A DNA stretch of 64,000 nucleotides from Gluconacetobacter diazotrophicus PA1 5 (GTDB lineage Bacteria; Pseudomonadota; Alphaproteobacteria; Acetobacterales; Acetobacteraceae), in contig NC_011365.1 in assembly GCF_000021325.1 (NCBI RefSeq), forward strand, positions 2,570,001 to 2,634,000, given 5' to 3'. Position 1 is the stretch's first letter, and the number at the start of each line of letters is the position of its first letter. Made by a program: the position numbers and the translations under genes. Positions 1 through 64,000 of the stretch are shown here, in pieces. Under the pieces are notes generated by a model. The model ran no database searches, was not told the origin of the DNA, and was given only the letters and a program-made list of their open reading frames with translations.

Positions 1-2
1 GC

Positions 3-1793
3 ATCGATATCGCCTGGCAGGTCCTGAACCAGTTGCCCACCCATCGCGACGGCCTGAACACGGCCACCCTCTATGGGCCGCAGGATGCCGCATTGCAGCA
101 AAAGGTCGGGCAGGACGTGAACCGCGTCGAAGGGCTCAGCAAGTCCCTTGCGGAAGTCTTCAGTTTCAACGGCCATGTTCCCGTCACGGATCGCGTGGAC
201 GCCTACCTGACCGGAACGCTCGGCCACCGGACCACGGACCGGGTCGGGTTCCCACGCGGCCCGGCCAACAACAATAACGTCCGCGCGATCTACCCGAACG
301 GCTTCGCCCCGATCGAAACGTTCGATGAACTCGATTTCCAGGTGAATGGCGGCCTGCGGGGCGTGCTGCCGCTGGGCGTAAGCTGGAACACCTATTCCTC
401 GTTCGGGCGCGAGCAGGTGAACGAGGACGTGGAGAATGACCTCAATCCCACCTTCGGCGCCCAGAGCCAGACGAATTTCCACCAGGGTACCATCGTCGCG
501 TCCGAATTGATCGGCGGCGCCAAATTCTCCAAGGAATTCCGCAGCGCCGCGCTGCCGAAGCCCGCCGTCCTGGATTTCGGACTGGAATACCGGCACGATA
601 CCTATCAGCTGGGACAGGGCGATTATCAATCCTGGGCCACCGGGCCGGTCCTGATCGGCCAGACCGGCGTGCAGCCCAGTTCGGGCGCCGTCGGCTATGC
701 CGGCTTCGAACCCGTGAACGCGGGCAACTGGTCGCGCGACATCTTCGACGGCCATGTCGGCCTGGACATTTTCGTGACGAAGAAATGGGAATGGACGATC
801 GGCGGCCGCGCCGTCAGCTATTCGGACCTGGGCGCCGCGCCGACCGGGTCGATCGGAACGCGGTATAATTTCAGCCGTCGTTTCGCCTTGCGCGCCAACG
901 TCAATACCGGCTATCGCGCCCCCACGCTCGGCGCCGTCCATTACAACGCGACCTCGACCGGCCCGGGCGAGGTGACCGAGAACCTGTCCGATTTCGACCC
1001 GACCGCCAGGCTGCTCGGCGCGACCGGCGTGAAGGGCGAATCCTCGCGCAGCTACAATATCGGCTTCGACTGGACGCCGCTGGATTCGCTGCACCTGTCG
1101 CTGGACGGCTACCGGATCGACATCAACGACCGGATCGAAAGCACGACCGAATTTTCCGGGCCGCTGATGAACCAGTTCCTCTACAGCCAGGGAATCACTT
1201 CCAGCCCGACCGACAAGATCTACGTCACGTACATGACCAATATCGGCAATACGACGACGAACGGCTTTACCGGCAAGATCAGCTACCAGTTCCCGGTCGA
1301 TCCGTCCTGGGGCAAGCTGGTCGGCACCGTGATGGCGAACGCCGCGGACACGGAAGTCACGCATTACGCCAGCACGCCCGCGATCCTCGGCCAGTTGGGG
1401 CAGACCTATTTCGACAGCCTGTCGCGCAACAACCTGCTGCGCGCATCGCCCAAGAACAAGGAATCCTTCGCGCTGGACTGGTCCAGGGGGCGCTACAGCG
1501 TATACGTGCAGGAACAGCGCTATGCCGGCGTGGAATGGATCAACTACAGCGGCGATCCGGCATCGACATGGACGCATATCCGTCCGCAGGTCCAGACCAA
1601 CGTCGAATTCAGCGCCCGGGTGGGCAGGGGCTTCACCCTGACGGTCGGGGCCAACAACCTGTTCAACAAATACCCGACCCACGTCAAGCGCAGCACCGTG
1701 GCCGAGACCCAGGGAACGATCGCCTATCCCATGACCGCCCCGGGCGGCTACGAAGGCGGATATTACTATGCCCGGGTCGGCTACGTGTTCTGA
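3..1793 (+). CDS. TonB-dependent outer-membrane receptor, 3' part
   Basis: This is the C-terminal part of a TonB-dependent receptor that imports siderophores or other large ligands across the outer membrane. The frame is open to the left edge, so the plug domain and TonB box lie outside the window and the first in-frame TTG at 33 is not a credible start. About 595 residues of beta-barrel are visible: alternating polar and aromatic strands, 'FSRRFALRANVNTGYRAPT' near residue 295, and the terminal barrel region with 'NNLFNKYPT'. The chain ends in the aromatic pattern ARVGYVF that is typical of outer-membrane porin folds. The family call is secure. The ligand cannot be read from the sequence. 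Confidence 0.9.
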   Translation: MDIAWQVLNQLPTHRDGLNTATLYGPQDAALQQKVGQDVNRVEGLSKSLAEVFSFNGHVPVTDRVDAYLTGTLGHRTTDRVGFPRGPANNNNVRAIYPNGFAPIETFDELDFQVNGGLRGVLPLGVSWNTYSSFGREQVNEDVENDLNPTFGAQSQTNFHQGTIVASELIGGAKFSKEFRSAALPKPAVLDFGLEYRHDTYQLGQGDYQSWATGPVLIGQTGVQPSSGAVGYAGFEPVNAGNWSRDIFDGHVGLDIFVTKKWEWTIGGRAVSYSDLGAAPTGSIGTRYNFSRRFALRANVNTGYRAPTLGAVHYNATSTGPGEVTENLSDFDPTARLLGATGVKGESSRSYNIGFDWTPLDSLHLSLDGYRIDINDRIESTTEFSGPLMNQFLYSQGITSSPTDKIYVTYMTNIGNTTTNGFTGKISYQFPVDPSWGKLVGTVMANAADTEVTHYASTPAILGQLGQTYFDSLSRNNLLRASPKNKESFALDWSRGRYSVYVQEQRYAGVEWINYSGDPASTWTHIRPQVQTNVEFSARVGRGFTLTVGANNLFNKYPTHVKRSTVAETQGTIAYPMTAPGGYEGGYYYARVGYVF

Positions 1794-1905
1794 GCCACCG
1801 CTTCGAGGGTCCCGCCGCCGGCACGGGCGGATTGCGGTTGTCGCTGCAACCTCATGGCAGGCGGTCCGTTTTCGTCCGAGATTCATGACGACGGAGGACA
1901 CGACC

Positions 1906-2088
1906 ATGAGGCACGAACCGGAACAGGCCGACCGGCGGGACGACGGCGACGAAAAGCGCCATCCCGCCCCCGGCCTGGGCTCACCGCCCGAGGCCGTGCC
2001 CGACCCGGACGCGGAAACGCCCCCCAAGCCGGGCAACACGCCGAAGGACCTGCCCGAACCGCTGACCCTGCCGGAACATGGCGGCTGA
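1906..2088 (+). CDS. Small proline-rich hypothetical protein (60 aa)
   Basis: A 60-residue acidic, proline-rich protein starting MRHEPEQADRRDD and ending LTLPEHGG. The start at 1906 is chosen because GGAGGA (1893-1898) lies seven bases upstream. An in-frame ATG at 1885 has no such site. It has no signal peptide, membrane segment or recognisable domain and is probably disordered. It follows the TonB receptor by about 110 bases on the same strand, and the next gene is convergent. Function unknown. Confidence 0.55.
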   Translation: MRHEPEQADRRDDGDEKRHPAPGLGSPPEAVPDPDAETPPKPGNTPKDLPEPLTLPEHGG

Positions 2089-2095
2089 GGGCGTT

Positions 2096-2482
2096 CTAGG
2101 GTTCGATCAGGTCGTTAAGAATCCGCGGAATTTCCGATATGTCGTAGGGCTTGGGCACGAACCGGCTGCGGGTCAGGACGAAATCGTCCGATATCATGTG
2201 CTTTCCCGATGTCACCAGAACCCCCAGGCGGGGCCGGCTCTGGCGGGCGCGCAGCGCCAGTTCCAGGCCGTTCATCGACCCCGGCATATCGATATCCGTA
2301 AAGAGGGCATCGATATGCGTCGTCGTGCATTCCAGGACGGTCAGCGCCTCTTCGGCGTTGGACGCCTCGCGCACCTCGAAGCCATTGTCCCGCAATTCGG
2401 TCGCGACGGCCAGGCGCGTCAGGACCTCGTCTTCGGCAATGACGATGCGCGGGGGGATGTGCGGGGAATAACGGGCCATCAC
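2096..2482 (-). CDS. Single-domain response regulator (CheY-like receiver)
   Basis: A stand-alone receiver of 128 residues. The acidic pocket is visible as E17-D18 ('IAEDEV'), the phospho-acceptor is D63 in 'FTDIDMPG', the switch Thr/Ser sits in 'LVTSGK' and the conserved lysine in 'VPKPYD'. No output domain follows, so it probably acts by protein-protein contact or as a phosphate shuttle. It lies 36 bases downstream of a histidine kinase on the same strand and is presumably its partner. Many alphaproteobacterial single-domain receivers next to GAF-type kinases have this layout. Confidence 0.88.
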   Translation of the reverse strand: MMARYSPHIPPRIVIAEDEVLTRLAVATELRDNGFEVREASNAEEALTVLECTTTHIDALFTDIDMPGSMNGLELALRARQSRPRLGVLVTSGKHMISDDFVLTRSRFVPKPYDISEIPRILNDLIEP

Positions 2483-2518
2483 GCCTCTCGGGAAAGGACG
2501 GATACTTCGGATGCTGTT

Positions 2519-3709
2519 TCAAGCGCTCCGATCAGTAACGGAAAATACATAAGGCAGGCGGAACGTAAAGCACGTTTCGTCATTGCCCGATGTAACGGCC
2601 AGCCTTCCGCGGTGGGCCTTGGCGATTTCGGATACGATATAGAGGCCGAGACCCAGTCCCTGCTGGCTCGGCCGGTCGCCTCCCCGGAAGAACGGATGAA
2701 AAAGCTTCTCATGGGCTTCCGGCGGAATGGGTTTCCCCGCGTTGGATACCGACAATTCAAAGAATTTTTCATTTGTGCTCGCCCTGACGACAATCGGCTT
2801 GTCCGGGTCTCCATGCGTGACGGCGTTGCTCAGCAGGTTGGAAAACAACTGGGCGAGGCGGACGGTATCGCATGTCACGGCATGCTCCATCTGGAATCGG
2901 GTCTCGATACGTCGTTCCGGCCGGGTGGTCTTAACCTCCTGGACGATCTGTTCCAGGATGGCCTGCAAGGCATGTTCGACCTTCAGTTGCAGGGTAATGC
3001 CGCCCCCCAGCCGCCCCCGGGCGAAATCCATCAGGTCGTTGATCAGCGCCCCCATCCGGGCGGTGCTCTTCTGGATATGGGGCACCAGCTCGGCCGCCCG
3101 TTCCGGGTAGCGAAGCAGCATGCGTGTCCCGGATTCGATCGACATCAACGGGTTCCGCAGATCGTGACCCAGGACGGCGATGAACTGTTCCCGCAGTTCG
3201 GACTGGGTGCGCTCGTGCGACAGGATCGCCTCGTTCTCGGCCAGGCGGGAACTGGCATCGACATGGAAGGCCACCAGGTCGGCGAACAGCCGGAACATGG
3301 CAAGGATTTCGGGCCGGTCCAGGTCATGCGGCGCCGGATCGGCCGCGCACAGCGTGCCGAAGAACGTGCCGTCGGGCAGGCGGACCGGCACCACGATATA
3401 GCTTTGAAAATGATACTGCCGGGGGGATACATGGCGGGCGTAGGCCGGATCGGCATCGACGTGGTTGATCACGACGGCCTCCCCCCGGTGCAGGACGTCA
3501 TGGCTGATCGTCGTTTCCAGGGGCAGTTCGTCCCCGATTTCCAGCCCCAGATCGACGCCGTCCCGTACGGCGCAGGCCAGCCAGTATTCCGGCGTGACGC
3601 GTGCGACCGCGGCGAAGCGCAGGGACGTCGTGTGCTGCACGACATCGAGAATCTTCAGAAGAGCCGGAACGCGCCCCGCGACCCTGATGCCGTCGAGATA
3701 TTTTACCAT
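2519..3709 (-). CDS. GAF-domain sensor histidine kinase
   Basis: A soluble 396-residue histidine kinase with no membrane segment. An N-terminal GAF domain spans about residues 15-155 ('FQSYIVVPVRLPDGTFFGTLCAADP'). It is followed by a HisKA dimerisation domain with the phospho-accepting H182 in 'VLGHDLRNPL' and a HATPase domain with the N box 'LFSNLLSNAVTHG' and G box 'GLGLGLYIVSE'. It is transcribed just ahead of the single-domain receiver (36-base gap), which makes a two-gene signalling operon. GAF domains bind small ligands or chromophores; which one applies here is not visible. Confidence 0.9.
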   Translation of the reverse strand: MVKYLDGIRVAGRVPALLKILDVVQHTTSLRFAAVARVTPEYWLACAVRDGVDLGLEIGDELPLETTISHDVLHRGEAVVINHVDADPAYARHVSPRQYHFQSYIVVPVRLPDGTFFGTLCAADPAPHDLDRPEILAMFRLFADLVAFHVDASSRLAENEAILSHERTQSELREQFIAVLGHDLRNPLMSIESGTRMLLRYPERAAELVPHIQKSTARMGALINDLMDFARGRLGGGITLQLKVEHALQAILEQIVQEVKTTRPERRIETRFQMEHAVTCDTVRLAQLFSNLLSNAVTHGDPDKPIVVRASTNEKFFELSVSNAGKPIPPEAHEKLFHPFFRGGDRPSQQGLGLGLYIVSEIAKAHRGRLAVTSGNDETCFTFRLPYVFSVTDRSA

Positions 3710-4039
3710 GTCACCTAACAGTCGCTGCGCGAAATGAAACGGCCGATCGATACCGCAATGATGACATTGGCATGATACAGGGGATGGATGCTACCCGTCG
3801 GCCATCCATGATGCCGCCACGCGGCCATGCTCGGCGACCATTCCTTCGCCGTTCCCGATCCGCATGTTTTCCTGCAAAAAGTCCAGCACCGCCCTGATCC
3901 GCGCGGGCAATTTCCCATGATGGCCCAGATAGACCGCATGCGTATCCACAAGGGCCGGACTGTGGAACGCCTCCAGCACCGGAACAAGCTTGCCGGCCGC
4001 GATATGTTCGTCGACCTGGAACGCGGCCAGATAGGCTAG

Positions 4040-5450
4040 CACTACAGTTGCGTTTTTCTGAGAGTTCTGAATCTATGGGTAACCATGATTCTGAACGAGA
4101 TGAATAGCGCAGCTTCGGTCGAGGATGTTCTGGCTCTGACGCTGGAGGCGCTGCGGGACGCCAAGGAGCGAATGCGCCCGGTATTCGGCCAGGAGCGGGT
4201 GGCGGCATCGGCAGGCCGGTTTCTGGAAACACTACTGGGCAACGAGCCGCGCAAGACCGGCTGGATGCGGGCTGAAGCTGCGGGCGATCCGGGGCCATGG
4301 CGACAGCAGGCCCTGCTTGGACGCGGGCATTGGGACGCCGATGCATTGCGGGACGTCGTGCGCGATCATGTTGTCGAGCATCTGGGGGATGCCGACGCGG
4401 TACTGGTGGTCGACGAGACTGGTTTCCTCAAGAAGGGCTCTGCATCATGCGGAGTGGGACGGCAATATACCGGGTCTGCCGGCAAGATCACGAATTGCCA
4501 GATTGGCGTGTTCGCAGCCTATGTCTCTGACAAGGGGCATGCTTTTCTCGACCGGGCTTTGTATCTGCCGAAAGCCTGGACTGAAAAGCCTGAGCGGTTG
4601 GCGGCGGCCCATGTGCCGGGCGATGTCACGTTTGCCAGCAAACCGTCCCTGGCCACCGCGATGATCGGCCGGGCGCTTGCGGCCGATGTGCCGTTCCGGT
4701 GGGTGGCTGGCGACAGCGTCTATGGCGTCGGTGAACTGGAAATGGCTTTGCGCCGCGCAGGCAAAGGCTTCGTCCTTGGCGTCAACGCCAATCACTGGTT
4801 CCATTCCTGGCGTCCGGACATCCACTGGTCCGGCGAGGCGCGCGAAATCATCAAGACCCTGCCGGACGAGACCTGGGTCCGCTGTTCCGCCGGACGCGGC
4901 ACCAAGGGCGAACGACTGTATGACTGGCTGTATTGCCCGATGGCCGATCTCGAGGCCTCCGAATATTCAGGTATCTCAACCGGGATATGGACCCGTGGGC
5001 TGCTGGTCCGGCGTAATCCCTCCGATGGCGATCTGGCATATTTCACGACCTGGTGCCCTCAGGGAACACCGCTTGAGATCTTGGTGCGTGTCGAGGGCAC
5101 GCGCTGGCGAATCGAGGAAGGGTTCGAGACCGCCAAGAACGAATTCGGACTCGACCATAATGAAACCCGTTCCTGGCATGGCTGGCACCGTCACGTCTCG
5201 TTGGTCATGCTGGCTTACGCCATGATGGCCGCTGTGCGGTCCCAGGCCAACGCCATGGCGCTCAAAAAAAGCCAGTTGCACAAACGCGGCCGCTCATCCG
5301 CTGGTCAATCCAGGAAATCCGCCGCCTCGCCGTGAAAATTACCCGAAGCCGCGCCTCCATCGAGCATATCCTCCGATGGTCGTTCTTTCGACGTGCTCAT
5401 CAGGCCGCAGCATACCTCTCGCGCCTCAGGGCAAAAACGCAACTGTAGTG
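4040..5450. mobile_element. Insertion sequence, IS701 family (1411 bp)
   Basis: A complete element bounded by 18-bp perfect terminal inverted repeats beginning CACTACAGTTGCG (4040 rightward and 5450 leftward), flanked by the direct repeat CTAG at 4036-4039 and 5451-5454. A four-base YTAR-type duplication is characteristic of IS701 elements. It encodes one transposase on the plus strand and sits inside the LysR gene. Confidence 0.93.
4085..5448 (+). CDS. IS701-family transposase, completed by a -1 frameshift
   Basis: A DDE transposase of the IS701 family. The zero frame runs 4085-5335 (416 aa) and contains 'VVDETGFLKKG' with the first catalytic Asp, 'GVGRQYTGSAGK', 'WVAGDSVYG' with the second Asp, and 'WRIEEGFETAKNEFGLDHNE' with the catalytic Glu. 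Its last 25 or so residues are not family-like. The expected C-terminus (LIRWSIQEIRRLAVKI ... RAKTQL) is encoded in the -1 frame from the A7 tract at 5264-5270 and stops at 5446-5448, inside the right inverted repeat. The frame-shifted product would be 454 aa. Either slippage on A7 is used, or a one-base indel has damaged the gene. Confidence 0.9.
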
Positions 5451-6291
5451 CTAGGCCCATTCCCGCAATCGCCAGTTGCAGGACCGCATCGCCGTCGCTG
5501 GCCTGGACGATGCCGGGCGGCAGGACGGGCACGGGGCCGCCATCGTCCAGTTGCGGCCAGCCGTCATGCATGCGCCAGTAGCTGGACCCGATCCGCCTGT
5601 GCCGCCGCAGGTCCGCCGGCGTTCCGGGCATCCCGTACCGCGCCAGGTAGGCCGGGGCGGCGACCAGCCTCATCCGCGTCCGGCCCAGCTTGCGCGCCAT
5701 CAGGCGCGAGCTTTTCAGGGGGCCGTGGCGGATGGCGATGTCCGTGCGGTCCTCCATCAGGTCCACCACCGTATCCGTCAGCACGATATCCAGGACCAGG
5801 TCCGGATACCGGGCCGACAGCGCCGGAACCAGCGGCAGCAGGAAACGGCGCCCCATCGGCACGTTGACGTTGATGCGGACCCGCCCGTGGGGCAGCGCGC
5901 TGGCCGACGCGCATTGCTCGGCCTCCGCCAGGTCGGCCAGGATACGTACGCTGCGGTCGTAGAACGCGGCGCCCTCCGGCGTCAGTTGCAGTTGCCGCGT
6001 GGACCGGTTGAACAGGCGGGTCCCCAGCCGCCGCTCCAGCCGCGACACCAGCTTGCTGACGGCCGACGGCGTCATGCGCGACAGCCGCGCGGCCGGCGTG
6101 AAGCCCCCGGCGTCCACGACGCGGACGAAGACGTCCATCTCGCCCGCACGGTTGATCTCCAATCGTCCCATGATGACTTCAACTCATAAATGATGTGCCT
6201 TCGGGCAGGCTAGCGCGCCAATCGTCCACCATCCATGTTTGACGACGCCAGGCGGCCAGCAGGCGCCGGCCGAAGAAGGAAGGAGAGGGAT

Positions 6292-7356
6292 ATGTCGAAC
6301 ACTGCTCTTGTCGTCGGTGCGACCGGCATCGTGGGTCAGGCCCTTGCCGCGCGGCTGGCGGCCGAAGGCTGGGTGGTCCACGGCCTGGCGCGGCGGCCGC
6401 GCGGCGACATGGCGCCGGTCATCCCCGTGGCGGCGGACCTGCTGGACCCCGCGGCGCTGCGGTCCGCCCTGGCCGGGCTGCGCCCGACCCATGTCTATTT
6501 CTGCTCGTGGATGCGGCACGCGACCGAGGCCGAGAACGTCCGCGTCAACAGCGCCATGATCCGCCATGTGTTCGAGGCCCTGCCGGAACCGCAGGGCCTG
6601 CGCCATGCGGCGCTGACCACCGGGCTGAAGCATTATCTCGGCCCGTTCGAGGCCTATGCCAGCGGCTCGCCGCCGGAAACGCCGTTCCGCGAGGACATGC
6701 CGCGCCTGGACCTGGCCAATTTCTACTATGATCAGGAGGACGCCCTGTTCGCGGCGGCGCAGGCGCACGGGTTTTCCTGGAGCGTGCATCGTCCGCACAC
6801 GATCATCGGCCACGCCGTCGGCAATGCGATGAACATGGGCACGACGCTGGCGGTCTATGCCGCGATCTGCCGCGAAACGGGGCGGCCGTTCGTCTTTCCC
6901 GGCTCCCCCGCCCAGTGGCACGGCCTGACGGACGTGACCGACGCGCGGCAACTGGCCCGGCACCTGTACTGGGCCGGCACCAGCGCCGAGGCGCGGAACC
7001 AGGCGTTCAACATCGTCAACGGCGACGTCTTCCGCTGGAAGTGGCTCTGGCCCCGCCTGGCGGCCTGGTTCGACATCGAGGCCGCCCCCTATCCGGGACA
7101 GGCGACGCCGCTGGAGGCGCAACTGGCCGGGGCTGGCGACCTGTGGGCCGGCATCGCCCGCCGGCACGGCCTGCGGGAGGCGGATATCTCGCGCCTGGCA
7201 TCGGCCTGGCATACCGACGCCGACCTGGGCCGGCCCGTCGAATGCGTGACCGACATGAGCAAGAGCCGCCGCGCCGGCTTCACGTCCTACCAGTACACGC
7301 CGGATTCCTTCACCGACCTGTTCGCACGCCTGCGCGCGGAAAGGCTGATTCCCTGA
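6292..7356 (+). CDS. NAD(P)-dependent SDR of the PRISE type
   Basis: An extended short-chain dehydrogenase of 354 residues. The start at 6292 is preceded by AAGGAGAG; the frame is open further upstream without a better site. The Rossmann motif is 'LVVGATGIVGQALAARL'. Features resemble the PRISE group (progesterone 5-beta-reductase/iridoid-synthase-like enone reductases): 'HRPHTIIGHAVGNAMN', 'LAVYAAICRETGRPFVFPG' and the 'DVTDARQLARHLYWA' stretch. These enzymes reduce activated C=C bonds with NADPH. The substrate is unknown. The gene is divergent from the IS-disrupted LysR regulator, which probably controlled it. Confidence 0.8.
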   Translation: MSNTALVVGATGIVGQALAARLAAEGWVVHGLARRPRGDMAPVIPVAADLLDPAALRSALAGLRPTHVYFCSWMRHATEAENVRVNSAMIRHVFEALPEPQGLRHAALTTGLKHYLGPFEAYASGSPPETPFREDMPRLDLANFYYDQEDALFAAAQAHGFSWSVHRPHTIIGHAVGNAMNMGTTLAVYAAICRETGRPFVFPGSPAQWHGLTDVTDARQLARHLYWAGTSAEARNQAFNIVNGDVFRWKWLWPRLAAWFDIEAAPYPGQATPLEAQLAGAGDLWAGIARRHGLREADISRLASAWHTDADLGRPVECVTDMSKSRRAGFTSYQYTPDSFTDLFARLRAERLIP

Positions 7357-7493
7357 TAACGGCTCCGGCGATAACGGTCCCGGCGGGCGGGCGCGTCATG
7401 ATGCCAGACGGACTCTGATATCAGGATTCTCCAGCTTCAATAATGTCCCGTCCTATCCCAATGTCCCTGTGCGCCATCAACAGGGGAACGAGA

Positions 7494-8489
7494 ATGCCGG
7501 ACGCATTGCGGAGCCGTTATCGGGCCTGGAGCTGGGACGCGCCCGGCGAACCGGATGAACTTCAACTGGTGGAAAAAGCGACGGTCCAGCCCGCATCGGG
7601 CGAAATCGTCGTGGAAAATACCCTGGCCGCGTTCAACCCGGTGGACTGGAAGATCATCCAGAACGGCCATGCCGCCTGGAAATCCGGCCGCGTTCCGGGG
7701 GTCGACGGGGTCGGCCGGATCGCCGCCGTGGGCCCCGATGTCCGCCTGCCGGTCGGCCAGCGGGTCGCGTATCACCAGAGCCTGGCGCGGGACGGCAGTT
7801 TCTCGGACTACACCACCCTGCGGGCCGAGAGCGTCCTGCCGGTTCCCGACGGCGTCAGTGACGAGGTCGCGGCCGGCATTCCCTGCCCCGGCCTGACGGC
7901 GTGGCAGGCGCTGGCCAAGGTCCCGTCCGTTCCCGATCGCGATGTGCTGGTGACGGGGGCAGGGGGCGCGGTCGCGCTGATCCTCGCGCAACTGGCGGTG
8001 CGGCGGGGGTGGCGGGTCTGGGTCACGGCGTCGCCCCGCCATCACGCGCGCCTGCTGGGCCTGGGGGTCTGCGGGGCGTTCGATTATCAGGACGATTCCT
8101 GGCAGGGCGCGTTGCAACAGGCGCTGGGGCCGCGCCGCCTGTTCGCCGTGTTCGACACCACAAGCGGGGGCTATGCGAGGACGCTGGCGCCGATGCTCGG
8201 CTTCAACGGGCATCTGGTCTGCATCCAGGACCGGCTGGACGCGCCGCCCCTGCCGCCGTTCGCCACCGCGCTCTCGTTGCACGAGGTGGCGCTGAACGCG
8301 ATGCACGACCACGCGTCGCCACAGGACTGGCGCGACTGGCGCATGGCCGGCGCCGGCCTGATGCACGACGTGCAGGCCGGCGCGCTGGAAACGCAGCCCG
8401 TCCGCGTGACGGCGTTCACGGCCCTGCCCGAAAGCCTGTCCGCCTTCAAGGCCGGCCGGACAACGGGAAAAGTGCTGGTGAAGATATAG
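7494..8489 (+). CDS. Zinc-less medium-chain dehydrogenase / quinone oxidoreductase-like
   Basis: A 331-residue MDR-superfamily oxidoreductase. The GroES-like N-terminal domain has 'AAFNPVDWKIIQNGHAAWKSGRVPGVDGVGRI', and the nucleotide-binding domain has 'VLVTGAGGAVALILAQLAVRRGWRVWVTAS'. The cysteine cluster of zinc alcohol dehydrogenases is absent, so it belongs with NADPH:quinone oxidoreductase or enoyl-reductase-like members. The start at 7494 (MPDALRSRYRAW) follows GGGGAACGAGA. An upstream in-frame ATG at 7443 would add 17 unlikely residues. It is downstream of the PRISE-like SDR on the same strand. Its substrate is not identifiable. Confidence 0.82.
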   Translation: MPDALRSRYRAWSWDAPGEPDELQLVEKATVQPASGEIVVENTLAAFNPVDWKIIQNGHAAWKSGRVPGVDGVGRIAAVGPDVRLPVGQRVAYHQSLARDGSFSDYTTLRAESVLPVPDGVSDEVAAGIPCPGLTAWQALAKVPSVPDRDVLVTGAGGAVALILAQLAVRRGWRVWVTASPRHHARLLGLGVCGAFDYQDDSWQGALQQALGPRRLFAVFDTTSGGYARTLAPMLGFNGHLVCIQDRLDAPPLPPFATALSLHEVALNAMHDHASPQDWRDWRMAGAGLMHDVQAGALETQPVRVTAFTALPESLSAFKAGRTTGKVLVKI

Positions 8490-8502
8490 GACATTCGAAC
8501 GC

Positions 8503-8620
8503 ATGGCATCGCCGGACGATATGGGTGATGCCATCGCCCCTCCCGCGTCCCTCGTGGCACGCCGGATGACCGGAGACACGATCCGTACCGATGGCGGTTT
8601 CCCGCAGGATATTGGAACGG
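8503..8620 (+). pseudogene. Remnant of an SDR gene (C-terminal end only)
   Basis: A short stretch in the frame starting at 8503 reads 'DDMGDAIAPPASLVARRMTGDTIRTDGGFP'. This matches the last segment of classical short-chain dehydrogenases (D-x2-AI-x-FLAS...-R-x-MTG-x-TI-x-x-DGG). No Rossmann core precedes it, and the frame then runs on into the next gene out of phase. It is best read as the tail of a deleted SDR gene lying directly before a complete SDR. Confidence 0.55.
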
Positions 8621-8629
8621 AGACGCAGC

Positions 8630-9370
8630 ATGTCACGGAAACTCGAGGGCAAGATCGCCCTTGTCACCGGTGGCAGCGCCGGAATCGGCCTCGCCACGGC
8701 CCGGCTGTTCGCCGGGGAGGGCGCGCATGTCTACATCACCGGACGCCGCCGGCCCGAGCTTGACGCCGCGGTCTCCGCCGCGGGCGGGGGCATCAGCGCC
8801 ATCCAGGCCGATGTCGCGAAACTCCCGGACCTCGACAGGGTTTATGACCAGATCGGCCGGGAGAAGGGCCGCGTGGATATCGTCTTCGCCAACGCGGGCC
8901 TGGGCGAAATGGTCCCGCTCGGTGCGATTACCGAAGACCATTACGACAGGATCTTCGACATCAACGTCAAGGGGGTCGTCTTCACGGTGCAGAAGGCGCT
9001 GCCCCTGATGCCGGACGGGGGCGCCATCGTCCTGAATGCCTCCATCGCGTCCATCAAGGGCTTTCCCGCCTTCAGCATCTATGCCGCGACCAAGGCGGCC
9101 GTGCGGTCCTTCGCCCGTTCCTGGACATCGGACCTCAAGGATCGCGGGATCAGGGTCAACGTGGTCAGCCCGGGGCCGATCGATACCCCGCTGCTGAACC
9201 ACACCTTCTCCGATCCCGACGAAAAGAAGGCCCTGGCCGCGACCGTCGTCATGGGACGCGTCGGCCGTGCGGAGGAGGTCGCCAGCGCGGTGCTCTTCCT
9301 CGCCTCGTCCGACGCCAGCTTCGTCACCGGGGTGGAACTGTTCGTGGACGGAGGCGCCGCCCAGGTGTGA
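8630..9370 (+). CDS. Classical SDR-family oxidoreductase
   Basis: A 246-residue classical SDR. It contains the cofactor motif 'VTGGSAGIGLATA', 'FANAG' for the NNAG position, a catalytic Ser in 'NASIAS', the YxxxK pair in 'YAATKAA', and the C-terminal 'VTGVELFVDGG'. The residue after the second strand is Arg ('ITGRRR'), which favours NADPH. The start at 8630 follows GGAACGGAGAC; the open frame further upstream is the SDR remnant region read in another phase. It is the third oxidoreductase in a row on this strand. Substrate not identifiable. Confidence 0.88.
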   Translation: MSRKLEGKIALVTGGSAGIGLATARLFAGEGAHVYITGRRRPELDAAVSAAGGGISAIQADVAKLPDLDRVYDQIGREKGRVDIVFANAGLGEMVPLGAITEDHYDRIFDINVKGVVFTVQKALPLMPDGGAIVLNASIASIKGFPAFSIYAATKAAVRSFARSWTSDLKDRGIRVNVVSPGPIDTPLLNHTFSDPDEKKALAATVVMGRVGRAEEVASAVLFLASSDASFVTGVELFVDGGAAQV

Positions 9371-9526
9371 GCGCGCATCCGGCGTGGGGGCGGGGATGTT
9401 CGCTTTGGAACGCACGGGGCGTGAAACCTGATCGCATCCTCACGGATATGCGTTCGCCCGGGCGCGGAATCGAATTGAGACGCCCGGCCGTCTTCGGATA
9501 TGAATGTCCACCGCAAGGAGGCACGC

Positions 9527-11122
9527 ATGTCATCCTTTCGACCTTTCCCCTCGCCATCATCCGCGACACCCATGCCGGGCGACCGTGCCGCGTCCGGTGA
9601 CGGACGATCGTACGACCTTCTGATCATCGGGGGCGGCGTCAACGGCTGCGGCATCGCGCGCGACGCCGCCGGGCGCGGGGCGCGCGTCCTGCTGGTGGAA
9701 CAGGACGACCTGGCCGGCCATACCTCGTCCGCCAGCACCAAGCTGATCCATGGCGGCTTGCGCTATCTGGAATATTACGAATTCCGGCTGGTGCGCGAGG
9801 CGCTGATGGAGCGCGAGGTGCTGCTGCGGATCGCGCCGCACATCATCTGGCCGATGCGCTTCGTGCTGCCGCATTCGAAGCTGGCGCGTCCGGTCTGGGA
9901 ACTGCGCGCGGGGCTGTTCCTCTACGATCACCTGGCCCTGACCATGACGCTGCCGCGCACCCGAAGCGTCACCTTCGCCGACCATCCCAGCGGCGCCGTG
10001 CTGAAACCCGAATTCACCCGGGGGTTCATCTATTCCGACGGCTGGGTGCAGGACGCCCGGCTGGTGGTCCTGAACGCCATGGACGCCGCCGCCCACGGCG
10101 CGGAAATCCGCACCCGCACCCGGTTCGTCTCGGCCACGAGGGGCCGCGAGTCGTGGGAGGCCACGATCGCCGACCAGGAAACCGGCCGCACCGGCACCGT
10201 CCGGGCGCGCGCGCTGGTGAACGCCACCGGCCCCTGGGTCGCCTCGGTGCTGCACGGCACGCTCGGGGTCGGGGGGAACAAGCAGGTGCGGCTGGTCAAG
10301 GGCAGTCACATCGTGGTGCCGCGCCTGTTCGAGGGATCGCAGGCCTATATCCTGCAGAATCCCGACCGCCGCATCATCTTCGTCATTCCGTACGAAAGCC
10401 GCTACACCCTCATCGGTACGACCGACATTCCGTGGGACGCGGACCCGGGCAAGGTCGCGATCTCGCCCGATGAAATCACGTATCTGTGCGACAGCGTGAA
10501 CCGGTATTTCCGCAAGCCCGTCCAGCCGTCCGACGTCGTATGGAGCTATGCCGGCGTGCGCCCGCTCTTCGACGACCGGGCCAGCAGCGCCTCGGCCGTG
10601 ACGCGCGACTACGTGCTGGATGTCGATACCGAGGGCGGGGCGCCCGTCCTTTCGATTTTCGGCGGAAAGATCACGACCTATCGCAGGCTGGCCGAACACG
10701 CGATCGAAAGGCTGGCCCCCCATGTGCGGTCGCTGCGCGCGGTGCCGTGGACCGGCCTGCACGCGCTGCCGGGCGGCGAATTCGTGGGGCGGAATTTTCT
10801 GGGCATGCTGGCGCAGTTGCGGGCGCGGGCACCCTGGCTGGACGAACACAATGCCTGGCGCCTGATGCGCAATTACGGCACGCGGGCCTTCGACATCGCG
10901 GCCGGCGACGCCGCCGCGATGGGCCAGGATTTCGGATCCGGACTGTACGCGCGCGAGGTCGATTACCTGATCGACCGCGAATGGGCCCGTTCGGCCGAGG
11001 ATATCCTGTGGCGCCGGTCCAAGCTCGGCCTCCTGTTTTCCGCCGGGCAGGTCGCGGAACTCGAATCCTATATCGCGCATCGCGGCAAGCCCGTGGAATC
11101 GCAGGTGGCGGATGTAGCCTAG
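9527..11122 (+). CDS. glpD: FAD-dependent glycerol-3-phosphate dehydrogenase
   Basis: Oxidises sn-glycerol 3-phosphate to dihydroxyacetone phosphate at the cytoplasmic membrane and passes electrons to quinone. The FAD-binding motif is '[21 protein letters not shown]', followed by the family signature '[19 protein letters not shown]' and, in the C-terminal half, '[13 protein letters not shown]'. The length of 531 residues is usual for aerobic GlpD. The start at 9527 (MSSFRPF) is chosen because AAGGAGG ends six bases upstream; ATG at 9500 lacks one. It is the first gene of the glycerol/dihydroxyacetone cluster that runs to glpF. The 156 bases before it contain no gene. Confidence 0.95.
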
Positions 11123-11168
11123 GACGTATCGGATTCGCCCCGCCCGAACAGGTCCCTGGAGACCAGGC

Positions 11169-12170
11169 ATGAAGAAGCTCATCAACGCCCCCGACCGGGT
11201 CGTCACCGAAGCCCTGGAGGGCGTGGCGGCGGCCCACCCCGACCTGCTGACCGTCCATCTCGACCCCGCCTACATCATGCGCGCCGACGCGCCCGTGAAG
11301 GGCAAGGCCGCGCTGGTCTCGGGCGGCGGATCGGGGCACGAACCGATGCATGGCGGCTATGTGGGGCGCGGCATGCTGGACGCCGCCTGTCCGGGCGCGG
11401 TCTTCACCAGCCCGACCCCCGACCAGATCCTGGCGGCGACCCGCGCGGTGACGGGCGAGCAGGGGGCGCTGCACATCGTCAAGAACTACACGGGCGACGT
11501 CATGAATTTCGACATGGCGGCCGACCTGGCGCGGGAGGAAGGATTGCGGCTGGAGGCCGTGATCATCGACGACGACGTGGCGGTCAAGGACAGCCTCTAC
11601 ACGGCGGGGCGGCGCGGCGTCGGCGGCACGATCCTGGCGGAGAAGATCTGCGGCGGCGCGGCCGAGGCCGGGGCGGACCTCGGGTCGCTGGCCCGCCTGT
11701 GCCGGGACGTGAACGCGTCCGTCCGCTCGATGGGCGTGGCGCTGACGTCCTGCACCGTGCCGCATGTCGGAAAACCCAGTTTCGAACTGGGGGAAGACGA
11801 AATGGAATTCGGCATCGGCATCCACGGCGAACCCGGACGGAAGCGCGTCGGGATGGAAAGCGCCGACCGCATCGCGGACATGCTGATGCAGCCGATCCTG
11901 GAGGACCTGCCGTTCCGCCGGGGCGACCCGGTCCTGCTGTTCGTCAACGGCCTGGGCGGCACGCCGCTGATCGAACTGTATATCGTCTATCGCGCGGCCC
12001 ACCGGATCGCCCAGGCACATGGGCTGACCGTCGCCCGCTCGCTGGTCGGGTCCTACATCACCAGCCTGGAAATGGCCGGCACGTCGATCACGCTGCTGCG
12101 CCTGACGGACGAGATGACCCGCTACTGGGACGCCCCGTGCGTCACGCCCGCCCTGCGCTGGGGGGCGTGA
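11169..12170 (+). CDS. dhaK: PTS-dependent dihydroxyacetone kinase, substrate-binding subunit
   Basis: DhaK binds dihydroxyacetone as a hemiaminal to a histidine and lets DhaL phosphorylate it to dihydroxyacetone phosphate. The 333-residue protein has the family motifs '[16 protein letters not shown]' near residue 45, '[12 protein letters not shown]', and the active-site His in '[10 protein letters not shown]'. It is followed after four bases by dhaL and then dhaM, so all three parts of the kinase are co-transcribed. Acetic acid bacteria make dihydroxyacetone from glycerol in the periplasm, and this operon would recover it. Confidence 0.95.
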
Positions 12171-12174
12171 GCGC

Positions 12175-12810
12175 ATGCCGGATGCCCGCACGGCGGATGT
12201 CGCCTTGTTGTGCGTCTGGCTGCGCCGGGCGGCACAGGTCATCGACGACCGGCAGGACAGCCTGTCGGTGCTGGACGCCGTGATCGGCGACGGCGACCAC
12301 GGGGCGAACATGGCGCGCGGCTTCCGGGCCGTGGCGGGCAAGCTGGACGAACCGCCCCCCGACGTCGCCGCCCTGTTGAAGCTGGTCGGCATGACGCTGA
12401 TCAGCACCGTGGGCGGTGCGTCGGGGCCGCTGTACGGCACGTTCTTCCTGGACATGGGCAAGGCGGCCCGGGACGTCTCCGCCCTGGACGTTCCGGCATG
12501 GCGCACGCTGCTGGCGGCCGGGGTGGCCGGGGTCGCGGCGCGGGGCAAGGCCGTGGCGGGCGACAAGACCATGCTCGACGCCCTGATCCCGGCGGTGGCG
12601 GCCCTGTCCGGCACCCAGTCCGGCCCCGACACGCCGCAGGCCCTCGCCCGGGCGGCCGAGGCCGCCCGGCAGGGCGCGGAGGCGACCATCCCGATGATCG
12701 CGCGCAAGGGGCGGGCCAGCTATCTGGGCGAGCGCTCGGCGGGGCATGAGGACCCGGGCGCCGCGTCCTCGGCGCTTCTGCTGACGGCCCTGGCCGATAC
12801 GGCGGGCTAG
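12175..12810 (+). CDS. dhaL: Dihydroxyacetone kinase, ADP-binding subunit
   Basis: DhaL carries a tightly bound ADP that is rephosphorylated by DhaM and then donates its phosphate to dihydroxyacetone on DhaK. Of 211 residues, the Mg-ADP cage is visible as 'DAVIGDGDHGANMARGF', with the acidic residues that hold magnesium, and 'TVGGASGPLYGTFF' forms the nucleotide-binding helix end. It begins four bases after dhaK and ends two bases before dhaM, which is tight operon spacing. Confidence 0.94.
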   Translation: MPDARTADVALLCVWLRRAAQVIDDRQDSLSVLDAVIGDGDHGANMARGFRAVAGKLDEPPPDVAALLKLVGMTLISTVGGASGPLYGTFFLDMGKAARDVSALDVPAWRTLLAAGVAGVAARGKAVAGDKTMLDALIPAVAALSGTQSGPDTPQALARAAEAARQGAEATIPMIARKGRASYLGERSAGHEDPGAASSALLLTALADTAG

Positions 12811-12812
12811 CG

Positions 12813-15110
12813 ATGGACGCGCCCGACATCACGGCCCCCACCGCCCTGCTGCTGGTGTCGCACAGCGCGGCGCTGGCCGAAGCGACCGAGGCCCTGATCC
12901 GGCAGATGACCGGCACGCGCGTCGCGATCGCCCGCGCGGCCGGCGCCGGGCCGGGCGGCCGCGACCTCGGCACCGATCCCATGGCCATCGTCGCCGCCGC
13001 CGAATCGCTGCCGGCGGCGTGCGGCGCCATCGTCGTGCTGATGGATATCGGCAGCGCGCTGCTCAGCGCGGACATGGCGCGCGACCTGATGCCGGCGGGC
13101 GTGCGGGCCAGACTCCACCTCTCGCCCGCCGCCTTCGTCGAGGGCGCGCTGGCCGCCGCCCTGGCCGCCGCCGCCGGCCTGCCGGTCGAACGGGTCCTGG
13201 CCGAGGCGGAAAACGGACTGGCCGCGAAACGCGCGGACATCGCGCCATCCGCGCCCCAGCCCCAGCCCAAGCCCATGCCTTCGCCGGCAACGACAACGGC
13301 GACAGCACGCCGCGCCGTCACGCTGGCGGACCCGGCGGGGCTCCACCTGCGCCCCGCCGCCGCGTTCGTGACCGTCGCGGCGGGCTACGATGCCGATATC
13401 CGCCTGACGGCGAACGGCAGAAGCGCGCGCGCCGACAGCCTGACGGCGCTGCTGACGCTGGACGCCGCCGCGGGGGCCACCGTCACGATCGAGGCCTCCG
13501 GCCCGCAGGCCGAAGCCGCGGTCGCCGCCCTGGCCACCCTTCTGGCCCAGGCGCCCGAAGCGCCCCCGCCCGACCTGCCGGCGCCCCCGGCCACGGGGCC
13601 CATCCCGGTCTCGCCCGGCCGCGTCGCCGGCCCGCTGCATGTCGTGGACCGCGCGCCCCTGGCCATCCCGGACCATCCCGCCCCGGACCGGGACGCCGCC
13701 CGCATCCGGCTGCGCGCCGCCATCGACGCCACGTTCGGCCGGTTGAGCGCCGGCCCGCCCATCATGGCGGCGCAGGCGACGCTGCTGCACGATCCGGCCC
13801 TGGTCGATGCGGCCTATGCCGCCATCCAGGACGCCGGATTGAACGAGGCCGCCGCCTGGTGGCGCGCGGTCCTGTCCACCCACGCCCGCTATGGCGCGCT
13901 GGACGCGCCCTACCTGCGGGCCAGGGGGCAGGACGTGATCGAGGTCGGGCGCGCGGTGCTCCAGCGCCTGCTGCCCGGCACGGGGCCGCGCGACCTGGCG
14001 GTGGGGCCGGCGCCGTGCATCCTGCTGGTCGATACCCTGACCGCGGCCGAGGCCGCGTCCCTGCCGGCCTCCGTCATCGGCGTGCTGGACCGGCAGGGCG
14101 GGGCGACCAGCCATGCCGCGATCCTGCTGCGGGGCGCCGGCATTCCCGCCCTGGCCGGCGTGACGCTGGACCCGGTTCCCCGCACCGTCGCCTTCGACGG
14201 CGCCAGTGGGGAGATCGTGCCCGACCCCGACCCGGCCACCGCCCGGCGCTTCCAGTCCCCTCCGTCGCCGGCGCCCGCCGCCGGCCCGTCCGTGCTGCCC
14301 CTGCGGGACGGCACCGGCCTGGAACTGTGGGCCAATGTCGGCACCGTGCGCGAAAGCCTGGCGGCAGCGGCGGCCGGCGCCCACGGGATCGGCCTGGCGC
14401 GCACGGAAATCCTGTTCCTGGACCGCCCGGACGCCCCCGCCGAGGCCGAGCAGGCCGAGCGGATCGCCGCCCTGCTGGCGCCGTTCCGGGGGCGTCCGGT
14501 CGTCGTGCGGGCGCTGGATGCCGGGGCGGACAAGCCGATCCCGTTCCTCGCCCTCGATCCCGAGGACAATCCGGCCCTGGGCGTGCGCGGCCTGCGCGCC
14601 CTGCTGCGCCGTCCCGCGTTCTTCCGCACCCATCTGCGCGCGATCCTGCGCGCGGGCGGTGCACACGACCTGCGCATCATGCTGCCGATGGTCACAGTCG
14701 CCGAGGAAATGCGCGCGGCGCGTGGCATCCTGGCGGATGCGTGCCGCGAGGCCGGAACGCCCATCCCCCCGCTGGGCGCGATGATCGAAGTCCCCGCCGC
14801 CGCGCTGCGGATCGAAGACCTTGTGGCGGAAACGGACTTCTTTTCGATCGGCACCAACGACCTGACGCAATATGTCATGGCGGCGGAACGCGGGCGGCAG
14901 GATTTCGCAGCGTTCGCGGACGCCGCGCATCCCGCTGTCATCGATCTGTGCGCGCACGTCGTCCGGCACGCGAACGGCAGGTCCGTCTCGGTCTGCGGGG
15001 AAGCGGCGGGCGATCCGCGTGCCGCGCGCCTGCTGGTCGCGGCGGGCATTCGCCGCCTGTCGATGGCCGCGACGCGCCTGGGCGCGATCCGCGCCGCCTT
15101 CGCCGCCTGA
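12813..15110 (+). CDS. dhaM: DhaM multiphosphoryl donor with EIIA, HPr and full-length enzyme I
   Basis: A 765-residue phosphoryl-transfer protein for the DhaKL kinase. Domain order: mannose-type EIIA (1-135, phospho-His H17 in 'VSHSAAL'), a Pro/Ala linker, HPr (167-250, H178 in 'GLHLRPAA'), then enzyme I (262-765). The swivelling His is H434 ('GGATSHAAILL'). Enzyme I continues through the PEP-binding barrel ('LPMVTVAEEMR', 'FSIGTNDLTQYVMA') to the catalytic Cys in 'VCGEAAGD'. The Escherichia coli protein stops after the N-terminal half of enzyme I, so this one should take phosphate directly from PEP and need no separate PTS proteins. It is the third gene of dhaKLM. Confidence 0.93.
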   Translation: MDAPDITAPTALLLVSHSAALAEATEALIRQMTGTRVAIARAAGAGPGGRDLGTDPMAIVAAAESLPAACGAIVVLMDIGSALLSADMARDLMPAGVRARLHLSPAAFVEGALAAALAAAAGLPVERVLAEAENGLAAKRADIAPSAPQPQPKPMPSPATTTATARRAVTLADPAGLHLRPAAAFVTVAAGYDADIRLTANGRSARADSLTALLTLDAAAGATVTIEASGPQAEAAVAALATLLAQAPEAPPPDLPAPPATGPIPVSPGRVAGPLHVVDRAPLAIPDHPAPDRDAARIRLRAAIDATFGRLSAGPPIMAAQATLLHDPALVDAAYAAIQDAGLNEAAAWWRAVLSTHARYGALDAPYLRARGQDVIEVGRAVLQRLLPGTGPRDLAVGPAPCILLVDTLTAAEAASLPASVIGVLDRQGGATSHAAILLRGAGIPALAGVTLDPVPRTVAFDGASGEIVPDPDPATARRFQSPPSPAPAAGPSVLPLRDGTGLELWANVGTVRESLAAAAAGAHGIGLARTEILFLDRPDAPAEAEQAERIAALLAPFRGRPVVVRALDAGADKPIPFLALDPEDNPALGVRGLRALLRRPAFFRTHLRAILRAGGAHDLRIMLPMVTVAEEMRAARGILADACREAGTPIPPLGAMIEVPAAALRIEDLVAETDFFSIGTNDLTQYVMAAERGRQDFAAFADAAHPAVIDLCAHVVRHANGRSVSVCGEAAGDPRAARLLVAAGIRRLSMAATRLGAIRAAFAA

Positions 15111-15219
15111 CGGGGAGAATCGCATGGTTTTTCGCAAACATCACGTGATATAAGGAAAATTTCAGAAAACCGCCAAGCGGTATGCCGCAAGAAGAAAAAC
15201 CGTAAAGGGAGCAGGCACC

Positions 15220-16719
15220 ATGACCAGCTATGTCGGCGCGATCGACCAGGGAACGACCAGTTCGCGCTTCATCATCTTCGACCGCCAAGGCCGGATCGCC
15301 TCGGTCGCGCAGAAGGAACATCGACAGATCTATCCCCGCCCGGGCTGGGTGGAACATGACCCTGTCGAAATCATGAACAACACCAACGAAATGATCGGGG
15401 CGGCGCTGGCCCGCGCCAACCTGGCGGCGGAGGACCTGGCCGCCGTCGGCATCACCAACCAGCGGGAAACGACCGTCCTGTGGGACCGGGAAACCGGCAG
15501 GCCGCTGCACAACGCCCTGGTGTGGCAGGATACGCGGGTCGATCAACTGGTCACGACATTCGCCGCCGACGGGGGGCAGGACCGTTTCCGCCAGGTCACC
15601 GGCCTGCCGCTGGCCAGTTACTTCGCGGGGCTGAAGCTCCGCTGGCTGCTGGACAACGTGGATGGCGCGCGCGCGAAGGCGGAAGCGGGGCAGGCCCTGT
15701 TCGGCACCATCGACAGCTGGGTCATCTGGAACCTGACCGGCGGGCCGAACGGCGGCATCCATGTGACGGACGTCACCAACGCCTCGCGCACCCAGTTGAT
15801 GAACCTGGAAACCTGCGACTGGGATCGCGGCATGCTGGACGTCTTCGCCATTCCCGCCGCATGCCTGCCCAAAATCGTGCCCTCATCCTTCGTGTATGGT
15901 GAAATCGCCACGCCGACGCTGAAGGGTACGAAGATCGCCGGCATCCTGGGCGACCAGCAGGCCGCCCTGGTCGGCCAGACCTGCTTTTCACCGGGCGAGG
16001 CCAAGAACACCTACGGCACGGGCTCGTTCCTGCTGATGAACACGGGCGTCAAGCCGGTGCAGTCCAAGGCGGGCCTGCTGACGACGCTGGCCTACCAGTT
16101 CGGCGAGGAACGCCCCTGCTACGCGCTGGAGGGCGCCATCGCCATCACCGGGGCGCTGGTGCAATGGCTGCGCGACAATCTGAAACTGTTCGATATCGCG
16201 ACCCAGATCGAACCGCTGGCCCGCAGCGTGGAGGATAACGGCGGTATCTATATCGTGCCGGCCTTCTCCGGCCTGTACGCGCCGTACTGGAAGGAAAACG
16301 CCCGTGGCGTGATCGCCGGGCTGACGCGCTACGTCACCCGGGCGCATTTCGCCCGCGCGGCGCTGGAATCCACCGCCTATCAGGTGCGCGACGTGGTGGA
16401 GGCGATGGAAAGCGACAGCGGCATCAGGCTGACCAGCCTGAAGACCGACGGCGGCATGGTGGCCAACGAACTGCTGATGCAGTTCCAGGCCGACATCCTG
16501 AACGTTCCCGTCGTCCGACCCAAGGTCGTCGAAACCACGGCCCTCGGCGCCGCCTACGCGGCGGGGCTGGCCGTGGGGTACTGGAGCAACACGGACGACC
16601 TGCGCGCCAACTGGGAAATCGACAAGACCTGGACACCGTCCATGCCGGAAGACCGCCGCGCCCATTACACGAAATCCTGGAAGAAGGCCGTGCAGCGGTC
16701 CTTCGACTGGGTGGATTGA
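15220..16719 (+). CDS. glpK: Glycerol kinase
   Basis: ATP-dependent phosphorylation of glycerol to sn-glycerol 3-phosphate, the substrate of GlpD. The 499 residues are the usual length. Motifs of the FGGY kinase family are clear: '[15 protein letters not shown]' at the N-terminus, '[17 protein letters not shown]', '[11 protein letters not shown]', '[14 protein letters not shown]' and '[20 protein letters not shown]'. AAAGGGAGCAGGC precedes the ATG. A 109-base gap after dhaM could hold a separate promoter. glpF follows about 45 bases downstream. Confidence 0.96.
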
Positions 16720-16763
16720 CGATCGCGGGCGCCTGCAACGAGACCATGTGGGGGGAAGAACCC

Positions 16764-17603
16764 ATGAGCAGAGAATTTCTCGGCGAGCTGATTTCCGAAG
16801 CGCTCGCCGTCCTCATCATCATCGCCTTCGGCGATTCCGTCGCGGCGATGTACATCCTGTACGATCCCAGTCCCTACCTGAACGCCTACTGGGGCGTGTG
16901 CATTTCCTGGGGGCTGGGCGTTACCATCGCCATCTATGCGACGGCCTCGGTGTCCGGCACCCACGCCAACCCGGCCGTCACGCTGGCACTGGCGATCTAC
17001 CGGCATTTCCCGTGGCGCAAGGTGGTGCCGTACTGCATCGCGCAGATCATCGGCGCCTTCCTCGGGGCTGCCATCGTCTATGCGCTGTATGTCACCGTCA
17101 TCGACGATTTCAACACGGTGCACCACCTGACGCGCGCGGCCGGGGGCGCGGCCGGGGTCTTCTTCACCCATCCGGGCCACGCCATCACGCCCATGCACGC
17201 GTTCAGCGACCAGATCATCCTGACCGCCTTCCTGCTGTTCGGAATCTTCGCGATTACCGAGCAATATAACGAAATGGCGCCGGGCGCGAATTTCGGTGCC
17301 CTGATCATCGGTTTCCTCGTCGCCCTGATCGGCGCCTCGATGGGCTACCTGGAGGCCTGGGCCATCAACCCCGCCCGTGATTTCGGTCCGCGCCTGTTCG
17401 CCTATTTCGCCGGATGGGATCAATCGGCCTTCCCCTCGCCGGGGAATTACTGGTGGGTGCCGATCGCCGGGCCGCTGATCGGCGGCGTCGTGGGGGCCAC
17501 GGTCTATGAATATCTGGTCCACCCGTTCCTGCCGGCGCACATCCGCGCGCAGAAGGCCCTGCACGCCGTGGTCACGACCCCGCCGCCCCGCGCGGCGGAA
17601 TAG
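16764..17603 (+). CDS. glpF: Glycerol uptake facilitator (aquaglyceroporin)
   Basis: A 279-residue MIP-family channel with six predicted membrane helices. The two half-helix motifs are present as 'THANPAVTLA' and 'WAINPARDFGPR'; the Asp after NPAR is the residue typical of glycerol facilitators as opposed to water channels. The start at 16764 is preceded by GGGGGGAAG; an upstream in-frame ATG at 16716 is unlikely. It is the last gene of the glycerol cluster, followed by a perfect hairpin terminator at 17632. Confidence 0.95.
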   Translation: MSREFLGELISEALAVLIIIAFGDSVAAMYILYDPSPYLNAYWGVCISWGLGVTIAIYATASVSGTHANPAVTLALAIYRHFPWRKVVPYCIAQIIGAFLGAAIVYALYVTVIDDFNTVHHLTRAAGGAAGVFFTHPGHAITPMHAFSDQIILTAFLLFGIFAITEQYNEMAPGANFGALIIGFLVALIGASMGYLEAWAINPARDFGPRLFAYFAGWDQSAFPSPGNYWWVPIAGPLIGGVVGATVYEYLVHPFLPAHIRAQKALHAVVTTPPPRAAE

Positions 17604-17631
17604 GGACGACGGAGCAGGGGGAACAGGGACC

Positions 17632-17663
17632 GGCCGCGTGATTCCCCGGGGAATCACGCGGCC
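17632..17663 (+). terminator. Intrinsic terminator after glpF
   Basis: A 32-base perfect palindrome (GGCCGCGTGATTCCCC and its complement, with no loop bases to spare) followed by TTTCCCG. It lies 28 bases past the glpF stop and ten bases before the end of the convergent lipoprotein gene, so it may serve both directions. Confidence 0.75.
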
Positions 17664-17672
17664 TTTCCCGTA

Positions 17673-18155
17673 TCATACCCGGCCGTAGGCGAAGCTGTTG
17701 CGCGGGCGCGGCGCCAGGCGGAAGGCCAGGCCGCCGGGGCTGAGGTCCGGCCTGCCGTCACTGGTGGCGGGCACCAGCATCCCGTTCGGCAGTTCGATGA
17801 AATGCGAAATCAGCGTCTCGTGGTGCATGCCGGTGCTCAGGCCGGACAGGTCGATCCGCAGGCACGCCTGGCCGTCGATCGTCACCGGCTGCGCGGTCCA
17901 GGTGCCGCCCATATAGTCCGACTGGTTCTGTTGCGCGGCGTCCAGCCACATCGTCTGCGTATGCATCCGAAACCGGCCCTGGCGCGCGGTCGGCGGGCCC
18001 AGCAGCACCAGTTCGACGGAAACATAGGCCTGCGGGCCGGGCAGGGGCGGATAGCCGTACCAGTCGCCGAACACCGGGCCGGTCGGCTGCACGCAGCCGC
18101 CCAGGCCGACCGCCATCCCCAGCAGCAACGCCGCGACGCGCCGGCCCGCCGTCAT
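17673..18155 (-). CDS. Putative lipoprotein of unknown function
   Basis: A 160-residue secreted protein. The N-terminus MTAGRRVAALLLGMAVGLGG-C is a lipoprotein signal with the lipobox GLGGC, so the mature chain should start at Cys21 and be anchored to a membrane. The rest is a beta-rich domain with no motif I recognise ('YVSVELVLLGPPTARQGRFR', 'MHHETLISHFIELPNGMLV'). It is convergent with glpF and read away from the LysR gene upstream. No function is inferred. Confidence 0.7.
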   Translation of the reverse strand: MTAGRRVAALLLGMAVGLGGCVQPTGPVFGDWYGYPPLPGPQAYVSVELVLLGPPTARQGRFRMHTQTMWLDAAQQNQSDYMGGTWTAQPVTIDGQACLRIDLSGLSTGMHHETLISHFIELPNGMLVPATSDGRPDLSPGGLAFRLAPRPRNSFAYGRV

Positions 18156-18265
18156 GGCAGGGTCAGGGGGGCCGGCACCCCGTCACCGATTGGCATACCC
18201 ATTTTCTGTGTCCCAGTCTGGAATCGCGCGATCATAACCAGATTTCCCGTGCCGGCGCAGGGGAT

Positions 18266-19222
18266 TTAACGCTCCGGCGGCAGGAACGCGCCGGCGGTGC
18301 GCGACAGCCAGGTGCTGAAGCGCACCAGGGCGGGCCGGTCCCGCCGGGTTTCCGGCACGAACAGCGTATAGGCCCCGATCTCCACGCCCGGAAACGGCGC
18401 GCCCGGCGGGCCCAGCCGCACCAGCGTACCGCGCTCCAGGTCGTCCGCCACCAGGAACGGATTGGCCAGCGCCACGCCCTGTCCCTCACGTGCCGCCGCC
18501 AGCACCACATGGGCATGCCACAGCCGCGCCGCCGGGGTGATGCGGGGCACGGCCACGCCCTGCCGCGCGAACCATGCCAGCCATTCGTGGCTGTCCTCCT
18601 CGGCCAGCAGCGGCAGCGCCGGCAGGTCGCCGATCGTGCGGATCGTGCCCGCGCGGCGGATGAAATCGGGGCTGGCGACCGGGAACACCACCGGCCGCGC
18701 CAGATCCACCCGGCGGATGCCCGGGGTGTCGTACGCGCCATCGGGCGCACCGCCGGGCGCGCCGTCCAGCCGATAGCGGATATCCGCATCCACCCCGTCG
18801 GACCAGAACGACGCCCGCGCGTCGGTCGGGCGCAGCACCAGGTCGATCTCGGGATGTTCGGCACGAAACGCGCCCAGCCGTCGCACCAGCCAGTGGAAGG
18901 CGAAGCCCGGCACGCACCAGACGCTCAGGTGCGACGCGTCGCCCAGGCGCAGCGCCTCGGTGGCGCTCGCGATCTCGTCCAGCGCCGCCGCGATCCGCGC
19001 GTGATAGGCCCGGCCCGCCGCGTTCAGCGTTCCCTGGCCCTGGCCGGGGGACCGGTCCAGCAATGGCACCCCGATCCATTGCTCCAGCGCCCGCACCTGC
19101 CGGCTGACCACCGCGTGGTCCACGCCCAGCCAGGTCGCGGCCCGGCGAATGCCGCCGGTCCGGCCGAAGGCGTCGAAGGCCCGCAACGGGGCGAACGGGG
19201 GAAGGGGGCGCCGGTCGGACAT
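18266..19222 (-). CDS. LysR-family regulator (GcvA-like)
   Basis: A 318-residue LysR regulator. The N-terminus 'RRPLPPFAPLRAFDAFGRTGGIRRAATWLGVDHAVVSRQVRALE' is typical of the GcvA/AmpR subgroup, followed by an effector-binding domain ('LSVWCVPGFAFHWLVRRLGAF'). The start at 19222 is chosen because homologues begin a few residues before 'LPPFAPLRAF'; the open frame upstream reads through intergenic DNA. It is divergent from the amine dehydrogenase operon across 302 bases, the usual LysR arrangement, which makes that operon its most likely target. Confidence 0.88.
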   Translation of the reverse strand: MSDRRPLPPFAPLRAFDAFGRTGGIRRAATWLGVDHAVVSRQVRALEQWIGVPLLDRSPGQGQGTLNAAGRAYHARIAAALDEIASATEALRLGDASHLSVWCVPGFAFHWLVRRLGAFRAEHPEIDLVLRPTDARASFWSDGVDADIRYRLDGAPGGAPDGAYDTPGIRRVDLARPVVFPVASPDFIRRAGTIRTIGDLPALPLLAEEDSHEWLAWFARQGVAVPRITPAARLWHAHVVLAAAREGQGVALANPFLVADDLERGTLVRLGPPGAPFPGVEIGAYTLFVPETRRDRPALVRFSTWLSRTAGAFLPPER

Positions 19223-19524
19223 GGGGCTCCGCAGTCTCGGATGCTCGGGTCGGGGGACCATGTGCGCATACCGGTGCCTTTTTGTCACCACCGCCGCACG
19301 CGAAGGCGCCTTCCACGCAACGTTACGGTCAACTAAGAAAAATCCGGTGTGCCGGAAGCGGGGGGACAGAAACTGTGCCTTGCCGGCAACAAAATGAAAT
19401 TTTCGAACATAGACCGCTCGGGTTCCATTCTGCCGCGTGCCGAAGCCCGGTAAAACCACCCCGGGGCCGGTGGATATACTTCGCCCCGCCGGGCCGCTCG
19501 GGGCCTGAAACTGCGGAAGTCTGC
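19223..19524. promoter_or_regulatory. Divergent intergenic region, LysR / amine dehydrogenase operon
   Basis: 302 bases without a gene between the divergently read LysR gene and the amine dehydrogenase heavy chain. The central part (about 19330-19420) is poorer in GC than its surroundings. It should hold both promoters and the LysR operator, but I cannot mark an unambiguous -35/-10 pair or a single T-N11-A site. Confidence 0.45.
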
Positions 19525-20754
19525 ATGATGCGATGGATGGCGATATCTCATGACCGGACCGGCCTGACGGAAAGCCGCCGCGTGCCGCGCGGCCTGGCGG
19601 TGCCGGGCGCGCTGCTGGCCGCCCGACTGGCCGTGGCGGTGGCCGTGGCGGGGGCGCCCGCGCCGTCCCGCGCCGCCGTCCCCCCGGTGCTGGAGGCGGA
19701 ACAGAGCGACGTCGCCACCCTGCCGCCTTTCGCCCCGCACTGGGTCCTGCCGCCCACCGCCCGCACCGCCTACACGCTCTATGACGCCGATGCCGGGCGC
19801 ATCCTCGGCACCATTCCCGCCGGCATCGTGGGCAATATCGCGCTGTCGCCCGACCGGCGCAGCGTCTATGTGGCCGATACGATCTGGTCGCGCGTCGACC
19901 ACGGCACGCGGCAGGACCTGCTGCAGGAATATGACGCCCGCACCCTGTCCCTGCGGCGCGAAATCACGCTGCCGCCCCGGGCGCTGGCGGTGTACCAGTC
20001 GCGCGACTTCGCCCTCAGCGCCGACGGCAGATGGGCCTACAGCTTCAACATGAGCCCGGCGACATCGGTCACGGTCGTCGACCTGGCCCATGCCGCGGTG
20101 GCGCGGACGGTCGACATCCCCGGCTGCGCCCTGGTCTATCCCTGGAAATCGGGCGGCTTCTCCAGCCTGTGCGGCGACGGTTCGCTGACCAATGTCGGCT
20201 ATGACGGCGGCAAGCCCACCGTCACCCACACCACCCCGTTCTTCGACGCGAACACCGACCCGATCTTCGAGGGCGCGCCGGTGGACCGCGCCACCGGCCA
20301 CGCCCTGTTCGTCTCCTATACCGGCAAGGTCTACGACGCGGCGCTGGGCCAGGCGCCCGTGATCGCGGCCCCCTGGTCCATCCAGCAGGCGGCGGGCCAG
20401 CCGGCGGCGGGCACCGGGGTGCAGGAACTGGCATGGCGTCCCGGCGGGTCGCAGCCCTTCGCCTGGAACCGCGCCACCGGGCACCTGTTCGTGCTGATGC
20501 ACACCGGCACCTACTGGACGCACAAGAACCCGGGCACCGAGGTCTGGGAACTCGATCCCGCCCGCCACGCGCTGGTGCGGCGCATCGACCTGCCCGCGCC
20601 CGCCCGCGGCATCGCGGTCAGCGCGGATGCCGCGCCGCTGCTCTACGCCGCGGCCCAGGACGGGACGATGGCGGTCATCGACGTGCGCACCGGCACGCTC
20701 CGCCGCAGTATCGAGGCCCAGGCCGGCCCCATGCTGCTGGCGCCCGACCTGTGA
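19525..20754 (+). CDS. mauB: Quinoprotein amine dehydrogenase heavy chain (MauB/AauB type)
   Basis: The large, beta-propeller subunit of a periplasmic tryptophan-tryptophylquinone amine dehydrogenase, which deaminates primary amines to aldehydes. It has 409 residues with a signal peptide ending near Ala50, then seven repeated beta-blades ('YTLYDADAGRILGTIPAGIVGNIALSPD' and later 'VWELDPARHALVRRIDLPAPARGIAVSAD'). Size and fold match MauB of methylamine and AauB of aralkylamine dehydrogenases. The start at 19525 or 19528 (two ATGs) is preceded by GCGGAAG. The light chain and maturation genes follow. Which amine is used cannot be told from this chain. Confidence 0.85.
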   Translation: MMRWMAISHDRTGLTESRRVPRGLAVPGALLAARLAVAVAVAGAPAPSRAAVPPVLEAEQSDVATLPPFAPHWVLPPTARTAYTLYDADAGRILGTIPAGIVGNIALSPDRRSVYVADTIWSRVDHGTRQDLLQEYDARTLSLRREITLPPRALAVYQSRDFALSADGRWAYSFNMSPATSVTVVDLAHAAVARTVDIPGCALVYPWKSGGFSSLCGDGSLTNVGYDGGKPTVTHTTPFFDANTDPIFEGAPVDRATGHALFVSYTGKVYDAALGQAPVIAAPWSIQQAAGQPAAGTGVQELAWRPGGSQPFAWNRATGHLFVLMHTGTYWTHKNPGTEVWELDPARHALVRRIDLPAPARGIAVSADAAPLLYAAAQDGTMAVIDVRTGTLRRSIEAQAGPMLLAPDL

Positions 20755-20767
20755 CGGGGACGGGACG

Positions 20768-21400
20768 ATGATCGATTCCCATTCCATGGCCGCGCTGGAT
20801 ACCAGCGCCATCCTGGCCTGGACCCAGGTGCTGGACTGGCTGCTGCTGCTGGCGCTGGTGCCGGTGCTGGCGCTGCTGTTCCGGCGCATGCGCCGCCTGT
20901 TCGCCCGCGTGGCGCCCGTGGGCGCGCTGATGACGTCCGGCGGTCCCGCCCCCGGCGTGCGCCTGCCGTCCCGCATCCTGCGCGCGCTGGACGGGGGCGA
21001 GGTCGCGCTGGGCGGCAGCCGCGCCGACGGCGGCAGCACGCTGCTGCTGTTCGTCTCCGGCGCCTGCCCCATCTCGCGCAAGATGCTGCCCATCGCGGGG
21101 GATTTCACGCGTCGCGAAGCCATCGACCTGCTGTGCCTGGGCGACGATACCGACGCGATGCAGCACGACCTGACCGCGCGGTTCGCCATTTCACCGTCCC
21201 GTTTCGTGAACGATCCGGAAATCGGCCGCATGCTGGGGGTGGACAAGCTGCCCTTCGCGTTCCTGCTGGATGCGACGGGCACGATCGTGGCCAAGGGCCT
21301 GGTCAACAGCCGCGAACATCTGGAAAGCCTGGTCGTGGCAGGCGAAACCGGCCATGTGTCCGTGCAATCCTACCTGGATGCCCGCCCTCACGCGGCCTGA
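20768..21400 (+). CDS. MauD-like thioredoxin-fold protein with degenerate CxxC (CPIS)
   Basis: A 210-residue membrane-anchored thioredoxin-fold protein: one N-terminal helix (residues 22-38), then a periplasmic domain. The layout and the tail ('GVDKLPFAFLLDATGTIVAKGLVNSREHLESL') match MauD, the protein needed for disulphide formation in the light chain. The redox site reads C100-P-I-S103, so the second cysteine is replaced by serine and the protein cannot cycle a CxxC disulphide. It lies 13 bases after the heavy chain and 34 before the light chain. A canonical MauD (CPVC) is encoded later in the operon. It may be a chaperone-like or monothiol paralogue. Confidence 0.8.
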   Translation: MIDSHSMAALDTSAILAWTQVLDWLLLLALVPVLALLFRRMRRLFARVAPVGALMTSGGPAPGVRLPSRILRALDGGEVALGGSRADGGSTLLLFVSGACPISRKMLPIAGDFTRREAIDLLCLGDDTDAMQHDLTARFAISPSRFVNDPEIGRMLGVDKLPFAFLLDATGTIVAKGLVNSREHLESLVVAGETGHVSVQSYLDARPHAA

Positions 21401-21434
21401 CGGGCCGCCAGGCTCTGAGGAGTGTAAAACGTCA

Positions 21435-22022
21435 ATGCCGGTCTCTTTCCTCGACACGCTGGGCGAAACCGTCACCCGGCGCCTGGCGGCACGTTCGTCG
21501 CGGCGCGGCATGCTGGGGCGCATCGGCGCCGCCATGGCGGTCGCGCCCGCCTTCCCGCTGCTGCCGGTCGCCCGGGCCGATGCCGCGCCCGCCGCCACGC
21601 CCGCCGCTACGTCCGGTCCCGCCCCGGCGACGCCCGACCCCGCGCTCAGCGATTTCGAACGCCGCGCGCAATCCGCCGATCCCACCAAATGCACGTACTG
21701 GCGCCATTGCGCGATCGACGGCGTACTGTGCGGCTGCTGCGGCGGCGGGGTGCACAGTTGCCCGCCCGGCACCCAGCCCTCGCCGGTGTCGTGGATCGGC
21801 ACCTGCCGCAACCCCGATGACGGCCGCGCCTACGTCATCGCCTATCGCGACTGCTGCGGCCGCAGCCTCTGCGCCGCCCCCAAATCCTGTTCGTGCAACA
21901 CCGCCGACCGCGAAATGCCGATCTATCGGCCGCAGGCCAGCAACGATATCATCTGGTGCTTCGGCACGGCCTCGACCGCCTATCATTGCTCGACCGCCGC
22001 GATCATCGGCCAGGCCGGCTGA
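21435..22022 (+). CDS. mauA: Quinoprotein amine dehydrogenase light chain (TTQ subunit)
   Basis: The catalytic small subunit, 195 residues. It starts with a twin-arginine leader ('SSRRGMLGRIGAAMAVAP', cut near Ala48-Ala50), as known for MauA. W120 in 'SPVSWIGTC' and W174 in 'NDIIWCFG' align with the two tryptophans that are joined to form tryptophan tryptophylquinone (Trp57 and Trp108 of the Paracoccus enzyme). The family core 'CTYWRHCAIDGVLC' and 'YRDCCG' is intact. The mature part carries 14 cysteines against the 12 I recall for methylamine dehydrogenase; the extra ones are C102 and C146. The family call is very safe; the substrate class is open. Confidence 0.93.
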   Translation: MPVSFLDTLGETVTRRLAARSSRRGMLGRIGAAMAVAPAFPLLPVARADAAPAATPAATSGPAPATPDPALSDFERRAQSADPTKCTYWRHCAIDGVLCGCCGGGVHSCPPGTQPSPVSWIGTCRNPDDGRAYVIAYRDCCGRSLCAAPKSCSCNTADREMPIYRPQASNDIIWCFGTASTAYHCSTAAIIGQAG

Positions 22023-22028
22023 CGGGCG

Positions 22029-22535
22029 GTGCGTCGGCTGCCGGTTCTCGGCCTGCTCGCCGCCATCGCGGCGGCACCGGTCCTCGCATACGGCGTTCCG
22101 GCCCCGGCCGGCATGCCGGTCGTGCCCATGGTCCAGGGCCATTACCTGGTGGGCTGCGGCGGCTGCCACGGCATCCAGGGCCGCTCGGGGCGCCAGGTGG
22201 TGCCCGACCTGGCCGGACAGGTGGGCTATTTCCTGTGTACCGGCCAAGGGCGGGACTATCTGGTCCGCCTGCCGAACGTGGCCTTCGCCAACCTGTCGTC
22301 GCACGACCTGGCCGACATGATGAATTTCGTGGTCTTCACCCTGGGCGGCGCCAGCGTGCCGCCGGGCGGCCGGCCCTACACGCCGGACGAAATCGCGGCC
22401 CTGCGGGCACAACCCTTGCGGGTGGCCGACCTGCACATGTACCGTGACCAGGTGGTCCGGGGCGTGGTGCGCGCCTGCCCGGCGGCGCGGGGGCTGCATG
22501 AATACGACACCGCGCAGGCCGCGCGCGAACGCTGA
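22029..22535 (+). CDS. Small periplasmic monoheme c-type cytochrome
   Basis: A 168-residue protein with a signal peptide (residues 1-20, cleavage near 'VLA-YG') and a single heme c site C43-G-G-C46-H47. Met97 or Met98 ('DLADMMNFVV') is a candidate sixth ligand. It starts at a GTG six bases after the light-chain stop. It is far too small and has one heme too few to be MauG, the diheme enzyme that makes TTQ. It could accept electrons from the dehydrogenase or take part in maturation. As I recall, a small monoheme cytochrome gene also follows aauA in aralkylamine dehydrogenase clusters. Confidence 0.85.
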   Translation: MRRLPVLGLLAAIAAAPVLAYGVPAPAGMPVVPMVQGHYLVGCGGCHGIQGRSGRQVVPDLAGQVGYFLCTGQGRDYLVRLPNVAFANLSSHDLADMMNFVVFTLGGASVPPGGRPYTPDEIAALRAQPLRVADLHMYRDQVVRGVVRACPAARGLHEYDTAQAARER

Positions 22536-22556
22536 CGGGATATGGAACAGGGAGAG

Positions 22557-23099
22557 ATGATGGATTCGTTCGACCACGCAGTCGCGCCGGTAACGGCGGC
22601 GCTGCTCGCCGGGGGCGTCGGCGTGCTGCTGCTGGCCGCCGGGATTGCGAAACTGCGTGATCGCGACACGTTCCTTGGCACGCTCGCCGCCTACCGGCTG
22701 CTGCCCGATCCGCTGCTCGGCCCCGCCGCCTGGGCGCTGGGGGCGGTGGAAACCGTCCTGGGCGCGATGCTGCTGGGCGGGGTGTCCGTGCGCGCGGCCG
22801 GGTACGGGGCCGCCCTGCTGTTCGTGCTGTTCGCACTGTCCATGGCGGTCAACGTGATGCGCGGCCGGACCGACCTGTCCTGCGGCTGCCTGCCGGGCCT
22901 GGCCTCGGCGCGGCTGTCGTGGGGCGCGGTGGCCCGCACGCTGCTGCTGGCGCCGCCGGCGCTGCTGCCCGGCCTTGCCGGCCTGCCCGCCGCCGCCCTG
23001 CTGCGCTATCAGTCCCTGGCCGCCGGGGCCTGCCTGCTGGCGCTGGGGCTGGCCGCATCGCACCTGCTGCCCGCCGGTGCCGAGGAACCGTCCGCATGA
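22557..23099 (+). CDS. mauE: Amine dehydrogenase maturation membrane protein MauE
   Basis: A 180-residue integral membrane protein with about four to five helices, matching MauE, which is required with MauD for folding and disulphide formation of the light chain. The conserved cysteine pair is visible in 'RTDLSCGCLPG' (C109 and C111). The start at 22557 follows AGGGAGAG; an ATG at 22542 is possible. The stop overlaps the start of mauD (ATGA at 23096-23099), so the two are translationally coupled. Confidence 0.85.
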   Translation: MMDSFDHAVAPVTAALLAGGVGVLLLAAGIAKLRDRDTFLGTLAAYRLLPDPLLGPAAWALGAVETVLGAMLLGGVSVRAAGYGAALLFVLFALSMAVNVMRGRTDLSCGCLPGLASARLSWGAVARTLLLAPPALLPGLAGLPAAALLRYQSLAAGACLLALGLAASHLLPAGAEEPSA

Positions 23100-23656
23100 T
23101 GACTGCCCTGATCGTCTCGCAGATCCTGCTGTTCGCCGCGATCGTCGTCCTGGTCCTGGTCGTGCTGGCCCTGGCCCGCCAGATCGGGGTGCTGCACGAA
23201 CGCATCGCCCCCATCGGCCTGCAGCAGCCCCAGTCCGGGCTGGATGTCGGGCAGGTGATTCCGCGCATCACCATGCGCACCCTGTCCGGCGCGCCGTTCC
23301 CGATGGGCGAGGCCCTGCCGCCGGGCACCGTGCGCATGCTGCTGTTCGTGGCGCCCGACTGCCCGGTCTGCAAGCGCGTGCTGCCCGTCGCGCTGGACGT
23401 GGCGCGTGATCGCGGACTGGACCCGGTCCTGGTCGGGGACGGCGCCCCGCCCGAACTGGTCGCGATGCGCGACCGGATGGGCCTGGGCGGCGTCGCCTTC
23501 GTCACGGGGGTCGAACTGGGCCTGGTGCTGCAGGTCAGCCGCCTGCCGACCCTGGTGCTGCTGGATTCCAACGGCACCATCCTGGCGAAGGACGTGGTCA
23601 ATACGCGGCGGCAGGTCGAAGCCCTGATCCCCGCCGCCGCCGGGCGGGCGGCGTAG
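23096..23656 (+). CDS. mauD: Amine dehydrogenase maturation thioredoxin MauD
   Basis: A 186-residue thioredoxin-fold protein with an N-terminal membrane anchor (residues 3-28) and an intact redox site C89-P-V-C92 in 'VAPDCPVCKRVLP', as in MauD. It is thought to introduce or isomerise the light-chain disulphides in the periplasm. The cis-proline loop is 'VSRLPTLVLLDSNG'. It is the last gene of the operon; its start overlaps the mauE stop, and the convergent aminotransferase gene ends 15 bases downstream. Confidence 0.88.
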   Translation: MMTALIVSQILLFAAIVVLVLVVLALARQIGVLHERIAPIGLQQPQSGLDVGQVIPRITMRTLSGAPFPMGEALPPGTVRMLLFVAPDCPVCKRVLPVALDVARDRGLDPVLVGDGAPPELVAMRDRMGLGGVAFVTGVELGLVLQVSRLPTLVLLDSNGTILAKDVVNTRRQVEALIPAAAGRAA

Positions 23657-23671
23657 GGCCAGGGCCCGGAT

Positions 23672-24943
23672 TTAAAGCGCCAGCGCCTGCTCGATGACCG
23701 CCAGCCCTTCCTCGATCAGGCTGTCCGGCGCCGTCAGCGGCACCAGGATGCGCACCGTCTCGCCCTGGATGCCGCATGACAGCAGGATCAGCCCCCGTTC
23801 GGCGGCGCGGGCGCAGATCGCGGCGGCCCCGCCGGCGCGCACCGGCCCGTCCGGCCCCTCCAGGATGTCGAAGCCGATCATGGCTCCCGGCCCGCGCGGC
23901 GCGCTGATCGGCGTCAGGCCGCGCCGGACGCGCATCCCCTCCAGCCGGTCGCGGATCAGGGCGCCGATCGCGTTCGCCCGCTCCACCAGCCCCTCTTCGG
24001 CAATGACGTCCAGCACCGCCAGCGCCGCCGCGCAGGCGATCGGCGCCCCGGCATAGGTCCCGCCCAGCCCGCCGGGCCCCACCGCATCCATCAGCGCGGC
24101 GCGGCCGATCACGCCCGACAGCGGAAAGCCGCCGCCCAGCGATTTCGCGATACAGACCAGGTCCGGCGCCACGCCCGACAGTTCGATGCCGAACAGCCGC
24201 CCGGTCCGCGCGAAGCCGGTCTGCACCTCGTCGGCGATCAGCACGATCCCGTGCGTATCGCAGACCGCGCGCAGCGCCCGCAGCAGGGCGGCGGGGGTCG
24301 GACGGAATCCGCCCTCGCCCTGTACCGGCTCGATGATGATGGCGGCCACCTGCGCCGGATCGATATCGGCCGCGAACAGGAAATCCAGCGCCTTCAGGCT
24401 GTCCTCGACCGTGACCTCCCCGGCCGGGAACGGCACGTGATAGACGCCCGCCGGCATGCTGCCGAACGGCGCCTTGTACGGCCGGACCTTGCCGGTCAGC
24501 GCCGACGCCAGCAGCGACCGGCCGTGGAAGGCGCCGGTAAAGGCCACGACGCCGCTGCGCCCGGTCGCCGCGCGGGCGATCTTCACGGCGTTCTCGGTCG
24601 CCTCGGCCCCGGTCGAAAACAGGATGGTCTTCGCCGGGCCGGGAAACGGCGCCAGCCCGTTCAGCCGCTCGGCCAGGGCGATGTAGGATTCATACGGCGC
24701 GACCTGGAACGCGGTGTGGGTGAACAGCTCCGCCTGCCGCCGCACCGCCTCCATCACACGGGGGTGGCGATGGCCGACATTCAGCACCGCGATGCCGCCG
24801 GCGAAGTCGATATAGCGCCGCCCCTCGACATCCCACAGCTCGGCATTCTCCGCCCGCGCGGCATGGATGGCGGTGGCCGATGCGACGCCGCGCGGCACCG
24901 CGGCCTCGCGCCGGGCCTGAAGATCGGAATTGGTGGATGACAT
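23672..24943 (-). CDS. gabT: Class III aminotransferase, 4-aminobutyrate type
   Basis: A PLP-dependent omega-aminotransferase of 423 residues, most like 4-aminobutyrate:2-oxoglutarate aminotransferase. Visible: 'FAGGIAVLNVGHRHPRVMEAV' near residue 50, 'STGAEATENAVKIARAATGR', 'EPVQGEGGF', the cofactor Asp in 'LIADEVQTGFARTG' and the Schiff-base Lys in 'CIAKSLGGGFPLSG'. The start at 24943 is set by homologue length, since the frame is open much further upstream. It is convergent with the amine dehydrogenase operon. The fold is certain; the exact amine substrate is less so. Confidence 0.85.
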   Translation of the reverse strand: MSSTNSDLQARREAAVPRGVASATAIHAARAENAELWDVEGRRYIDFAGGIAVLNVGHRHPRVMEAVRRQAELFTHTAFQVAPYESYIALAERLNGLAPFPGPAKTILFSTGAEATENAVKIARAATGRSGVVAFTGAFHGRSLLASALTGKVRPYKAPFGSMPAGVYHVPFPAGEVTVEDSLKALDFLFAADIDPAQVAAIIIEPVQGEGGFRPTPAALLRALRAVCDTHGIVLIADEVQTGFARTGRLFGIELSGVAPDLVCIAKSLGGGFPLSGVIGRAALMDAVGPGGLGGTYAGAPIACAAALAVLDVIAEEGLVERANAIGALIRDRLEGMRVRRGLTPISAPRGPGAMIGFDILEGPDGPVRAGGAAAICARAAERGLILLSCGIQGETVRILVPLTAPDSLIEEGLAVIEQALAL

Positions 24944-25082
24944 CGTGCCTGTCCTCGTCTGGCGTGAATCCGCCCGACAGATGTAGGCCACGCCCCGCCG
25001 ACGCGGGAGCCGCCTTGTCGGTCGTCCCCGGTGACGTCCGGTCACCGCCCGCCACGCCGTTCCCGGTGGCCGGGGGCGTCCG

Positions 25083-25856
25083 TCAGGCCATGACGGGCCA
25101 GTCGATATCGCCGTCCCGCGCGATCTGCTCGAACAGCGGCCGTGCGAAGAAGAACCCCTGGAAGAAGCGGCCGCCCACGGCGTGCAGGGCCCGCACCTCC
25201 TCAAGGCGCTCCACGCCCTCGATCACGACCTTGACGCCCAGATCGGTGGCAATCCGTATGATGCCGGCGATGATCGTGCGGCGCACCTGGTCCCGGTCGC
25301 AATCCTGTACCAGGGCCCGGTCGATCTTGATGATGTCGGGCTTGAGATCGGCCAGCCGCATCAGCCCGGACTGTCCGGTCGGGAAATCGTCCAGGGCGAC
25401 CTTGAAGCCATGGTGATGATATTCGCCGATGATGTCCTGCAGGTGCTTCGTCTCGGTCAGATGTTCGGTCTCGAGGATCTCGAAGGTCAGGTTTTCCAGG
25501 GGAAAATCGCTTTCGCGGGCGGCCTGCAGCGTCGCCTGGATGCAGGCGCGCGGGTTATAGACGGCGTTGGGCAGGAAATTGATGCTCAGGCGGCGGTCCA
25601 GCCCAAGCCGGGACGCCAGCCGGATGGCCCGGGTGCGGCACGCCTGATCGAAAGCATACAGGTTTTCCTCCGTGACCTGCGCCAGGACGCTCGGCGCGCC
25701 CTCGCCCCCAGGGCCGCGAACCAGGGCCTCGTACCCGTCGATGCGGCGATTCACCAGATCGACGACGGGCTGGAAGGCCATCGTGAACGGAAACAGATCC
25801 TGATGGTCGTGGCAGGCCTGGCAGGGGGCGCGACTGGACGGGGGTGATGCTGTCAT
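25083..25856 (-). CDS. EAL-domain cyclic-di-GMP phosphodiesterase
   Basis: A 257-residue, single-domain EAL protein. Catalytic features are all present: 'YEALVRG' (E43-A-L), 'SINFLPNAVYNP' with the metal-binding Asn, 'FEILETE', 'ALDDFPTG' (the usual DDFGTG with Pro for Gly), the Lys in 'IIKIDRAL', 'VVIEGVE' and 'FFQGFFFARP'. It should therefore hydrolyse c-di-GMP. The first 20 residues contain C12-Q-A-C15-H16, a CxxCH motif, but there is no signal peptide, so a heme is unlikely and a metal site is possible. It is a lone gene divergent from the antiporter. Confidence 0.85.
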   Translation of the reverse strand: MTASPPSSRAPCQACHDHQDLFPFTMAFQPVVDLVNRRIDGYEALVRGPGGEGAPSVLAQVTEENLYAFDQACRTRAIRLASRLGLDRRLSINFLPNAVYNPRACIQATLQAARESDFPLENLTFEILETEHLTETKHLQDIIGEYHHHGFKVALDDFPTGQSGLMRLADLKPDIIKIDRALVQDCDRDQVRRTIIAGIIRIATDLGVKVVIEGVERLEEVRALHAVGGRFFQGFFFARPLFEQIARDGDIDWPVMA

Positions 25857-26040
25857 GGGGGGTTCCGGACGTGGATATTCGAATTCATGACTATCGCATG
25901 TCGGTCCCGGAAAGCAGCCCATATCCAGCCGCTTCGCTATCCGGGACGCCCCGCATGGCCAGTCGCGGGAAATCCGTGTAGCGTGTCCGCAACCGTGATG
26001 ATCTTTCGCGGATCGGCATCGGGGAAATCGAAGCGCGGCC

Positions 26041-27723
26041 ATGCACGACGTCATCGTGGGGTTGATCCTGCTGTTCGTGGCCGCGATCAGCAGCCTGTTT
26101 TCCCGGCTTCTGCCCGTGCCCATCCCGCTGCCGCTGTGGCAGATCGCGCTGGGGGTGGTGGGGTCCGTGGCGGGGCTGCATGTCGTGCTGAACCCCGACA
26201 TGTTCATGCTGCTGTTCATTCCGCCGCTGCTGTTCCGCGATGCGTTCCGCATGCCGACGCGCGAATTCGGCCAGTTGCGCGGCATCATCTTCGCCCTGGC
26301 GGTGCCGATGGTGGTGGGGACCACCATCCTGTGCGGCTATGCCGTGCACTGGCTGATCCCGGTGCTGGCGCTGCCGGCCTGCTTCGCGCTGGCCGCCGTG
26401 CTGTCGCCGACCGACGCGGTGGCCGTGGGCGGCATGCTGGGGCCGTCCGTGCCGCGCACCATCGTCCACGTGCTGGACGGCGAATCCCTGCTGAACGACG
26501 CGTCCGGCCTGGTCTGCTTCCGGTTCGCGGCGGTGGCCGCCGTAACGGGGGCGTTCTCGCTGCGCGGCGCGCTGGCCACGTTCGGCCTGCTGTCGCTGGG
26601 CGGAATCGCGATCGGCATCCTGGTCTGCTACGCGGCGGCGCGGCTGGACCGGATGCTGCTGCGCCGGGGGTACGACGACCCGCCGACCCAGGTCACCTTC
26701 ATGCTGCTGCTGCCCTTCGCCGCCTACCTGCTGGCCGAACTCGTGGGGTGCTCGGGCATCCTGGCGGCGGTGGCGGGCGGCATGACGGCCAAGCTGACGG
26801 GCGTGCTGCAGGAAACCCAGATCACCACCCGCCTGCAGGCCCGCACGACGTGGGACATGGTCGGCTTCGTGTTCAATTCCATCATCTTCCTGCTGCTGGG
26901 CCTGCAGTTGCCCGACCTGGCGGGAAACGGGATCGCGCTGGTGCGGCAGGCGGGCCGGTCGCCCTGGCTGCTGCTTCTGGTCATCGTCGCCATCCACCTG
27001 GCCATGTGCGTGCTGCGCTTCGCGGGGCTGTGGATCATCCTGGCGGTGGCGGCGTGGCGGGCCCGGCACGAACGCGGGGCGATGCACTGGCCGGGCCTGC
27101 GCACCGTGCTGGTCGGCACGGTCGCGGGGGTGCGCGGCGCGGTCACGCTGGCGGCGGTGCTGTCCCTGCCGCAGGCGGTGGGGGACGTGCCGGGCTTTCC
27201 CGACCGCGACCTGCTGGTGACGCTGGCCACCGGGGTCATCCTGGTGTCGCTGCTGGCGGCCAGCCTGACCCTGCCCTGGCTGGCGCGCGGCATGCCGGCC
27301 GGGCAGGTCGATCCCCAGGCGCGCGAGGTCGACTGGGCGCGGCTGGTGCTGCTGCGCACGATGATCCGCGCCATGCGCGACGAACAGGCGGCCCTGACCG
27401 CGCGGGCCAAGATCCGCGACGAGGCCGGCGAAACCCGGATCGAGATCATCGCCCGCCTGATGCAGGAATATGAAAACCGCCTGGGCCAGTTGCAGCGCGA
27501 CGGTGACGGCGCGGCCAGCGCGGCGCAGGTCGGGTCGATCCGGCGCATGCGCCTGGAACTGGCGATCCGCCTGACCAACCTGCGCGCGTCGCGGATCGAA
27601 CTGCGCAACCTGCGCGCCGCCCAGTACGTCAATGACGAAACCGAATCCCTGCTGCAGCAGGAAATGGATTACGAGGAACAGGTCCTGCGCAACCGCGCCC
27701 GGACCCTGCCACGCGTCGCGTGA
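26041..27723 (+). CDS. Na+/H+ antiporter, CPA1 family
   Basis: A 560-residue cation:proton antiporter. Around a dozen membrane helices fill residues 1-425, with the CPA1 core 'LSPTDAVAVGGML' and 'LDGESLLNDASGLV', whose Asp residues carry ions, and 'GVRGAVTLAAVLSLP' near residue 365. A hydrophilic tail of about 130 residues with coiled-coil character ('IRRMRLELAIRLTNLRASRIELRNLR') follows. It exchanges sodium or potassium for protons across the inner membrane, useful for an organism living in acid. It is a single gene followed directly by a MITE-like repeat. Confidence 0.9.
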   Translation: MHDVIVGLILLFVAAISSLFSRLLPVPIPLPLWQIALGVVGSVAGLHVVLNPDMFMLLFIPPLLFRDAFRMPTREFGQLRGIIFALAVPMVVGTTILCGYAVHWLIPVLALPACFALAAVLSPTDAVAVGGMLGPSVPRTIVHVLDGESLLNDASGLVCFRFAAVAAVTGAFSLRGALATFGLLSLGGIAIGILVCYAAARLDRMLLRRGYDDPPTQVTFMLLLPFAAYLLAELVGCSGILAAVAGGMTAKLTGVLQETQITTRLQARTTWDMVGFVFNSIIFLLLGLQLPDLAGNGIALVRQAGRSPWLLLLVIVAIHLAMCVLRFAGLWIILAVAAWRARHERGAMHWPGLRTVLVGTVAGVRGAVTLAAVLSLPQAVGDVPGFPDRDLLVTLATGVILVSLLAASLTLPWLARGMPAGQVDPQAREVDWARLVLLRTMIRAMRDEQAALTARAKIRDEAGETRIEIIARLMQEYENRLGQLQRDGDGAASAAQVGSIRRMRLELAIRLTNLRASRIELRNLRAAQYVNDETESLLQQEMDYEEQVLRNRARTLPRVA

Positions 27724-27724
27724 C

Positions 27725-27882
27725 GGCTGTTTCAAAAGCCCCGCTGCCGGCGATCCGACGCGCGTTTCCTGTGCTCCGATGCTCTCGGCCCATAAGGCCG
27801 CTCCGCTTCGGTGCGCGGGAACACACGACGGGCGCGATCCTTCGGGCCGCTCTCGCTCAGCATCGGGGTTTTTGAAACAGCC
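27725..27882. repeat. MITE-like palindromic repeat, copy 1 (158 bp)
   Basis: A non-coding element whose ends are inverted: GGCTGTTTCAAAAGCCCCG at the left and CGGGGTTTTTGAAACAGCC at the right, with two or so mismatches. The interior (CGATCCGACGCGCGTTTCCT, TGTGCTCCGATGCTCTCGGC and so on) is nearly the same as in the copy at 61362-61523. It begins two bases after the antiporter stop and is followed by TTTT, so the transcript end of that gene probably folds here. Confidence 0.85.
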
Positions 27883-28021
27883 TTTTATATGCGCCGCAGG
27901 CGCGCCTCCGCGCCCGGTCCGCCCCGAAGCGGATCAGCGCATCGGCAGCCGGGCACGAGAAGGCCGGCCGCGCCCCCGCACAGCAGGCGGCGCGACAGGT
28001 CCATTCCCGGCCCCTATGCCG

Positions 28022-28297
28022 TCACAGGGTGCGGATGCGCCGGGGCGATCCCCCGGCCGGCCGGTCCCCCCGGGGCGTGCGCGGGGCGCCGGCGGGCTGG
28101 TCCTTCAGGGCCGGGGCGGCGGCCAGTTCGGCCTCGAGCTGGCGGATGCGCTTCTGCACGCTCTCGCGCAGGGTGGGGGCAGTATGCGATTTCATGGCCG
28201 CCAGTGTCTCGCGCAGGTCGCGCAACTGCTTCTGCTTTTCCGCGTGGGTGCGGCGGATCGGCTGGTTGTCGGACATCTGGCCGTGGAATGCGCGCAT
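28022..28297 (-). CDS. Small hypothetical protein with a helical core (91 aa)
   Basis: A 91-residue basic protein. Residues 17-60 ('AEKQKQLRDLRETLAAMKS' and 'ESVQKRIRQLEAELAAA') look like two amphipathic helices able to form a coiled coil; the tail is Pro/Arg-rich and probably disordered. GGACGAG nine bases before the ATG at 28297 supports this start; Met8 at 28276 is an alternative. It follows hisC on the same strand after 60 bases. No family recognised. Confidence 0.5.
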   Translation of the reverse strand: MRAFHGQMSDNQPIRRTHAEKQKQLRDLRETLAAMKSHTAPTLRESVQKRIRQLEAELAAAPALKDQPAGAPRTPRGDRPAGGSPRRIRTL

Positions 28298-28357
28298 GGT
28301 ACTCGTCCATATCAGAAAGTGAGAGGTCGGGCCGGGGGGCGGCCGGACAGTGTGTGG

Positions 28358-29428
28358 TCAGTCCGCGTTCCGGGTCAGGATGGTGCCCAGCGCATCGGTC
28401 AGGACCCGGCATTCCTCGTCGGTGCCGACCGTGATGCGCAGCCATTCCGCGATCCTGGGCGTCCTGAAATGACGCACGATGATGCCCCGCTCCCGCAGGG
28501 CGGCGGCCAGGTGTGCGGCGTCACGATCAGGATGGCGGGCGAACACGAAATTCGCCTGCGAGGGCAATACCTCGAACCCCAGGCCCCTCAGGCTGGATGT
28601 CAGCCCGATCCGTGTTTTTATGATCTTTCCCGTGGTTCGTGCAAGCCATTCCCGATCGGCGATGGCGGCGGCGGCCCCGGCCTGGGCCAGCCGGTCCAGC
28701 GGATAGGAATTGAAGCTGTCCTTGACGCGGTTCAGCGCCTCGACCAGGTCGGGATGGCCGATCGCGTACCCGACCCGCAGCCCGGCCAGGGCGTGGGATT
28801 TCGACAGGGTGCGCACCACCAGCAGGTTCGGAAACCGCCGCACCAGCGGAATCGCGGTATCGGCGCCGAAATCGACATAGGCCTCGTCGATCACCACCAC
28901 CCGGTCGGGCTGCGCGCGCAGCAGGGTCTCGATCTGTCCCAGCCCCAGCGCGATGCCGGTCGGCGCGTTGGGGTTGGGCAGCACCAGCCCGGCGCAGGGG
29001 CGCCGGTAGTCGTCCACGTCGATCCGCATGGCGTCGTCCAGCGGCACCGGCTGGTGCGCGATGCCGTACAGCCCGCAATAGACCGGATAGAAGCTGTAGG
29101 TGATGTCGGGCGTCAGCAGCGGCGCGTCATGCTGCAGCAGCGCGTGGAAGGCATGGGCCAGCACCTCGTCCGATCCGTTGCCGACGAAGATCTCGTCCAT
29201 GCCGACATCGTGGGCCTGCGCGATGGCGGCCCGCAGCCGTTCGGACGTCGGGTCGGAATACAGCCGCAGCGTATCGTCGGCGGCGGCGCGAATCGCCTCC
29301 AGCGCGCCAGGCGGCGGGCCATAGGGCGATTCGTTGGTGTTGAGCTTGATCAGGTTCGTCAGTTTCGGCTGCTCGCCCGGGACATAGGGCGTCAGGCGGT
29401 GGACGACGGGGCTCCAGAAACGGCTCAT
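28358..29428 (-). CDS. hisC: Histidinol-phosphate aminotransferase
   Basis: A fold-type I PLP aminotransferase of 356 residues that converts imidazole-acetol phosphate and glutamate to histidinol phosphate in histidine synthesis. Visible: '[19 protein letters not shown]' near the N-terminus, '[15 protein letters not shown]', 'NPNAPTG', the cofactor Asp/Tyr in '[11 protein letters not shown]' and the Schiff-base Lys in '[18 protein letters not shown]'. HisC-like enzymes may also accept aromatic 2-oxo acids. No other his gene is nearby. Confidence 0.9.
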
Positions 29429-29497
29429 GACAGGTTCCGCTGGCGGGAAGGAAAGGACGTGCCCTTCTAGAGGATCATCCTCGGGAACGGAACGCGG

Positions 29498-30022
29498 TCA
29501 GGAACGCGCCGCCGGCATCAGCGTCGTCAGCGCGGCCAATCCGTTCCGCGCGGCCAGCAGCCGGGGGCTGTCGCCCTCGCCGTCCCGGTAGTCGGGATCG
29601 GCCCCGCATTCCAGCAGGAAGGCGGCCATCGGCGCGCGGTTGAACATGGTGGCGAACATCAGCGGCGTCCGCCCCACATGGTTCGGCGCGTCGATCGCGG
29701 CGCCGGCCGCCACCAGTTGCCGCGCCACCTCCACGTCGCCCTTGAAGGCCACGCCGGCCAGCGCCGTCGCCCCCTTGCCGTCGCGCAGGTCGACCGTGGC
29801 ACCCCCCTTGATCAGGCAGGCGACGGTTTCGGCATGGCTGTTGTACGCCGCCAGGATCAGGGCGGAATGCCCGCGATCGTTGCAGGTGTCGGGGTTGATC
29901 CCGGCCTCCAGGAAGGCGGCGACCAGGTCGGTCTGCCCGTCCCGCGCCGCGTCCAGGAACAGGCCCGCGATGTCGTCGGCGCTGAATTGGTCCGGGGCGG
30001 GGGACGGCGTCTGGTTCATCAT
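29498..30022 (-). CDS. Ankyrin-repeat protein
   Basis: A 174-residue cytoplasmic protein made almost entirely of four ankyrin repeats: 'DLVAAFLEAGINPDTCNDRG', 'HSALILAAYNSHAETVACLI', 'ARQLVAAGAAIDAPNHVGRT' and 'MAAFLLECGADPDYRDGEGD'. Such proteins bind other proteins; no enzyme domain is fused and no signal peptide is seen. The start at 30022 or 30019 (two ATGs) follows CCGAGG. It sits between hisC and the MBL hydrolase on the same strand. Partner unknown. Confidence 0.82.
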   Translation of the reverse strand: MMNQTPSPAPDQFSADDIAGLFLDAARDGQTDLVAAFLEAGINPDTCNDRGHSALILAAYNSHAETVACLIKGGATVDLRDGKGATALAGVAFKGDVEVARQLVAAGAAIDAPNHVGRTPLMFATMFNRAPMAAFLLECGADPDYRDGEGDSPRLLAARNGLAALTTLMPAARS

Positions 30023-30060
30023 GGCCTCGGGGAGTCGGGTGAATCGGGGCCCCGATCCTA

Positions 30061-31134
30061 TCAGCGGGCCGCCTGCTGTGCGAGTAGGGGCTGCGCCGCG
30101 GCGGCGAAGGCCCGGCATTCCCCATGCGCCAGCCAGGTGAACCGGCCGGCATCCAGCCCCGCCGCCGCGCAGGACGCGGCCAGCCGGTGCAGCGGTTCGT
30201 CGAACGGCTCGTCGGTCAGGCGGAAGGTGCCGAAATGCATGCCGATCGCCTGCGCCGCGCCCAGTTCGGCCATCGCCGCCACGGCTTCCTCGGGCGTGGT
30301 GTGCACCGCCGCCATCAGCTCGCGGGGGTCATAGGCGCCCACGGGCAGCAGGGCGACGTCCGGCGCGCCCAGCCGCGCGCGGATCTGCCCCCAGTGCCGC
30401 CCGTGCGCGCTGTCGCCCGCGAAGAAGACCGAAGGCGCCGCGCCCTCCGCCGGCCGGATGTCGAACCCGCCCCACAGCGCCCGGTTCCGGTCGAACGGCG
30501 TGCGGGCCGACCCGTGGCGCGCCGGCGTGCAGGTGATGCGCAGCCCCCCGACCGTGTGGCCCTGCCACCAGTCGCATTCCACGACGTCGCGCAGGCCCGA
30601 CCCGCGCAGGTGGCGCGCATTGCCCGGCGGCGTGATGACGACCGGCGCGTCGCGGCGGGCGAAGAAGGCCAGGCTGTCCAGGTCCATATGGTCGTAATGA
30701 CAGTGCGACACCACGATCGCGTCCACCCGGGGCAGGCTGCCGATCGCCCGGCCCGGCGGCCGCACCCGGCGCGGCCCGGCCCAGCGCACGGGCGAACAGC
30801 GGTCCGAAAAGACGGGGTCGGTCAGGACCGTCACCACCGACCCGTCGGCGGCGCGCAGGCGCAGCAGGAAGGTGGAATGTCCGATGAAGGTGACATGGGC
30901 ATGGCCCGGGGCCGGCGCGGCATGCGGGTCGCCCGCCGGGGCGGGCCCTTGCGGCGGCACGGGCCAGGCGGCGCGGCGGCGGCGGGCCCATTGCCAGCGC
31001 AGGATCGACAGCAGGCGCCCGGGGCGCGGCGCCCCGCCGGCGGCGGCAGGCGCGGGGGGCGGCAGGATGCTGGCGGGATTGAAGAAACGGCGCCCGTCGC
31101 AATGGTCGGACACGGGCAGGGGGGCAGGCGGCAT
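30061..31134 (-). CDS. Metallo-beta-lactamase-fold hydrolase (UlaG / NAPE-PLD-like)
   Basis: A 357-residue zinc hydrolase. The N-terminus carries 'SDHCDGRRFFNP', a mark of the NAPE-PLD-like group, followed by a Pro/Ala-rich stretch. The metallo-hydrolase core has 'VTFIGHSTFLLRL', the metal motif 'SHCHYDHMD' (HxHxDH), 'PARHGSARTPFD', 'FFAGDSAHGRHW' and 'MHFGTFRLTDEPF'. Proteins of this group cleave phosphodiester or lactone bonds; the substrate here is unknown. Two ATGs (31137 and 31134) follow GGAGGA, and the second has the better spacing. Confidence 0.82.
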   Translation of the reverse strand: MPPAPLPVSDHCDGRRFFNPASILPPPAPAAAGGAPRPGRLLSILRWQWARRRRAAWPVPPQGPAPAGDPHAAPAPGHAHVTFIGHSTFLLRLRAADGSVVTVLTDPVFSDRCSPVRWAGPRRVRPPGRAIGSLPRVDAIVVSHCHYDHMDLDSLAFFARRDAPVVITPPGNARHLRGSGLRDVVECDWWQGHTVGGLRITCTPARHGSARTPFDRNRALWGGFDIRPAEGAAPSVFFAGDSAHGRHWGQIRARLGAPDVALLPVGAYDPRELMAAVHTTPEEAVAAMAELGAAQAIGMHFGTFRLTDEPFDEPLHRLAASCAAAGLDAGRFTWLAHGECRAFAAAAQPLLAQQAAR

Positions 31135-31161
31135 CATGGTCCTCCACGCGCGGGCGCCCAT

Positions 31162-31559
31162 TATGGCGCGCCCGCCCCGTCCACGCGACCCGCCCCCGCG
31201 CGCGCCACGGTCGAGAACTCGTGATGAGCGGGGACTGGAATCCTGCGGCCAGCCGGCGCTCTATTACTGCGAACGTTTTTTGGGTCCGTCACGTGACTTG
31301 CCCCCGGGGGGAGGTCGTGAGATTGTACTGCGGAAAATTCGTCCGGGCCCCCGGGTGGCCAGGGTCACAGAACGGCCAGGGTCGCGACCGGATGACAAAA
31401 AAATGACGAACGGGATCCCCAGGCAAGGGCAGTCCTCAACCCATGGTATCGAAGCGTGCGTGCCGCCGCCGGGATGACCGGCGCAGCGTGGCCGCTTCAT
31501 GGGCAGGGGACCCGATCGGATGGATGAGACAGGGCAACCATAATGGAGAAGGCGATTTA
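31162..31559. other. 398-base intergenic region upstream of tkt
   Basis: No credible gene. It should contain the promoter of the pentose phosphate cluster. Two perfect palindromes stand out: GTCACGTGAC at 31288-31297 and CCCCCGGGGG at 31301-31310. An AAAAAAATGA tract at 31394-31403 is locally AT-rich. GGAGAAGG just before 31560 is the tkt ribosome binding site. Confidence 0.4.
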
Positions 31560-33671
31560 ATGCGTTCCATATTCACCCAACCTGTTCGGGCCTTCGAAGG
31601 CGGGGCCACCGGCCCGTCCGCCGAGGATGTGCTGTGCATCAACACCATCCGTACCCTGTCCATGGACGGGGTGCAGAAGGCGAATTCCGGCCATCCGGGC
31701 ACGCCGATGGCCATGGCGGCGCCGGCCTACGCCCTGTGGCAGAACGTCCTCAGCTACGACCCGGCCGATCCGCTGTGGCCGAACCGCGACCGGTTCGTGC
31801 TGTCGATCGGCCATGCCTCGATGCTGATCTATTCGCTGATCTACCTGGCCGGCATCCGCGACGTGAAGCACGGCACGGTGCTGGACGCGCCGTCGCTGAC
31901 GCTGAAGGACCTGGAACAGTTCCGCCAGCTCGATTCCCGCACCCCCGGCCACCCGGAATACCACCACACGGCGGGCGTCGAGACGACGACCGGCCCGCTG
32001 GGCCAGGGCTGCGGCAATTCCGTCGGCATGGCGATGGCGGAAAAATGGCTCGCCACCCGCTTCAACAAGCCGGGCTTCCCGCTGTTCGACTATCACGTCT
32101 ACACGTTCTGCGGTGACGGCGACATGATGGAAGGCGTGGCCAGCGAGGCCGCGTCGGTGGCCGGCCACCTGCGCCTGGGCAACCTGACCTGGATCTACGA
32201 CAGCAACCGCATCTCGATCGAGGGCTCGACCGACATCGCCTTCACCGAGAACGTGCAGAAGCGGTTCGAGGGCTATGGCTGGCACGTGCTGGAGGTCAAG
32301 GACGCCAACGACCAGGCGGCCTTCCTGGCGGCGCTGGCGGACGCCAAGGCCGAAACCGGCCGTCCGACCCTGATCATCGTGCATTCCGTCATCGGCTGGG
32401 GCGCGCCCCACAAGGCCGGCACCGCCTCGGCGCACGGCGAACCGCTGGGCGACGCGGAAATCCGCGGCGCGAAGAAGGCCTATGGCTGGCCGGAAGACAA
32501 GAGCTTCTACGTCCCCGACGGCGTGCTGGAACATTTCCAGAAGGGCCTGGGCGCCCGTGGCGCCGCTGCCAGCGCGCAGTGGAAGGCGCTGTACGCGTCC
32601 TACGCCAGGGACTATCCCGACCTGGCGAAGGAAGTGGACGCCATCCTGTCCAATCGCCTGCCGGAAGGCTGGGACAAGGACATCCCGGTGTACGAGCCCA
32701 GCGCCAAGGGCGTGGCCTCGCGCCAGAGCTCGGGCGAGGTGCTGAACGCGATCGCGCCGAACTTCCCGTGGCTGATCGGCGGCTCGGCCGACCTGTCGCC
32801 GTCCACCAAGACCAACCTGACCTTCCAGGGCGCGGGCTCGTTCCAGCCGCCGGAATGGAACGGCACCTATGGCGGGCGCAACCTGCATTTCGGCGTGCGC
32901 GAACACGCCATGGGCTCGATCTGCAACGGCATCTCGCTGGCGGGCATCCGGGCCTACTGCTCGGGCTTCCTGATCTTCTCGGACTACATGAAGCCGCCGA
33001 TCCGCCTGTCGGCGCTGATGAACCAGCCGGTCGTCTATATCTTCACGCATGATTCCATCGGCGTGGGCGAGGACGGTCCGACCCATCAGCCGATCGAACA
33101 GCTCGTGCAGCTTCGCGCCACCCCCGGCGTGACGCTGATCCGCCCGGCGGACGCGAACGAGGTCGCGGAAGCGTGGCGCACGCTGATCCCGATGACCGAC
33201 CGCCCGTCGGTGCTGATCCTCAGCCGCCAGAACCTGCCGACGGTGGACCGCACGGTCTATGCCCCGGCGTCGGGCCTGGCCAAAGGCGCCTACGTGCTGG
33301 GCGATTGCGACGGCACGCCGGACGTCATCCTGATGGCGACGGGCAGCGAGGTCGGGCTGGTGGTCTCGGCGTACGAGACGCTGAAGGCCGAAGGGGTCAA
33401 GGCGCGCGTGGTCTCCATGCCGTCGTGGGACCTGTTCGAGGCCCAGCCGAAGGAATACCGCGACAGCGTCCTGCCGCCGACGGTCACCAACCGCGTCGCG
33501 GTCGAAATGGCCTCGCCGGTCGGCTGGGACCGCTATGTCGGCCTCAGCGGCTCGATCATCGCCATGCACGGCTTCGGGGCCTCGGCCCCGGCCGGCGAAC
33601 TGTTCAAGAAATTCGGCTTCACCGTCGAAGCCGTCCTGGCCGAAGCGCGCAAGCAGGTGGCCAAGGGTTGA
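31560..33671 (+). CDS. tkt: Transketolase
   Basis: Thiamine-diphosphate enzyme that moves two-carbon ketol units between pentose, tetrose, hexose and triose phosphates. At 703 residues it is slightly longer than most. Motifs: 'NSGHPGTPMAMA' at the N-terminus, the ThDP site 'CGDGDMMEGVASEAASVAGH' with 'YDSNRISIEG', and the glutamate region 'NLHFGVREHAMGSICNGI'. The start at 31560 follows GGAGAAGG; an in-frame ATG at 31443 reads through leader DNA. It is the first gene of the pentose phosphate cluster. Confidence 0.95.
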   Translation: MRSIFTQPVRAFEGGATGPSAEDVLCINTIRTLSMDGVQKANSGHPGTPMAMAAPAYALWQNVLSYDPADPLWPNRDRFVLSIGHASMLIYSLIYLAGIRDVKHGTVLDAPSLTLKDLEQFRQLDSRTPGHPEYHHTAGVETTTGPLGQGCGNSVGMAMAEKWLATRFNKPGFPLFDYHVYTFCGDGDMMEGVASEAASVAGHLRLGNLTWIYDSNRISIEGSTDIAFTENVQKRFEGYGWHVLEVKDANDQAAFLAALADAKAETGRPTLIIVHSVIGWGAPHKAGTASAHGEPLGDAEIRGAKKAYGWPEDKSFYVPDGVLEHFQKGLGARGAAASAQWKALYASYARDYPDLAKEVDAILSNRLPEGWDKDIPVYEPSAKGVASRQSSGEVLNAIAPNFPWLIGGSADLSPSTKTNLTFQGAGSFQPPEWNGTYGGRNLHFGVREHAMGSICNGISLAGIRAYCSGFLIFSDYMKPPIRLSALMNQPVVYIFTHDSIGVGEDGPTHQPIEQLVQLRATPGVTLIRPADANEVAEAWRTLIPMTDRPSVLILSRQNLPTVDRTVYAPASGLAKGAYVLGDCDGTPDVILMATGSEVGLVVSAYETLKAEGVKARVVSMPSWDLFEAQPKEYRDSVLPPTVTNRVAVEMASPVGWDRYVGLSGSIIAMHGFGASAPAGELFKKFGFTVEAVLAEARKQVAKG

Positions 33672-33676
33672 TTCGT

Positions 33677-33710
33677 GGCCGGGGCGCCCGCCACGCGGCG
33701 CGCCCCGGCC
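33677..33710 (+). terminator. GC-rich hairpin between tkt and tal-pgi
   Basis: A 10-bp perfect stem (GGCCGGGGCG / CGCCCCGGCC, loop of 14) six bases after the tkt stop. There is no clear T tract, so it may be a transcript stabiliser or weak attenuator and not a full terminator. Confidence 0.4.
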
Positions 33711-33786
33711 CGTTTCGGTTACCGAAAGGGGCGGGGACCGGCTTTTGGCCGGCGATAACCCGCCATGACAACGAAGGAGCAACACC

Positions 33787-36654
33787 ATGAACGTCGTGCA
33801 GAAGACGGGTGTTCAGGGCGCCGCCAATCCGCTCAAGGCACTGGAACAGTTCGGCCAGTCCCCGTGGCTGGACTTCATCCAGCGATCCTATACCGAGAAC
33901 GGCAGCCTGAAGAAGCTGGTGGACGAGGACGGGCTGAAGGGCGTGACCTCCAACCCCGCCATCTTCCAGAAGGCGATGGGGCAGGGCACCGATTACGATC
34001 CGCAGTACAAGGACATCCTGGCCCATCGCATCGTCGATGCCGGCACCCTGTACGAAACCATGGCCATCGACGACATCAAGGCGGCGACCAAGGTCCTGTT
34101 CCCGGTCTATGAAGCGACCAAGGGCCTGGACGGCTATGTCAGCCTCGAAGTCTCGCCCTACCTGGCGCGCGACACGCACGGCACGGTGGAAGAGGCCCGC
34201 CGCCTGTGGAAGGCGGTCGATGCCAAAAACCTGATGATCAAGATCCCCGGCACGGACGAGGGCGCGCCCGCGGTGCGCACCGTGATTTCCGAGGGACTGA
34301 GCATCAACGTCACGCTGCTGTTCTCGATCGACGCCTACAAGAAGGTGCTCGAGGCCTACATCGCGGGGCTCGAGGACCGGCACGCCAAGGGCCTGCCCGT
34401 GTCGGGCATCGCCAGCGTCGCCTCGTTCTTCGTCAGCCGCATCGACGGCAAGATCGACAAGAAGATCGACGACCGCGTGGCGGCCGGCGACAAGGACGCG
34501 GCGGCGCTGAAGGCGCTGCGCGGCAAGGTCGCGATCGCGAACGCCAAGGTCGCCTACCAGCATTGGCTGGAGGTCACGAAATCCGCCCGCTGGCAGAAGC
34601 TGGCGGCCGCCGGCGCGCAGACGCAGCGCCTGCTGTGGGCCAGCACGGGCACCAAGGACAAGACGTTCAGCGACGTGCTGTATGTCGAGGAACTGATCGG
34701 CCCGGACACGGTCAACACCATCCCGCCCGCCACGTTCGATGCCTTCCGCGACCACGGCAAGGTCCGTGCCTCGCTGACCGAGGACGTCGAGGGCGCACGC
34801 CACGTGATGGCGGAAGCCAAGCGCCTGGGCCTGGACCTGGACGGCGTGACGACCACGCTGGTCAATGAAGGCGTGTCCTCGTTCGCCGACGCGTTCGACG
34901 ACCTGCTGGGCTCGGTCGCGACCAAGCAGAACGCCCTGCTGGGCCATGCGCTGACCACCACGACGCTGAACCTGCCCGCCGACATCGACGCGGCGGTGAA
35001 GGCCAGCCTGGACACATGGCGCAAGGACGGCACCGTCCGCCGCCTGTGGGCGCGCGACGCCACCGTCTGGACCGGCAAGGACGAATCCAAATGGCTGAAA
35101 TGGCTGGATATCGTCGAGGACCGGCTGGCCGACCTGCCGGCGCTGGAAGCCTTCCAGGCCGAAGTGAAGCAGAAGGGGTTCAAGGACATCCTGCTGCTGG
35201 GCATGGGCGGTTCCAGCCTCGGGCCGGAAGTGCTGGCCGAAACCTTCGGCAAGCATGACGGCTTCCCGCACCTTTACGTGCTGGACAGCACCGACCCGCA
35301 GCAGATCAAGGCGTTCGAGAAGAAGGTCGATCTCGCCCACACGCTGTTCATCGTCTCGTCCAAGTCGGGCGGCACGCTGGAGCCGAACATCCTCAAGGCC
35401 TATTTCTTCGACGCGGCCAAGAAGGTGCTGGGCGACAAGGTCGGCAGCCACTTCGTGGCCGTGACCGATCCCGGCTCGCATATGGAAGAGGTCGCGAAGA
35501 AGGACGGGTTCTGGAAGATCTTCTACGGCGACAAGCAGATCGGCGGCCGGTATTCGGTGCTGTCGAATTTCGGCATCGTCCCCGCCGCCGCCTCCGGCGT
35601 GCCGCTGAAGCTGTTCCTGGACTCCGCGCTGCGCGGGGTGAAGGCCTCGGCCGCCTCGGTGCCGCCGGCGCTGAACCCGGGCGTGGTGCTGGGCACCGTG
35701 CTGGGCGTCGCCGCCACGCAGTTCGGCCGCGACAAGGTGACGTTCGTGACCTCGCACCCGATCAGCGACATGGGCGCGTGGATGGAACAGCTTCTGGCGG
35801 AATCGACCGGCAAGATCGGCCGCGGCCTGATCCCCATCGATGACGAGACGCTGGGCGCGCCCGCGCTGTACGGAAAGGACCGCGTCTTCGCCTATCTGCG
35901 CCTGGAAACGGACGCCTGTTCGGAAGAGGACGAGGCCGTCAAGGCCCTGGTCGCGGCGGGCGAGCCGGTGGTGACGATCCACCTGCAGGACAAGCGGCAG
36001 ATCGCGCAGGAATTCTTCCATTGGGAATTCGCCACCGCCGTCGCCGGGTCCATCCTGGGGATCGACGCCTTCGACCAGCCGGATGTCGAGGCGTCGAAGA
36101 TCGAAACCAAGAAGCTGACGACCGCCTATAACGAGACGGGCAAGCTGCCGCCGGAAACGCCGTTCGCGACCGATGGCGCCTTCTCGTTCTTCGCCGACGC
36201 GACCAACGCGGCGGCGCTGAAGGGCGACTCGCTGGCCGCCATCCTCAAGGCCCATTTCGGCCGGGTGAAGGCGGGCGATTATGTCGGGCTGCTGGCCTAT
36301 ATCGAACGCGACAATGCACACCGCGCCTGGATCCAGCGTACCCGCCTGGCCATCCGCGACGCGCTGAAGGTCGCGACGGCCGCCGAATTCGGGCCGCGCT
36401 TCCTGCATTCGACGGGCCAGGCCTACAAGGGCGGGCCCAACAGCGGCGTCTTCCTGCAGATCACGGCCGACGATGCCGCCGACCTGCCGGTCCCGGGCGA
36501 GAAGTTCACCTTCGGCGTGGTCAAGGCCGCGCAGGCGCGTGGCGATTTCGACGTCCTGGCCGAACGGGGACGCCGTGCGCTGCGGGTGCATATATCGGGT
36601 GACCTGAAGTCCGGCCTGCAGGCGCTGGGCCAGGCGATCACCGCCGCGCTCTGA
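33787..36654 (+). CDS. tal-pgi: Bifunctional transaldolase / glucose-6-phosphate isomerase
   Basis: A 955-residue fusion. Residues 1-375 are transaldolase ('DGLKGVTSNPAIFQKAMG', Schiff-base Lys in 'NLMIKIPGTDEGAPAV'). Residues 400-955 are glucose-6-phosphate isomerase ('ILLLGMGGSSLGPEV', 'IVSSKSGGTLEPNI', 'EFFHWEFATA'). The fusion links the non-oxidative pentose phosphate pathway with hexose phosphate isomerisation and is known from acetic acid bacteria and a few other lineages. AAGGAGCAAC precedes the ATG. It lies between tkt and gnd, with a hairpin terminator just after it. Confidence 0.95.
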   Translation: MNVVQKTGVQGAANPLKALEQFGQSPWLDFIQRSYTENGSLKKLVDEDGLKGVTSNPAIFQKAMGQGTDYDPQYKDILAHRIVDAGTLYETMAIDDIKAATKVLFPVYEATKGLDGYVSLEVSPYLARDTHGTVEEARRLWKAVDAKNLMIKIPGTDEGAPAVRTVISEGLSINVTLLFSIDAYKKVLEAYIAGLEDRHAKGLPVSGIASVASFFVSRIDGKIDKKIDDRVAAGDKDAAALKALRGKVAIANAKVAYQHWLEVTKSARWQKLAAAGAQTQRLLWASTGTKDKTFSDVLYVEELIGPDTVNTIPPATFDAFRDHGKVRASLTEDVEGARHVMAEAKRLGLDLDGVTTTLVNEGVSSFADAFDDLLGSVATKQNALLGHALTTTTLNLPADIDAAVKASLDTWRKDGTVRRLWARDATVWTGKDESKWLKWLDIVEDRLADLPALEAFQAEVKQKGFKDILLLGMGGSSLGPEVLAETFGKHDGFPHLYVLDSTDPQQIKAFEKKVDLAHTLFIVSSKSGGTLEPNILKAYFFDAAKKVLGDKVGSHFVAVTDPGSHMEEVAKKDGFWKIFYGDKQIGGRYSVLSNFGIVPAAASGVPLKLFLDSALRGVKASAASVPPALNPGVVLGTVLGVAATQFGRDKVTFVTSHPISDMGAWMEQLLAESTGKIGRGLIPIDDETLGAPALYGKDRVFAYLRLETDACSEEDEAVKALVAAGEPVVTIHLQDKRQIAQEFFHWEFATAVAGSILGIDAFDQPDVEASKIETKKLTTAYNETGKLPPETPFATDGAFSFFADATNAAALKGDSLAAILKAHFGRVKAGDYVGLLAYIERDNAHRAWIQRTRLAIRDALKVATAAEFGPRFLHSTGQAYKGGPNSGVFLQITADDAADLPVPGEKFTFGVVKAAQARGDFDVLAERGRRALRVHISGDLKSGLQALGQAITAAL

Positions 36655-36662
36655 TCCGAACC

Positions 36663-36687
36663 GCCCCGTCCGTCCTGCGGACGGGGC
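36663..36687 (+). terminator. Intrinsic terminator after tal-pgi
   Basis: A perfect 10-bp stem, GCCCCGTCCG and CGGACGGGGC, with a five-base loop, followed by ATTTCT, nine bases after the tal-pgi stop. It would separate tkt and tal-pgi from the gnd-zwf part at least partially. Confidence 0.6.
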
Positions 36688-36765
36688 ATTTCTGCTGGCC
36701 CCCGGGCACCGCCCGGGCGGCCGAATTATGCGTGGCGAAGGGCCGCGCCAAGGAGATTCAAGAAC

Positions 36766-37764
36766 ATGCAAATCGGCATCATCGGCCTGGGCCGCATGGG
36801 CGGAAACATCGCCGTCCGCCTGTCGCGGCACGGGCATGACGTGGTCCTGTTCGATCGTGACGCCGCGACGGTGTCCAAGGTTTCCGAACGGATCGAAGGC
36901 GGCCGCGGCGTCGCCGCCACCAGCCTGCCCGACCTGGTCGCGAAGCTGACGGCCAAGCGCAAGATCGTGTGGGTCATGCTGCCGTGCGGCGAGATCACCG
37001 AGAACGCGGTGCAGGAACTGTACGGCCTGCTGGGCAAGGACGACATCGTCATCGATGGCGGCAACACGTACTACAAGGACGATATCCGCCGTGCCGCCCA
37101 GCTTGCGGACAAGGGCATCCACTATGTCGACGTCGGCACCTCCGGCGGCGTGTGGGGCCTGGAGCGCGGCTACTGCATGATGTACGGCGGCACCAAGGAT
37201 TCGACCGACCATATCGACCCGATCCTCGATGCCCTGGCGCCGGGCAAGGGCGATGTCGCGCCGACCCCCGACCGCGGCAAGCCGGGCCTCGACCCCCGGG
37301 CGGAGAAGGGCTACCTGCATTGCGGCCCCGCCGGGTCCGGCCATTTCGTGAAAATGGTCCATAACGGCATCGAGTACGGTATGATGCAGGCCTTCGCCGA
37401 AGGCTTCGACATCATGAAGTCCAAGAACTCGCCCAAGCTGCCGGAAGACCAGCGCTTCGACCTGAACATGGCCGACATCGCGGAAGTCTGGCGCCGCGGC
37501 AGCGTCGTGTCGTCCTGGCTGCTGGACCTGACGGCCGAAGCCCTGGCCAAGAACGCGTCGCTGTCCGAATTCACGGGCGAGGTCGCGGATTCCGGCGAAG
37601 GCCGCTGGACGCTGGAAGCCGCGATCGAGGAAGCGGTGCCGGCCCCGGTCATCACCGCCTCGCTGTTCACGCGCTTCCGCTCGCGTACCGGCAACAACTA
37701 TGCGGAAAAGGTCCTCTCCGCCATGCGGTTCGGCTTCGGCGGGCACGTCGAAAAGAAGGACTGA
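36766..37764 (+). CDS. gnd: 6-Phosphogluconate dehydrogenase, decarboxylating (short, NAD-type)
   Basis: Oxidative decarboxylation of 6-phosphogluconate to ribulose 5-phosphate. At 332 residues it belongs to the short class (GntZ/YqeC-like), not the 470-residue Escherichia coli type. Visible: the Rossmann motif '[14 protein letters not shown]', '[14 protein letters not shown]', '[19 protein letters not shown]' and the catalytic Lys region '[20 protein letters not shown]'. The acid-poor end of strand two ('DRDAAT') suggests NAD preference, as is usual for the short class. It precedes zwf by 45 bases. Confidence 0.93.
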
Positions 37765-37808
37765 GTCCTCAAAACGACGGGTGGCAACAGTTCAGGGAAA
37801 AATCTGAC

Positions 37809-39341
37809 ATGGATGGAATCGTCGCGTCTGCATCGTCCGAAATCCAGGGGGCAGGCCTGCAGCCGCGGCGTGCTCCCCCGTGCACCTTCGTCGTCTTCGG
37901 CGGGGGTGGGGACCTGACGAAGCGGCTGCTGGTCCCCGCCATCTACAACCTGGCCTGCGCCGGGTTGCTGGATGACGGTTTTTCCATTGTTGCCGTCGAT
38001 TGGGCCGAACTGTCCGACGACATCCTGCGCGCCCAGTTCCACGAGGCGCTGCAGGATTTCGTGGCCAAGCGCGGCACCGCCGCCGCCGTGCTGCGTGACG
38101 ACATCTGGCGCTGGCTGAACACCCGCGTGTCCTACCTGCGCGGCTCGTTCGAGGACCCGGCGACGTTCGAACGGCTGGGCGCGCGCATCGGGAGCGGCAA
38201 TGCCGTCTTCTACCTGGCGGTGGCGGCGCGTTTCTTCGGCACCATCGTGGACCGCCTGGGCGAATCCCACCTGACGGACGAGGTGGGCGAGACCTATCGC
38301 CGCGTCATCGTCGAAAAGCCGTTCGGCCACGACCTGAATTCGGCCCGCGAACTGAACATCCGCCTGCTGCGCACCCTGCGCGAGCGGCAGATCTACCGGA
38401 TCGACCATTACCTGGGCAAGGAAACGGTCCAGAACATCATGGCGCTGCGGTTTTCCAACGGGTTCTTCGAACCGCTGTGGAACCGCCAGAACATCGACCA
38501 TGTCCAGATCACGGCGGCCGAAACCGTGGGCGTGGAAAAGCGCGGCCGCTTTTACGAAGGCACCGGCGCGCTGCGCGACATGGTGCCCAACCATCTGATG
38601 CAGTTGCTGGCCATGACGGCGATGGAGGCCCCGGTCTCGTTCGACGCCGACGCGGTGCGCGACGAGAAATCCAAGGTGCTGAAGGCCATCCACTGCACGG
38701 GGCCGGAAGACGTGGTGCGCGGCCAGTACGGCGGCGGCGTCCTGGGGGGCACCCCGGTGCGTGGCTATCGGGACGAACCGGACGTGGCGCCGGCTTCGCG
38801 CACCGAAACCTATGTGGCGATGAAGCTGGCCATCGATAACTGGCGCTGGGCCGGCGTGCCGTTCTACCTGCGCACCGGCAAGCGGCTGGCGGTGCGCAAG
38901 ACCGAAATCGCGATCCATTTCCGCCGCGCGCCCTACGCGCTGTTCCGCGACACGCCGGTCGACCGGCTGACGCCGAACATCATGACCATCCACATCCAGC
39001 CGACCGAAGGCGTCACCCTGCAGTTCGGGGCCAAGATCCCGGGCCCGACGGTGCGGCTTGGCGGCGTGCGGATGAAGTTCGACTATTCCGAATGGTTCAG
39101 CGAGGGGCCGAGCACCGGCTACGAAACGCTGATCTATGATTGCCTGACCGGCGATGCGACGCTGTTCCAGCGCGCCGACAATATCGAGGCCGGATGGCGC
39201 GCCGTGCAGCCCGCCCTGGACTGGGGCGAGCGGACCGAGGCCGCGCCGCTGTGCCCCTACGCCGCGGGATCGGCCGGCCCGATCGAGGCCGACGCCCTGC
39301 TGGCGCGCGACGGTCGCCAATGGCAGGACCTGGCGGAATGA
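37809..39341 (+). CDS. zwf: Glucose-6-phosphate 1-dehydrogenase
   Basis: Oxidises glucose 6-phosphate to 6-phosphogluconolactone with reduction of NADP(+). It has 510 residues. The cofactor loop reads 'FVVFGGGGDLTKRLLVPAIYNL' (GGGGDL in place of the commoner GASGDL), and the active site is intact: 'RIDHYLGKETVQN', 'VEKPFGHDL' and 'RTGKRLAVRKTEI'. Its stop overlaps the start of the first HAD gene (ATGA at 39338-39341). Confidence 0.94.
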   Translation: MDGIVASASSEIQGAGLQPRRAPPCTFVVFGGGGDLTKRLLVPAIYNLACAGLLDDGFSIVAVDWAELSDDILRAQFHEALQDFVAKRGTAAAVLRDDIWRWLNTRVSYLRGSFEDPATFERLGARIGSGNAVFYLAVAARFFGTIVDRLGESHLTDEVGETYRRVIVEKPFGHDLNSARELNIRLLRTLRERQIYRIDHYLGKETVQNIMALRFSNGFFEPLWNRQNIDHVQITAAETVGVEKRGRFYEGTGALRDMVPNHLMQLLAMTAMEAPVSFDADAVRDEKSKVLKAIHCTGPEDVVRGQYGGGVLGGTPVRGYRDEPDVAPASRTETYVAMKLAIDNWRWAGVPFYLRTGKRLAVRKTEIAIHFRRAPYALFRDTPVDRLTPNIMTIHIQPTEGVTLQFGAKIPGPTVRLGGVRMKFDYSEWFSEGPSTGYETLIYDCLTGDATLFQRADNIEAGWRAVQPALDWGERTEAAPLCPYAAGSAGPIEADALLARDGRQWQDLAE

Positions 39342-40216
39342 CGGCCACGGACCCGGGCGCGGCCCGCCGTGCCGGCCCGTCGGACCGCATCCGCCTGGTC
39401 ATTTCCGATATCGACGGCACGCTGGTCACGCCGGACAAGCGCCTGACGCCGGCGGTGCTGGACACGGCGCGGGCGCTGCGCGCCGCCGGCATCGCGCTGT
39501 GCCTGGTCAGCAGCCGCCCCCCGCGCGGGATGGAGATGTTCCTGGGCCCGCTGGGGATCGACACGCCGCGCGCCGGACTGAACGGCGGCCTGGTCACGCA
39601 GCCGGACGGCACCATCATCTCGCGTCTGTCATTGGACCCGGACGCGGCGCAACAGGCGGTCGGGATGCTGCAATCCCACGGCGTCGATGCGTGGCTGTTC
39701 GTCGGCCATGACTGGCTGATCACCGATCCCGACGGCGCGTATGTCGAGCGCGAACGCCGCACGGTGCAGACCGACCCGGTCGTGCTGCCCGATTTTGCCG
39801 GGCATTACAACGATGTGGGCAAGATCATGGGCGCTTCGTCCGACTATCCCCTGCTGGCACGGATGGAGGCGGACATCGGCACCCGGCTGGCCGGCCGGGC
39901 CAGCGTGCACCGTTCCTCGGACTATTACCTCGATATTACCCATCCCCAGGCGAACAAGGGCTATGCGGCATTGGAACTGGCGCGGCTTATGGATATCGAT
40001 ATCCATGACGTGGCCTGCATCGGGGACATGAACAACGACATCCCGATGCTGGACGAGGCCGGCGTCTCGATCGCGATGGGCAACGCCCCCGACGGGGTGA
40101 AGGCGCACGCCCACTTCGTGACCGACACCAACGAACAGGATGGCTGGGCGCATGCCATGGAACGATATGTCCTGCCCCGGGCCCAGGCGAACAGGGCCCA
40201 GGCGAACAGGGCCTGA
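39338..40216 (+). CDS. HAD-family (Cof-type) phosphatase, first of a pair
   Basis: A 292-residue HAD hydrolase of the Cof/type IIB class. The nucleophile motif is 'VISDIDGTLVTPDKRL', motif II is 'LVSSRPPRGM', and the C-terminal motifs are 'NKGYAALELARLM' (Lys) and 'IGDMNNDIPMLDEAGVSIAMGNA' (the metal Asp pair). These enzymes dephosphorylate sugar phosphates or related metabolites. It is translationally coupled to zwf. The last 12 residues come from a 15-bp tandem repeat (40181-40210), giving RAQANRAQANRA. A paralogue follows directly. Confidence 0.85.
   Translation: MTATDPGAARRAGPSDRIRLVISDIDGTLVTPDKRLTPAVLDTARALRAAGIALCLVSSRPPRGMEMFLGPLGIDTPRAGLNGGLVTQPDGTIISRLSLDPDAAQQAVGMLQSHGVDAWLFVGHDWLITDPDGAYVERERRTVQTDPVVLPDFAGHYNDVGKIMGASSDYPLLARMEADIGTRLAGRASVHRSSDYYLDITHPQANKGYAALELARLMDIDIHDVACIGDMNNDIPMLDEAGVSIAMGNAPDGVKAHAHFVTDTNEQDGWAHAMERYVLPRAQANRAQANRA
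40181..40210 (+). repeat. 15-bp perfect tandem duplication at the end of the first HAD gene
   Basis: GCCCAGGCGAACAGG occurs twice in a row. Being a multiple of three it keeps the frame and simply doubles the five-residue unit at the C-terminus. Confidence 0.9.
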
Positions 40217-40223
40217 GGGGACG

Positions 40224-40262
40224 ATGGCCCAGGGAATGATGGCCAAGGGGATGATGAAATGA
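40224..40262 (+). CDS. Putative 12-codon Met-rich leader ORF coupled to the second HAD gene
   Basis: Between the two HAD genes lies the short frame MAQGMMAKGMMK followed by TGA. Its stop overlaps the ATG of the second HAD gene (ATGA at 40259-40262). It is built from about three imperfect copies of a 14-base unit (AGGGGACGATGGCC and variants), each offering a purine-rich site and one or two ATGs. It may serve for translational coupling or be an accident of the repeat. Confidence 0.3.
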   Translation: MAQGMMAKGMMK

Positions 40263-41080
40263 CGGCTACACAATCGGGACCGATCCGCCTGGTTCTCGCG
40301 GATGTCGACGGCACGCTGGTCACGCGGGAGAAGATCCTGACCCCGCGCGCCATCCGCGCCGTGGAACGCCTGCGCGAGCGGGGGATCGTGTTCACCATCA
40401 CCAGCGGCCGGCCGCCGCTGGGCATGAAGATGGTGATCGACCCGCTGCATATCGACCAGCCGATCGCCGGCTTCAACGGCGGCATGATCGTCCGCCCCGA
40501 CTATTCGGTGATCGAGGCCCACACCCTGACCCAGGACGTCGCGCGCCGCACGCTGGAGATCCTGCGCGACCATCGGGTCGACCCGTGGGTGTATAATGGC
40601 AACGACTGGATCGTCTCGAACGCCGAGGCGCCCCATGTGGCGCGCGAGCAGTGGACGGTGAAATTCCCGCCCAAGGTCGCCGATGTCGGCGCGCAGTTGG
40701 ACCAGGTGGTCAAGATCACCGGCGTCAGCGACGATCTGGAACTGATGAAGAAGGTCGAGCACGACCTGCAGCAGGCGCTGGGCGACGCGGCCTCGGCCGC
40801 GCGGTCGCAGCCCTATTATGTCGACGTCACCCACCATGATGCCAACAAGGGCGGGGTGGTCAAGGCGCTGGAACGGCTGCTGGGCATCCCGGCGGCGCAG
40901 ATGGCGACCCTGGGCGACCAGCCCAACGACGTGCTGATGTTCGTGCGCAGCGGCCTGTCCATTGCGATGGGCCAGGCGATAGACGAGGTCAAGGCACAGG
41001 CCACCCACGTTTCCACCTCCTCCGAGGAGGAAGGATTCGCCATCGGGGTGGAACGCTATATTCTCGGAGACGATGTCTGA
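40259..41080 (+). CDS. HAD-family (Cof-type) phosphatase, second of a pair
   Basis: A 273-residue paralogue of the preceding HAD gene: 'VLADVDGTLVTREKILTP' (nucleophile Asp), 'ITSGRPPLGMKMV', 'FNGGMIV', 'NKGGVVKALERLLG' and 'LGDQPNDVLMFVRSGLSIAMG'. Residues 180-195 ('LQQALGDAASAARSQPYYVDVTH') form the cap-domain side. Its stop overlaps the pgl start. Being embedded between zwf and pgl, it may act on a phosphorylated sugar or aldonate, but this is inference from position only. Confidence 0.85.
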   Translation: MTATQSGPIRLVLADVDGTLVTREKILTPRAIRAVERLRERGIVFTITSGRPPLGMKMVIDPLHIDQPIAGFNGGMIVRPDYSVIEAHTLTQDVARRTLEILRDHRVDPWVYNGNDWIVSNAEAPHVAREQWTVKFPPKVADVGAQLDQVVKITGVSDDLELMKKVEHDLQQALGDAASAARSQPYYVDVTHHDANKGGVVKALERLLGIPAAQMATLGDQPNDVLMFVRSGLSIAMGQAIDEVKAQATHVSTSSEEEGFAIGVERYILGDDV

Positions 41081-41817
41081 TGAGCGGTCATGATGTGAAA
41101 ACCGGCGAAATGATCGTCCTCGCCGATGGCGAGGCGATCGCGCAATATATGGCCAGATGGCTGACGGAACAGGCCCTGGCCAAGACGGACGGCCCCTTCG
41201 TGGTCGCGCTGTCCGGCGGGTCCACCCCCAAGCGACTGTATGAAATCCTGGGCTCGGCCGATTTCGCCACCCGCTTTCCGTGGGACCGCACGCAGCTCTT
41301 CTTCGGGGACGAACGGTTCGTGCCGGCCACCGACCCGGCCAGCAACTACACCATGACGCGCACGGCGCTGCTGTCGCACATTTCCATTCCGCCGGCCAAC
41401 GTCCACCCGATGCCGACCGAGGGCGACCCCGCCGCCGCCGCCGCACGCTACCAGGCGGAACTGCAGGCGGTGTACGGCGCGGACACGCTGCAACCCGGCC
41501 GCCCGCTGTTCGACGTCGTGATGCTGGGCCTGGGCGACAACGGCCATACCGCGTCGCTGTTCCCCCGCCAGCCGGTGCTGCAGGAACGCAGGCTGTGGGT
41601 TTCGACCTGCGTGCCGGACGACGCGCCGCATACCCGCCTGACCCTGACCTACCCCGCCATCCATTCCAGCCGGCATGTCGTGTTCATGCTGGCCGGTGCC
41701 GGCAAGCGGGAAGCCTTCGCCAAGGTTCGGGCCGGCGACCCCGCCGAACCCGCCAGCCACATCACGACCGAGGGCGAACTGGTCTGGCTGCTGGACAAGG
41801 CGGCCGCCGCCGTCTGA
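41080..41817 (+). CDS. pgl: 6-Phosphogluconolactonase
   Basis: Hydrolyses 6-phosphogluconolactone, the product of Zwf, to 6-phosphogluconate. The 245-residue protein has the family motifs 'FVVALSGGSTPKRLYEIL', 'WDRTQLFFGDERFVP' and 'MLGLGDNGHTASLFP'. The start codon overlaps the stop of the upstream HAD gene (TGATG, 41078-41082), so it is translated in the same operon as zwf. Confidence 0.95.
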   Translation: MSGHDVKTGEMIVLADGEAIAQYMARWLTEQALAKTDGPFVVALSGGSTPKRLYEILGSADFATRFPWDRTQLFFGDERFVPATDPASNYTMTRTALLSHISIPPANVHPMPTEGDPAAAAARYQAELQAVYGADTLQPGRPLFDVVMLGLGDNGHTASLFPRQPVLQERRLWVSTCVPDDAPHTRLTLTYPAIHSSRHVVFMLAGAGKREAFAKVRAGDPAEPASHITTEGELVWLLDKAAAAV

Positions 41818-41881
41818 AAATCGGCCGGCGCGAAAGACAAGAGGACCGCCGGAACACCGGCAGGTTCCGGGAGGAAGCAAG

Positions 41882-42586
41882 ATGGGCGTCCAGAATTCGG
41901 ACCCGATGATTGAACTGAAACGCATGGCGGCGGAAGAAGCCGCCGCCATGGTCCAGGACGGAATGGCCGTCGGGCTGGGATCGGGCAGCACCTCGGCGAT
42001 GATGATCGACGCGCTGGGCCGCCGCTGGGCCGAGGGGCTGCGCTTCGTGGCCATCCCCACCTCGGAACACTCGGCCGAACAGGCGCGCGCGCATGGGATC
42101 ACGCTGGTGACGTTCGCCACCCATCCGCAGCTCGACATGGCCATCGACGGCGCGGACGAGGTGGAACGCGGCTCGCTGAACCTGGTCAAGGGTCTGGGGG
42201 GCGCCCTGTTCCGCGAAAAGATCGTCGCCTCGGCAGCGAAGCGCTTCATCATCGTGGTCGATGAAAGCAAGCTGGTCGATCATCTGGGCAGCCGGGTCGC
42301 GGTCCCGGTCGAAGTCACGTCGTTCGGCTGGGAAAGCACGGCGCGGCAACTGGGCGAACTCGGCGCCCGGGTGTCGCAGCGCATGGACCGCAATGGCGGC
42401 CTGTTCGTGACCGACGGCGGCAACATGATCCTGGACTGCGCCTTCGGCCCCATCGCCGACCCGCCGCAACTGGCGGCGGACATCCGCGCCATCGTGGGCG
42501 TGATCGAAAGCGGACTGTTCATCCGTCGCACGTCCGAAGTCATCGTGGCCGGCCGCAGCGGCCTGACCCGCCTGGTGGCGGCATGA
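41882..42586 (+). CDS. rpiA: Ribose-5-phosphate isomerase A
   Basis: Interconverts ribose 5-phosphate and ribulose 5-phosphate. It has 234 residues. Motifs: 'VGLGSGSTSAMMIDALG', 'AIPTSEHSAEQAR', 'MAIDGADEVERGSLNLVKGLGGALFREKIVA' (with the catalytic acids and Lys) and 'DGGNMILDCAF'. The start at 41882 follows GGGAGGAAGC; the upstream open frame is the shadow of pgl. The gntK start overlaps its end. Confidence 0.95.
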   Translation: MGVQNSDPMIELKRMAAEEAAAMVQDGMAVGLGSGSTSAMMIDALGRRWAEGLRFVAIPTSEHSAEQARAHGITLVTFATHPQLDMAIDGADEVERGSLNLVKGLGGALFREKIVASAAKRFIIVVDESKLVDHLGSRVAVPVEVTSFGWESTARQLGELGARVSQRMDRNGGLFVTDGGNMILDCAFGPIADPPQLAADIRAIVGVIESGLFIRRTSEVIVAGRSGLTRLVAA

Positions 42587-43131
42587 ACGCCCCCCTGCCG
42601 GAAGCGGCGGGCATCCGGCCGCAGATCCTGGTCATCATGGGCGTGTCCGGCTGCGGCAAGACCACGGTGGCCGAAGGACTGCACAACATCCTGGGCTGGC
42701 CCTACCAGGAAGGCGACCTGCTGCATCCCCGGGCCAATGTCGAGAAGATGGCCGCCGGCATTCCGCTGACGGACGAGGATCGCTGGCCCTGGCTGGCACA
42801 ATGCCGGGCGTGGATCGAGGCCCGGATCAGGGACGGCGGCGGCGGCATCCTGACCTGCTCGGCGCTGAAACGCGCCTATCGCGACGTGCTGCGCCAGGGG
42901 GATATGGACCCGGTGGTGTTCGTGTATCTCAAGGTGCCGGAATCGATCCTGAAGGCCCGGCTGGCTCGGCGCACGGGGCATTACATGCCGCCCAGCCTGC
43001 TGCCCAGCCAGCTCGCGACCCTGGAAGAGCCCACGGCGGACGAGCACGCGCTGGTCATCGAAAGCGAAAACGCCCCGGCCGAAGTCATCGCCAAGACGAT
43101 CGGCCAGTTGAAATACCGCATCAAGCGATAA
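42583..43131 (+). CDS. gntK: Gluconokinase
   Basis: ATP-dependent phosphorylation of gluconate to 6-phosphogluconate, the entry point for the gluconate that acetic acid bacteria form from glucose. It has 182 residues with the P-loop 'IMGVSGCGKTTVAEGL' and the family motif 'EGDLLHPRANVEKMAAGIPLTDEDRWPWL'. 'CSALKRAYRDVLR' is also typical. The ATG overlaps the rpiA stop (42583-42586), so it is part of the same operon. Confidence 0.94.
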   Translation: MNAPLPEAAGIRPQILVIMGVSGCGKTTVAEGLHNILGWPYQEGDLLHPRANVEKMAAGIPLTDEDRWPWLAQCRAWIEARIRDGGGGILTCSALKRAYRDVLRQGDMDPVVFVYLKVPESILKARLARRTGHYMPPSLLPSQLATLEEPTADEHALVIESENAPAEVIAKTIGQLKYRIKR

Positions 43132-43145
43132 GGGGCGGCCTGGAA

Positions 43146-44180
43146 TTGGGGCGGTCTCGGCCGGCGGCGGCCCTGTCCTTCGGGCTGGCGGCCGCGTTCG
43201 CGCTGCCTCTGCGCGCGCAGCCCGCGCCGGTCGATGACGGGCGCCCCGTCGTGGTGCCGTCCCGCTGCGTGGCCCATGTCCTGTCCGCGCCGCTGCTGAC
43301 GGGCGACGGCAGCCCGGGCATTCCCGTGACCATCGACGGGACCGACGGACTGGCCTTCCTGGGCTTGACCCAGGAAAATCTGGGCGTGTTCGAACGCCCG
43401 GACGTGACCTATCCCCACGGTACCCCCATCAAGGTCCGGACCATGACCGGCGAGGGCACGGTGTACGAAACCGTGGTCCGCAAGCTGGCCCTCGGCCACG
43501 GCACGGCCCGCGACGTCCAGGCCGTCATGCTGGGCACGACGGGGGACAGGCGCGTGGCGGGCCGGCCGCTGCTGGGCATCGTGGGCTACGACATCCTGGG
43601 CAATTACGACGTGCTGCTGGATTTCCCGGACCGGACCTTGACCCTGTTCCAGGCGACCGGCGCCGCCGGCTGCCCGCCGGTGTCCCGGCTGGTGGGCGGT
43701 CCGGCCTATGCCGCGCCGCTGTTGCCGAACAGCCGGGGCATGAGCGTGATGGTGCAGGTCGCGATCGGCGGGGTGCCGATCGGCATGGAACTCGAACCCG
43801 GGTCGAACGCCTCGCTCATCCAGGCGAGCGAGGCCGCCGACATCGGCGTGGACGCGGCGGCGCTGGCGGCCGATCCCCGCTCGCGCACCGATGCCGGCAA
43901 CGCGATCATCGGCCACCGCCACCGCTTCGGCCCCTTCGTGCTGGGCACCTATCGCGGCACGGACCTGACCGCCGACGTCACCCGGTCCACCACCAACATC
44001 CTGGGCATGAATTTCTTTCGCGGCCGGCGGGTGCTGTTCGCCATGCCCACCCGCATGGTCTATTTTTCCGACCCCCAGGCCACGCAGCCCGGCCAGGACA
44101 CGGCCTCCGCCGGCGCCAGCCCGGCCCAGTCCCGCCTGGCCGACGTCGCGGTGCAGGACCCGCCCGCCGCCCCGCCATGA
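43146..44180 (+). CDS. Exported retropepsin-like (aspartyl protease fold) protein, catalytic site degenerate
   Basis: About 344 residues starting at TTG 43146 (a CTG at 43140 is the alternative; AAGGGG lies just upstream). The N-terminus is a signal sequence (cleavage near 'LRA-QPAP'). Two retropepsin-like lobes follow. The first has 'GIPVTIDGTDGLAFLGL' and the second 'VMVQVAIGGVPIGMELEPGSNASLI'. Active members have DTG or DSG at these turns; here the second reads EPG and the first lacks it, so proteolysis is doubtful. It comes after gntK on the same strand. A truncated relative with an intact DSG lies at 50841. Confidence 0.6.
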   Translation: MGRSRPAAALSFGLAAAFALPLRAQPAPVDDGRPVVVPSRCVAHVLSAPLLTGDGSPGIPVTIDGTDGLAFLGLTQENLGVFERPDVTYPHGTPIKVRTMTGEGTVYETVVRKLALGHGTARDVQAVMLGTTGDRRVAGRPLLGIVGYDILGNYDVLLDFPDRTLTLFQATGAAGCPPVSRLVGGPAYAAPLLPNSRGMSVMVQVAIGGVPIGMELEPGSNASLIQASEAADIGVDAAALAADPRSRTDAGNAIIGHRHRFGPFVLGTYRGTDLTADVTRSTTNILGMNFFRGRRVLFAMPTRMVYFSDPQATQPGQDTASAGASPAQSRLADVAVQDPPAAPP

Positions 44181-44441
44181 CGGGCCTTCCGACGTCCTAT
44201 GGAATCAGGCTACCGGCGCGCCAGATGACCCGGCCGATGATCCTGGCCGGAAAGCCGTCGTCCTGGACCATCCTGCGAACGTCCTCGGCGTTCAGTTCCT
44301 CGGTCGGGTAACGCGGGTTCTCGCTGATGACCTGGACGTTGCCGTTGGTCTTGAGGATCAGACGCCTGACCAGAAGGGTGTTTTCTACCCGCAGGGCATA
44401 GATGCTGCCACTTGTGAGCGTATGCACATCCGTTCTTATTA

Positions 44442-45492
44442 GAGCGTGATGATTTTAGGTTGGTCCATATCCTGAGTTTATGAAATAATTGGCGCATTCG
44501 CTGGGAGCGTAGCTGCGCAGGAGTTCGCCGATGGTTGAACTGACTGCGTCGCGGCTTCGAGCCGCGGCCTTGCGGAGCAGGTGCTTGAGCTTGGCAAAGA
44601 CCTGTTCAATGGGATTCAGGTCTGGGGAGTATTTTGGCAGGAGGATCAGGCGCGCGCCGACCTGTCGGATGGCTGCGCGTGCTGCCTTGTTTTTGTGGCT
44701 GCCGAGGTTGTCAGCGATCACGATGTCACCAGGCCTGAGCGTCGGCACGAGTTCATTCTCGACGTAGATGCGGAAGCTTTCGCCGTTGATCGGACCATCG
44801 AGCAGCCACGGCGCATCGATCCGATCGACCCGCAGGGCGGCAATAAAGGTCATGGTGTTCCAATGACCCCAAGGCACTTTGGCCCGGAGCCGTTCGCCAC
44901 GCGGCGCCCAGCCGCGTAGCGGCGCCATATTGGTTTTGGTCCAGGTTTCATCGATGAACACCAGGCGGGCGGGATCTATGAGGTGTTGGTATTTTTGCCA
45001 TCGCGCCCGGTGTCGGGCGACATCAGGACGGTCCTGTTCGGCTGCGACGAGTGTTTTTTTTGAAGCTGAGCCCCTCGTCGTGGACGAAGACCCACACAGA
45101 GCGATAATCGACCCTGAGCCCGCGCCCGGCAAGTTCTGCGACCAAGCCCCGCAGGGTAAAGCCCCCCGCCTTGCAACGCTCGATCAGCCATTCCCGATGC
45201 GCACCCGTCAGCCGTTTCGGCTTGTGGCCGCCCATCTGGCCAGGGGAAACGCTGCCGGTCCGCCGAAAGCTCTGCATCCACCGGATCGCGGTGCTGGGTG
45301 CTACACCGTAGCGCTTCGCGGCCTCGTGGCAGGAGAGGCCGTCTGTCTCCACGGCTGCCACAACCCGGTCGCGAAGATCCATCGAATAAGGACGCGCCAT
45401 CCATGCTGGCCTCCAATCCAGACAGCATGTTGAATCAGATTTTCGGCAATCTGGGTACCCATATTCCGATTCAGACCGAAATCATCACGCTC
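44442..45492. mobile_element. Insertion sequence, IS630 family (1051 bp)
   Basis: Bounded by the 14-base inverted repeat GAGCGTGATGATTT and flanked by TA on both sides (44440-44441 and 45493-45494), the target duplication of IS630/Tc1-type elements. Its transposase reads on the minus strand. It is inserted in the S24 repressor gene. Confidence 0.9.
44455..45400 (-). CDS. IS630-family transposase in two frames
   Basis: The first part (45400 to about 45055) holds the helix-turn-helix domain ('MARPYSMDLRDRVVAAVE', 'CHEAAKRYGVAPSTAIRWMQ'). The second part (to 44455) holds the DDE core: 'RLVFIDETWTKTNMAPL', 'IVIADNLGSHKN' and 'LLPKYSPDLNPIEQVFAKLK'. The frames meet at an A8 run (45054-45061 on the opposite strand). 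A net shift of +1 (equivalently one A too many compared with an in-frame version) joins them into about 314 residues. It is either recoded or broken by a homopolymer expansion. Confidence 0.88.
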
Positions 45493-45999
45493 TAAAAGAA
45501 TGTCTCCATCGTCTATGATCGGATTCATGCTGTCGCATTTCGCCGTGACGGCCGAAATGTTGTCCGTATTGGACTGAATGGACAAAGGGAGAAAATCCCG
45601 CGGTATCGATATTCTCGTTTCGATATAAGAACTATCCCCGTCGACGCCCTGGTGGGCGGAGAGAATGACGTCGTAATTCAGAAACTCGACCGACTCGGGA
45701 CCCGCCTGCCGGGCATTGCCGAATTCCCGGGCCGCAGGTCCGTCCTCTCCTGCCGCAAGCCAGTCAAGACTGACACCGCAGGCTTCCGTGATCTTGCGCG
45801 CGACGGAAAGCTTGAGTTCCCGACCCGACAGGTAACCTGAAAGTGTGCTGAGAGGGATGTCCGTGCGTGCGGCCACAGCTTTCGCGCCTCCGGTCCGATC
45901 CACTACTTCTCGTAGCCTGATAACCATCGGCTCTATTTGTCGGTTTTTTGCCAGGTCCGACAAATCGCGCATTGGGCGCTCGGAATTCGACATGTGGAT

Positions 46000-46612
46000 C
46001 TATATTCAGTCGTATATCGATAAATGGTCTGACTTATCCACAGTCAGATATGACTCATCTAAGAAAAAGTACCATAACTGGGTTTTTAAAGTTGAATGTA
46101 CATCCACATGTCGTTCCTCTCGTTTTAAAACATGCGAAGCGGGGCGGAAAATAACGGCTGGTGGCAGCCAGCCGTGTTTGAGGAGTATTACCTATGGCAC
46201 AAAAGCCGGCGGGGATGCACGTCGACCACCTTCCTGCGCATGCGAAGGAATTTCGACACTCATGGCGGCGGCGTTCCGCCCCATGGGCCGCATCCCGACA
46301 CGGTCGGCACCCTGGTCGGTCGGACGGGCGATTCCGTCACCATGGACTGCAATCCTTACGAAATCTGATCGGATCGGTATTGTCCTGACGGGCCTTCCGT
46401 TCCGCACGAACTGTCAGGATTGCGGCCGCGTATCTCGGCGCCGATCCGGAATCAATCGTCAGCATTGCACTCATAGCGCATCTGAAAGTGCCTTGGGACA
46501 AGGGGCGCCATGGCCGCGGCCTGCCGTCATGGGAACCCATCGAGCGTTCGACCTCGACGTGGCTGATACAGCCGGAACATCATGGGCAATTTCGTTGCAG
46601 CGGTGAGGGATT
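46000..46612. other. AT-richer region between the split repressor and the GGDEF-EAL gene
   Basis: About 610 bases without a gene I can defend. The first 130 are clearly AT-rich and hold the repressor's upstream region. Between 46130 and 46600 several short open frames overlap on both strands (for example an ATG at 46194 after GGAG), but none has a recognisable family or a convincing length. It may be the eroded remainder of a phage-derived gene next to the repressor. Confidence 0.4.
46028..46048. promoter_or_regulatory. Candidate operator upstream of the S24 repressor
   Basis: TCTGACT and AGTCAGA form a perfect 7-bp inverted repeat separated by seven bases, 35 bases upstream of the repressor start, in an AT-rich stretch. 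Size and position fit an autoregulatory operator for a dimeric helix-turn-helix repressor. Confidence 0.45.
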
Positions 46613-48424
46613 TTGGAAAGAATCCTGGATCTTCATAATCGTATCCTAAAACAGTTCTTATTCGAAACGACATGGCGGGGTACAGGGCAGGGTCAGGATA
46701 TCGCCGGCGTATTGTGTGCCGAGGTCGAACGTCTTGTGCCGGACAGCGTGGCGACAGTACTGCGGGTCAATTTGGAGCAGGGGCTCGAAATTCTCTCGGG
46801 CGACAGTCTTCCGCGCGCGAAAATCGCTCTGCTGGAACACATGACCCTGACGGATGCGGATATTGCCGCTCTTCGCGCGAACCCCGAGGAAGCATACAGA
46901 ATCGTATGGCGACCGGGAGAGGACGAAACGCACGACATCGCATTGTCCGATTGCCGGGCGTCGGCCCTCTTCGACGGCAGGGGCCAGCTGATCGGCATCT
47001 TCGCCCTGTATTCGCGGCATCGGCACGGCATCGCGGACTGGGGGGAAAAAATCGTCTCGCACTGCCGTTCCTCGTGCGTTGCGATCATCGAATACGGCAG
47101 AACCCGCAGGCGGCTGGACCAAATCGACCGCCACGACGCGCTGACCGGCCTTCCGAACCGCGCCGCGATATTCGATCTTTTGCAAAAGATGACGACGGAA
47201 ACGCCAACGTCACCATTCGCGCTCATCATCCTGGACGTGGACCTGTTTCAGGACTTCAACGATGCGATGGGGTACGAACAGGGTGACCGTCTGCTGCAGA
47301 TCGTGGCCTGCCGATTTTCCACCCATTGCCGCGGCGATGCCGTCATCGGCCGTCTCGGCGGAGACAACTTCGCCATCGTCATTCCCGGAGAACAGGACAC
47401 GGCGGCAAACGACCTCGCCCGGGATCTCGTCGCAACCCTCCGCAGCCCCATCCGCATCCGCGGGCAGGACATCGTCATATCGTGCAGTACAGGCATCGGC
47501 ACGTTTCCGGAGAACGGGACCGAGGTGGAACAGGTCGTCCATCACGCGCAGATCGCGCTGCGCGAGGCGAAGAAGGCCACACGCGGCAGCGTGCAGAACG
47601 CCCCCGCCGCCACCGGAGATGACGTCGAGGCCCGGGTCCTTCTCGGCTCGGCCATGCGCAAGGCCGTCCAGAAATCCGAATTCCGCCTGTTCTACCAACC
47701 GCAGATCTGCATGGAAAGCGGAACGATATATGGGGTCGAGGCTCTGGCCCGCTGGTATCATCCTGCAATGGGGCTCATTCAGCCGTCGCAATTCATCCCG
47801 GTCGCCGAACAGACGGGGCAGATCGAAATCATCGACAGATGGTCCATGGAAGAAGCGTGTCGGCAGATGGCGGAATGGGACCGGGCCGGAATGCGGTTGC
47901 CCACGGTCAGCGTGAACGTCTCTGCCGTCAGTATCCGAAACACCGATCTGCCCCGGCGGATCGCCGCCCTTCTCAAGCGGTATCGGCTGGAACCGCGCCG
48001 CCTGACGGTCGAAATTACGGAAAGCGCCATGATGCAGCAGAGCCGCGACACCGGGGCGACCCTTTCCGCCATGCTTGCGATCGGAATAGGCCTGGCGCTC
48101 GATGATTTCGGAACCGGCTTTTCCTCCCTGTCGCGCCTGACCCATCTTCCCCTGACGGAAATCAAGATCGACCGCAGCTTCGTCACAAGTCTGGAGCGGG
48201 ACGTCGGTTCGATGATCGTCACCGAGGCGGCGATCACGATCGGAAAGCGACTGGGGGTGAAAGTGGTCACCGAAGGCGTCGAAGAGATCGCGCAGGTAAG
48301 GAAACTGCGTCAACTGGGCTGCGATGTCGTGCAGGGCTACCTGATCAGCAAGCCGCTGCCGTCAGCCGAAATTCCGAACTGGCTGCAATCTCGTGACGGA
48401 ACGATCACCGAAAGTGACGAATAG
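46613..48424 (+). CDS. GAF-GGDEF-EAL cyclic-di-GMP signalling protein
   Basis: A 603-residue soluble protein: a GAF-like sensor (about 15-160), a GGDEF domain (170-330) and an EAL domain (345-595). The cyclase signature reads G249-G-D-N-F253 instead of GGD/EEF, and the product-inhibition RxxD is missing, so cyclase activity is doubtful. The EAL part is complete: 'GVEALARW' (E376), 'VSVNVSAVSIRN', 'VEITESAMM', 'ALDDFGTGFSSL', 'IKIDRSFV' and 'VTEGVEE'. It is most likely a c-di-GMP phosphodiesterase whose GGDEF may bind GTP as a regulator. It starts at TTG 46613 after GTGAGGGA. Confidence 0.85.
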   Translation: MERILDLHNRILKQFLFETTWRGTGQGQDIAGVLCAEVERLVPDSVATVLRVNLEQGLEILSGDSLPRAKIALLEHMTLTDADIAALRANPEEAYRIVWRPGEDETHDIALSDCRASALFDGRGQLIGIFALYSRHRHGIADWGEKIVSHCRSSCVAIIEYGRTRRRLDQIDRHDALTGLPNRAAIFDLLQKMTTETPTSPFALIILDVDLFQDFNDAMGYEQGDRLLQIVACRFSTHCRGDAVIGRLGGDNFAIVIPGEQDTAANDLARDLVATLRSPIRIRGQDIVISCSTGIGTFPENGTEVEQVVHHAQIALREAKKATRGSVQNAPAATGDDVEARVLLGSAMRKAVQKSEFRLFYQPQICMESGTIYGVEALARWYHPAMGLIQPSQFIPVAEQTGQIEIIDRWSMEEACRQMAEWDRAGMRLPTVSVNVSAVSIRNTDLPRRIAALLKRYRLEPRRLTVEITESAMMQQSRDTGATLSAMLAIGIGLALDDFGTGFSSLSRLTHLPLTEIKIDRSFVTSLERDVGSMIVTEAAITIGKRLGVKVVTEGVEEIAQVRKLRQLGCDVVQGYLISKPLPSAEIPNWLQSRDGTITESDE

Positions 48425-48561
48425 GTCCTTGTAAGTGCAGAACAGGTTTTGTTCATATGAATTTCGTAACAAAAATGGATATTAACAGAATTAAATTCCC
48501 ATGAAGCGACGATAGTCGTCGTCAATACATAATCGCGCATGGATTCGAGCATATTATAGAA

Positions 48562-49407
48562 ATGACTGAATCTCGTACATTCCTTCTTATATCGTGTTCC
48601 GTGGCATTGTTGTGCGCCGCCTCCGCCGGTTACGGACAGACGCTGCCCGGGGGCATGGCCGCCACCTATCATATGGAACGGGACGTGGACCAATGGCAGT
48701 TATTCGTGGCGAACGATGACTCCGACGCACGACTCGTCAGTCATCAGGGCGATCTGTTCATTGGAATCAAAGCGAGGAGAGGGCTGCCGTCCCTGCGCGT
48801 GACGCTTGGAAACGGCGGCGGACTATCCCCGAATTATACGATGGATATCGGAAATCGCGAATTCAGCGCGGGCCGGAACGGCCTCGTCCTTGAAGATGAC
48901 CAACTGGACGGATTCGTTCGCGCGCTCACCTCGTCCACGACCGCGACTGTCGAAACGAGTCGCGGCATATCCTCGCTTTCATTGAGCGGCGCGCGGGGCT
49001 TGATCTATTTGCTGTACAGCCGCACTGCAAAACCGTCCCGCGCCGACGCGGAAAACAGTCCGCTCTATAACGGGGACGCGGAACGGGTGGCGTTATCGAG
49101 TGATCCGGATGTCTCCGCGGCCGAACAGGCCGGCCCGTCCCGAGTTTCCGACCCGACGGCATCGTTGCAGGATCCCGATGCCAATCGAAGCGCGTCCAGT
49201 CCCGACAATTCGGCCTACGAGGTGCGGGCACGGCCGGGGGGCCGGACAACGGCGATTTCCGGAATACAGCCGATTTCGTTCAGGAACATGGACTGGACGC
49301 AGGACTCTCGGGAAGAGGCGGGCGGATATCATGCGATCATCATTTTCGGATGTTTCCTGATTGCGTATTTGTGCCTGTTTTATATCCTGTCCGTACCGTT
49401 CGTTATA
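48562..49407 (+). pseudogene. Exported/membrane protein of unknown function, 3' end replaced by an IS630 element
   Basis: Starts MTESRTFLLISCSVALLCAASAGYG, a signal peptide. A beta-rich domain follows (about 40-155: 'QWQLFVANDDSDARLVSHQG', 'GNGGGLSPNYTMDIG'), then a Ser/Asp-rich linker and a hydrophobic segment 'AIIIFGCFLIAYLCLFYIL' near residue 265. The frame enters the element at 49408 and stops at 49425, so the native C-terminus is lost. Sequence beyond the element is not its continuation, so material has been deleted. It lies 137 AT-rich bases after the GGDEF-EAL gene, possibly co-transcribed. No family recognised. Confidence 0.55.
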
Positions 49408-50579
49408 CCAACTCCTGTTTGTTAAAACCCATGTGCCCATTGTCGTAGCCCGAGGGACATGATGCGCCAGGGCTGGTCGACGAGCTGGTTCCAGGCGTGG
49501 CAGCAGATATCGACGATGTCGTCGTAGGTGCGGAAGATCCGGTTCGACAGCCAGGTATTGCGCATGAACTGCCAGACGTTTTCCACCGGATTGAGTTCGG
49601 GCGAGCGTGGCGGGAGCGGCAGGATGGTGATGTTGGCGGGGATATCGAGTTTCGGGCTGGTATGCCACGCTGCCTGATCGACGATGAGGATAGCGTGAGC
49701 GCCCGGCGCTACGGCCTGCGAGATCTCGTCGAGATGCCGGTTCATGGCGTGGAGGTTGCACCAGGGCAGGACGAGGGCCGCTCCCTTGCCTAGCGCCGGA
49801 CAGATCGCTCCGAAGATCCAGGCCGAACGTGTGCGCTGATCGGCAGGCGCGCGTGGACGGGTGCCGCGTCTGGCCCAGCGGCGCGTCAGCTTCGTTTTCT
49901 GGCCGACCCTCGCCTCGTCGCCCCACCAGAGTTCGATGGCCTTGCCGGGATGCCGGGCCCGGATCCCGGCCATGACGTCGGGGAAGCTTTTTTAAAAACG
50001 TCCTGGGCCTCGGGATCCTGGGCATGGTGCCGGGGGCGTCCCGTCAGAAGGCGGAAGTCGAGGCCCCGGATAACGGCGCTCAGCCGGCTGCGCGAAAGAG
50101 AGACGCCGAATTCCTCATAAAGCCATTGCCCCAGATCAGCCTGCCGCCAGCGCACCACCCCATGCACGGCAGCGATCGGGCCGTCCTCGATCCGGCGCAT
50201 CAGCGCTTCCAACATGGCTGGTGTCAGGCGGGGAACGACACCGCCCCCATGATGATCCCGCACGCCATCCGGGCCCTCGGCGTTGAAACGCACCACCCAG
50301 TCCCGCACAATCTGCCGATCCGTCCCAGCCAGTCGTGCCGCGTCTCCGCGTGACGCACCATCGTAGATCGCCGCCAGCGCCAGAAGCCGACGCGCCTGGC
50401 CCGCATGCCTCGTTGTCCGCGCCAGAGCACGCAGTCCCGCCGCATCATAATCCTCACGCAACGCTAACGCCCCGCCCATTCGGATGCCTCCCGCCCGGTT
50501 CGGCATCCTGTGAATCACAGCTCGTTCCAGAACGATACCGTCAGGCAATCACATATGAGTCAGGGCGGACCGGAGTTGG
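49408..50579. mobile_element. Insertion sequence, IS630 family (about 1172 bp)
   Basis: Ends carry the short inverted repeat CCAACTCC (49408 rightward and 50579 leftward) and are flanked by TA (49406-49407 and 50580-50581). It differs clearly from the IS630 element at 44442. The left flank is the exported-protein gene, the right flank an IS5-family remnant. Confidence 0.82.
49422..50479 (-). CDS. IS630-family transposase joined by a -1 frameshift
   Basis: The N-terminal frame (50479 to about 49995) has 'ARTTRHAGQARRLLALAAIY' and 'DRQIVRDWVVRFNAEGPDG', the double helix-turn-helix region. The C-terminal frame (to 49422) has 'ELWWGDEARVGQK', 'ILIVDQAAWHTS' and 'LPPRSPELNPVENVWQFMR', the DDE triad. 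They meet at a T6A5 tract (49988-49998, A6 when read on this strand); slipping back one base gives a continuous chain of 352 residues. Start MGGALALREDYD at 50479. Confidence 0.87.
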
Positions 50580-50581
50580 TA

Positions 50582-50762
50582 TTAGCAACGGATCAAATGG
50601 CGGTCGCCCGCCTTTGCTTCCATCTGAATAGGCCAGAGCCTTCTCCAGATCAGGACGGAACGCTTCAAAATCTACAGTCCGGGAAAATGCTTCGAGCTGA
50701 TCGCCAAGCCCGCTTAACCGGGCAAGCCGCTCTTCAACGTCAAAAAATCCCGGCTGCTTCAT
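50582..50762 (-). pseudogene. N-terminal remnant of an IS5-family transposase
   Basis: About 60 residues beginning MKQPGFFDVEERLARLSGLG and reaching 'SKGGRPPFDP', the opening of IS5-group transposases, then cut off by the IS630 element. The catalytic core is absent from the window. The stretch 50763-50840 behind it would be the element's leader and end; GAGGGTTTTTCGAACCCTC at 50822-50840 is a palindromic candidate for its terminus. Confidence 0.8.
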
Positions 50763-50840
50763 CTTCCATCATCCTCAATCAACGCAGGACAGATGGAATC
50801 ACACAGATAGGACCAGAACCAGAGGGTTTTTCGAACCCTC

Positions 50841-51338
50841 CACCTGCCCGACCACAAGATCAATCTCTACCGGGTGGCGGGATGCGCCGAGGGCGATCTG
50901 CCGCTCTGGCCCGGCCGGGCGCACAGGATTCCGATCCGCTATACCACCGGGCGCACGCCGCGGATCATCGTGAAGCTGCATCTGGACGGACATCCGATCG
51001 ACGCCATTCTCGACAGCGGGGCCTGGCGCACCGTGATCAGCACGTCCGACGCGCACGCGGCGGGGGTCACGGATGGGGCCCTGCGCCACGACCCGACGCG
51101 AAACAGCATCGGGATCGATGACAATGACAACAGGACCTACCTGCACCAGTTCGATACGCTGCGGATCGGGGACGATTTCGTGCTGAATCACCCGCAACTG
51201 GCCGTGACGGACACCGACCAGACCCTGCTGGGCGCGGATTTCTTCCGCACCCATCGCGTCTGGCTGTCACGCCGGCAGGACGCGATGTACGTGCAGGCCC
51301 TTCAGGAAGGGCGCCCCGCCCCGGACGCGCCGCGCTGA
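50841..51338 (+). pseudogene. 5'-truncated aspartyl-protease (retropepsin-like) gene
   Basis: The C-terminal half of an exported two-lobe retropepsin-like protein, open from the IS5 end at 50841; the first start codon in frame is GTG 50874. Visible: 'KINLYRVAGCAEGDLPLWPG', then a lobe with 'LDGHPIDAILDSGAWRTVIS' (the active-site DSG) and 'TLLGADFFRTHRVWLSRR'. The signal peptide and first lobe have been lost. The arrangement parallels the C-terminal half of the protein at 43146, where the same turn is degenerate. Confidence 0.75.
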
Positions 51339-51348
51339 GGATGCAGGA

Positions 51349-52086
51349 TCACGCGATCCTCGCTCCCGCCTCGTCCTTCAGCACGATCCCGCTGGCGCCG
51401 ATCCGGCGGGCCTCGTTCAGCAGCCGTGCCAGCGTGGCCGCCGCCTGTCGGGGCGTCAGGCCGCCATGGGGGTGGATGTTGGAAATGCAGTTGCGTTCGG
51501 AATCCATCCGCCCCGGATACGGGTCCCAGGTCATGTACAGGCTGAGCGATTCCGCGACGCTCAGGCCCGGCCGCTCGCCGATCATCATGACCACGCAGCG
51601 CGCGCCCAGTCGCTGCGCGATATCGTCGCCCAGCGCCACGCGGGCATTGTGCGCCACCACCACCGGGGCGATCCGCCAGCCGGGCAGCAGGGCGCGGCAG
51701 GCGGCCAGGACCGGCGGCCCCTGGCGTTCCGCCGCCAGGGCCGACAACCCATCGGCGATGACGAAGGCGATGTCGTACGATCCGGGCACCAGCCCCGCCG
51801 CGCTGTCGGGCGACAGGCGCCGCCCCAGGTCGGGCCGCCGGACGAATTCCCCGCGATCGGCCGCCTGGCTGCGCACCGGCACGAACGCCTCGTCCAGGCC
51901 CAGCGCCTCGGTCCGCAGCGGGGCCAGCACGGCCTGCCGGGCCCGGGCGTGCGCCAGTTGAAAGGCCCGGACCTCGGCCCCCGCCACGGTGTCGCCGGTC
52001 CGCGCCTGGCCGATCCGGGCACTGGTCAGGCGGCGCAGGGGGCCCCACGGGTCGGATGCCGGGTCGGTGAGGTCGTGGGCGGTCAT
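51349..52086 (-). CDS. eutC: Ethanolamine ammonia-lyase small subunit
   Basis: The light chain of adenosylcobalamin-dependent ethanolamine ammonia-lyase, which splits ethanolamine into acetaldehyde and ammonia. The 245-residue length and motifs are typical: 'LTSARIGQARTG' near residue 20, 'YDIAFVIADGLSALA', 'MMIGERPGLSVAESLSLYMTW' and 'DSERNCISNIHPHGGL'. Its ATG overlaps the vapC stop (ATGA at 52083-52086), and the large-subunit gene eutB lies 2.1 kb upstream, separated by vapBC and an lldD-like gene on the same strand. Confidence 0.94.
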   Translation of the reverse strand: MTAHDLTDPASDPWGPLRRLTSARIGQARTGDTVAGAEVRAFQLAHARARQAVLAPLRTEALGLDEAFVPVRSQAADRGEFVRRPDLGRRLSPDSAAGLVPGSYDIAFVIADGLSALAAERQGPPVLAACRALLPGWRIAPVVVAHNARVALGDDIAQRLGARCVVMMIGERPGLSVAESLSLYMTWDPYPGRMDSERNCISNIHPHGGLTPRQAAATLARLLNEARRIGASGIVLKDEAGARIA

Positions 52087-52496
52087 GCTGTCCAGTCCTC
52101 GGTTTCCAATTGGGCGATTTTGCTGAATCCCGCGTCGTTCGTAACGAGGATCGAATTCAGATCCAGGGCATGCGCGGCGATCAGGAGGTCAAGACTTCCC
52201 ACGATCTTTCCGGATGCCTCCAGCGCGGCCCGCAGGTTGCCATATGAATCGGCCGTCGATGATTCCCATGGCTGGACATCCACGCGCTGAAGGAATTCGT
52301 TCACGACCCGATGGAGCCGGGTCGCCTCCGGACGTTTGGCGATACCGAAACGCAGTTCGGCTTCCGTGATGACGGAGATGCAGACGCTCGCCATGGGGAT
52401 CTGAGACAGGCGCTCCAGCGCACGCGGATGCCCCTTGAGAATGTGACTGACCGTATTGGTGTCGAGCATCCGGGTCATTGTTAAGCCGGCGCTCAC
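52083..52496 (-). CDS. vapC: VapC-type PIN-domain toxin
   Basis: A PIN-domain ribonuclease of about 137 residues (start GTG 52496, overlapping the vapB stop and preceded by GAGGGA; the ATG at 52478 would give 131). Catalytic acids are in '[15 protein letters not shown]', '[16 protein letters not shown]', '[14 protein letters not shown]' and '[10 protein letters not shown]'. VapC toxins cleave tRNA or rRNA and are neutralised by VapB. Its stop overlaps the start of eutC, an unusual coupling of a toxin to a metabolic gene. Confidence 0.9.
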
Positions 52497-52753
52497 TTCG
52501 GTCCCTCGGCGAACGGATCGCGATGGTCCTGTGCCTGATCGCGTTCGGAGTCGCTGAGGAAATCGTCCGGCACGCCGCCCTCCCTGATGGCAGCGAACAA
52601 GCCGTCCCAGCTTTCCGGTCGGCGCGAAAGGATGACGTCGCCCGTTGCCTCGTCACGGCGAATGAAGACTTCCGTGCCTTCAAAGCGAAAGGCGGCCGGC
52701 AGACGAACCGCCTGGCTGCGGCCATTGTTGAAGATTTTTGCGACCTGCGTCAT
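52493..52753 (-). CDS. vapB: VapB-type antitoxin
   Basis: An 86-residue antitoxin with an N-terminal AbrB/SpoVT-like DNA-binding fold ('[40 protein letters not shown]') and a C-terminal toxin-binding tail. The start at 52753 is set by the family ('MTQVAKIF'); an open frame upstream is not credible. It overlaps vapC by four bases. A conditional autoregulated promoter is expected in the 113 bases between it and the lldD-like gene. Confidence 0.88.
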
Positions 52754-52866
52754 CACACCCCTCCGCGACAGGTGACGTGGCATATGGCGCTTTATGGTAT
52801 ACGGCATGGTATATATCAAGCGTTTCATAGGCCAGTGTCATGAACGCACCAATCATGTCACCCCTG

Positions 52867-54105
52867 TCAGCCACGCCGATGCAGGCGGTTTTCGCGGCTT
52901 TCGCGCAGGTCCAGCAGGCCCAGGAACGCCATGTCGCGGTCCAGTTCGCCGGCGATCAGCCCGATGGCGTGCGCCAGCCCCGGCTGCCCACCCAGGATGG
53001 TGGCGAAGAAGAACGGCCGCCCGATCATCACGCCGTCTGCGCCCAGGGCGATGGCCGTGATGACGTCGCCCGCCCGCCGCACCCCGCTGTCCAGCAGCAC
53101 GGTCAGGTCCGGGCAGGCCTGCCGGATGGCGGGCAGCGCCTCCAGCGGCGAGATGACGCAATCGCACAGCCGCGCCCCGTGATTGGATACGATGATGCCG
53201 TCCGCGCCGATCTGCTGCGCCGTCACGGCGTCCTGCGCCGACAGGATGCCCTTCAGCACCAGCCGCCCCGGCCATGACCGGCGGATGGCGCGGATATGGT
53301 CCCAGTTGAAGTCCGCCGCCCCGCCGACCGCCCCGACCGACCGCGCGAAGATCGACGGCCCCCGGCCGGGGGTGATGTTCTGGATATGCGGAATGCCGCG
53401 CGCCAGCAGCGTCCGCCCTAGCCGGCCCAGCAGCCAGCGCGGGTGCGACAGCATGTCGAACGCTAGACGGGCGGACGGGCGCAGCGGCATGGCGTAGTGC
53501 GCGCGGGTCTCGTCCTCGCGCCGCGCCGCCACGGGCACGTCCACGGTGATGACCAGCGTGCGGAACCCGGCCCGGCCGATGCGCGTCAGCATCCGGTCGA
53601 TCAGCGACGGATTGGCGGGCAGGTAGGCGGCGAACCAGGCATCGGGATTGTCGCGGATGACGTCTTCCATCGGCGTGATGGAATTGGCGCTGAGCTGGTA
53701 GGGCACGCCCGCCGCATATGCTGCCCGCGCCATCGCCCGGTCGGCGTCGAAGCCGATCACCGCCGCCGCGCCGAAGGCCGAAATCCCCACCGGCATGGCG
53801 TAGTGATGGCCCATCAGGTGGGTGCGCGCGCTGCGCCGGCTGACGCCCCGCAGCACATGCGGGACCAGGCACCAGCGGTCGAAGGCCGCGCGATTGGCGG
53901 CCAGCGCCCGCCCGTCGCCCGCCGACCCGTTGATGTAGGCGAACAGCGCGCGCGGCAGCAACCGCCGGGCGGCCGGGGCATAATCATGCAGGTTGAGGAA
54001 GCGCGGGGCCTCCCCCCGCCGCGCCCGGATGGCACGCAGCCAGCCGGGAATGCGGGCCGGGATCGGTTCGTCCAGGGCGGGCAGGGTCTGGTCCGTCGCC
54101 GTCAT
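52867..54105 (-). CDS. FMN-dependent alpha-hydroxyacid dehydrogenase (lactate dehydrogenase-like)
   Basis: A 412-residue TIM-barrel flavoprotein of the LldD/glycolate oxidase family. Visible: 'ALFAYINGSAGDGRALAANR' (the family's YI-x-G-x-A-x-D/G), 'MPVGISAFGAAAVI', 'FRTLVITVDVPV', the Lys285 region 'RLVLKGILSAQDAV', and H309 in 'VSNHGARLCDC'. The canonical motif is SNHGGRQLD; here Gly-Gly-Arg is Gly-Ala-Arg and the LD is altered, so substrate handling may differ. It lies between eutB and vapB in the same direction. Electron acceptor and substrate unknown. Confidence 0.83.
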   Translation of the reverse strand: MTATDQTLPALDEPIPARIPGWLRAIRARRGEAPRFLNLHDYAPAARRLLPRALFAYINGSAGDGRALAANRAAFDRWCLVPHVLRGVSRRSARTHLMGHHYAMPVGISAFGAAAVIGFDADRAMARAAYAAGVPYQLSANSITPMEDVIRDNPDAWFAAYLPANPSLIDRMLTRIGRAGFRTLVITVDVPVAARREDETRAHYAMPLRPSARLAFDMLSHPRWLLGRLGRTLLARGIPHIQNITPGRGPSIFARSVGAVGGAADFNWDHIRAIRRSWPGRLVLKGILSAQDAVTAQQIGADGIIVSNHGARLCDCVISPLEALPAIRQACPDLTVLLDSGVRRAGDVITAIALGADGVMIGRPFFFATILGGQPGLAHAIGLIAGELDRDMAFLGLLDLRESRENRLHRRG

Positions 54106-54176
54106 CGTCGGGTGCCTCTCGCAGTATACTGGTTTTCCAGCGTTTTGCGGGGGGCGGGGTTGCCGGTCCGGTCCGA

Positions 54177-54196
54177 GAGGCTTTTGAAACAGCCTC
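54177..54196. repeat. Solo end of the MITE-like repeat / small hairpin
   Basis: GAGGCTTTTGAAACAGCCTC matches the right terminus of the repeat family at 27725 and 61362, without the rest of the element. Its own ends pair over six bases with an eight-base loop. It lies seven bases past the eutB stop and may act as a weak terminator. Confidence 0.6.
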
Positions 54197-54203
54197 TGAA
54201 ATG

Positions 54204-55583
54204 TCAGCCCGGCCCCAGGATACGCCCCAGGCTCTGCGGGGCATTGACGCGCAGCCGCCCGTCGGGGTCCAGCAAGTTCATTTCATGCAGCCAGGCCTCG
54301 AATTCCGGCGCGGCGCGCACGCCGAAGCTGGATCGCAGGGTCAGCATGTCGTGATGGGACAGGCTCTGGTAGCTCAGCATCACGTCGTCGCCGCCCGGCA
54401 CGGCGATCAGGAAATTCACCCCCGCCACCGTCAGCAGCATCATCAGGTTGTCCATGTCGTCCTGGTCGGCTTCGGCATGGTTGGTGTAGCACGCGTCGCA
54501 TCCCATCGGCAGGCCCATCAGCTTGCCGCAGAAATGGTCTTCCAGCCCCGCGCGGATGATCTGCTTGCCGTCATACAGGTATTCCGGCCCGATGAATCCC
54601 ACCACCGTGTTCACCAGCAGGGGCGAGAACGCGCGCGCGACGGCATAGGCCCGGACCTCGGCCGTCTGCTGGTCCATGCCGTGATGGGCGCCGGCCGACA
54701 GCGCGGAGCCCTGTCCGGTCTCGAAATACATCACGTTGTGCCCCACCGTGCCGCGATTCAGCGACCGGGCCGCGTCATGGGCCTCGGCCAGCACGGACAG
54801 CGACACGCCGAAGCCGGCATTGGCGGCCTGGGTGCCCGCCACGGATTGGAACACCAGGTCGACCGGTGCCCCGCGCGCCATCATCGCGATGGCGTTGGTG
54901 ATGTGCGTCAGCACGCAGGTCTGGGCCGGGATGGCATAGCGGGTGCGCACCTGTTCCAGCATGTCCAGCAGCACGATGCCGTTGGCGATGCTGTCGGTGG
55001 CGGGGTTGATGCCCAGCACGGCGTCGCCCACCCCCAGCAGCAGCCCGTCCAGAAGCGACGCCGCGATGCCGCGCGCATCGTCGGTCGGGTGGTTGGGCTG
55101 CAACCGCGTGCCCAGCCGGCCGGGCAGGCCCTGCGTGTTGCGGAACGCCGTCACCACCCGGATCTTGCGCGCCGCCGCGATCAGGTCCTGGTTGCGCATC
55201 AGCTTGCTGACGGCCGACACGATTTCCGGCGTCAGGCCCGGCCCCAGCGCCGTGATCGCGTCGCCATCGGCCGTGTAGGACAGCAGCCAGTCGCGGAACT
55301 GCCCGACCGTCATGTGCGCGACCGGCGCGAAGGACGCCGCGTCGTGCGTATCGACGATCAGCCGCGTGACCTCGTCATCCTCGTAGGGTACCGGCACATC
55401 GTTCAGGAAATCGCGCAGCGGAATGTCGGCCAGGACATGCCGGGCGGCCATGCGTTCCACCGGGTCGGCGGCGGCCAGGCCGGCCAGTTCGTCGCCCGAC
55501 CGCGCCGGGGACGCGCAGGCCAGGACGTGGCGCAGATGGGCGAAATTGTAGCGTTCGCTGTCCAGGATGATCCGATAGGGCAC
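54204..55583 (-). CDS. eutB: Ethanolamine ammonia-lyase large subunit
   Basis: The catalytic, cobalamin-binding subunit. The start is taken as GTG 55583 (GTG-PYRIILDSERYNFAHL), preceded by GAAGGAT; the frame is open upstream but homologues begin here, which gives 459 residues, the usual size. Motifs: 'TAFRNTQGLPGRLGTRLQPN' (substrate loop), 'GDAVLGINPATDS', 'HITNAIAMMARGAPVDLVFQSVAGT', 'FETGQGSALSAGAHHGMDQQT' and 'CDACYTNHAEADQDD'. It is divergent from the aldehyde dehydrogenase that would remove its acetaldehyde. No microcompartment shell genes are present. Confidence 0.94.
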   Translation of the reverse strand: MPYRIILDSERYNFAHLRHVLACASPARSGDELAGLAAADPVERMAARHVLADIPLRDFLNDVPVPYEDDEVTRLIVDTHDAASFAPVAHMTVGQFRDWLLSYTADGDAITALGPGLTPEIVSAVSKLMRNQDLIAAARKIRVVTAFRNTQGLPGRLGTRLQPNHPTDDARGIAASLLDGLLLGVGDAVLGINPATDSIANGIVLLDMLEQVRTRYAIPAQTCVLTHITNAIAMMARGAPVDLVFQSVAGTQAANAGFGVSLSVLAEAHDAARSLNRGTVGHNVMYFETGQGSALSAGAHHGMDQQTAEVRAYAVARAFSPLLVNTVVGFIGPEYLYDGKQIIRAGLEDHFCGKLMGLPMGCDACYTNHAEADQDDMDNLMMLLTVAGVNFLIAVPGGDDVMLSYQSLSHHDMLTLRSSFGVRAAPEFEAWLHEMNLLDPDGRLRVNAPQSLGRILGPG

Positions 55584-55854
55584 GGTGGGGATGATCCTTC
55601 TCTTTTGTCTTCCGAATAGCGAAGCCCGTTCAGATATTTGAAGAGAATGAGACTGGTTGCCGGACAGGAGTTTATCGCGGGCTGATAAAGGCACGGAACC
55701 CCGAATATCGACAATGAATTGAATGGAAATTCCGGCGGGAACGGGCTCGAAAATGATGGGCGCGATGACGGGTGCAGCACGATTGTCATGTCTGAATAGA
55801 AAATGGGGATGTGGAATAATACATTGTTATAAATTGTTTTTCTCTCATAAAAAT

Positions 55855-55875
55855 ATGGCACTTGGTGCCATTTTT
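55855..55875 (+). terminator. Hairpin with T tract in the eutB-ald intergenic region
   Basis: ATGGCAC and GTGCCAT pair perfectly around the loop TTG, flanked by A-rich sequence on the left and TTTTT on the right. It could be a bidirectional terminator or attenuator, or a protein-binding site. Confidence 0.45.
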
Positions 55876-55888
55876 CACGTAGACGTGA
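55875..55888. promoter_or_regulatory. Short inverted repeat TCACGT-AG-ACGTGA
   Basis: A perfect six-base inverted repeat with a two-base centre, directly next to the hairpin. It is a plausible dimeric regulator site in the divergent promoter region. Confidence 0.35.
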
Positions 55889-55937
55889 TTCCCCGATCGC
55901 TTGCTCTTCGACTCCCGCCTATATATCCACCGAATAA

Positions 55938-55965
55938 TTAAACGGACCGATTCGGTCCTGTTTAA
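55938..55965. promoter_or_regulatory. Near-perfect 28-base palindrome, candidate operator of the aldehyde dehydrogenase
   Basis: The core GGACCGA-T-TCGGTCC (55944-55958) is extended on both sides by TTAAAC and GTTTAA, with a single extra T at 55959. It lies 53 bases before the aldehyde dehydrogenase start. Length and symmetry fit a TetR-type operator, and a TetR gene lies at the end of this transcription unit (58856-59512). Confidence 0.6.
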
Positions 55966-56017
55966 GGACCCGTGCGACGCCGGGTCCGGCATTCAACGCA
56001 GACGACGGAGCGGCACC

Positions 56018-57520
56018 GTGGGCATCGATCAGGAACCTCCCTTCAAATCCCGTTACGGAAACTATATCGGCGGCGAATGGACGTCCCCCGTGAAGGGCGC
56101 GTACATGAAGAACACGTCCCCGGTGGACGGGCGGGTCCTGTGCGAAGTGCCGCAATCGACGGCCGAGGATGTCGAACTGGCGCTGGACGCGGCGCACAAG
56201 GCCTTCAAATCCTGGGCCCATACCTCGCCGGCCGAGCGGTCGCGGGTGCTGCTGAAGGCGGCGGACCGGATGGAGGCGAATCTCGACCTGCTGGCCCGGG
56301 CCGAGACCTGGGACAACGGCAAGCCGATCCGCGAGACCCTGGCGGCGGATATTCCGCTGGCCATCGACCATTTTCGCTATTTCGCCGGGTGCATCCGCGC
56401 CCAGGAAGGCGCGCTGAGCGAAATCAACGACACGACCATCGCCTATCATTTCCATGAACCGCTGGGCGTGGTCGGCCAGATCATTCCGTGGAACTTCCCG
56501 ATCCTGATGGCGTCGTGGAAGCTGGCCCCCGCCCTGGTCGCCGGCAACTGCGTCGTCATGAAGCCCGCCGAAACCACCCCCGCCAGCATCCTGGTGCTGA
56601 TGGAACTGATCGGCGACCTGTTCCCGGCGGGCACCCTGAACATCGTCAACGGCCTGGGCCGCGATGTCGGCGCGGCGCTGTCCACCAGTTCGCGCATCGC
56701 CAAGATCGCCTTCACCGGATCGACCCCGACCGGCAAGATGATCGCGCACGCGGCGGCGGAAAACCTGATCCCGGCCACGCTGGAACTGGGCGGCAAGTCG
56801 CCCAATATCTTCTTTGCCGACGTTATGGACCAGGACGACGATTACCTGGACAAGGCGATCGAGGGCTTCACGATGTTCGCCCTGAACCAGGGCCAGATCT
56901 GTTCCTGCCCCAGCCGCGCGCTGGTTCATGAATCGATCTACGAGCGGTTCATGGAACGCGCCCTGCCCCGCGTGAAGGCCATCCGCCACGGCAACCCGCT
57001 GGACCCGCAGACCATGATGGGGGCCCAGAACTCCAGCATGCAGGAAAACAAGATCCTGGAATATATCGGCATCGGCAAGGACGAGGGCGCGGAACTGCTG
57101 ACCGGCGGCGCCAAGCCCGACCTGGGGGCCGCGTTCAACGACGGCTTCTACGTCCAGCCGACGGTGTTCCGCGGCCATAACAAGATGCGGATTTTCCAGG
57201 AGGAAATCTTCGGGCCGGTGCTGGCCGTGACCACCTTCAAGACCGAGGAAGAGGCGCTGGCGATCGCCAACGACACGCCGTTCGGCCTGGGGTCCGGCGT
57301 GTGGTCGCGCAACGCCAACATCTGCTATCGCATGGGGCGCGGCCTGGAAGCGGGGCGGGTCTGGATCAATTGCTACCATGCCTATCCCGCGCACGCGGCG
57401 TTCGGCGGATACAAGAAGTCCGGCATCGGCCGCGAAACGCACAAGATGGTGCTGGAACACTACCAGCAGACGAAGAACATGCTGGTCAGCTACAGCGAGA
57501 AAAAGCTCGGATTCTTCTGA
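56018..57520 (+). CDS. NAD-dependent aldehyde dehydrogenase, acetaldehyde type
   Basis: A 500-residue aldehyde dehydrogenase of the AldB/ExaC-like group. The start is GTG 56018 after ACGGAG. Visible: '[29 protein letters not shown]', '[11 protein letters not shown]', the general base in '[10 protein letters not shown]' and the catalytic Cys in '[14 protein letters not shown]', a variant of the EVCTCPSR motif that marks acetaldehyde dehydrogenases. It should oxidise acetaldehyde from ethanolamine cleavage to acetate. It is divergent from eutB, with a long palindrome upstream and a terminator downstream. Confidence 0.9.
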
Positions 57521-57540
57521 GGTTTTTTCTCCTGAGCTTT

Positions 57541-57573
57541 CGGGGCGGGGCCTGCTATGCTGCGCCCCGTTTT
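57541..57573 (+). terminator. Intrinsic terminator after the aldehyde dehydrogenase
   Basis: CGGGGCG (57541-57547) pairs with CGCCCCG (57563-57569) and is followed by TTTT, 20 bases after the stop codon. Confidence 0.6.
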
Positions 57574-57603
57574 CCATTCTGCTGGTATGGAATTTGAAAA
57601 TCG

Positions 57604-58887
57604 ATGGTGTCCAGATCCGAAATCCTGATTGTCGGCGGTGGTGTGGCCGGACTTGCCCTGGCGACGCGGCTTGGCGGGACACTGGGGAAGCAGGGCAGCG
57701 CGCGCATCACGCTTATCGATAAAAGCTTCTCGCACGTCTGGAAGCCGATGCTGCACTGCTTCGCTGCCGGCACCGCGCAGAACGAGAACGACCGCATCAG
57801 CTTCATGTCGCAGGCCGGCGCCCATCATTTCGAGTTCTGGCCGGGCGAGGTGATTTCCCTGGATCGCGCGAAGCGGGAGGTCGTGCTTGGCCCGCTGCGG
57901 GCCTCGGACGGCAGCACCGTCCTGGAAAGCCGCACCGTGACCTATGACGCGCTGGTGCTGTCGATCGGCAGTTGCGCCAACGATTTCCGGACCCCGGGCG
58001 TCGCGGAACATTGCCTGTTCATCGACAATCTGGTGGAAGCGAACGGATTCAACGAAAAATTCCGCATGGAACTCCTGCGGGCCTATGCGACGAATGCCGA
58101 GCTGGACATCGCCATCGTCGGCGGCGGCGCCACCGGAACGCAGTTGGCCGCCGAACTGCACAAGGCGCTCGACATCGTCGGGCTGCATGCGTTCGGCCCG
58201 ACGCCGCCCAGGCTCCGGATCACCCTGCTGGAGGCCGGACCGCGCGTACTGCCCGCTTTTCCGGAGGCGGTGTCCGCCGCGGCGCAGCAGGAACTGGAGC
58301 GGATCGGCGTTTCGGTGCGCACCTCGGCCATGGTTTCGGGCGCCGACGAGACGGGATTCAGCCTGAAGGACGGCACGCATATTCCGGCCACGCTGCGCGT
58401 CTGGGCCGCGGGCGTGAAGGCGCCGGACGTGACGAAATCCTATGGCGGCCTGTCCCTGAGCCGTTCGGGGCAGATCCTGGTCAAGCCCAATCTGCTTTCC
58501 GTCGATGACGACCGGATTTTCGCGCTGGGGGATTGTTCGTTCATCGTCGACGACCCGCTGCCGCCCACGGCACAGGTGGCCCGGCAGCAGGCGCACCATC
58601 TGGCCCGCCATCTGTCCGCGTGGATACGCGACGGGCAGGACGTCCCCGCCTGCGTGTTCCGCAACAAGGGCGCGATCGTGGCCCTGGGCAATTATAACGG
58701 CTGGGGTACGCTGCCCGGTGGAAGCGTCTTCGGTGGCGGCGTGCTGAAGGGCCTGACGGCACGGGTGGGCCATCTGATGCTCTATCGTCAGCATCAGGTC
58801 GAACTGTACGGTTTCTTTCGCGGCCTGATGTCCTGTGTCGCGGACTGGATCGACACTATGGTGCGGCCGTCAGTTCGTCTGGACTGA
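57604..58887 (+). CDS. ndh: Type II NADH:quinone oxidoreductase
   Basis: A single-chain, non-proton-pumping NADH dehydrogenase of 427 residues. It has two dinucleotide-binding motifs, 'ILIVGGGVAGLALATRLGG' for FAD at the N-terminus and 'IAIVGGGATGTQLAAELHK' for NADH near residue 170, plus 'ALGDCSF' near residue 310 and a C-terminal amphipathic region for membrane attachment ('LMLYRQHQVELYGFFRGLM'). It would reoxidise NADH from the preceding aldehyde dehydrogenase. Its 3' end overlaps the convergent TetR gene by 32 bases. Confidence 0.9.
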   Translation: MVSRSEILIVGGGVAGLALATRLGGTLGKQGSARITLIDKSFSHVWKPMLHCFAAGTAQNENDRISFMSQAGAHHFEFWPGEVISLDRAKREVVLGPLRASDGSTVLESRTVTYDALVLSIGSCANDFRTPGVAEHCLFIDNLVEANGFNEKFRMELLRAYATNAELDIAIVGGGATGTQLAAELHKALDIVGLHAFGPTPPRLRITLLEAGPRVLPAFPEAVSAAAQQELERIGVSVRTSAMVSGADETGFSLKDGTHIPATLRVWAAGVKAPDVTKSYGGLSLSRSGQILVKPNLLSVDDDRIFALGDCSFIVDDPLPPTAQVARQQAHHLARHLSAWIRDGQDVPACVFRNKGAIVALGNYNGWGTLPGGSVFGGGVLKGLTARVGHLMLYRQHQVELYGFFRGLMSCVADWIDTMVRPSVRLD

Positions 58888-59512
58888 TCCAGTCCAGATC
58901 GGCCGGGGCCAGCATCGCGGCCTGCAGTCGCATGATCCGGCGCAGGATCGGAACCAGGCGGCTGCGCCCCTTCAGCCTGATCCATTCGTCCAGCGCGGTC
59001 CGGAATGCGGCGATGCCGGATCGCGCGGCGACGCGCGCGGACAATGCCCGGTCGTCGGACGGCGCCAGTCGCTGCATCAGTGCGTCCGCGAGGCTGTCTT
59101 CCCATTGCGCGTATTTACGCAGGCTGACCGACAGCAGCGCCGGCGTGCGTTCGATCAGATAGACGCAGGCGTAGGCCTCACGCGGGGTGGGCGCGATATG
59201 CGGAACCACGGATTCGAGCGCGTGACCGAGCAGGGCCTGCGGGGGAAGGCTGGCGGGGCATGCGGCGACGCTGCGTGCCAGGACGTCCGTCATCTGCTGC
59301 GTCCATGCCGTCACGATGTCGGCCTTGGTCGGGAAATAGCGAAACAGCGTGCGCCGTGCGATTCCGGCGGTCTGCGCGATTTCATCGACCGTGGTTTCTT
59401 CAAAACCTTTCGTGGAAAGCAGGGACATTGCCGCGTTGATGAGCGAGGCGCGCGTTTCGACGCGGCGCTGCTCTCGGCGGGACAGGACGGATTGAGGCGA
59501 TGCAGACGACAC
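58856..59512 (-). CDS. TetR-family transcriptional regulator
   Basis: A TetR repressor of 218 residues from GTG 59512 (a further in-frame GTG at 59566 is possible). The helix-turn-helix domain is 'INAAMSLLSTKGFEETTVDEIAQTAGIARRTLFRYFPTKADI', followed by a helical ligand-binding domain. It is convergent with ndh, overlapping it by 32 bases at the 3' ends. It may control the aldehyde dehydrogenase/ndh unit through the palindrome at 55938, which is inference from proximity. Confidence 0.87.
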   Translation of the reverse strand: MSSASPQSVLSRREQRRVETRASLINAAMSLLSTKGFEETTVDEIAQTAGIARRTLFRYFPTKADIVTAWTQQMTDVLARSVAACPASLPPQALLGHALESVVPHIAPTPREAYACVYLIERTPALLSVSLRKYAQWEDSLADALMQRLAPSDDRALSARVAARSGIAAFRTALDEWIRLKGRSRLVPILRRIMRLQAAMLAPADLDWISPDELTAAP

Positions 59513-59614
59513 GGCAGGCTTTCTCAAATGGATTTCGGCAGGATAGTCCAGAAGGACGATCCCCACACCTGCCGCCAGTAAAGAATTGATCGTCCGATCC
59601 TTGTTCCTTCTTTC

Positions 59615-59684
59615 AAAAAAGAACAGGGCGCCGTTTCAAATACCCCATTGCCGGGCGCGTGGCCCGGATCGTCAGAAACGGCGC
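59615..59684 (-). terminator. Terminator of the SPFH gene with a nested hairpin
   Basis: GCGCCGTTTC (59628-59637) pairs with GAAACGGCGC (59675-59684); a GCCGGGC/GCCCGG hairpin sits inside. Read on the minus strand, CCTGTTC and TTTTTT (59615-59620) follow. It lies 19 bases after the SPFH stop. Confidence 0.6.
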
Positions 59685-59702
59685 TTTTGAAAGCCTGGAA
59701 CC

Positions 59703-60617
59703 CTAATGCCCCATGGACATGTTCAGCATCGGCATGGGCTGCGAGCCCAGGATGGTGCTCGGCAGCTTCCCGTCCCACCGTTTCGCCTGCGTATAGGACA
59801 CGTATTCCGGGCTGGCCCCCAGCGCCGCCGCCTGGGCCCTGATCGCGTCGGCCTCGGCCTCGCCCTTGATTCGGGTTGCGGCGGCTTCGGCTTCGGATCG
59901 CGCCTTGATCGACCGGGCCTCGCCCTCGGCGCCCGCCACGGCGGCGTCGGCGTTGGCGCGGGCGGCGATCTGCTGGCGCTCGGCGTCGATGAGGGCCTTC
60001 TGGCGCAACTGCTCGGACCGCGTGACCTCGGCCTTTGCCTTGGTCATCATGTCGATCGCGTTGCGAAAGGCGGCGGTATAGTCCAGGTCGGTAATCTGGA
60101 CCTCCGACACCTCGATGCCGTACAGCGCCATGGCCTGCGCCGCGACGTCGCTCTTGATCTCGCCCTCGATCTGGGCGCGCGACCGCGGCACGTCGGCCAC
60201 CTGCCGCTTGCCGAACGCCGACTTCATCCGGTCGTTCGCCAGGGTATAGATCCGGCGTTCGTAGTACGGCACATGCTCGTACAGGTTCCGCACGTCGGAA
60301 TCCGGAACGGCGAACTGCACCAGCATGGTCACGTCCACACCCTGGTTGTCGGCGGTGAAGACCTCGGATTTCTGGATTTCGACCTGCTGGATCGCGGTAC
60401 TGTATTCCGTCACGCTCTCGATCCAGGGCAGCTTGAAGTGCAGTCCCGGCCCCGCCGTGCGCGACACCGCGCCGAAGCGCGTCACGACGCCGATATTCTT
60501 CTGGTCGATCGTATAACCGGACCCGGACAGCAGAGAAAGGATGACAAGACCGCCGATCGCGATGACGCCATAGCGGGCCAGCGACTTCGGGCTGGCGGCA
60601 TAGTTCTGGAATACCAT
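59703..60617 (-). CDS. SPFH/prohibitin-family membrane protein (HflC-like)
   Basis: A 304-residue protein with one N-terminal membrane helix ('YGVIAIGGLVILSLLSG'), an SPFH/Band 7 domain ('TIDQKNIGVVTRFGAVSRTAGPGLHFKLPWIE') and an Ala/Glu-rich coiled-coil (about 190-280: 'EVTRSEQLRQKALIDAERQ'). It ends 'PMPMLNMSMGH'. Such proteins form rings in the inner membrane and often partner the FtsH protease. The start at 60617 (MVFQNYAASPKS) is chosen because the upstream frame is not protein-like. It is divergent from the YitT-like gene. Confidence 0.87.
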   Translation of the reverse strand: MVFQNYAASPKSLARYGVIAIGGLVILSLLSGSGYTIDQKNIGVVTRFGAVSRTAGPGLHFKLPWIESVTEYSTAIQQVEIQKSEVFTADNQGVDVTMLVQFAVPDSDVRNLYEHVPYYERRIYTLANDRMKSAFGKRQVADVPRSRAQIEGEIKSDVAAQAMALYGIEVSEVQITDLDYTAAFRNAIDMMTKAKAEVTRSEQLRQKALIDAERQQIAARANADAAVAGAEGEARSIKARSEAEAAATRIKGEAEADAIRAQAAALGASPEYVSYTQAKRWDGKLPSTILGSQPMPMLNMSMGH

Positions 60618-60729
60618 GACGATACGATATCTATTATTGTTCCTCCCGGCAATCGGGGGCACGCGGCGCCCTTTACAGGCGCAGATGCGCTCTCTAGGAG
60701 AGGCTCCGCCCGTTTCCCCTTTCGTTCGA

Positions 60730-61362
60730 ATGGCCGACATGCCCAGCCCGCCCTCCGCTGACAGGAACCCTCTCCGGCACTCGGTGTTCGAGGACGCCTA
60801 TGCGCTGGTCATCGGCTGTTCGCTGATCGTCCTCGGCCTGGCCTGCCTGCATCGCGCGGGGCTGGTCACGGGCGGCGTGGCCGGCGTGGCGCTGCTGCTG
60901 TCCTATGTCCTGCCGCTGTCGGCGGGCATGCTGTTCACGCTGATCAACATTCCCTTCCTGCTGTTCGCATCACGGACGATGGGCATCGCCTTCACGGTGA
61001 AGACGCTGCTGGTCAGCAGCAGCATCACGCTGTTTTCACTGGTCTTTCCCCACATCATGGGACTCAGCTTCATCGACCCGCTCTGGGCGGCGTTCTTCGG
61101 CGGCACCACGATCGGCATGGGTATCCTGTCGCTGGCGCGGCACCAGGCGGGCGTGGGCGGCACGGGCGTCGTCACGCTGTGGCTGTACAAGACAAGGGGC
61201 TGGAACGTCGGCAAGGCCCAGTTGACCATCGATGTCGGAATCCTGCTGGTGTCGCTGCTGGCGATCGACGTCCGGCATGTCCTGCTGTCGGCCGTCAGCG
61301 CCGTCGCGATCAGCGGCGTGGTCGCGACCTTCCACCGGCCCGGGCGCTACACGGGCTATTAG
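60730..61362 (+). CDS. YitT-family membrane protein
   Basis: About 210 residues with five to six membrane helices, matching the YitT family: 'GLVTGGVAGVALLLSYVLPLSAGMLFTLINIPFLLF', 'GMGILSLARHQAGVGGTGVV' and 'AQLTIDVGILLVSLLAIDV'. Members are inner-membrane proteins of poorly known function; this one lacks the C-terminal soluble domain found in some. The start is uncertain (60685, 60730 or 60739). A MITE-like repeat overlaps its stop codon. Confidence 0.8.
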   Translation: MADMPSPPSADRNPLRHSVFEDAYALVIGCSLIVLGLACLHRAGLVTGGVAGVALLLSYVLPLSAGMLFTLINIPFLLFASRTMGIAFTVKTLLVSSSITLFSLVFPHIMGLSFIDPLWAAFFGGTTIGMGILSLARHQAGVGGTGVVTLWLYKTRGWNVGKAQLTIDVGILLVSLLAIDVRHVLLSAVSAVAISGVVATFHRPGRYTGY

Positions 61363-61523
61363 AGGCTGTTCCAAAAGCCCTGATGCCGGCGATCCGACGC
61401 GCGTTCCCTGTGCTCCGATGCTCTCGGCCCGTCAGGCCGCTCCGCTTCGGTGCTCGGGAACACACGCCGGGCGCGGCCCTTCGGGCCGCTCTCGCTCAGC
61501 ATCAGGGCTTTTGGAACAGCCTC
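61362..61523. repeat. MITE-like palindromic repeat, copy 2 (162 bp)
   Basis: Terminal inverted repeats are perfect over 24 bases, beginning GAGGCTGTTCCAAAAGCC at 61362 and mirrored up to 61523. The interior is nearly identical to copy 1 at 27725-27882. The element starts within the YitT stop codon and codes for nothing. Confidence 0.9.
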
Positions 61524-61588
61524 CGAACCCCCGCCCGAAACTTTCCCCGCTGCCGGCGTGTTGGAGGTGCGCGGAAGGGGAGGGCAGG

Positions 61589-62005
61589 ATGACGCAGCCA
61601 CCATCCCGGAACGAACCGGACATGACGGCCGACGAACGCCACGCGCTGGCCGCCGCGATTGATGCGTATCTCGATACCGACAAGCCCGGCATGGGGATGT
61701 ACGGCCTGCTGGATCGCGCCGGGGACGCCGCGGTGTACGACCAGGTACGGGGCTGGGGCTGCCAGCCCCACCCGGCGGAGACGAGCGCCGCCATGATCGC
61801 CCGGCTGATCCCGCCCGAGGACCTGGCGCACCTCGCCGCGGCGGCGGGCGTTTCGGAGCAGGCGGTGGTCCGGTACCTGCTGGTCCATCTGCCCCGTGCG
61901 GTGCGCGGCTTCGTCCTGGCCCTGCCGATGCGGCGCCCCGCGGACATCCAGGGCCGCGCCCGGCAGCATTTCCCCTGCATCGCGACCAGCGGGGTGAAGG
62001 GCTAG
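61589..62005 (+). CDS. YidB-like (DUF937-type) hypothetical protein
   Basis: A 138-residue soluble protein. The central part ('MYGLLDRAGDAAVYDQVRGWG' then 'MIARLIPPEDLAHLAAAAGVSEQAVVRYLLVHLPRAVRGF') resembles the YidB family, where a Gly-containing loop is followed by helices ending in LPxxV. The assignment is by pattern only. The start at 61589 follows GAAGGGGAGGGCAGG. It lies just downstream of the MITE-like repeat. Confidence 0.55.
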   Translation: MTQPPSRNEPDMTADERHALAAAIDAYLDTDKPGMGMYGLLDRAGDAAVYDQVRGWGCQPHPAETSAAMIARLIPPEDLAHLAAAAGVSEQAVVRYLLVHLPRAVRGFVLALPMRRPADIQGRARQHFPCIATSGVKG

Positions 62006-62100
62006 GCAGGACCATGCCCTACTGGCTCCGGCGCATGAACCCATTGTAGCATGCCGGCTTCCGGCCGGGCGATCCGGCCATGGGGCGGTTGGAGGATCCG

Positions 62101-63159
62101 GTGTCGGCCAAGCCTACCATTCTGGACGTGGCGCGCGTGGCGGGCGTGTCGAAATCGACGGTTTCCCTGGTCCTTCAGAAGAACCCGATCGTCAGCGAAG
62201 GCGCCCGCAGCCGGGTCCTGGCCGCCATCCGGCAGGTCGGGTACGTCTATAACCGGAATGCGGCCAACCTGCGCCAGTCCCGTTCGAACGCGATCGGGAT
62301 CGTCGTCAATGACGTGACCAACAGCTTCTTCGCCGAGATGGCGGTCGGCATGGACATGATCGTGCAGTCGGCCGGCTTCGTGCAGTTGATGGCCCATACG
62401 GGCGAGAGCGTGGAACGCCAGGCCGAGGTCCTGTCCGCGATGCTCGAACACGGTGTCTCGGGGATCATCCTGTCGCCCGCGCGCGGCACGCGCGCCGCCG
62501 ACCTGAAGGCCCATATGGCGGGGCCGGTCCCGATCGTCCTTGCGGTCCGGGACCTTCCCGGCCTCAGGGCAACCACCGTCGTCGCCGACAATCGGGCCGG
62601 CAGCCACGAGGCCGCGCGCCATCTCATCGGCCTCGGCCACTGCCGCATCGCCTGGCTGGGCGGCTTTCCGGATACGTCGGTCTACCAGACGCGCCTGTCC
62701 GGCCTGCGCGATGCGATGGCGGAGGCCGGCCTGCTGTTCGAGGAGGCGTATGCCGTCGAAAGCAACGCCTCGCGGCCGGGTGGGGTCCAGGCCATGGGGC
62801 GCCTGCTGGACATGCCGGGTCATCCGATGGCCTGCATGTGCGTCAATGACGCGGTGGCGTTCGGGGCCTGCGACGGGCTGCGCGGCGCCGGACTGGAACC
62901 GGGGCGGGATTTCGCGATCGTCGGGTTCGACGACGTCATGGGCGCGCGGACGGCCGTCCCGGCGTTGACGACCGTCGCAACGGACCCCGAGGCGGTCGGC
63001 CGGCGCACGGCGCAGATCCTTCTGCACCGCATCAGTTCCGGCGACGTCCGGCCCGAGACGATCACGACACCGGCACGGCTGGTCGTGCGCGCCAGTTGTG
63101 GCGAGCTCTGGTCGGCCGGACCGGTCGCGGCGGCAGGCGCCGTCCCCGAAATGCGCTGA
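62101..63159 (+). CDS. LacI-family transcriptional regulator
   Basis: A 352-residue LacI-type regulator. The helix-turn-helix and hinge are 'ILDVARVAGVSKSTVSLVLQKNPIVSEGARSRVLAAI' and 'YNRNAANLRQSRSNAIGIVV'; a periplasmic-binding-like effector domain follows ('VTNSFFAEMAVGMDMIVQ', 'CVNDAVAFGACDGLRGAG', 'FAIVGFDDV'). The start is taken as GTG 62101 because GGAGG lies six to eight bases upstream; ATG 62080 is the alternative. It precedes the enoyl-CoA hydratase gene on the same strand. Effector unknown. Confidence 0.9.
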   Translation: MSAKPTILDVARVAGVSKSTVSLVLQKNPIVSEGARSRVLAAIRQVGYVYNRNAANLRQSRSNAIGIVVNDVTNSFFAEMAVGMDMIVQSAGFVQLMAHTGESVERQAEVLSAMLEHGVSGIILSPARGTRAADLKAHMAGPVPIVLAVRDLPGLRATTVVADNRAGSHEAARHLIGLGHCRIAWLGGFPDTSVYQTRLSGLRDAMAEAGLLFEEAYAVESNASRPGGVQAMGRLLDMPGHPMACMCVNDAVAFGACDGLRGAGLEPGRDFAIVGFDDVMGARTAVPALTTVATDPEAVGRRTAQILLHRISSGDVRPETITTPARLVVRASCGELWSAGPVAAAGAVPEMR

Positions 63160-63227
63160 ACCGACGCGGCTCTGGAACCTTCCAATTAGAAAAAAGGCAA
63201 AACAAGAGCGGACCGGAGAGTCGCCCG

Positions 63228-64000
63228 ATGCCTGACGGAACGGTGAAGGTTTCGATCGCGGGGCCTGTCGCCACCGTCACCCTGGCGCGTCCGGCCCGGC
63301 GCAACGCGCTCGACCTCGGCATGCTGGACGCGCTGTTCCATGCCTGCGACGAGGTCGATGGTGCCCCGCACGTCCGTGCCGCCATCCTGACGGGTGAGGG
63401 GGACGCGTTCTGCGCGGGGGGCGACATCCATGCCTGGGGCGGAATGGGCCCCGGCGATTTCGGCCATAACTGGGTGCGGCATGGCCATCGCGTCTTCGAT
63501 CGCCTTGCGACGCTGCGGATGCCGCTGATTGCCGCGATCAACGGCCACGCCCTGGGCGGCGGCCTGGAGATCGCGGCCACCGCCGATATCCGCATCGCCG
63601 AGACGCATGTCCGCGTCGGCCTTCCGGAGGCCAGTCTGGGCATGGTGCCGGGATGGTCGGGTACCCAGCGCCTTGTCAGGCGCCTGGGGGCGCAGGTCGT
63701 GCGCCGGATGGCGCTGGGCGGCGAGGTCCTCACGGCCGGCGAGGCGCGCGACCTGGGCATTTTCGACAGCGTCGTGGCCACGGGGACCGCCCTGCCGGCC
63801 GCGCAACAGGCGGCCGACCGGATCGTCGGGCGTGCGCCGGGCGCGACCGAGGCGATCAAGCTCATGATTTCGATCGCCGAGGGCGAGGACCGGGGGGCCG
63901 ACGTCGATGCGCTGGCGGCGATCGCCGTTTCGGGCCGCCCCGACATGACGGAAGGGGTGACCGCGTTCCGTGAAAAGCGCGCGCCGCGATTCAGGGGCGG
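63228..64000 (+). CDS. Enoyl-CoA hydratase/isomerase, 5' part
   Basis: The frame starts at ATG 63228 (MPDGTVKVSIAGPVATVTLA) after CCGGAGAG and runs off the right edge with at least 257 residues. It is a crotonase-fold protein: 'ILTGEGDAFCAGGDIHAWG' and 'AINGHALGGGLEIAATADIRIAE' form the CoA and oxyanion pockets, and 'GLPEASLGMVPGWSGTQRL' carries the usual active-site Glu. Substrates of the family range from enoyl-CoA to aromatic CoA esters, and the specific one is not evident. It follows the LacI regulator by 68 bases. Confidence 0.88.
   Translation, partial: MPDGTVKVSIAGPVATVTLARPARRNALDLGMLDALFHACDEVDGAPHVRAAILTGEGDAFCAGGDIHAWGGMGPGDFGHNWVRHGHRVFDRLATLRMPLIAAINGHALGGGLEIAATADIRIAETHVRVGLPEASLGMVPGWSGTQRLVRRLGAQVVRRMALGGEVLTAGEARDLGIFDSVVATGTALPAAQQAADRIVGRAPGATEAIKLMISIAEGEDRGADVDALAAIAVSGRPDMTEGVTAFREKRAPRFRG

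Follow-up and report, generated by a model that had tools for sequence, protein, structure and literature searches.

How is the TTQ cofactor of an amine dehydrogenase made when no mauG gene accompanies the enzyme? In the textbook account TTQ is completed by MauG, and to our knowledge aromatic amine dehydrogenase (AADH) has long been noted as lacking it; we found nothing on a MauG-free route in the open-access literature. The question arises again in Gluconacetobacter diazotrophicus PA1 5, in a window of 64,000 nucleotides (NC_011365.1, positions 2,570,001 to 2,634,000; positions below are those of the window). We put it at about even that a monoheme cytochrome encoded there, here called C, is a TTQ-maturation protein in MauG's place: its linkage to such loci is observed, and its chemistry is what we infer.

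The six close-set genes listed by the sequence-only reading are all present on the plus strand at 19525-23656, with the corresponding family matches, and a divergent regulator adjoins them:

18266-19240, minus strand: LysR-family regulator (PF03466 and PF00126; start codon uncertain), GcvA-like but under the NCBIfam cut-off
19525-20754, plus strand: putative TTQ amine dehydrogenase heavy chain (PF06433, 148.9 bits, over the Pfam cut-off)
20768-21400, plus strand: MauD-like protein with CPIS replacing CPxC (TIGR02661, 130.4 bits, below the cut-off of 188.6)
21435-22022, plus strand: putative TTQ light chain (PF02975, 177.7 bits, over the Pfam cut-off)
22029-22535, plus strand: monoheme, c552-like cytochrome C, candidate TTQ-maturation protein (single CGGCH at 22155-22169)
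22560-23099, plus strand: MauE (PF07291, 82.4 bits)
23096-23656, plus strand: MauD with a CPVC motif (TIGR02661, 141.6 bits, below the cut-off)

Among the window's ORFs of 100 aa or longer, none has two CxxCH motifs, in agreement with the earlier statement that no diheme protein is encoded there. The host genome (3.91 Mb, 99.99% complete) carries a second TTQ locus, at about 41.7-44.4 kb of contig G000:C1, made up of heavy chain, light chain, C and a sister cytochrome, S.

Both chains resemble those of known TTQ enzymes. The heavy chain matches AADH and methylamine dehydrogenase (MADH) heavy chains with phmmer E-values of 7e-39 to 9e-38. In the light chain, W120 (codon 21792-21794) and W174 (codon 21954-21956), already assigned to the cofactor positions from the sequence, match the corresponding tryptophans in the solved light chains of MADH (3c75) and AADH (2agl), and an 11-row alignment shows no variation at either position. 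In a wider set both tryptophans and D139, which we take to be the catalytic Asp, are conserved in 90 of 91 rows; the one exception is truncated. On the light-chain tree, a 100/100 branch separates the window from the AADH of A. faecalis, and the mau clade forms its own 100/100 group with the window outside; on the heavy-chain tree the window is likewise separate from mau. The suggestion of an aralkylamine-type enzyme is thus not upheld, and its alternative, a new specificity, may hold; with both chains outside the methylamine and the aralkylamine clades, we reject either identity. On the best explanation, the operon encodes a periplasmic amine dehydrogenase that belongs to neither the mau nor the aau lineage but to a third, and that presumably carries TTQ.

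Gene content differs as well. The mau cluster of a Paracoccus denitrificans plasmid (L167) has heavy and light chains, MauE, MauD and the TTQ tryptophan pair in common with the window, but it also has mauF, amicyanin, mauJ, mauG and genes annotated as napG/napH; the window operon has no mauG and does have C, which L167 lacks. The cluster annotated as aau on a Pseudomonas aeruginosa plasmid (L170) likewise has no mauG and carries C beside its light chain. Its gene order is heavy chain-MauE-MauD-light chain-S-C, as against heavy chain-MauD-like-light chain-C-MauE-MauD in the operon here, where S is absent; the sequence-only reading had noted a different order in aau clusters. A search of 298 genomes did not bring up the aau cluster of A. 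faecalis. As a point against a maturation role for C, recombinant AADH is reported to have formed TTQ in a Paracoccus host from an incomplete cluster, although that host has its own MauG.

The main evidence for C is its distribution. Among 191 confident light-chain loci (a redundant set, which omits five light-chain matches under 120 bits, namely L166 and four in L174), C occurs without MauG in 178, MauG without C in five, both in none and neither in eight. Less than 4 kb of sequence follows the light chain in 42 of the 191 (30 of them short loci), where the absence of MauG is weakly tested; restricting the count to the 149 loci with 4 kb or more downstream gives 138, five, none and six. Of the eight loci with neither gene, two stop where the light chain ends and one, from a MAG, is of mau type; for the other five, the host genome carries C elsewhere. 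Genome G974 has two loci, one of mau type with MauG and one with C. In genome-wide searches, every one of the 33 genomes searched that have a non-mau TTQ locus gives a match to the C profile of 66 bits or more, whereas in 110 light-chain-negative genomes the score does not exceed 31.5 bits. This pattern, in which C accompanies the light chain at 178 of the 191 loci and no locus has it together with MauG, fits the earlier suggestion of a part for the monoheme cytochrome in TTQ formation. PF03150, the MauG superfamily, is wholly absent from 5 of 28 TTQ genomes. On the trees, however, MauG has a single origin, so that the mutual exclusion of C and MauG amounts to little more than one event, and amicyanin or another mau gene could equally be what C replaces. 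The MauG clade is placed among the C-type loci, so that MauG may be the later replacement.

We also considered whether another gene could make the cofactor. The recurrent labelled genes of 63 C-type loci are those for the light chain, C, the heavy chain, MauD, MauE and sometimes S; these loci were chosen for having C, so that only their other genes are informative, and large clusters of unlabelled ORFs among them were taken as antisense shadow ORFs from two examples per cluster. As far as this survey goes, it leaves no other recurrent gene as a TTQ maker.

C itself is a secreted-looking protein of 168 aa with one CxxCH. No Pfam family, PF03150 included, matches it at E of 0.001 or below. Its closest solved relative is cytochrome c552 of Thermus thermophilus (1c52; phmmer E 8.4e-8), and Foldseek supports a c552-like fold (probability 1.00, E 0.011, TM 0.60). 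From the GRxYL motif to the last core helix C is shorter than c552, which presumably bears its axial Met in this stretch. A 16-column segment is missing from C; in S, it includes a Met that is conserved in 38 of 40 distinct sequences. No axial Met or His is conserved across 119 distinct C sequences. Where the sequence resumes past the missing segment, the first residue is His in 26 of them, Met in 25, Phe in 24 and another residue in 43, with one gap; with His or Met at this position in 51 of the 119, six-coordination is possible in those subfamilies. From the missing ligand segment alone, we predict an open, five-coordinate heme site, which would be high-spin and reactive towards H2O2. A Cys pair is also common (101/127 and 95/127 rows, in an alignment that omits four C-labelled ORFs without CxxCH, two from L034 and one each from L128 and L173, as well as the short duplicate loci L141-L153 and loci L234-L289).

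The proposed role of C is that of P. denitrificans MauG, namely to oxidise the tryptophan pair to TTQ. MauG, however, carries two hemes and is about 390 aa long, and we saw no sequence kinship between the two. In our model, MauE and MauD would set the disulfides of the light chain, and the open heme of C, a c552-type site that has lost its axial-Met segment, would react with H2O2 or O2 to give a ferryl species. C would then draw electrons from the two light-chain tryptophans, leading to their cross-link and oxidation to the quinone. That TTQ forms in this enzyme at all, how the heme of C is coordinated, its reaction with peroxide and the effect of C on the light chain are all predictions of the model.

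The main rival, which we regard as unlikely but still a serious contender, is that C is the physiological electron acceptor, a counterpart of amicyanin or azurin, and that TTQ is finished by another protein or spontaneously. C is after all a secreted-looking c-type cytochrome encoded beside the structural genes, and several mau loci without C carry amicyanin (L167, L178). C also occurs without S in 133 of the 191 loci, where an electron-carrier role for it is plausible. Against this reading, the axial ligand expected of a carrier is not conserved in C, a Met-bearing S beside C (45 of 191 loci) would be redundant, and no other recurrent gene is left in the loci to make TTQ.

Improbable in our judgement is a spontaneous formation of TTQ after the disulfides are in place, with C merely stabilising or delivering the precursor. 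PMC7876137 describes the first hydroxylation of MADH as thought to be autocatalytic, but also has the later steps in the mau system require MauG. In addition, C is kept in nearly all loci, which suggests that it serves a required step.

Likewise improbable is the view that a diheme protein encoded elsewhere makes TTQ in trans while C has a different role. The genome encodes two PF03150 proteins outside the window. L001 has three CxxCH motifs, with Met at the ligand position, and L002 is a BthA-like diheme protein, so that we take neither for a true MauG. The genome-wide search for a mauG homologue nevertheless had a mixed outcome: L002 carries Tyr (ligand), Trp (inter-heme) and Glu at the MauG columns, but scores 209.6 bits against BthA and 126.8 bits against MauG. 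The Burkholderia protein BthA (6nx0) has the Tyr in common with L002, whereas its inter-heme column holds Ser where L002 and MauG have Trp. L002 also adjoins a phosphoesterase gene, as BthA does, although the partner of BthA named in PMC6405878 is a purple-acid phosphatase and the phosphoesterase beside L002 is of a different family. Of 18 TTQ-bearing Acetobacteraceae examined, 13 have a Tyr-type diheme, and of 70 light-chain-negative ones 13 have an L002-like protein, a higher frequency in the former, with the two sets scored by different criteria, sampled differently and unmatched for lineage; the survey took in 47 of 48 PF03150 genes, a second G215 gene, which would be the 14th Tyr-type, being outside the count. 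Their presence in most TTQ-bearing Acetobacteraceae makes a helper in trans possible in this genome. However, L002 lies 1.77 Mb from the operon and is distant from both TTQ loci, its relatives also occur in genomes without a light chain, and TTQ genomes G443, G169 and G242 have no intact Tyr-type diheme, in addition to those devoid of PF03150.

Finally, a decayed locus, or a light chain without TTQ in an enzyme of other function, is very improbable: neither chain reaches its NCBIfam MADH equivalog cut-off (TIGR02659, 182.3 vs 196.85; TIGR02658, 147.8 vs 454.45), but the TTQ residues are intact and Gluconacetobacter relatives preserve the gene set and order.

With C as the preferred candidate, the puzzle of an AADH without MauG becomes a test on one small gene, found with TTQ enzymes and, in this sample, never beside mauG. 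More tentatively, and with slightly less than even confidence, we suggest that in most of the TTQ family the cofactor is made by a dedicated open-site monoheme cytochrome and not by diheme MauG. If so, a protein of about 15 kDa with a single heme would carry out a multi-electron Trp-Trp cross-linking and oxidation once thought to need two hemes. C would then represent a minimal heme system for tryptophan cross-linking and could aid the expression of TTQ enzymes in ordinary hosts, and MauG would become the exception.

The sequence-only reading placed six close-set genes here, and all were confirmed at their positions on the forward strand:

19525-20754, +, heavy chain
20768-21400, +, MauD paralogue with CPIS
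21435-22022, +, light chain (W120, W174, D139)
22029-22535, +, small monoheme cytochrome with one CGGCH, here called C
22560-23099, +, MauE
23096-23656, +, MauD with CPVC
upstream of the operon, divergent, LysR gene

By alignment, W120 and W174 match the TTQ tryptophans of the solved light chains of methylamine dehydrogenase (MADH) and aralkylamine dehydrogenase (AADH), as had been proposed, and D139 is the counterpart of their Asp, which we take to be catalytic. The Trp pair and the Asp are retained in 90 of 91 light-chain rows, that is, in all those covering these positions. Among ORFs of 100 aa or more in the window, none carries two CxxCH, in agreement with the reported lack of a diheme protein. 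One-Cys versions of MauD such as the CPIS paralogue recur in Acetobacteraceae next to a CPxC copy (CPIS in 23 and CPVS in 8 D-labelled ORFs, counting duplicates, with 60 ORFs unclassed by the motif pattern).

We gathered light-chain loci with profile HMMs from a genome-collection scan (best 80 of 586 confirmed), 299 Acetobacteraceae genomes, a phylum sample of 398 genomes, two class samples of 385 and 369, the family of genome G443 (298 genomes, 30 loci taken) and 12 plasmid regions. Among the 196 matches, the 191 scoring at least 120 bits were counted, taking C within 2.5 kb of the light chain and MauG within 7 kb of sequence examined. C without MauG was found at 178 of them, MauG without C at 5, both at 0 and neither at 8, in a set that is redundant, skewed to Acetobacteraceae, Sphingomonadaceae and Burkholderiaceae, and holds few mau loci. 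The corresponding figures are 150, 5, 0 and 8 for the 163 distinct light chains, 138, 5, 0 and 6 for the 149 loci with at least 4 kb of sequence downstream, and 119, 5, 0 and 6 for the 130 that are both. Among the loci with neither gene, L123 and L259 are cut off by the ends of their contigs; L258, from a MAG, is of the mau type and has mauF, mauJ and amicyanin, MauG being absent from the stretch examined; and for L073, L139, L236, L250 and L257, C lies elsewhere in each genome. L236, L250 and L257 are heavy-light pairs whose genomes bear C at another TTQ locus, which suggests that C is able to serve in trans. A Thermomicrobium roseum plasmid carries an array of light-chain-like ORFs (L174, 3061-9378), which score 31.8 to 118.5 bits and form a distant branch of the family. 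A gene annotated as MauE-like accompanies them, but C and MauG are both absent.

The linkage of C to TTQ extends to whole genomes. A profile of 70 C sequences (alignment A2) matches all 30 TTQ genomes of the main run (minimum 66.2 bits), both further TTQ genomes (191.2 and 100.3 bits) and genome G974 (116.8 bits); profile and TTQ genome set overlap in some species, and beyond these genomes the search covered a minority of the other TTQ genomes of the survey. Light-chain-negative genomes gave matches at E <= 0.001 in 27 of 70 Acetobacteraceae (maximum 31.5 bits) and 10 of 40 others (maximum 23.5 bits), and the profile never exceeded 22.2 bits in three draft genomes that have mau alone (78-82% complete) or in three mau plasmids. 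The source genome (G000; 3.91 Mb, 99.99% complete) holds two TTQ light-chain loci, each with one strong C gene (188.9 and 171.5 bits). The locus outside the window (L033, 4668-7411; G000:C1 about 41.7-44.4 kb) has the order heavy chain, light chain, S, C, where S is a second, Met-bearing small cytochrome (24 bits to the C profile). It has no adjoining mauD or mauE, and so would depend on those of another locus. In G215, a genome of the same species, one C gene (L034, 6108-6290) shows two substitutions relative to the window copy, as well as four single-base gaps at the heme motif, and so reflects either a damaged gene or an error in sequencing; C is intact at the other TTQ locus.

No family model of its own could be found for C in Pfam or NCBIfam: the full-length window protein has no Pfam match at E <= 0.001 and no NCBIfam family, and the mature part falls short of generic cytochrome c (21.0 bits, cut-off 21.3). 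The nearest solved protein by sequence is Thermus cytochrome c552 (E about 8e-8), also nearest by the fold predicted with AlphaFold2 (mean pLDDT 93.7; Foldseek probability 1.00, but E 0.011 and TM 0.60). In a profile-profile alignment of C with S (99.6% probability), C is missing a 16-column segment that contains the axial Met of S, a Met present in 38 of 40 distinct S. Among 119 distinct C, the residue that directly follows this segment, F86 in the window, is His in 26, Met in 25 and Phe in 24; another 43 have one of ten further residues, and 1 has a gap. Between alignment columns 40 and 169, none of Met, His and Lys is conserved in >75% of these rows; that level is passed only by a Cys (93) and by the GRxYL Tyr (105), a Tyr frequent in S too. 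C thus has no conserved axial ligand, although the subfamilies with His or Met at that position may yet provide one.

At 63 non-redundant loci selected for the presence of C, the recurring labelled genes are light chain (63), C (63), heavy chain (61), MauD (59), MauE (54) and S (22). MauD and MauE serve disulfides, MauG finishes TTQ and amicyanin takes electrons; C is the only recurrent cofactor protein remaining for the maturation step in C-type loci. We propose that C, its heme coordination leaving the site open, would form a ferryl species as oxidant, with the light-chain Trp pair as target; S, where present, would be a natural electron carrier. To C as TTQ maker we give slightly less than an even chance, the main rival being that C is the electron acceptor of the enzyme. 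We found no MauG-free TTQ route in the open-access literature; to our knowledge, aau clusters lack mauG, and recombinant AADH is reportedly active in a Paracoccus host.

A diheme acting in trans is a further alternative. The whole-genome check for MauG homologues found two proteins of its superfamily (PF03150), both outside the window. L001 carries three CxxCH, and its ligand column holds Met. L002 (83-2655; G000:C1 about 820.0-822.6 kb) is a Tyr-type diheme: it has two CxxCH, with Tyr where MauG has its Tyr ligand and Trp in the inter-heme column, but is nearer BthA than MauG (209.6 versus 126.8 bits). It adjoins a PF04185 phosphoesterase, whereas the phosphatase of BthA is reported to be of the purple-acid type, a different family (PMC6405878). 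Proteins like L002 were found in 13 of the 70 light-chain-negative Acetobacteraceae (E <= 1e-40). Among 28 genomes with TTQ loci, five encode no PF03150 protein (G178, G219, G556, G355 and G487; all about 100% complete except G178, the last two single contigs), those of G443 and G169 are all Met-type, and in G242 the match is split. On the other hand, Tyr-type dihemes are common among the TTQ-bearing Acetobacteraceae (13 of 18 examined). Since some TTQ genomes lack PF03150 or Tyr-type proteins, a diheme in trans cannot explain TTQ formation in general; it could do so in the source genome.

The aralkylamine-type assignment of the sequence-only reading is not borne out: in the light-chain tree (91 rows), a 100/100 branch parts 40 rows with the A. 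faecalis AADH from 51 with the window. On the AADH side 36 rows have C and 4 do not, one of the latter being the AADH sequence itself, which lacks genome context. Neighbouring genes do not settle the substrate: at L037, in a Gluconacetobacter relative, the LysR gene and the heavy chain are separated by a TonB-dependent receptor plug domain (1095-3929), and at L075 an aldehyde dehydrogenase and an amidohydrolase lie upstream of the TTQ genes. Nor is the window squarely among methylamine dehydrogenases, lying outside the mau clade in both trees. In the light-chain tree it sits among 41 other rows (94/89), and the mau clade, on the same side (7 rows, 100/100, containing every MauG locus), joins, at 89/84, three loci from genomes G898 and G974, of which two have C. 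In the heavy-chain tree, built by a quick method from 80 rows without an AADH reference, mau stays together (100), but the loci of G898 and G974 group with those around the window (88). As C-type loci flank the mau clade on both sides in both trees, the simplest history would be that MauG was gained once, in the mau line, and the mutual exclusion of C and MauG would then amount to little more than a single event. More weight falls on the link between C and TTQ, which holds across many families.
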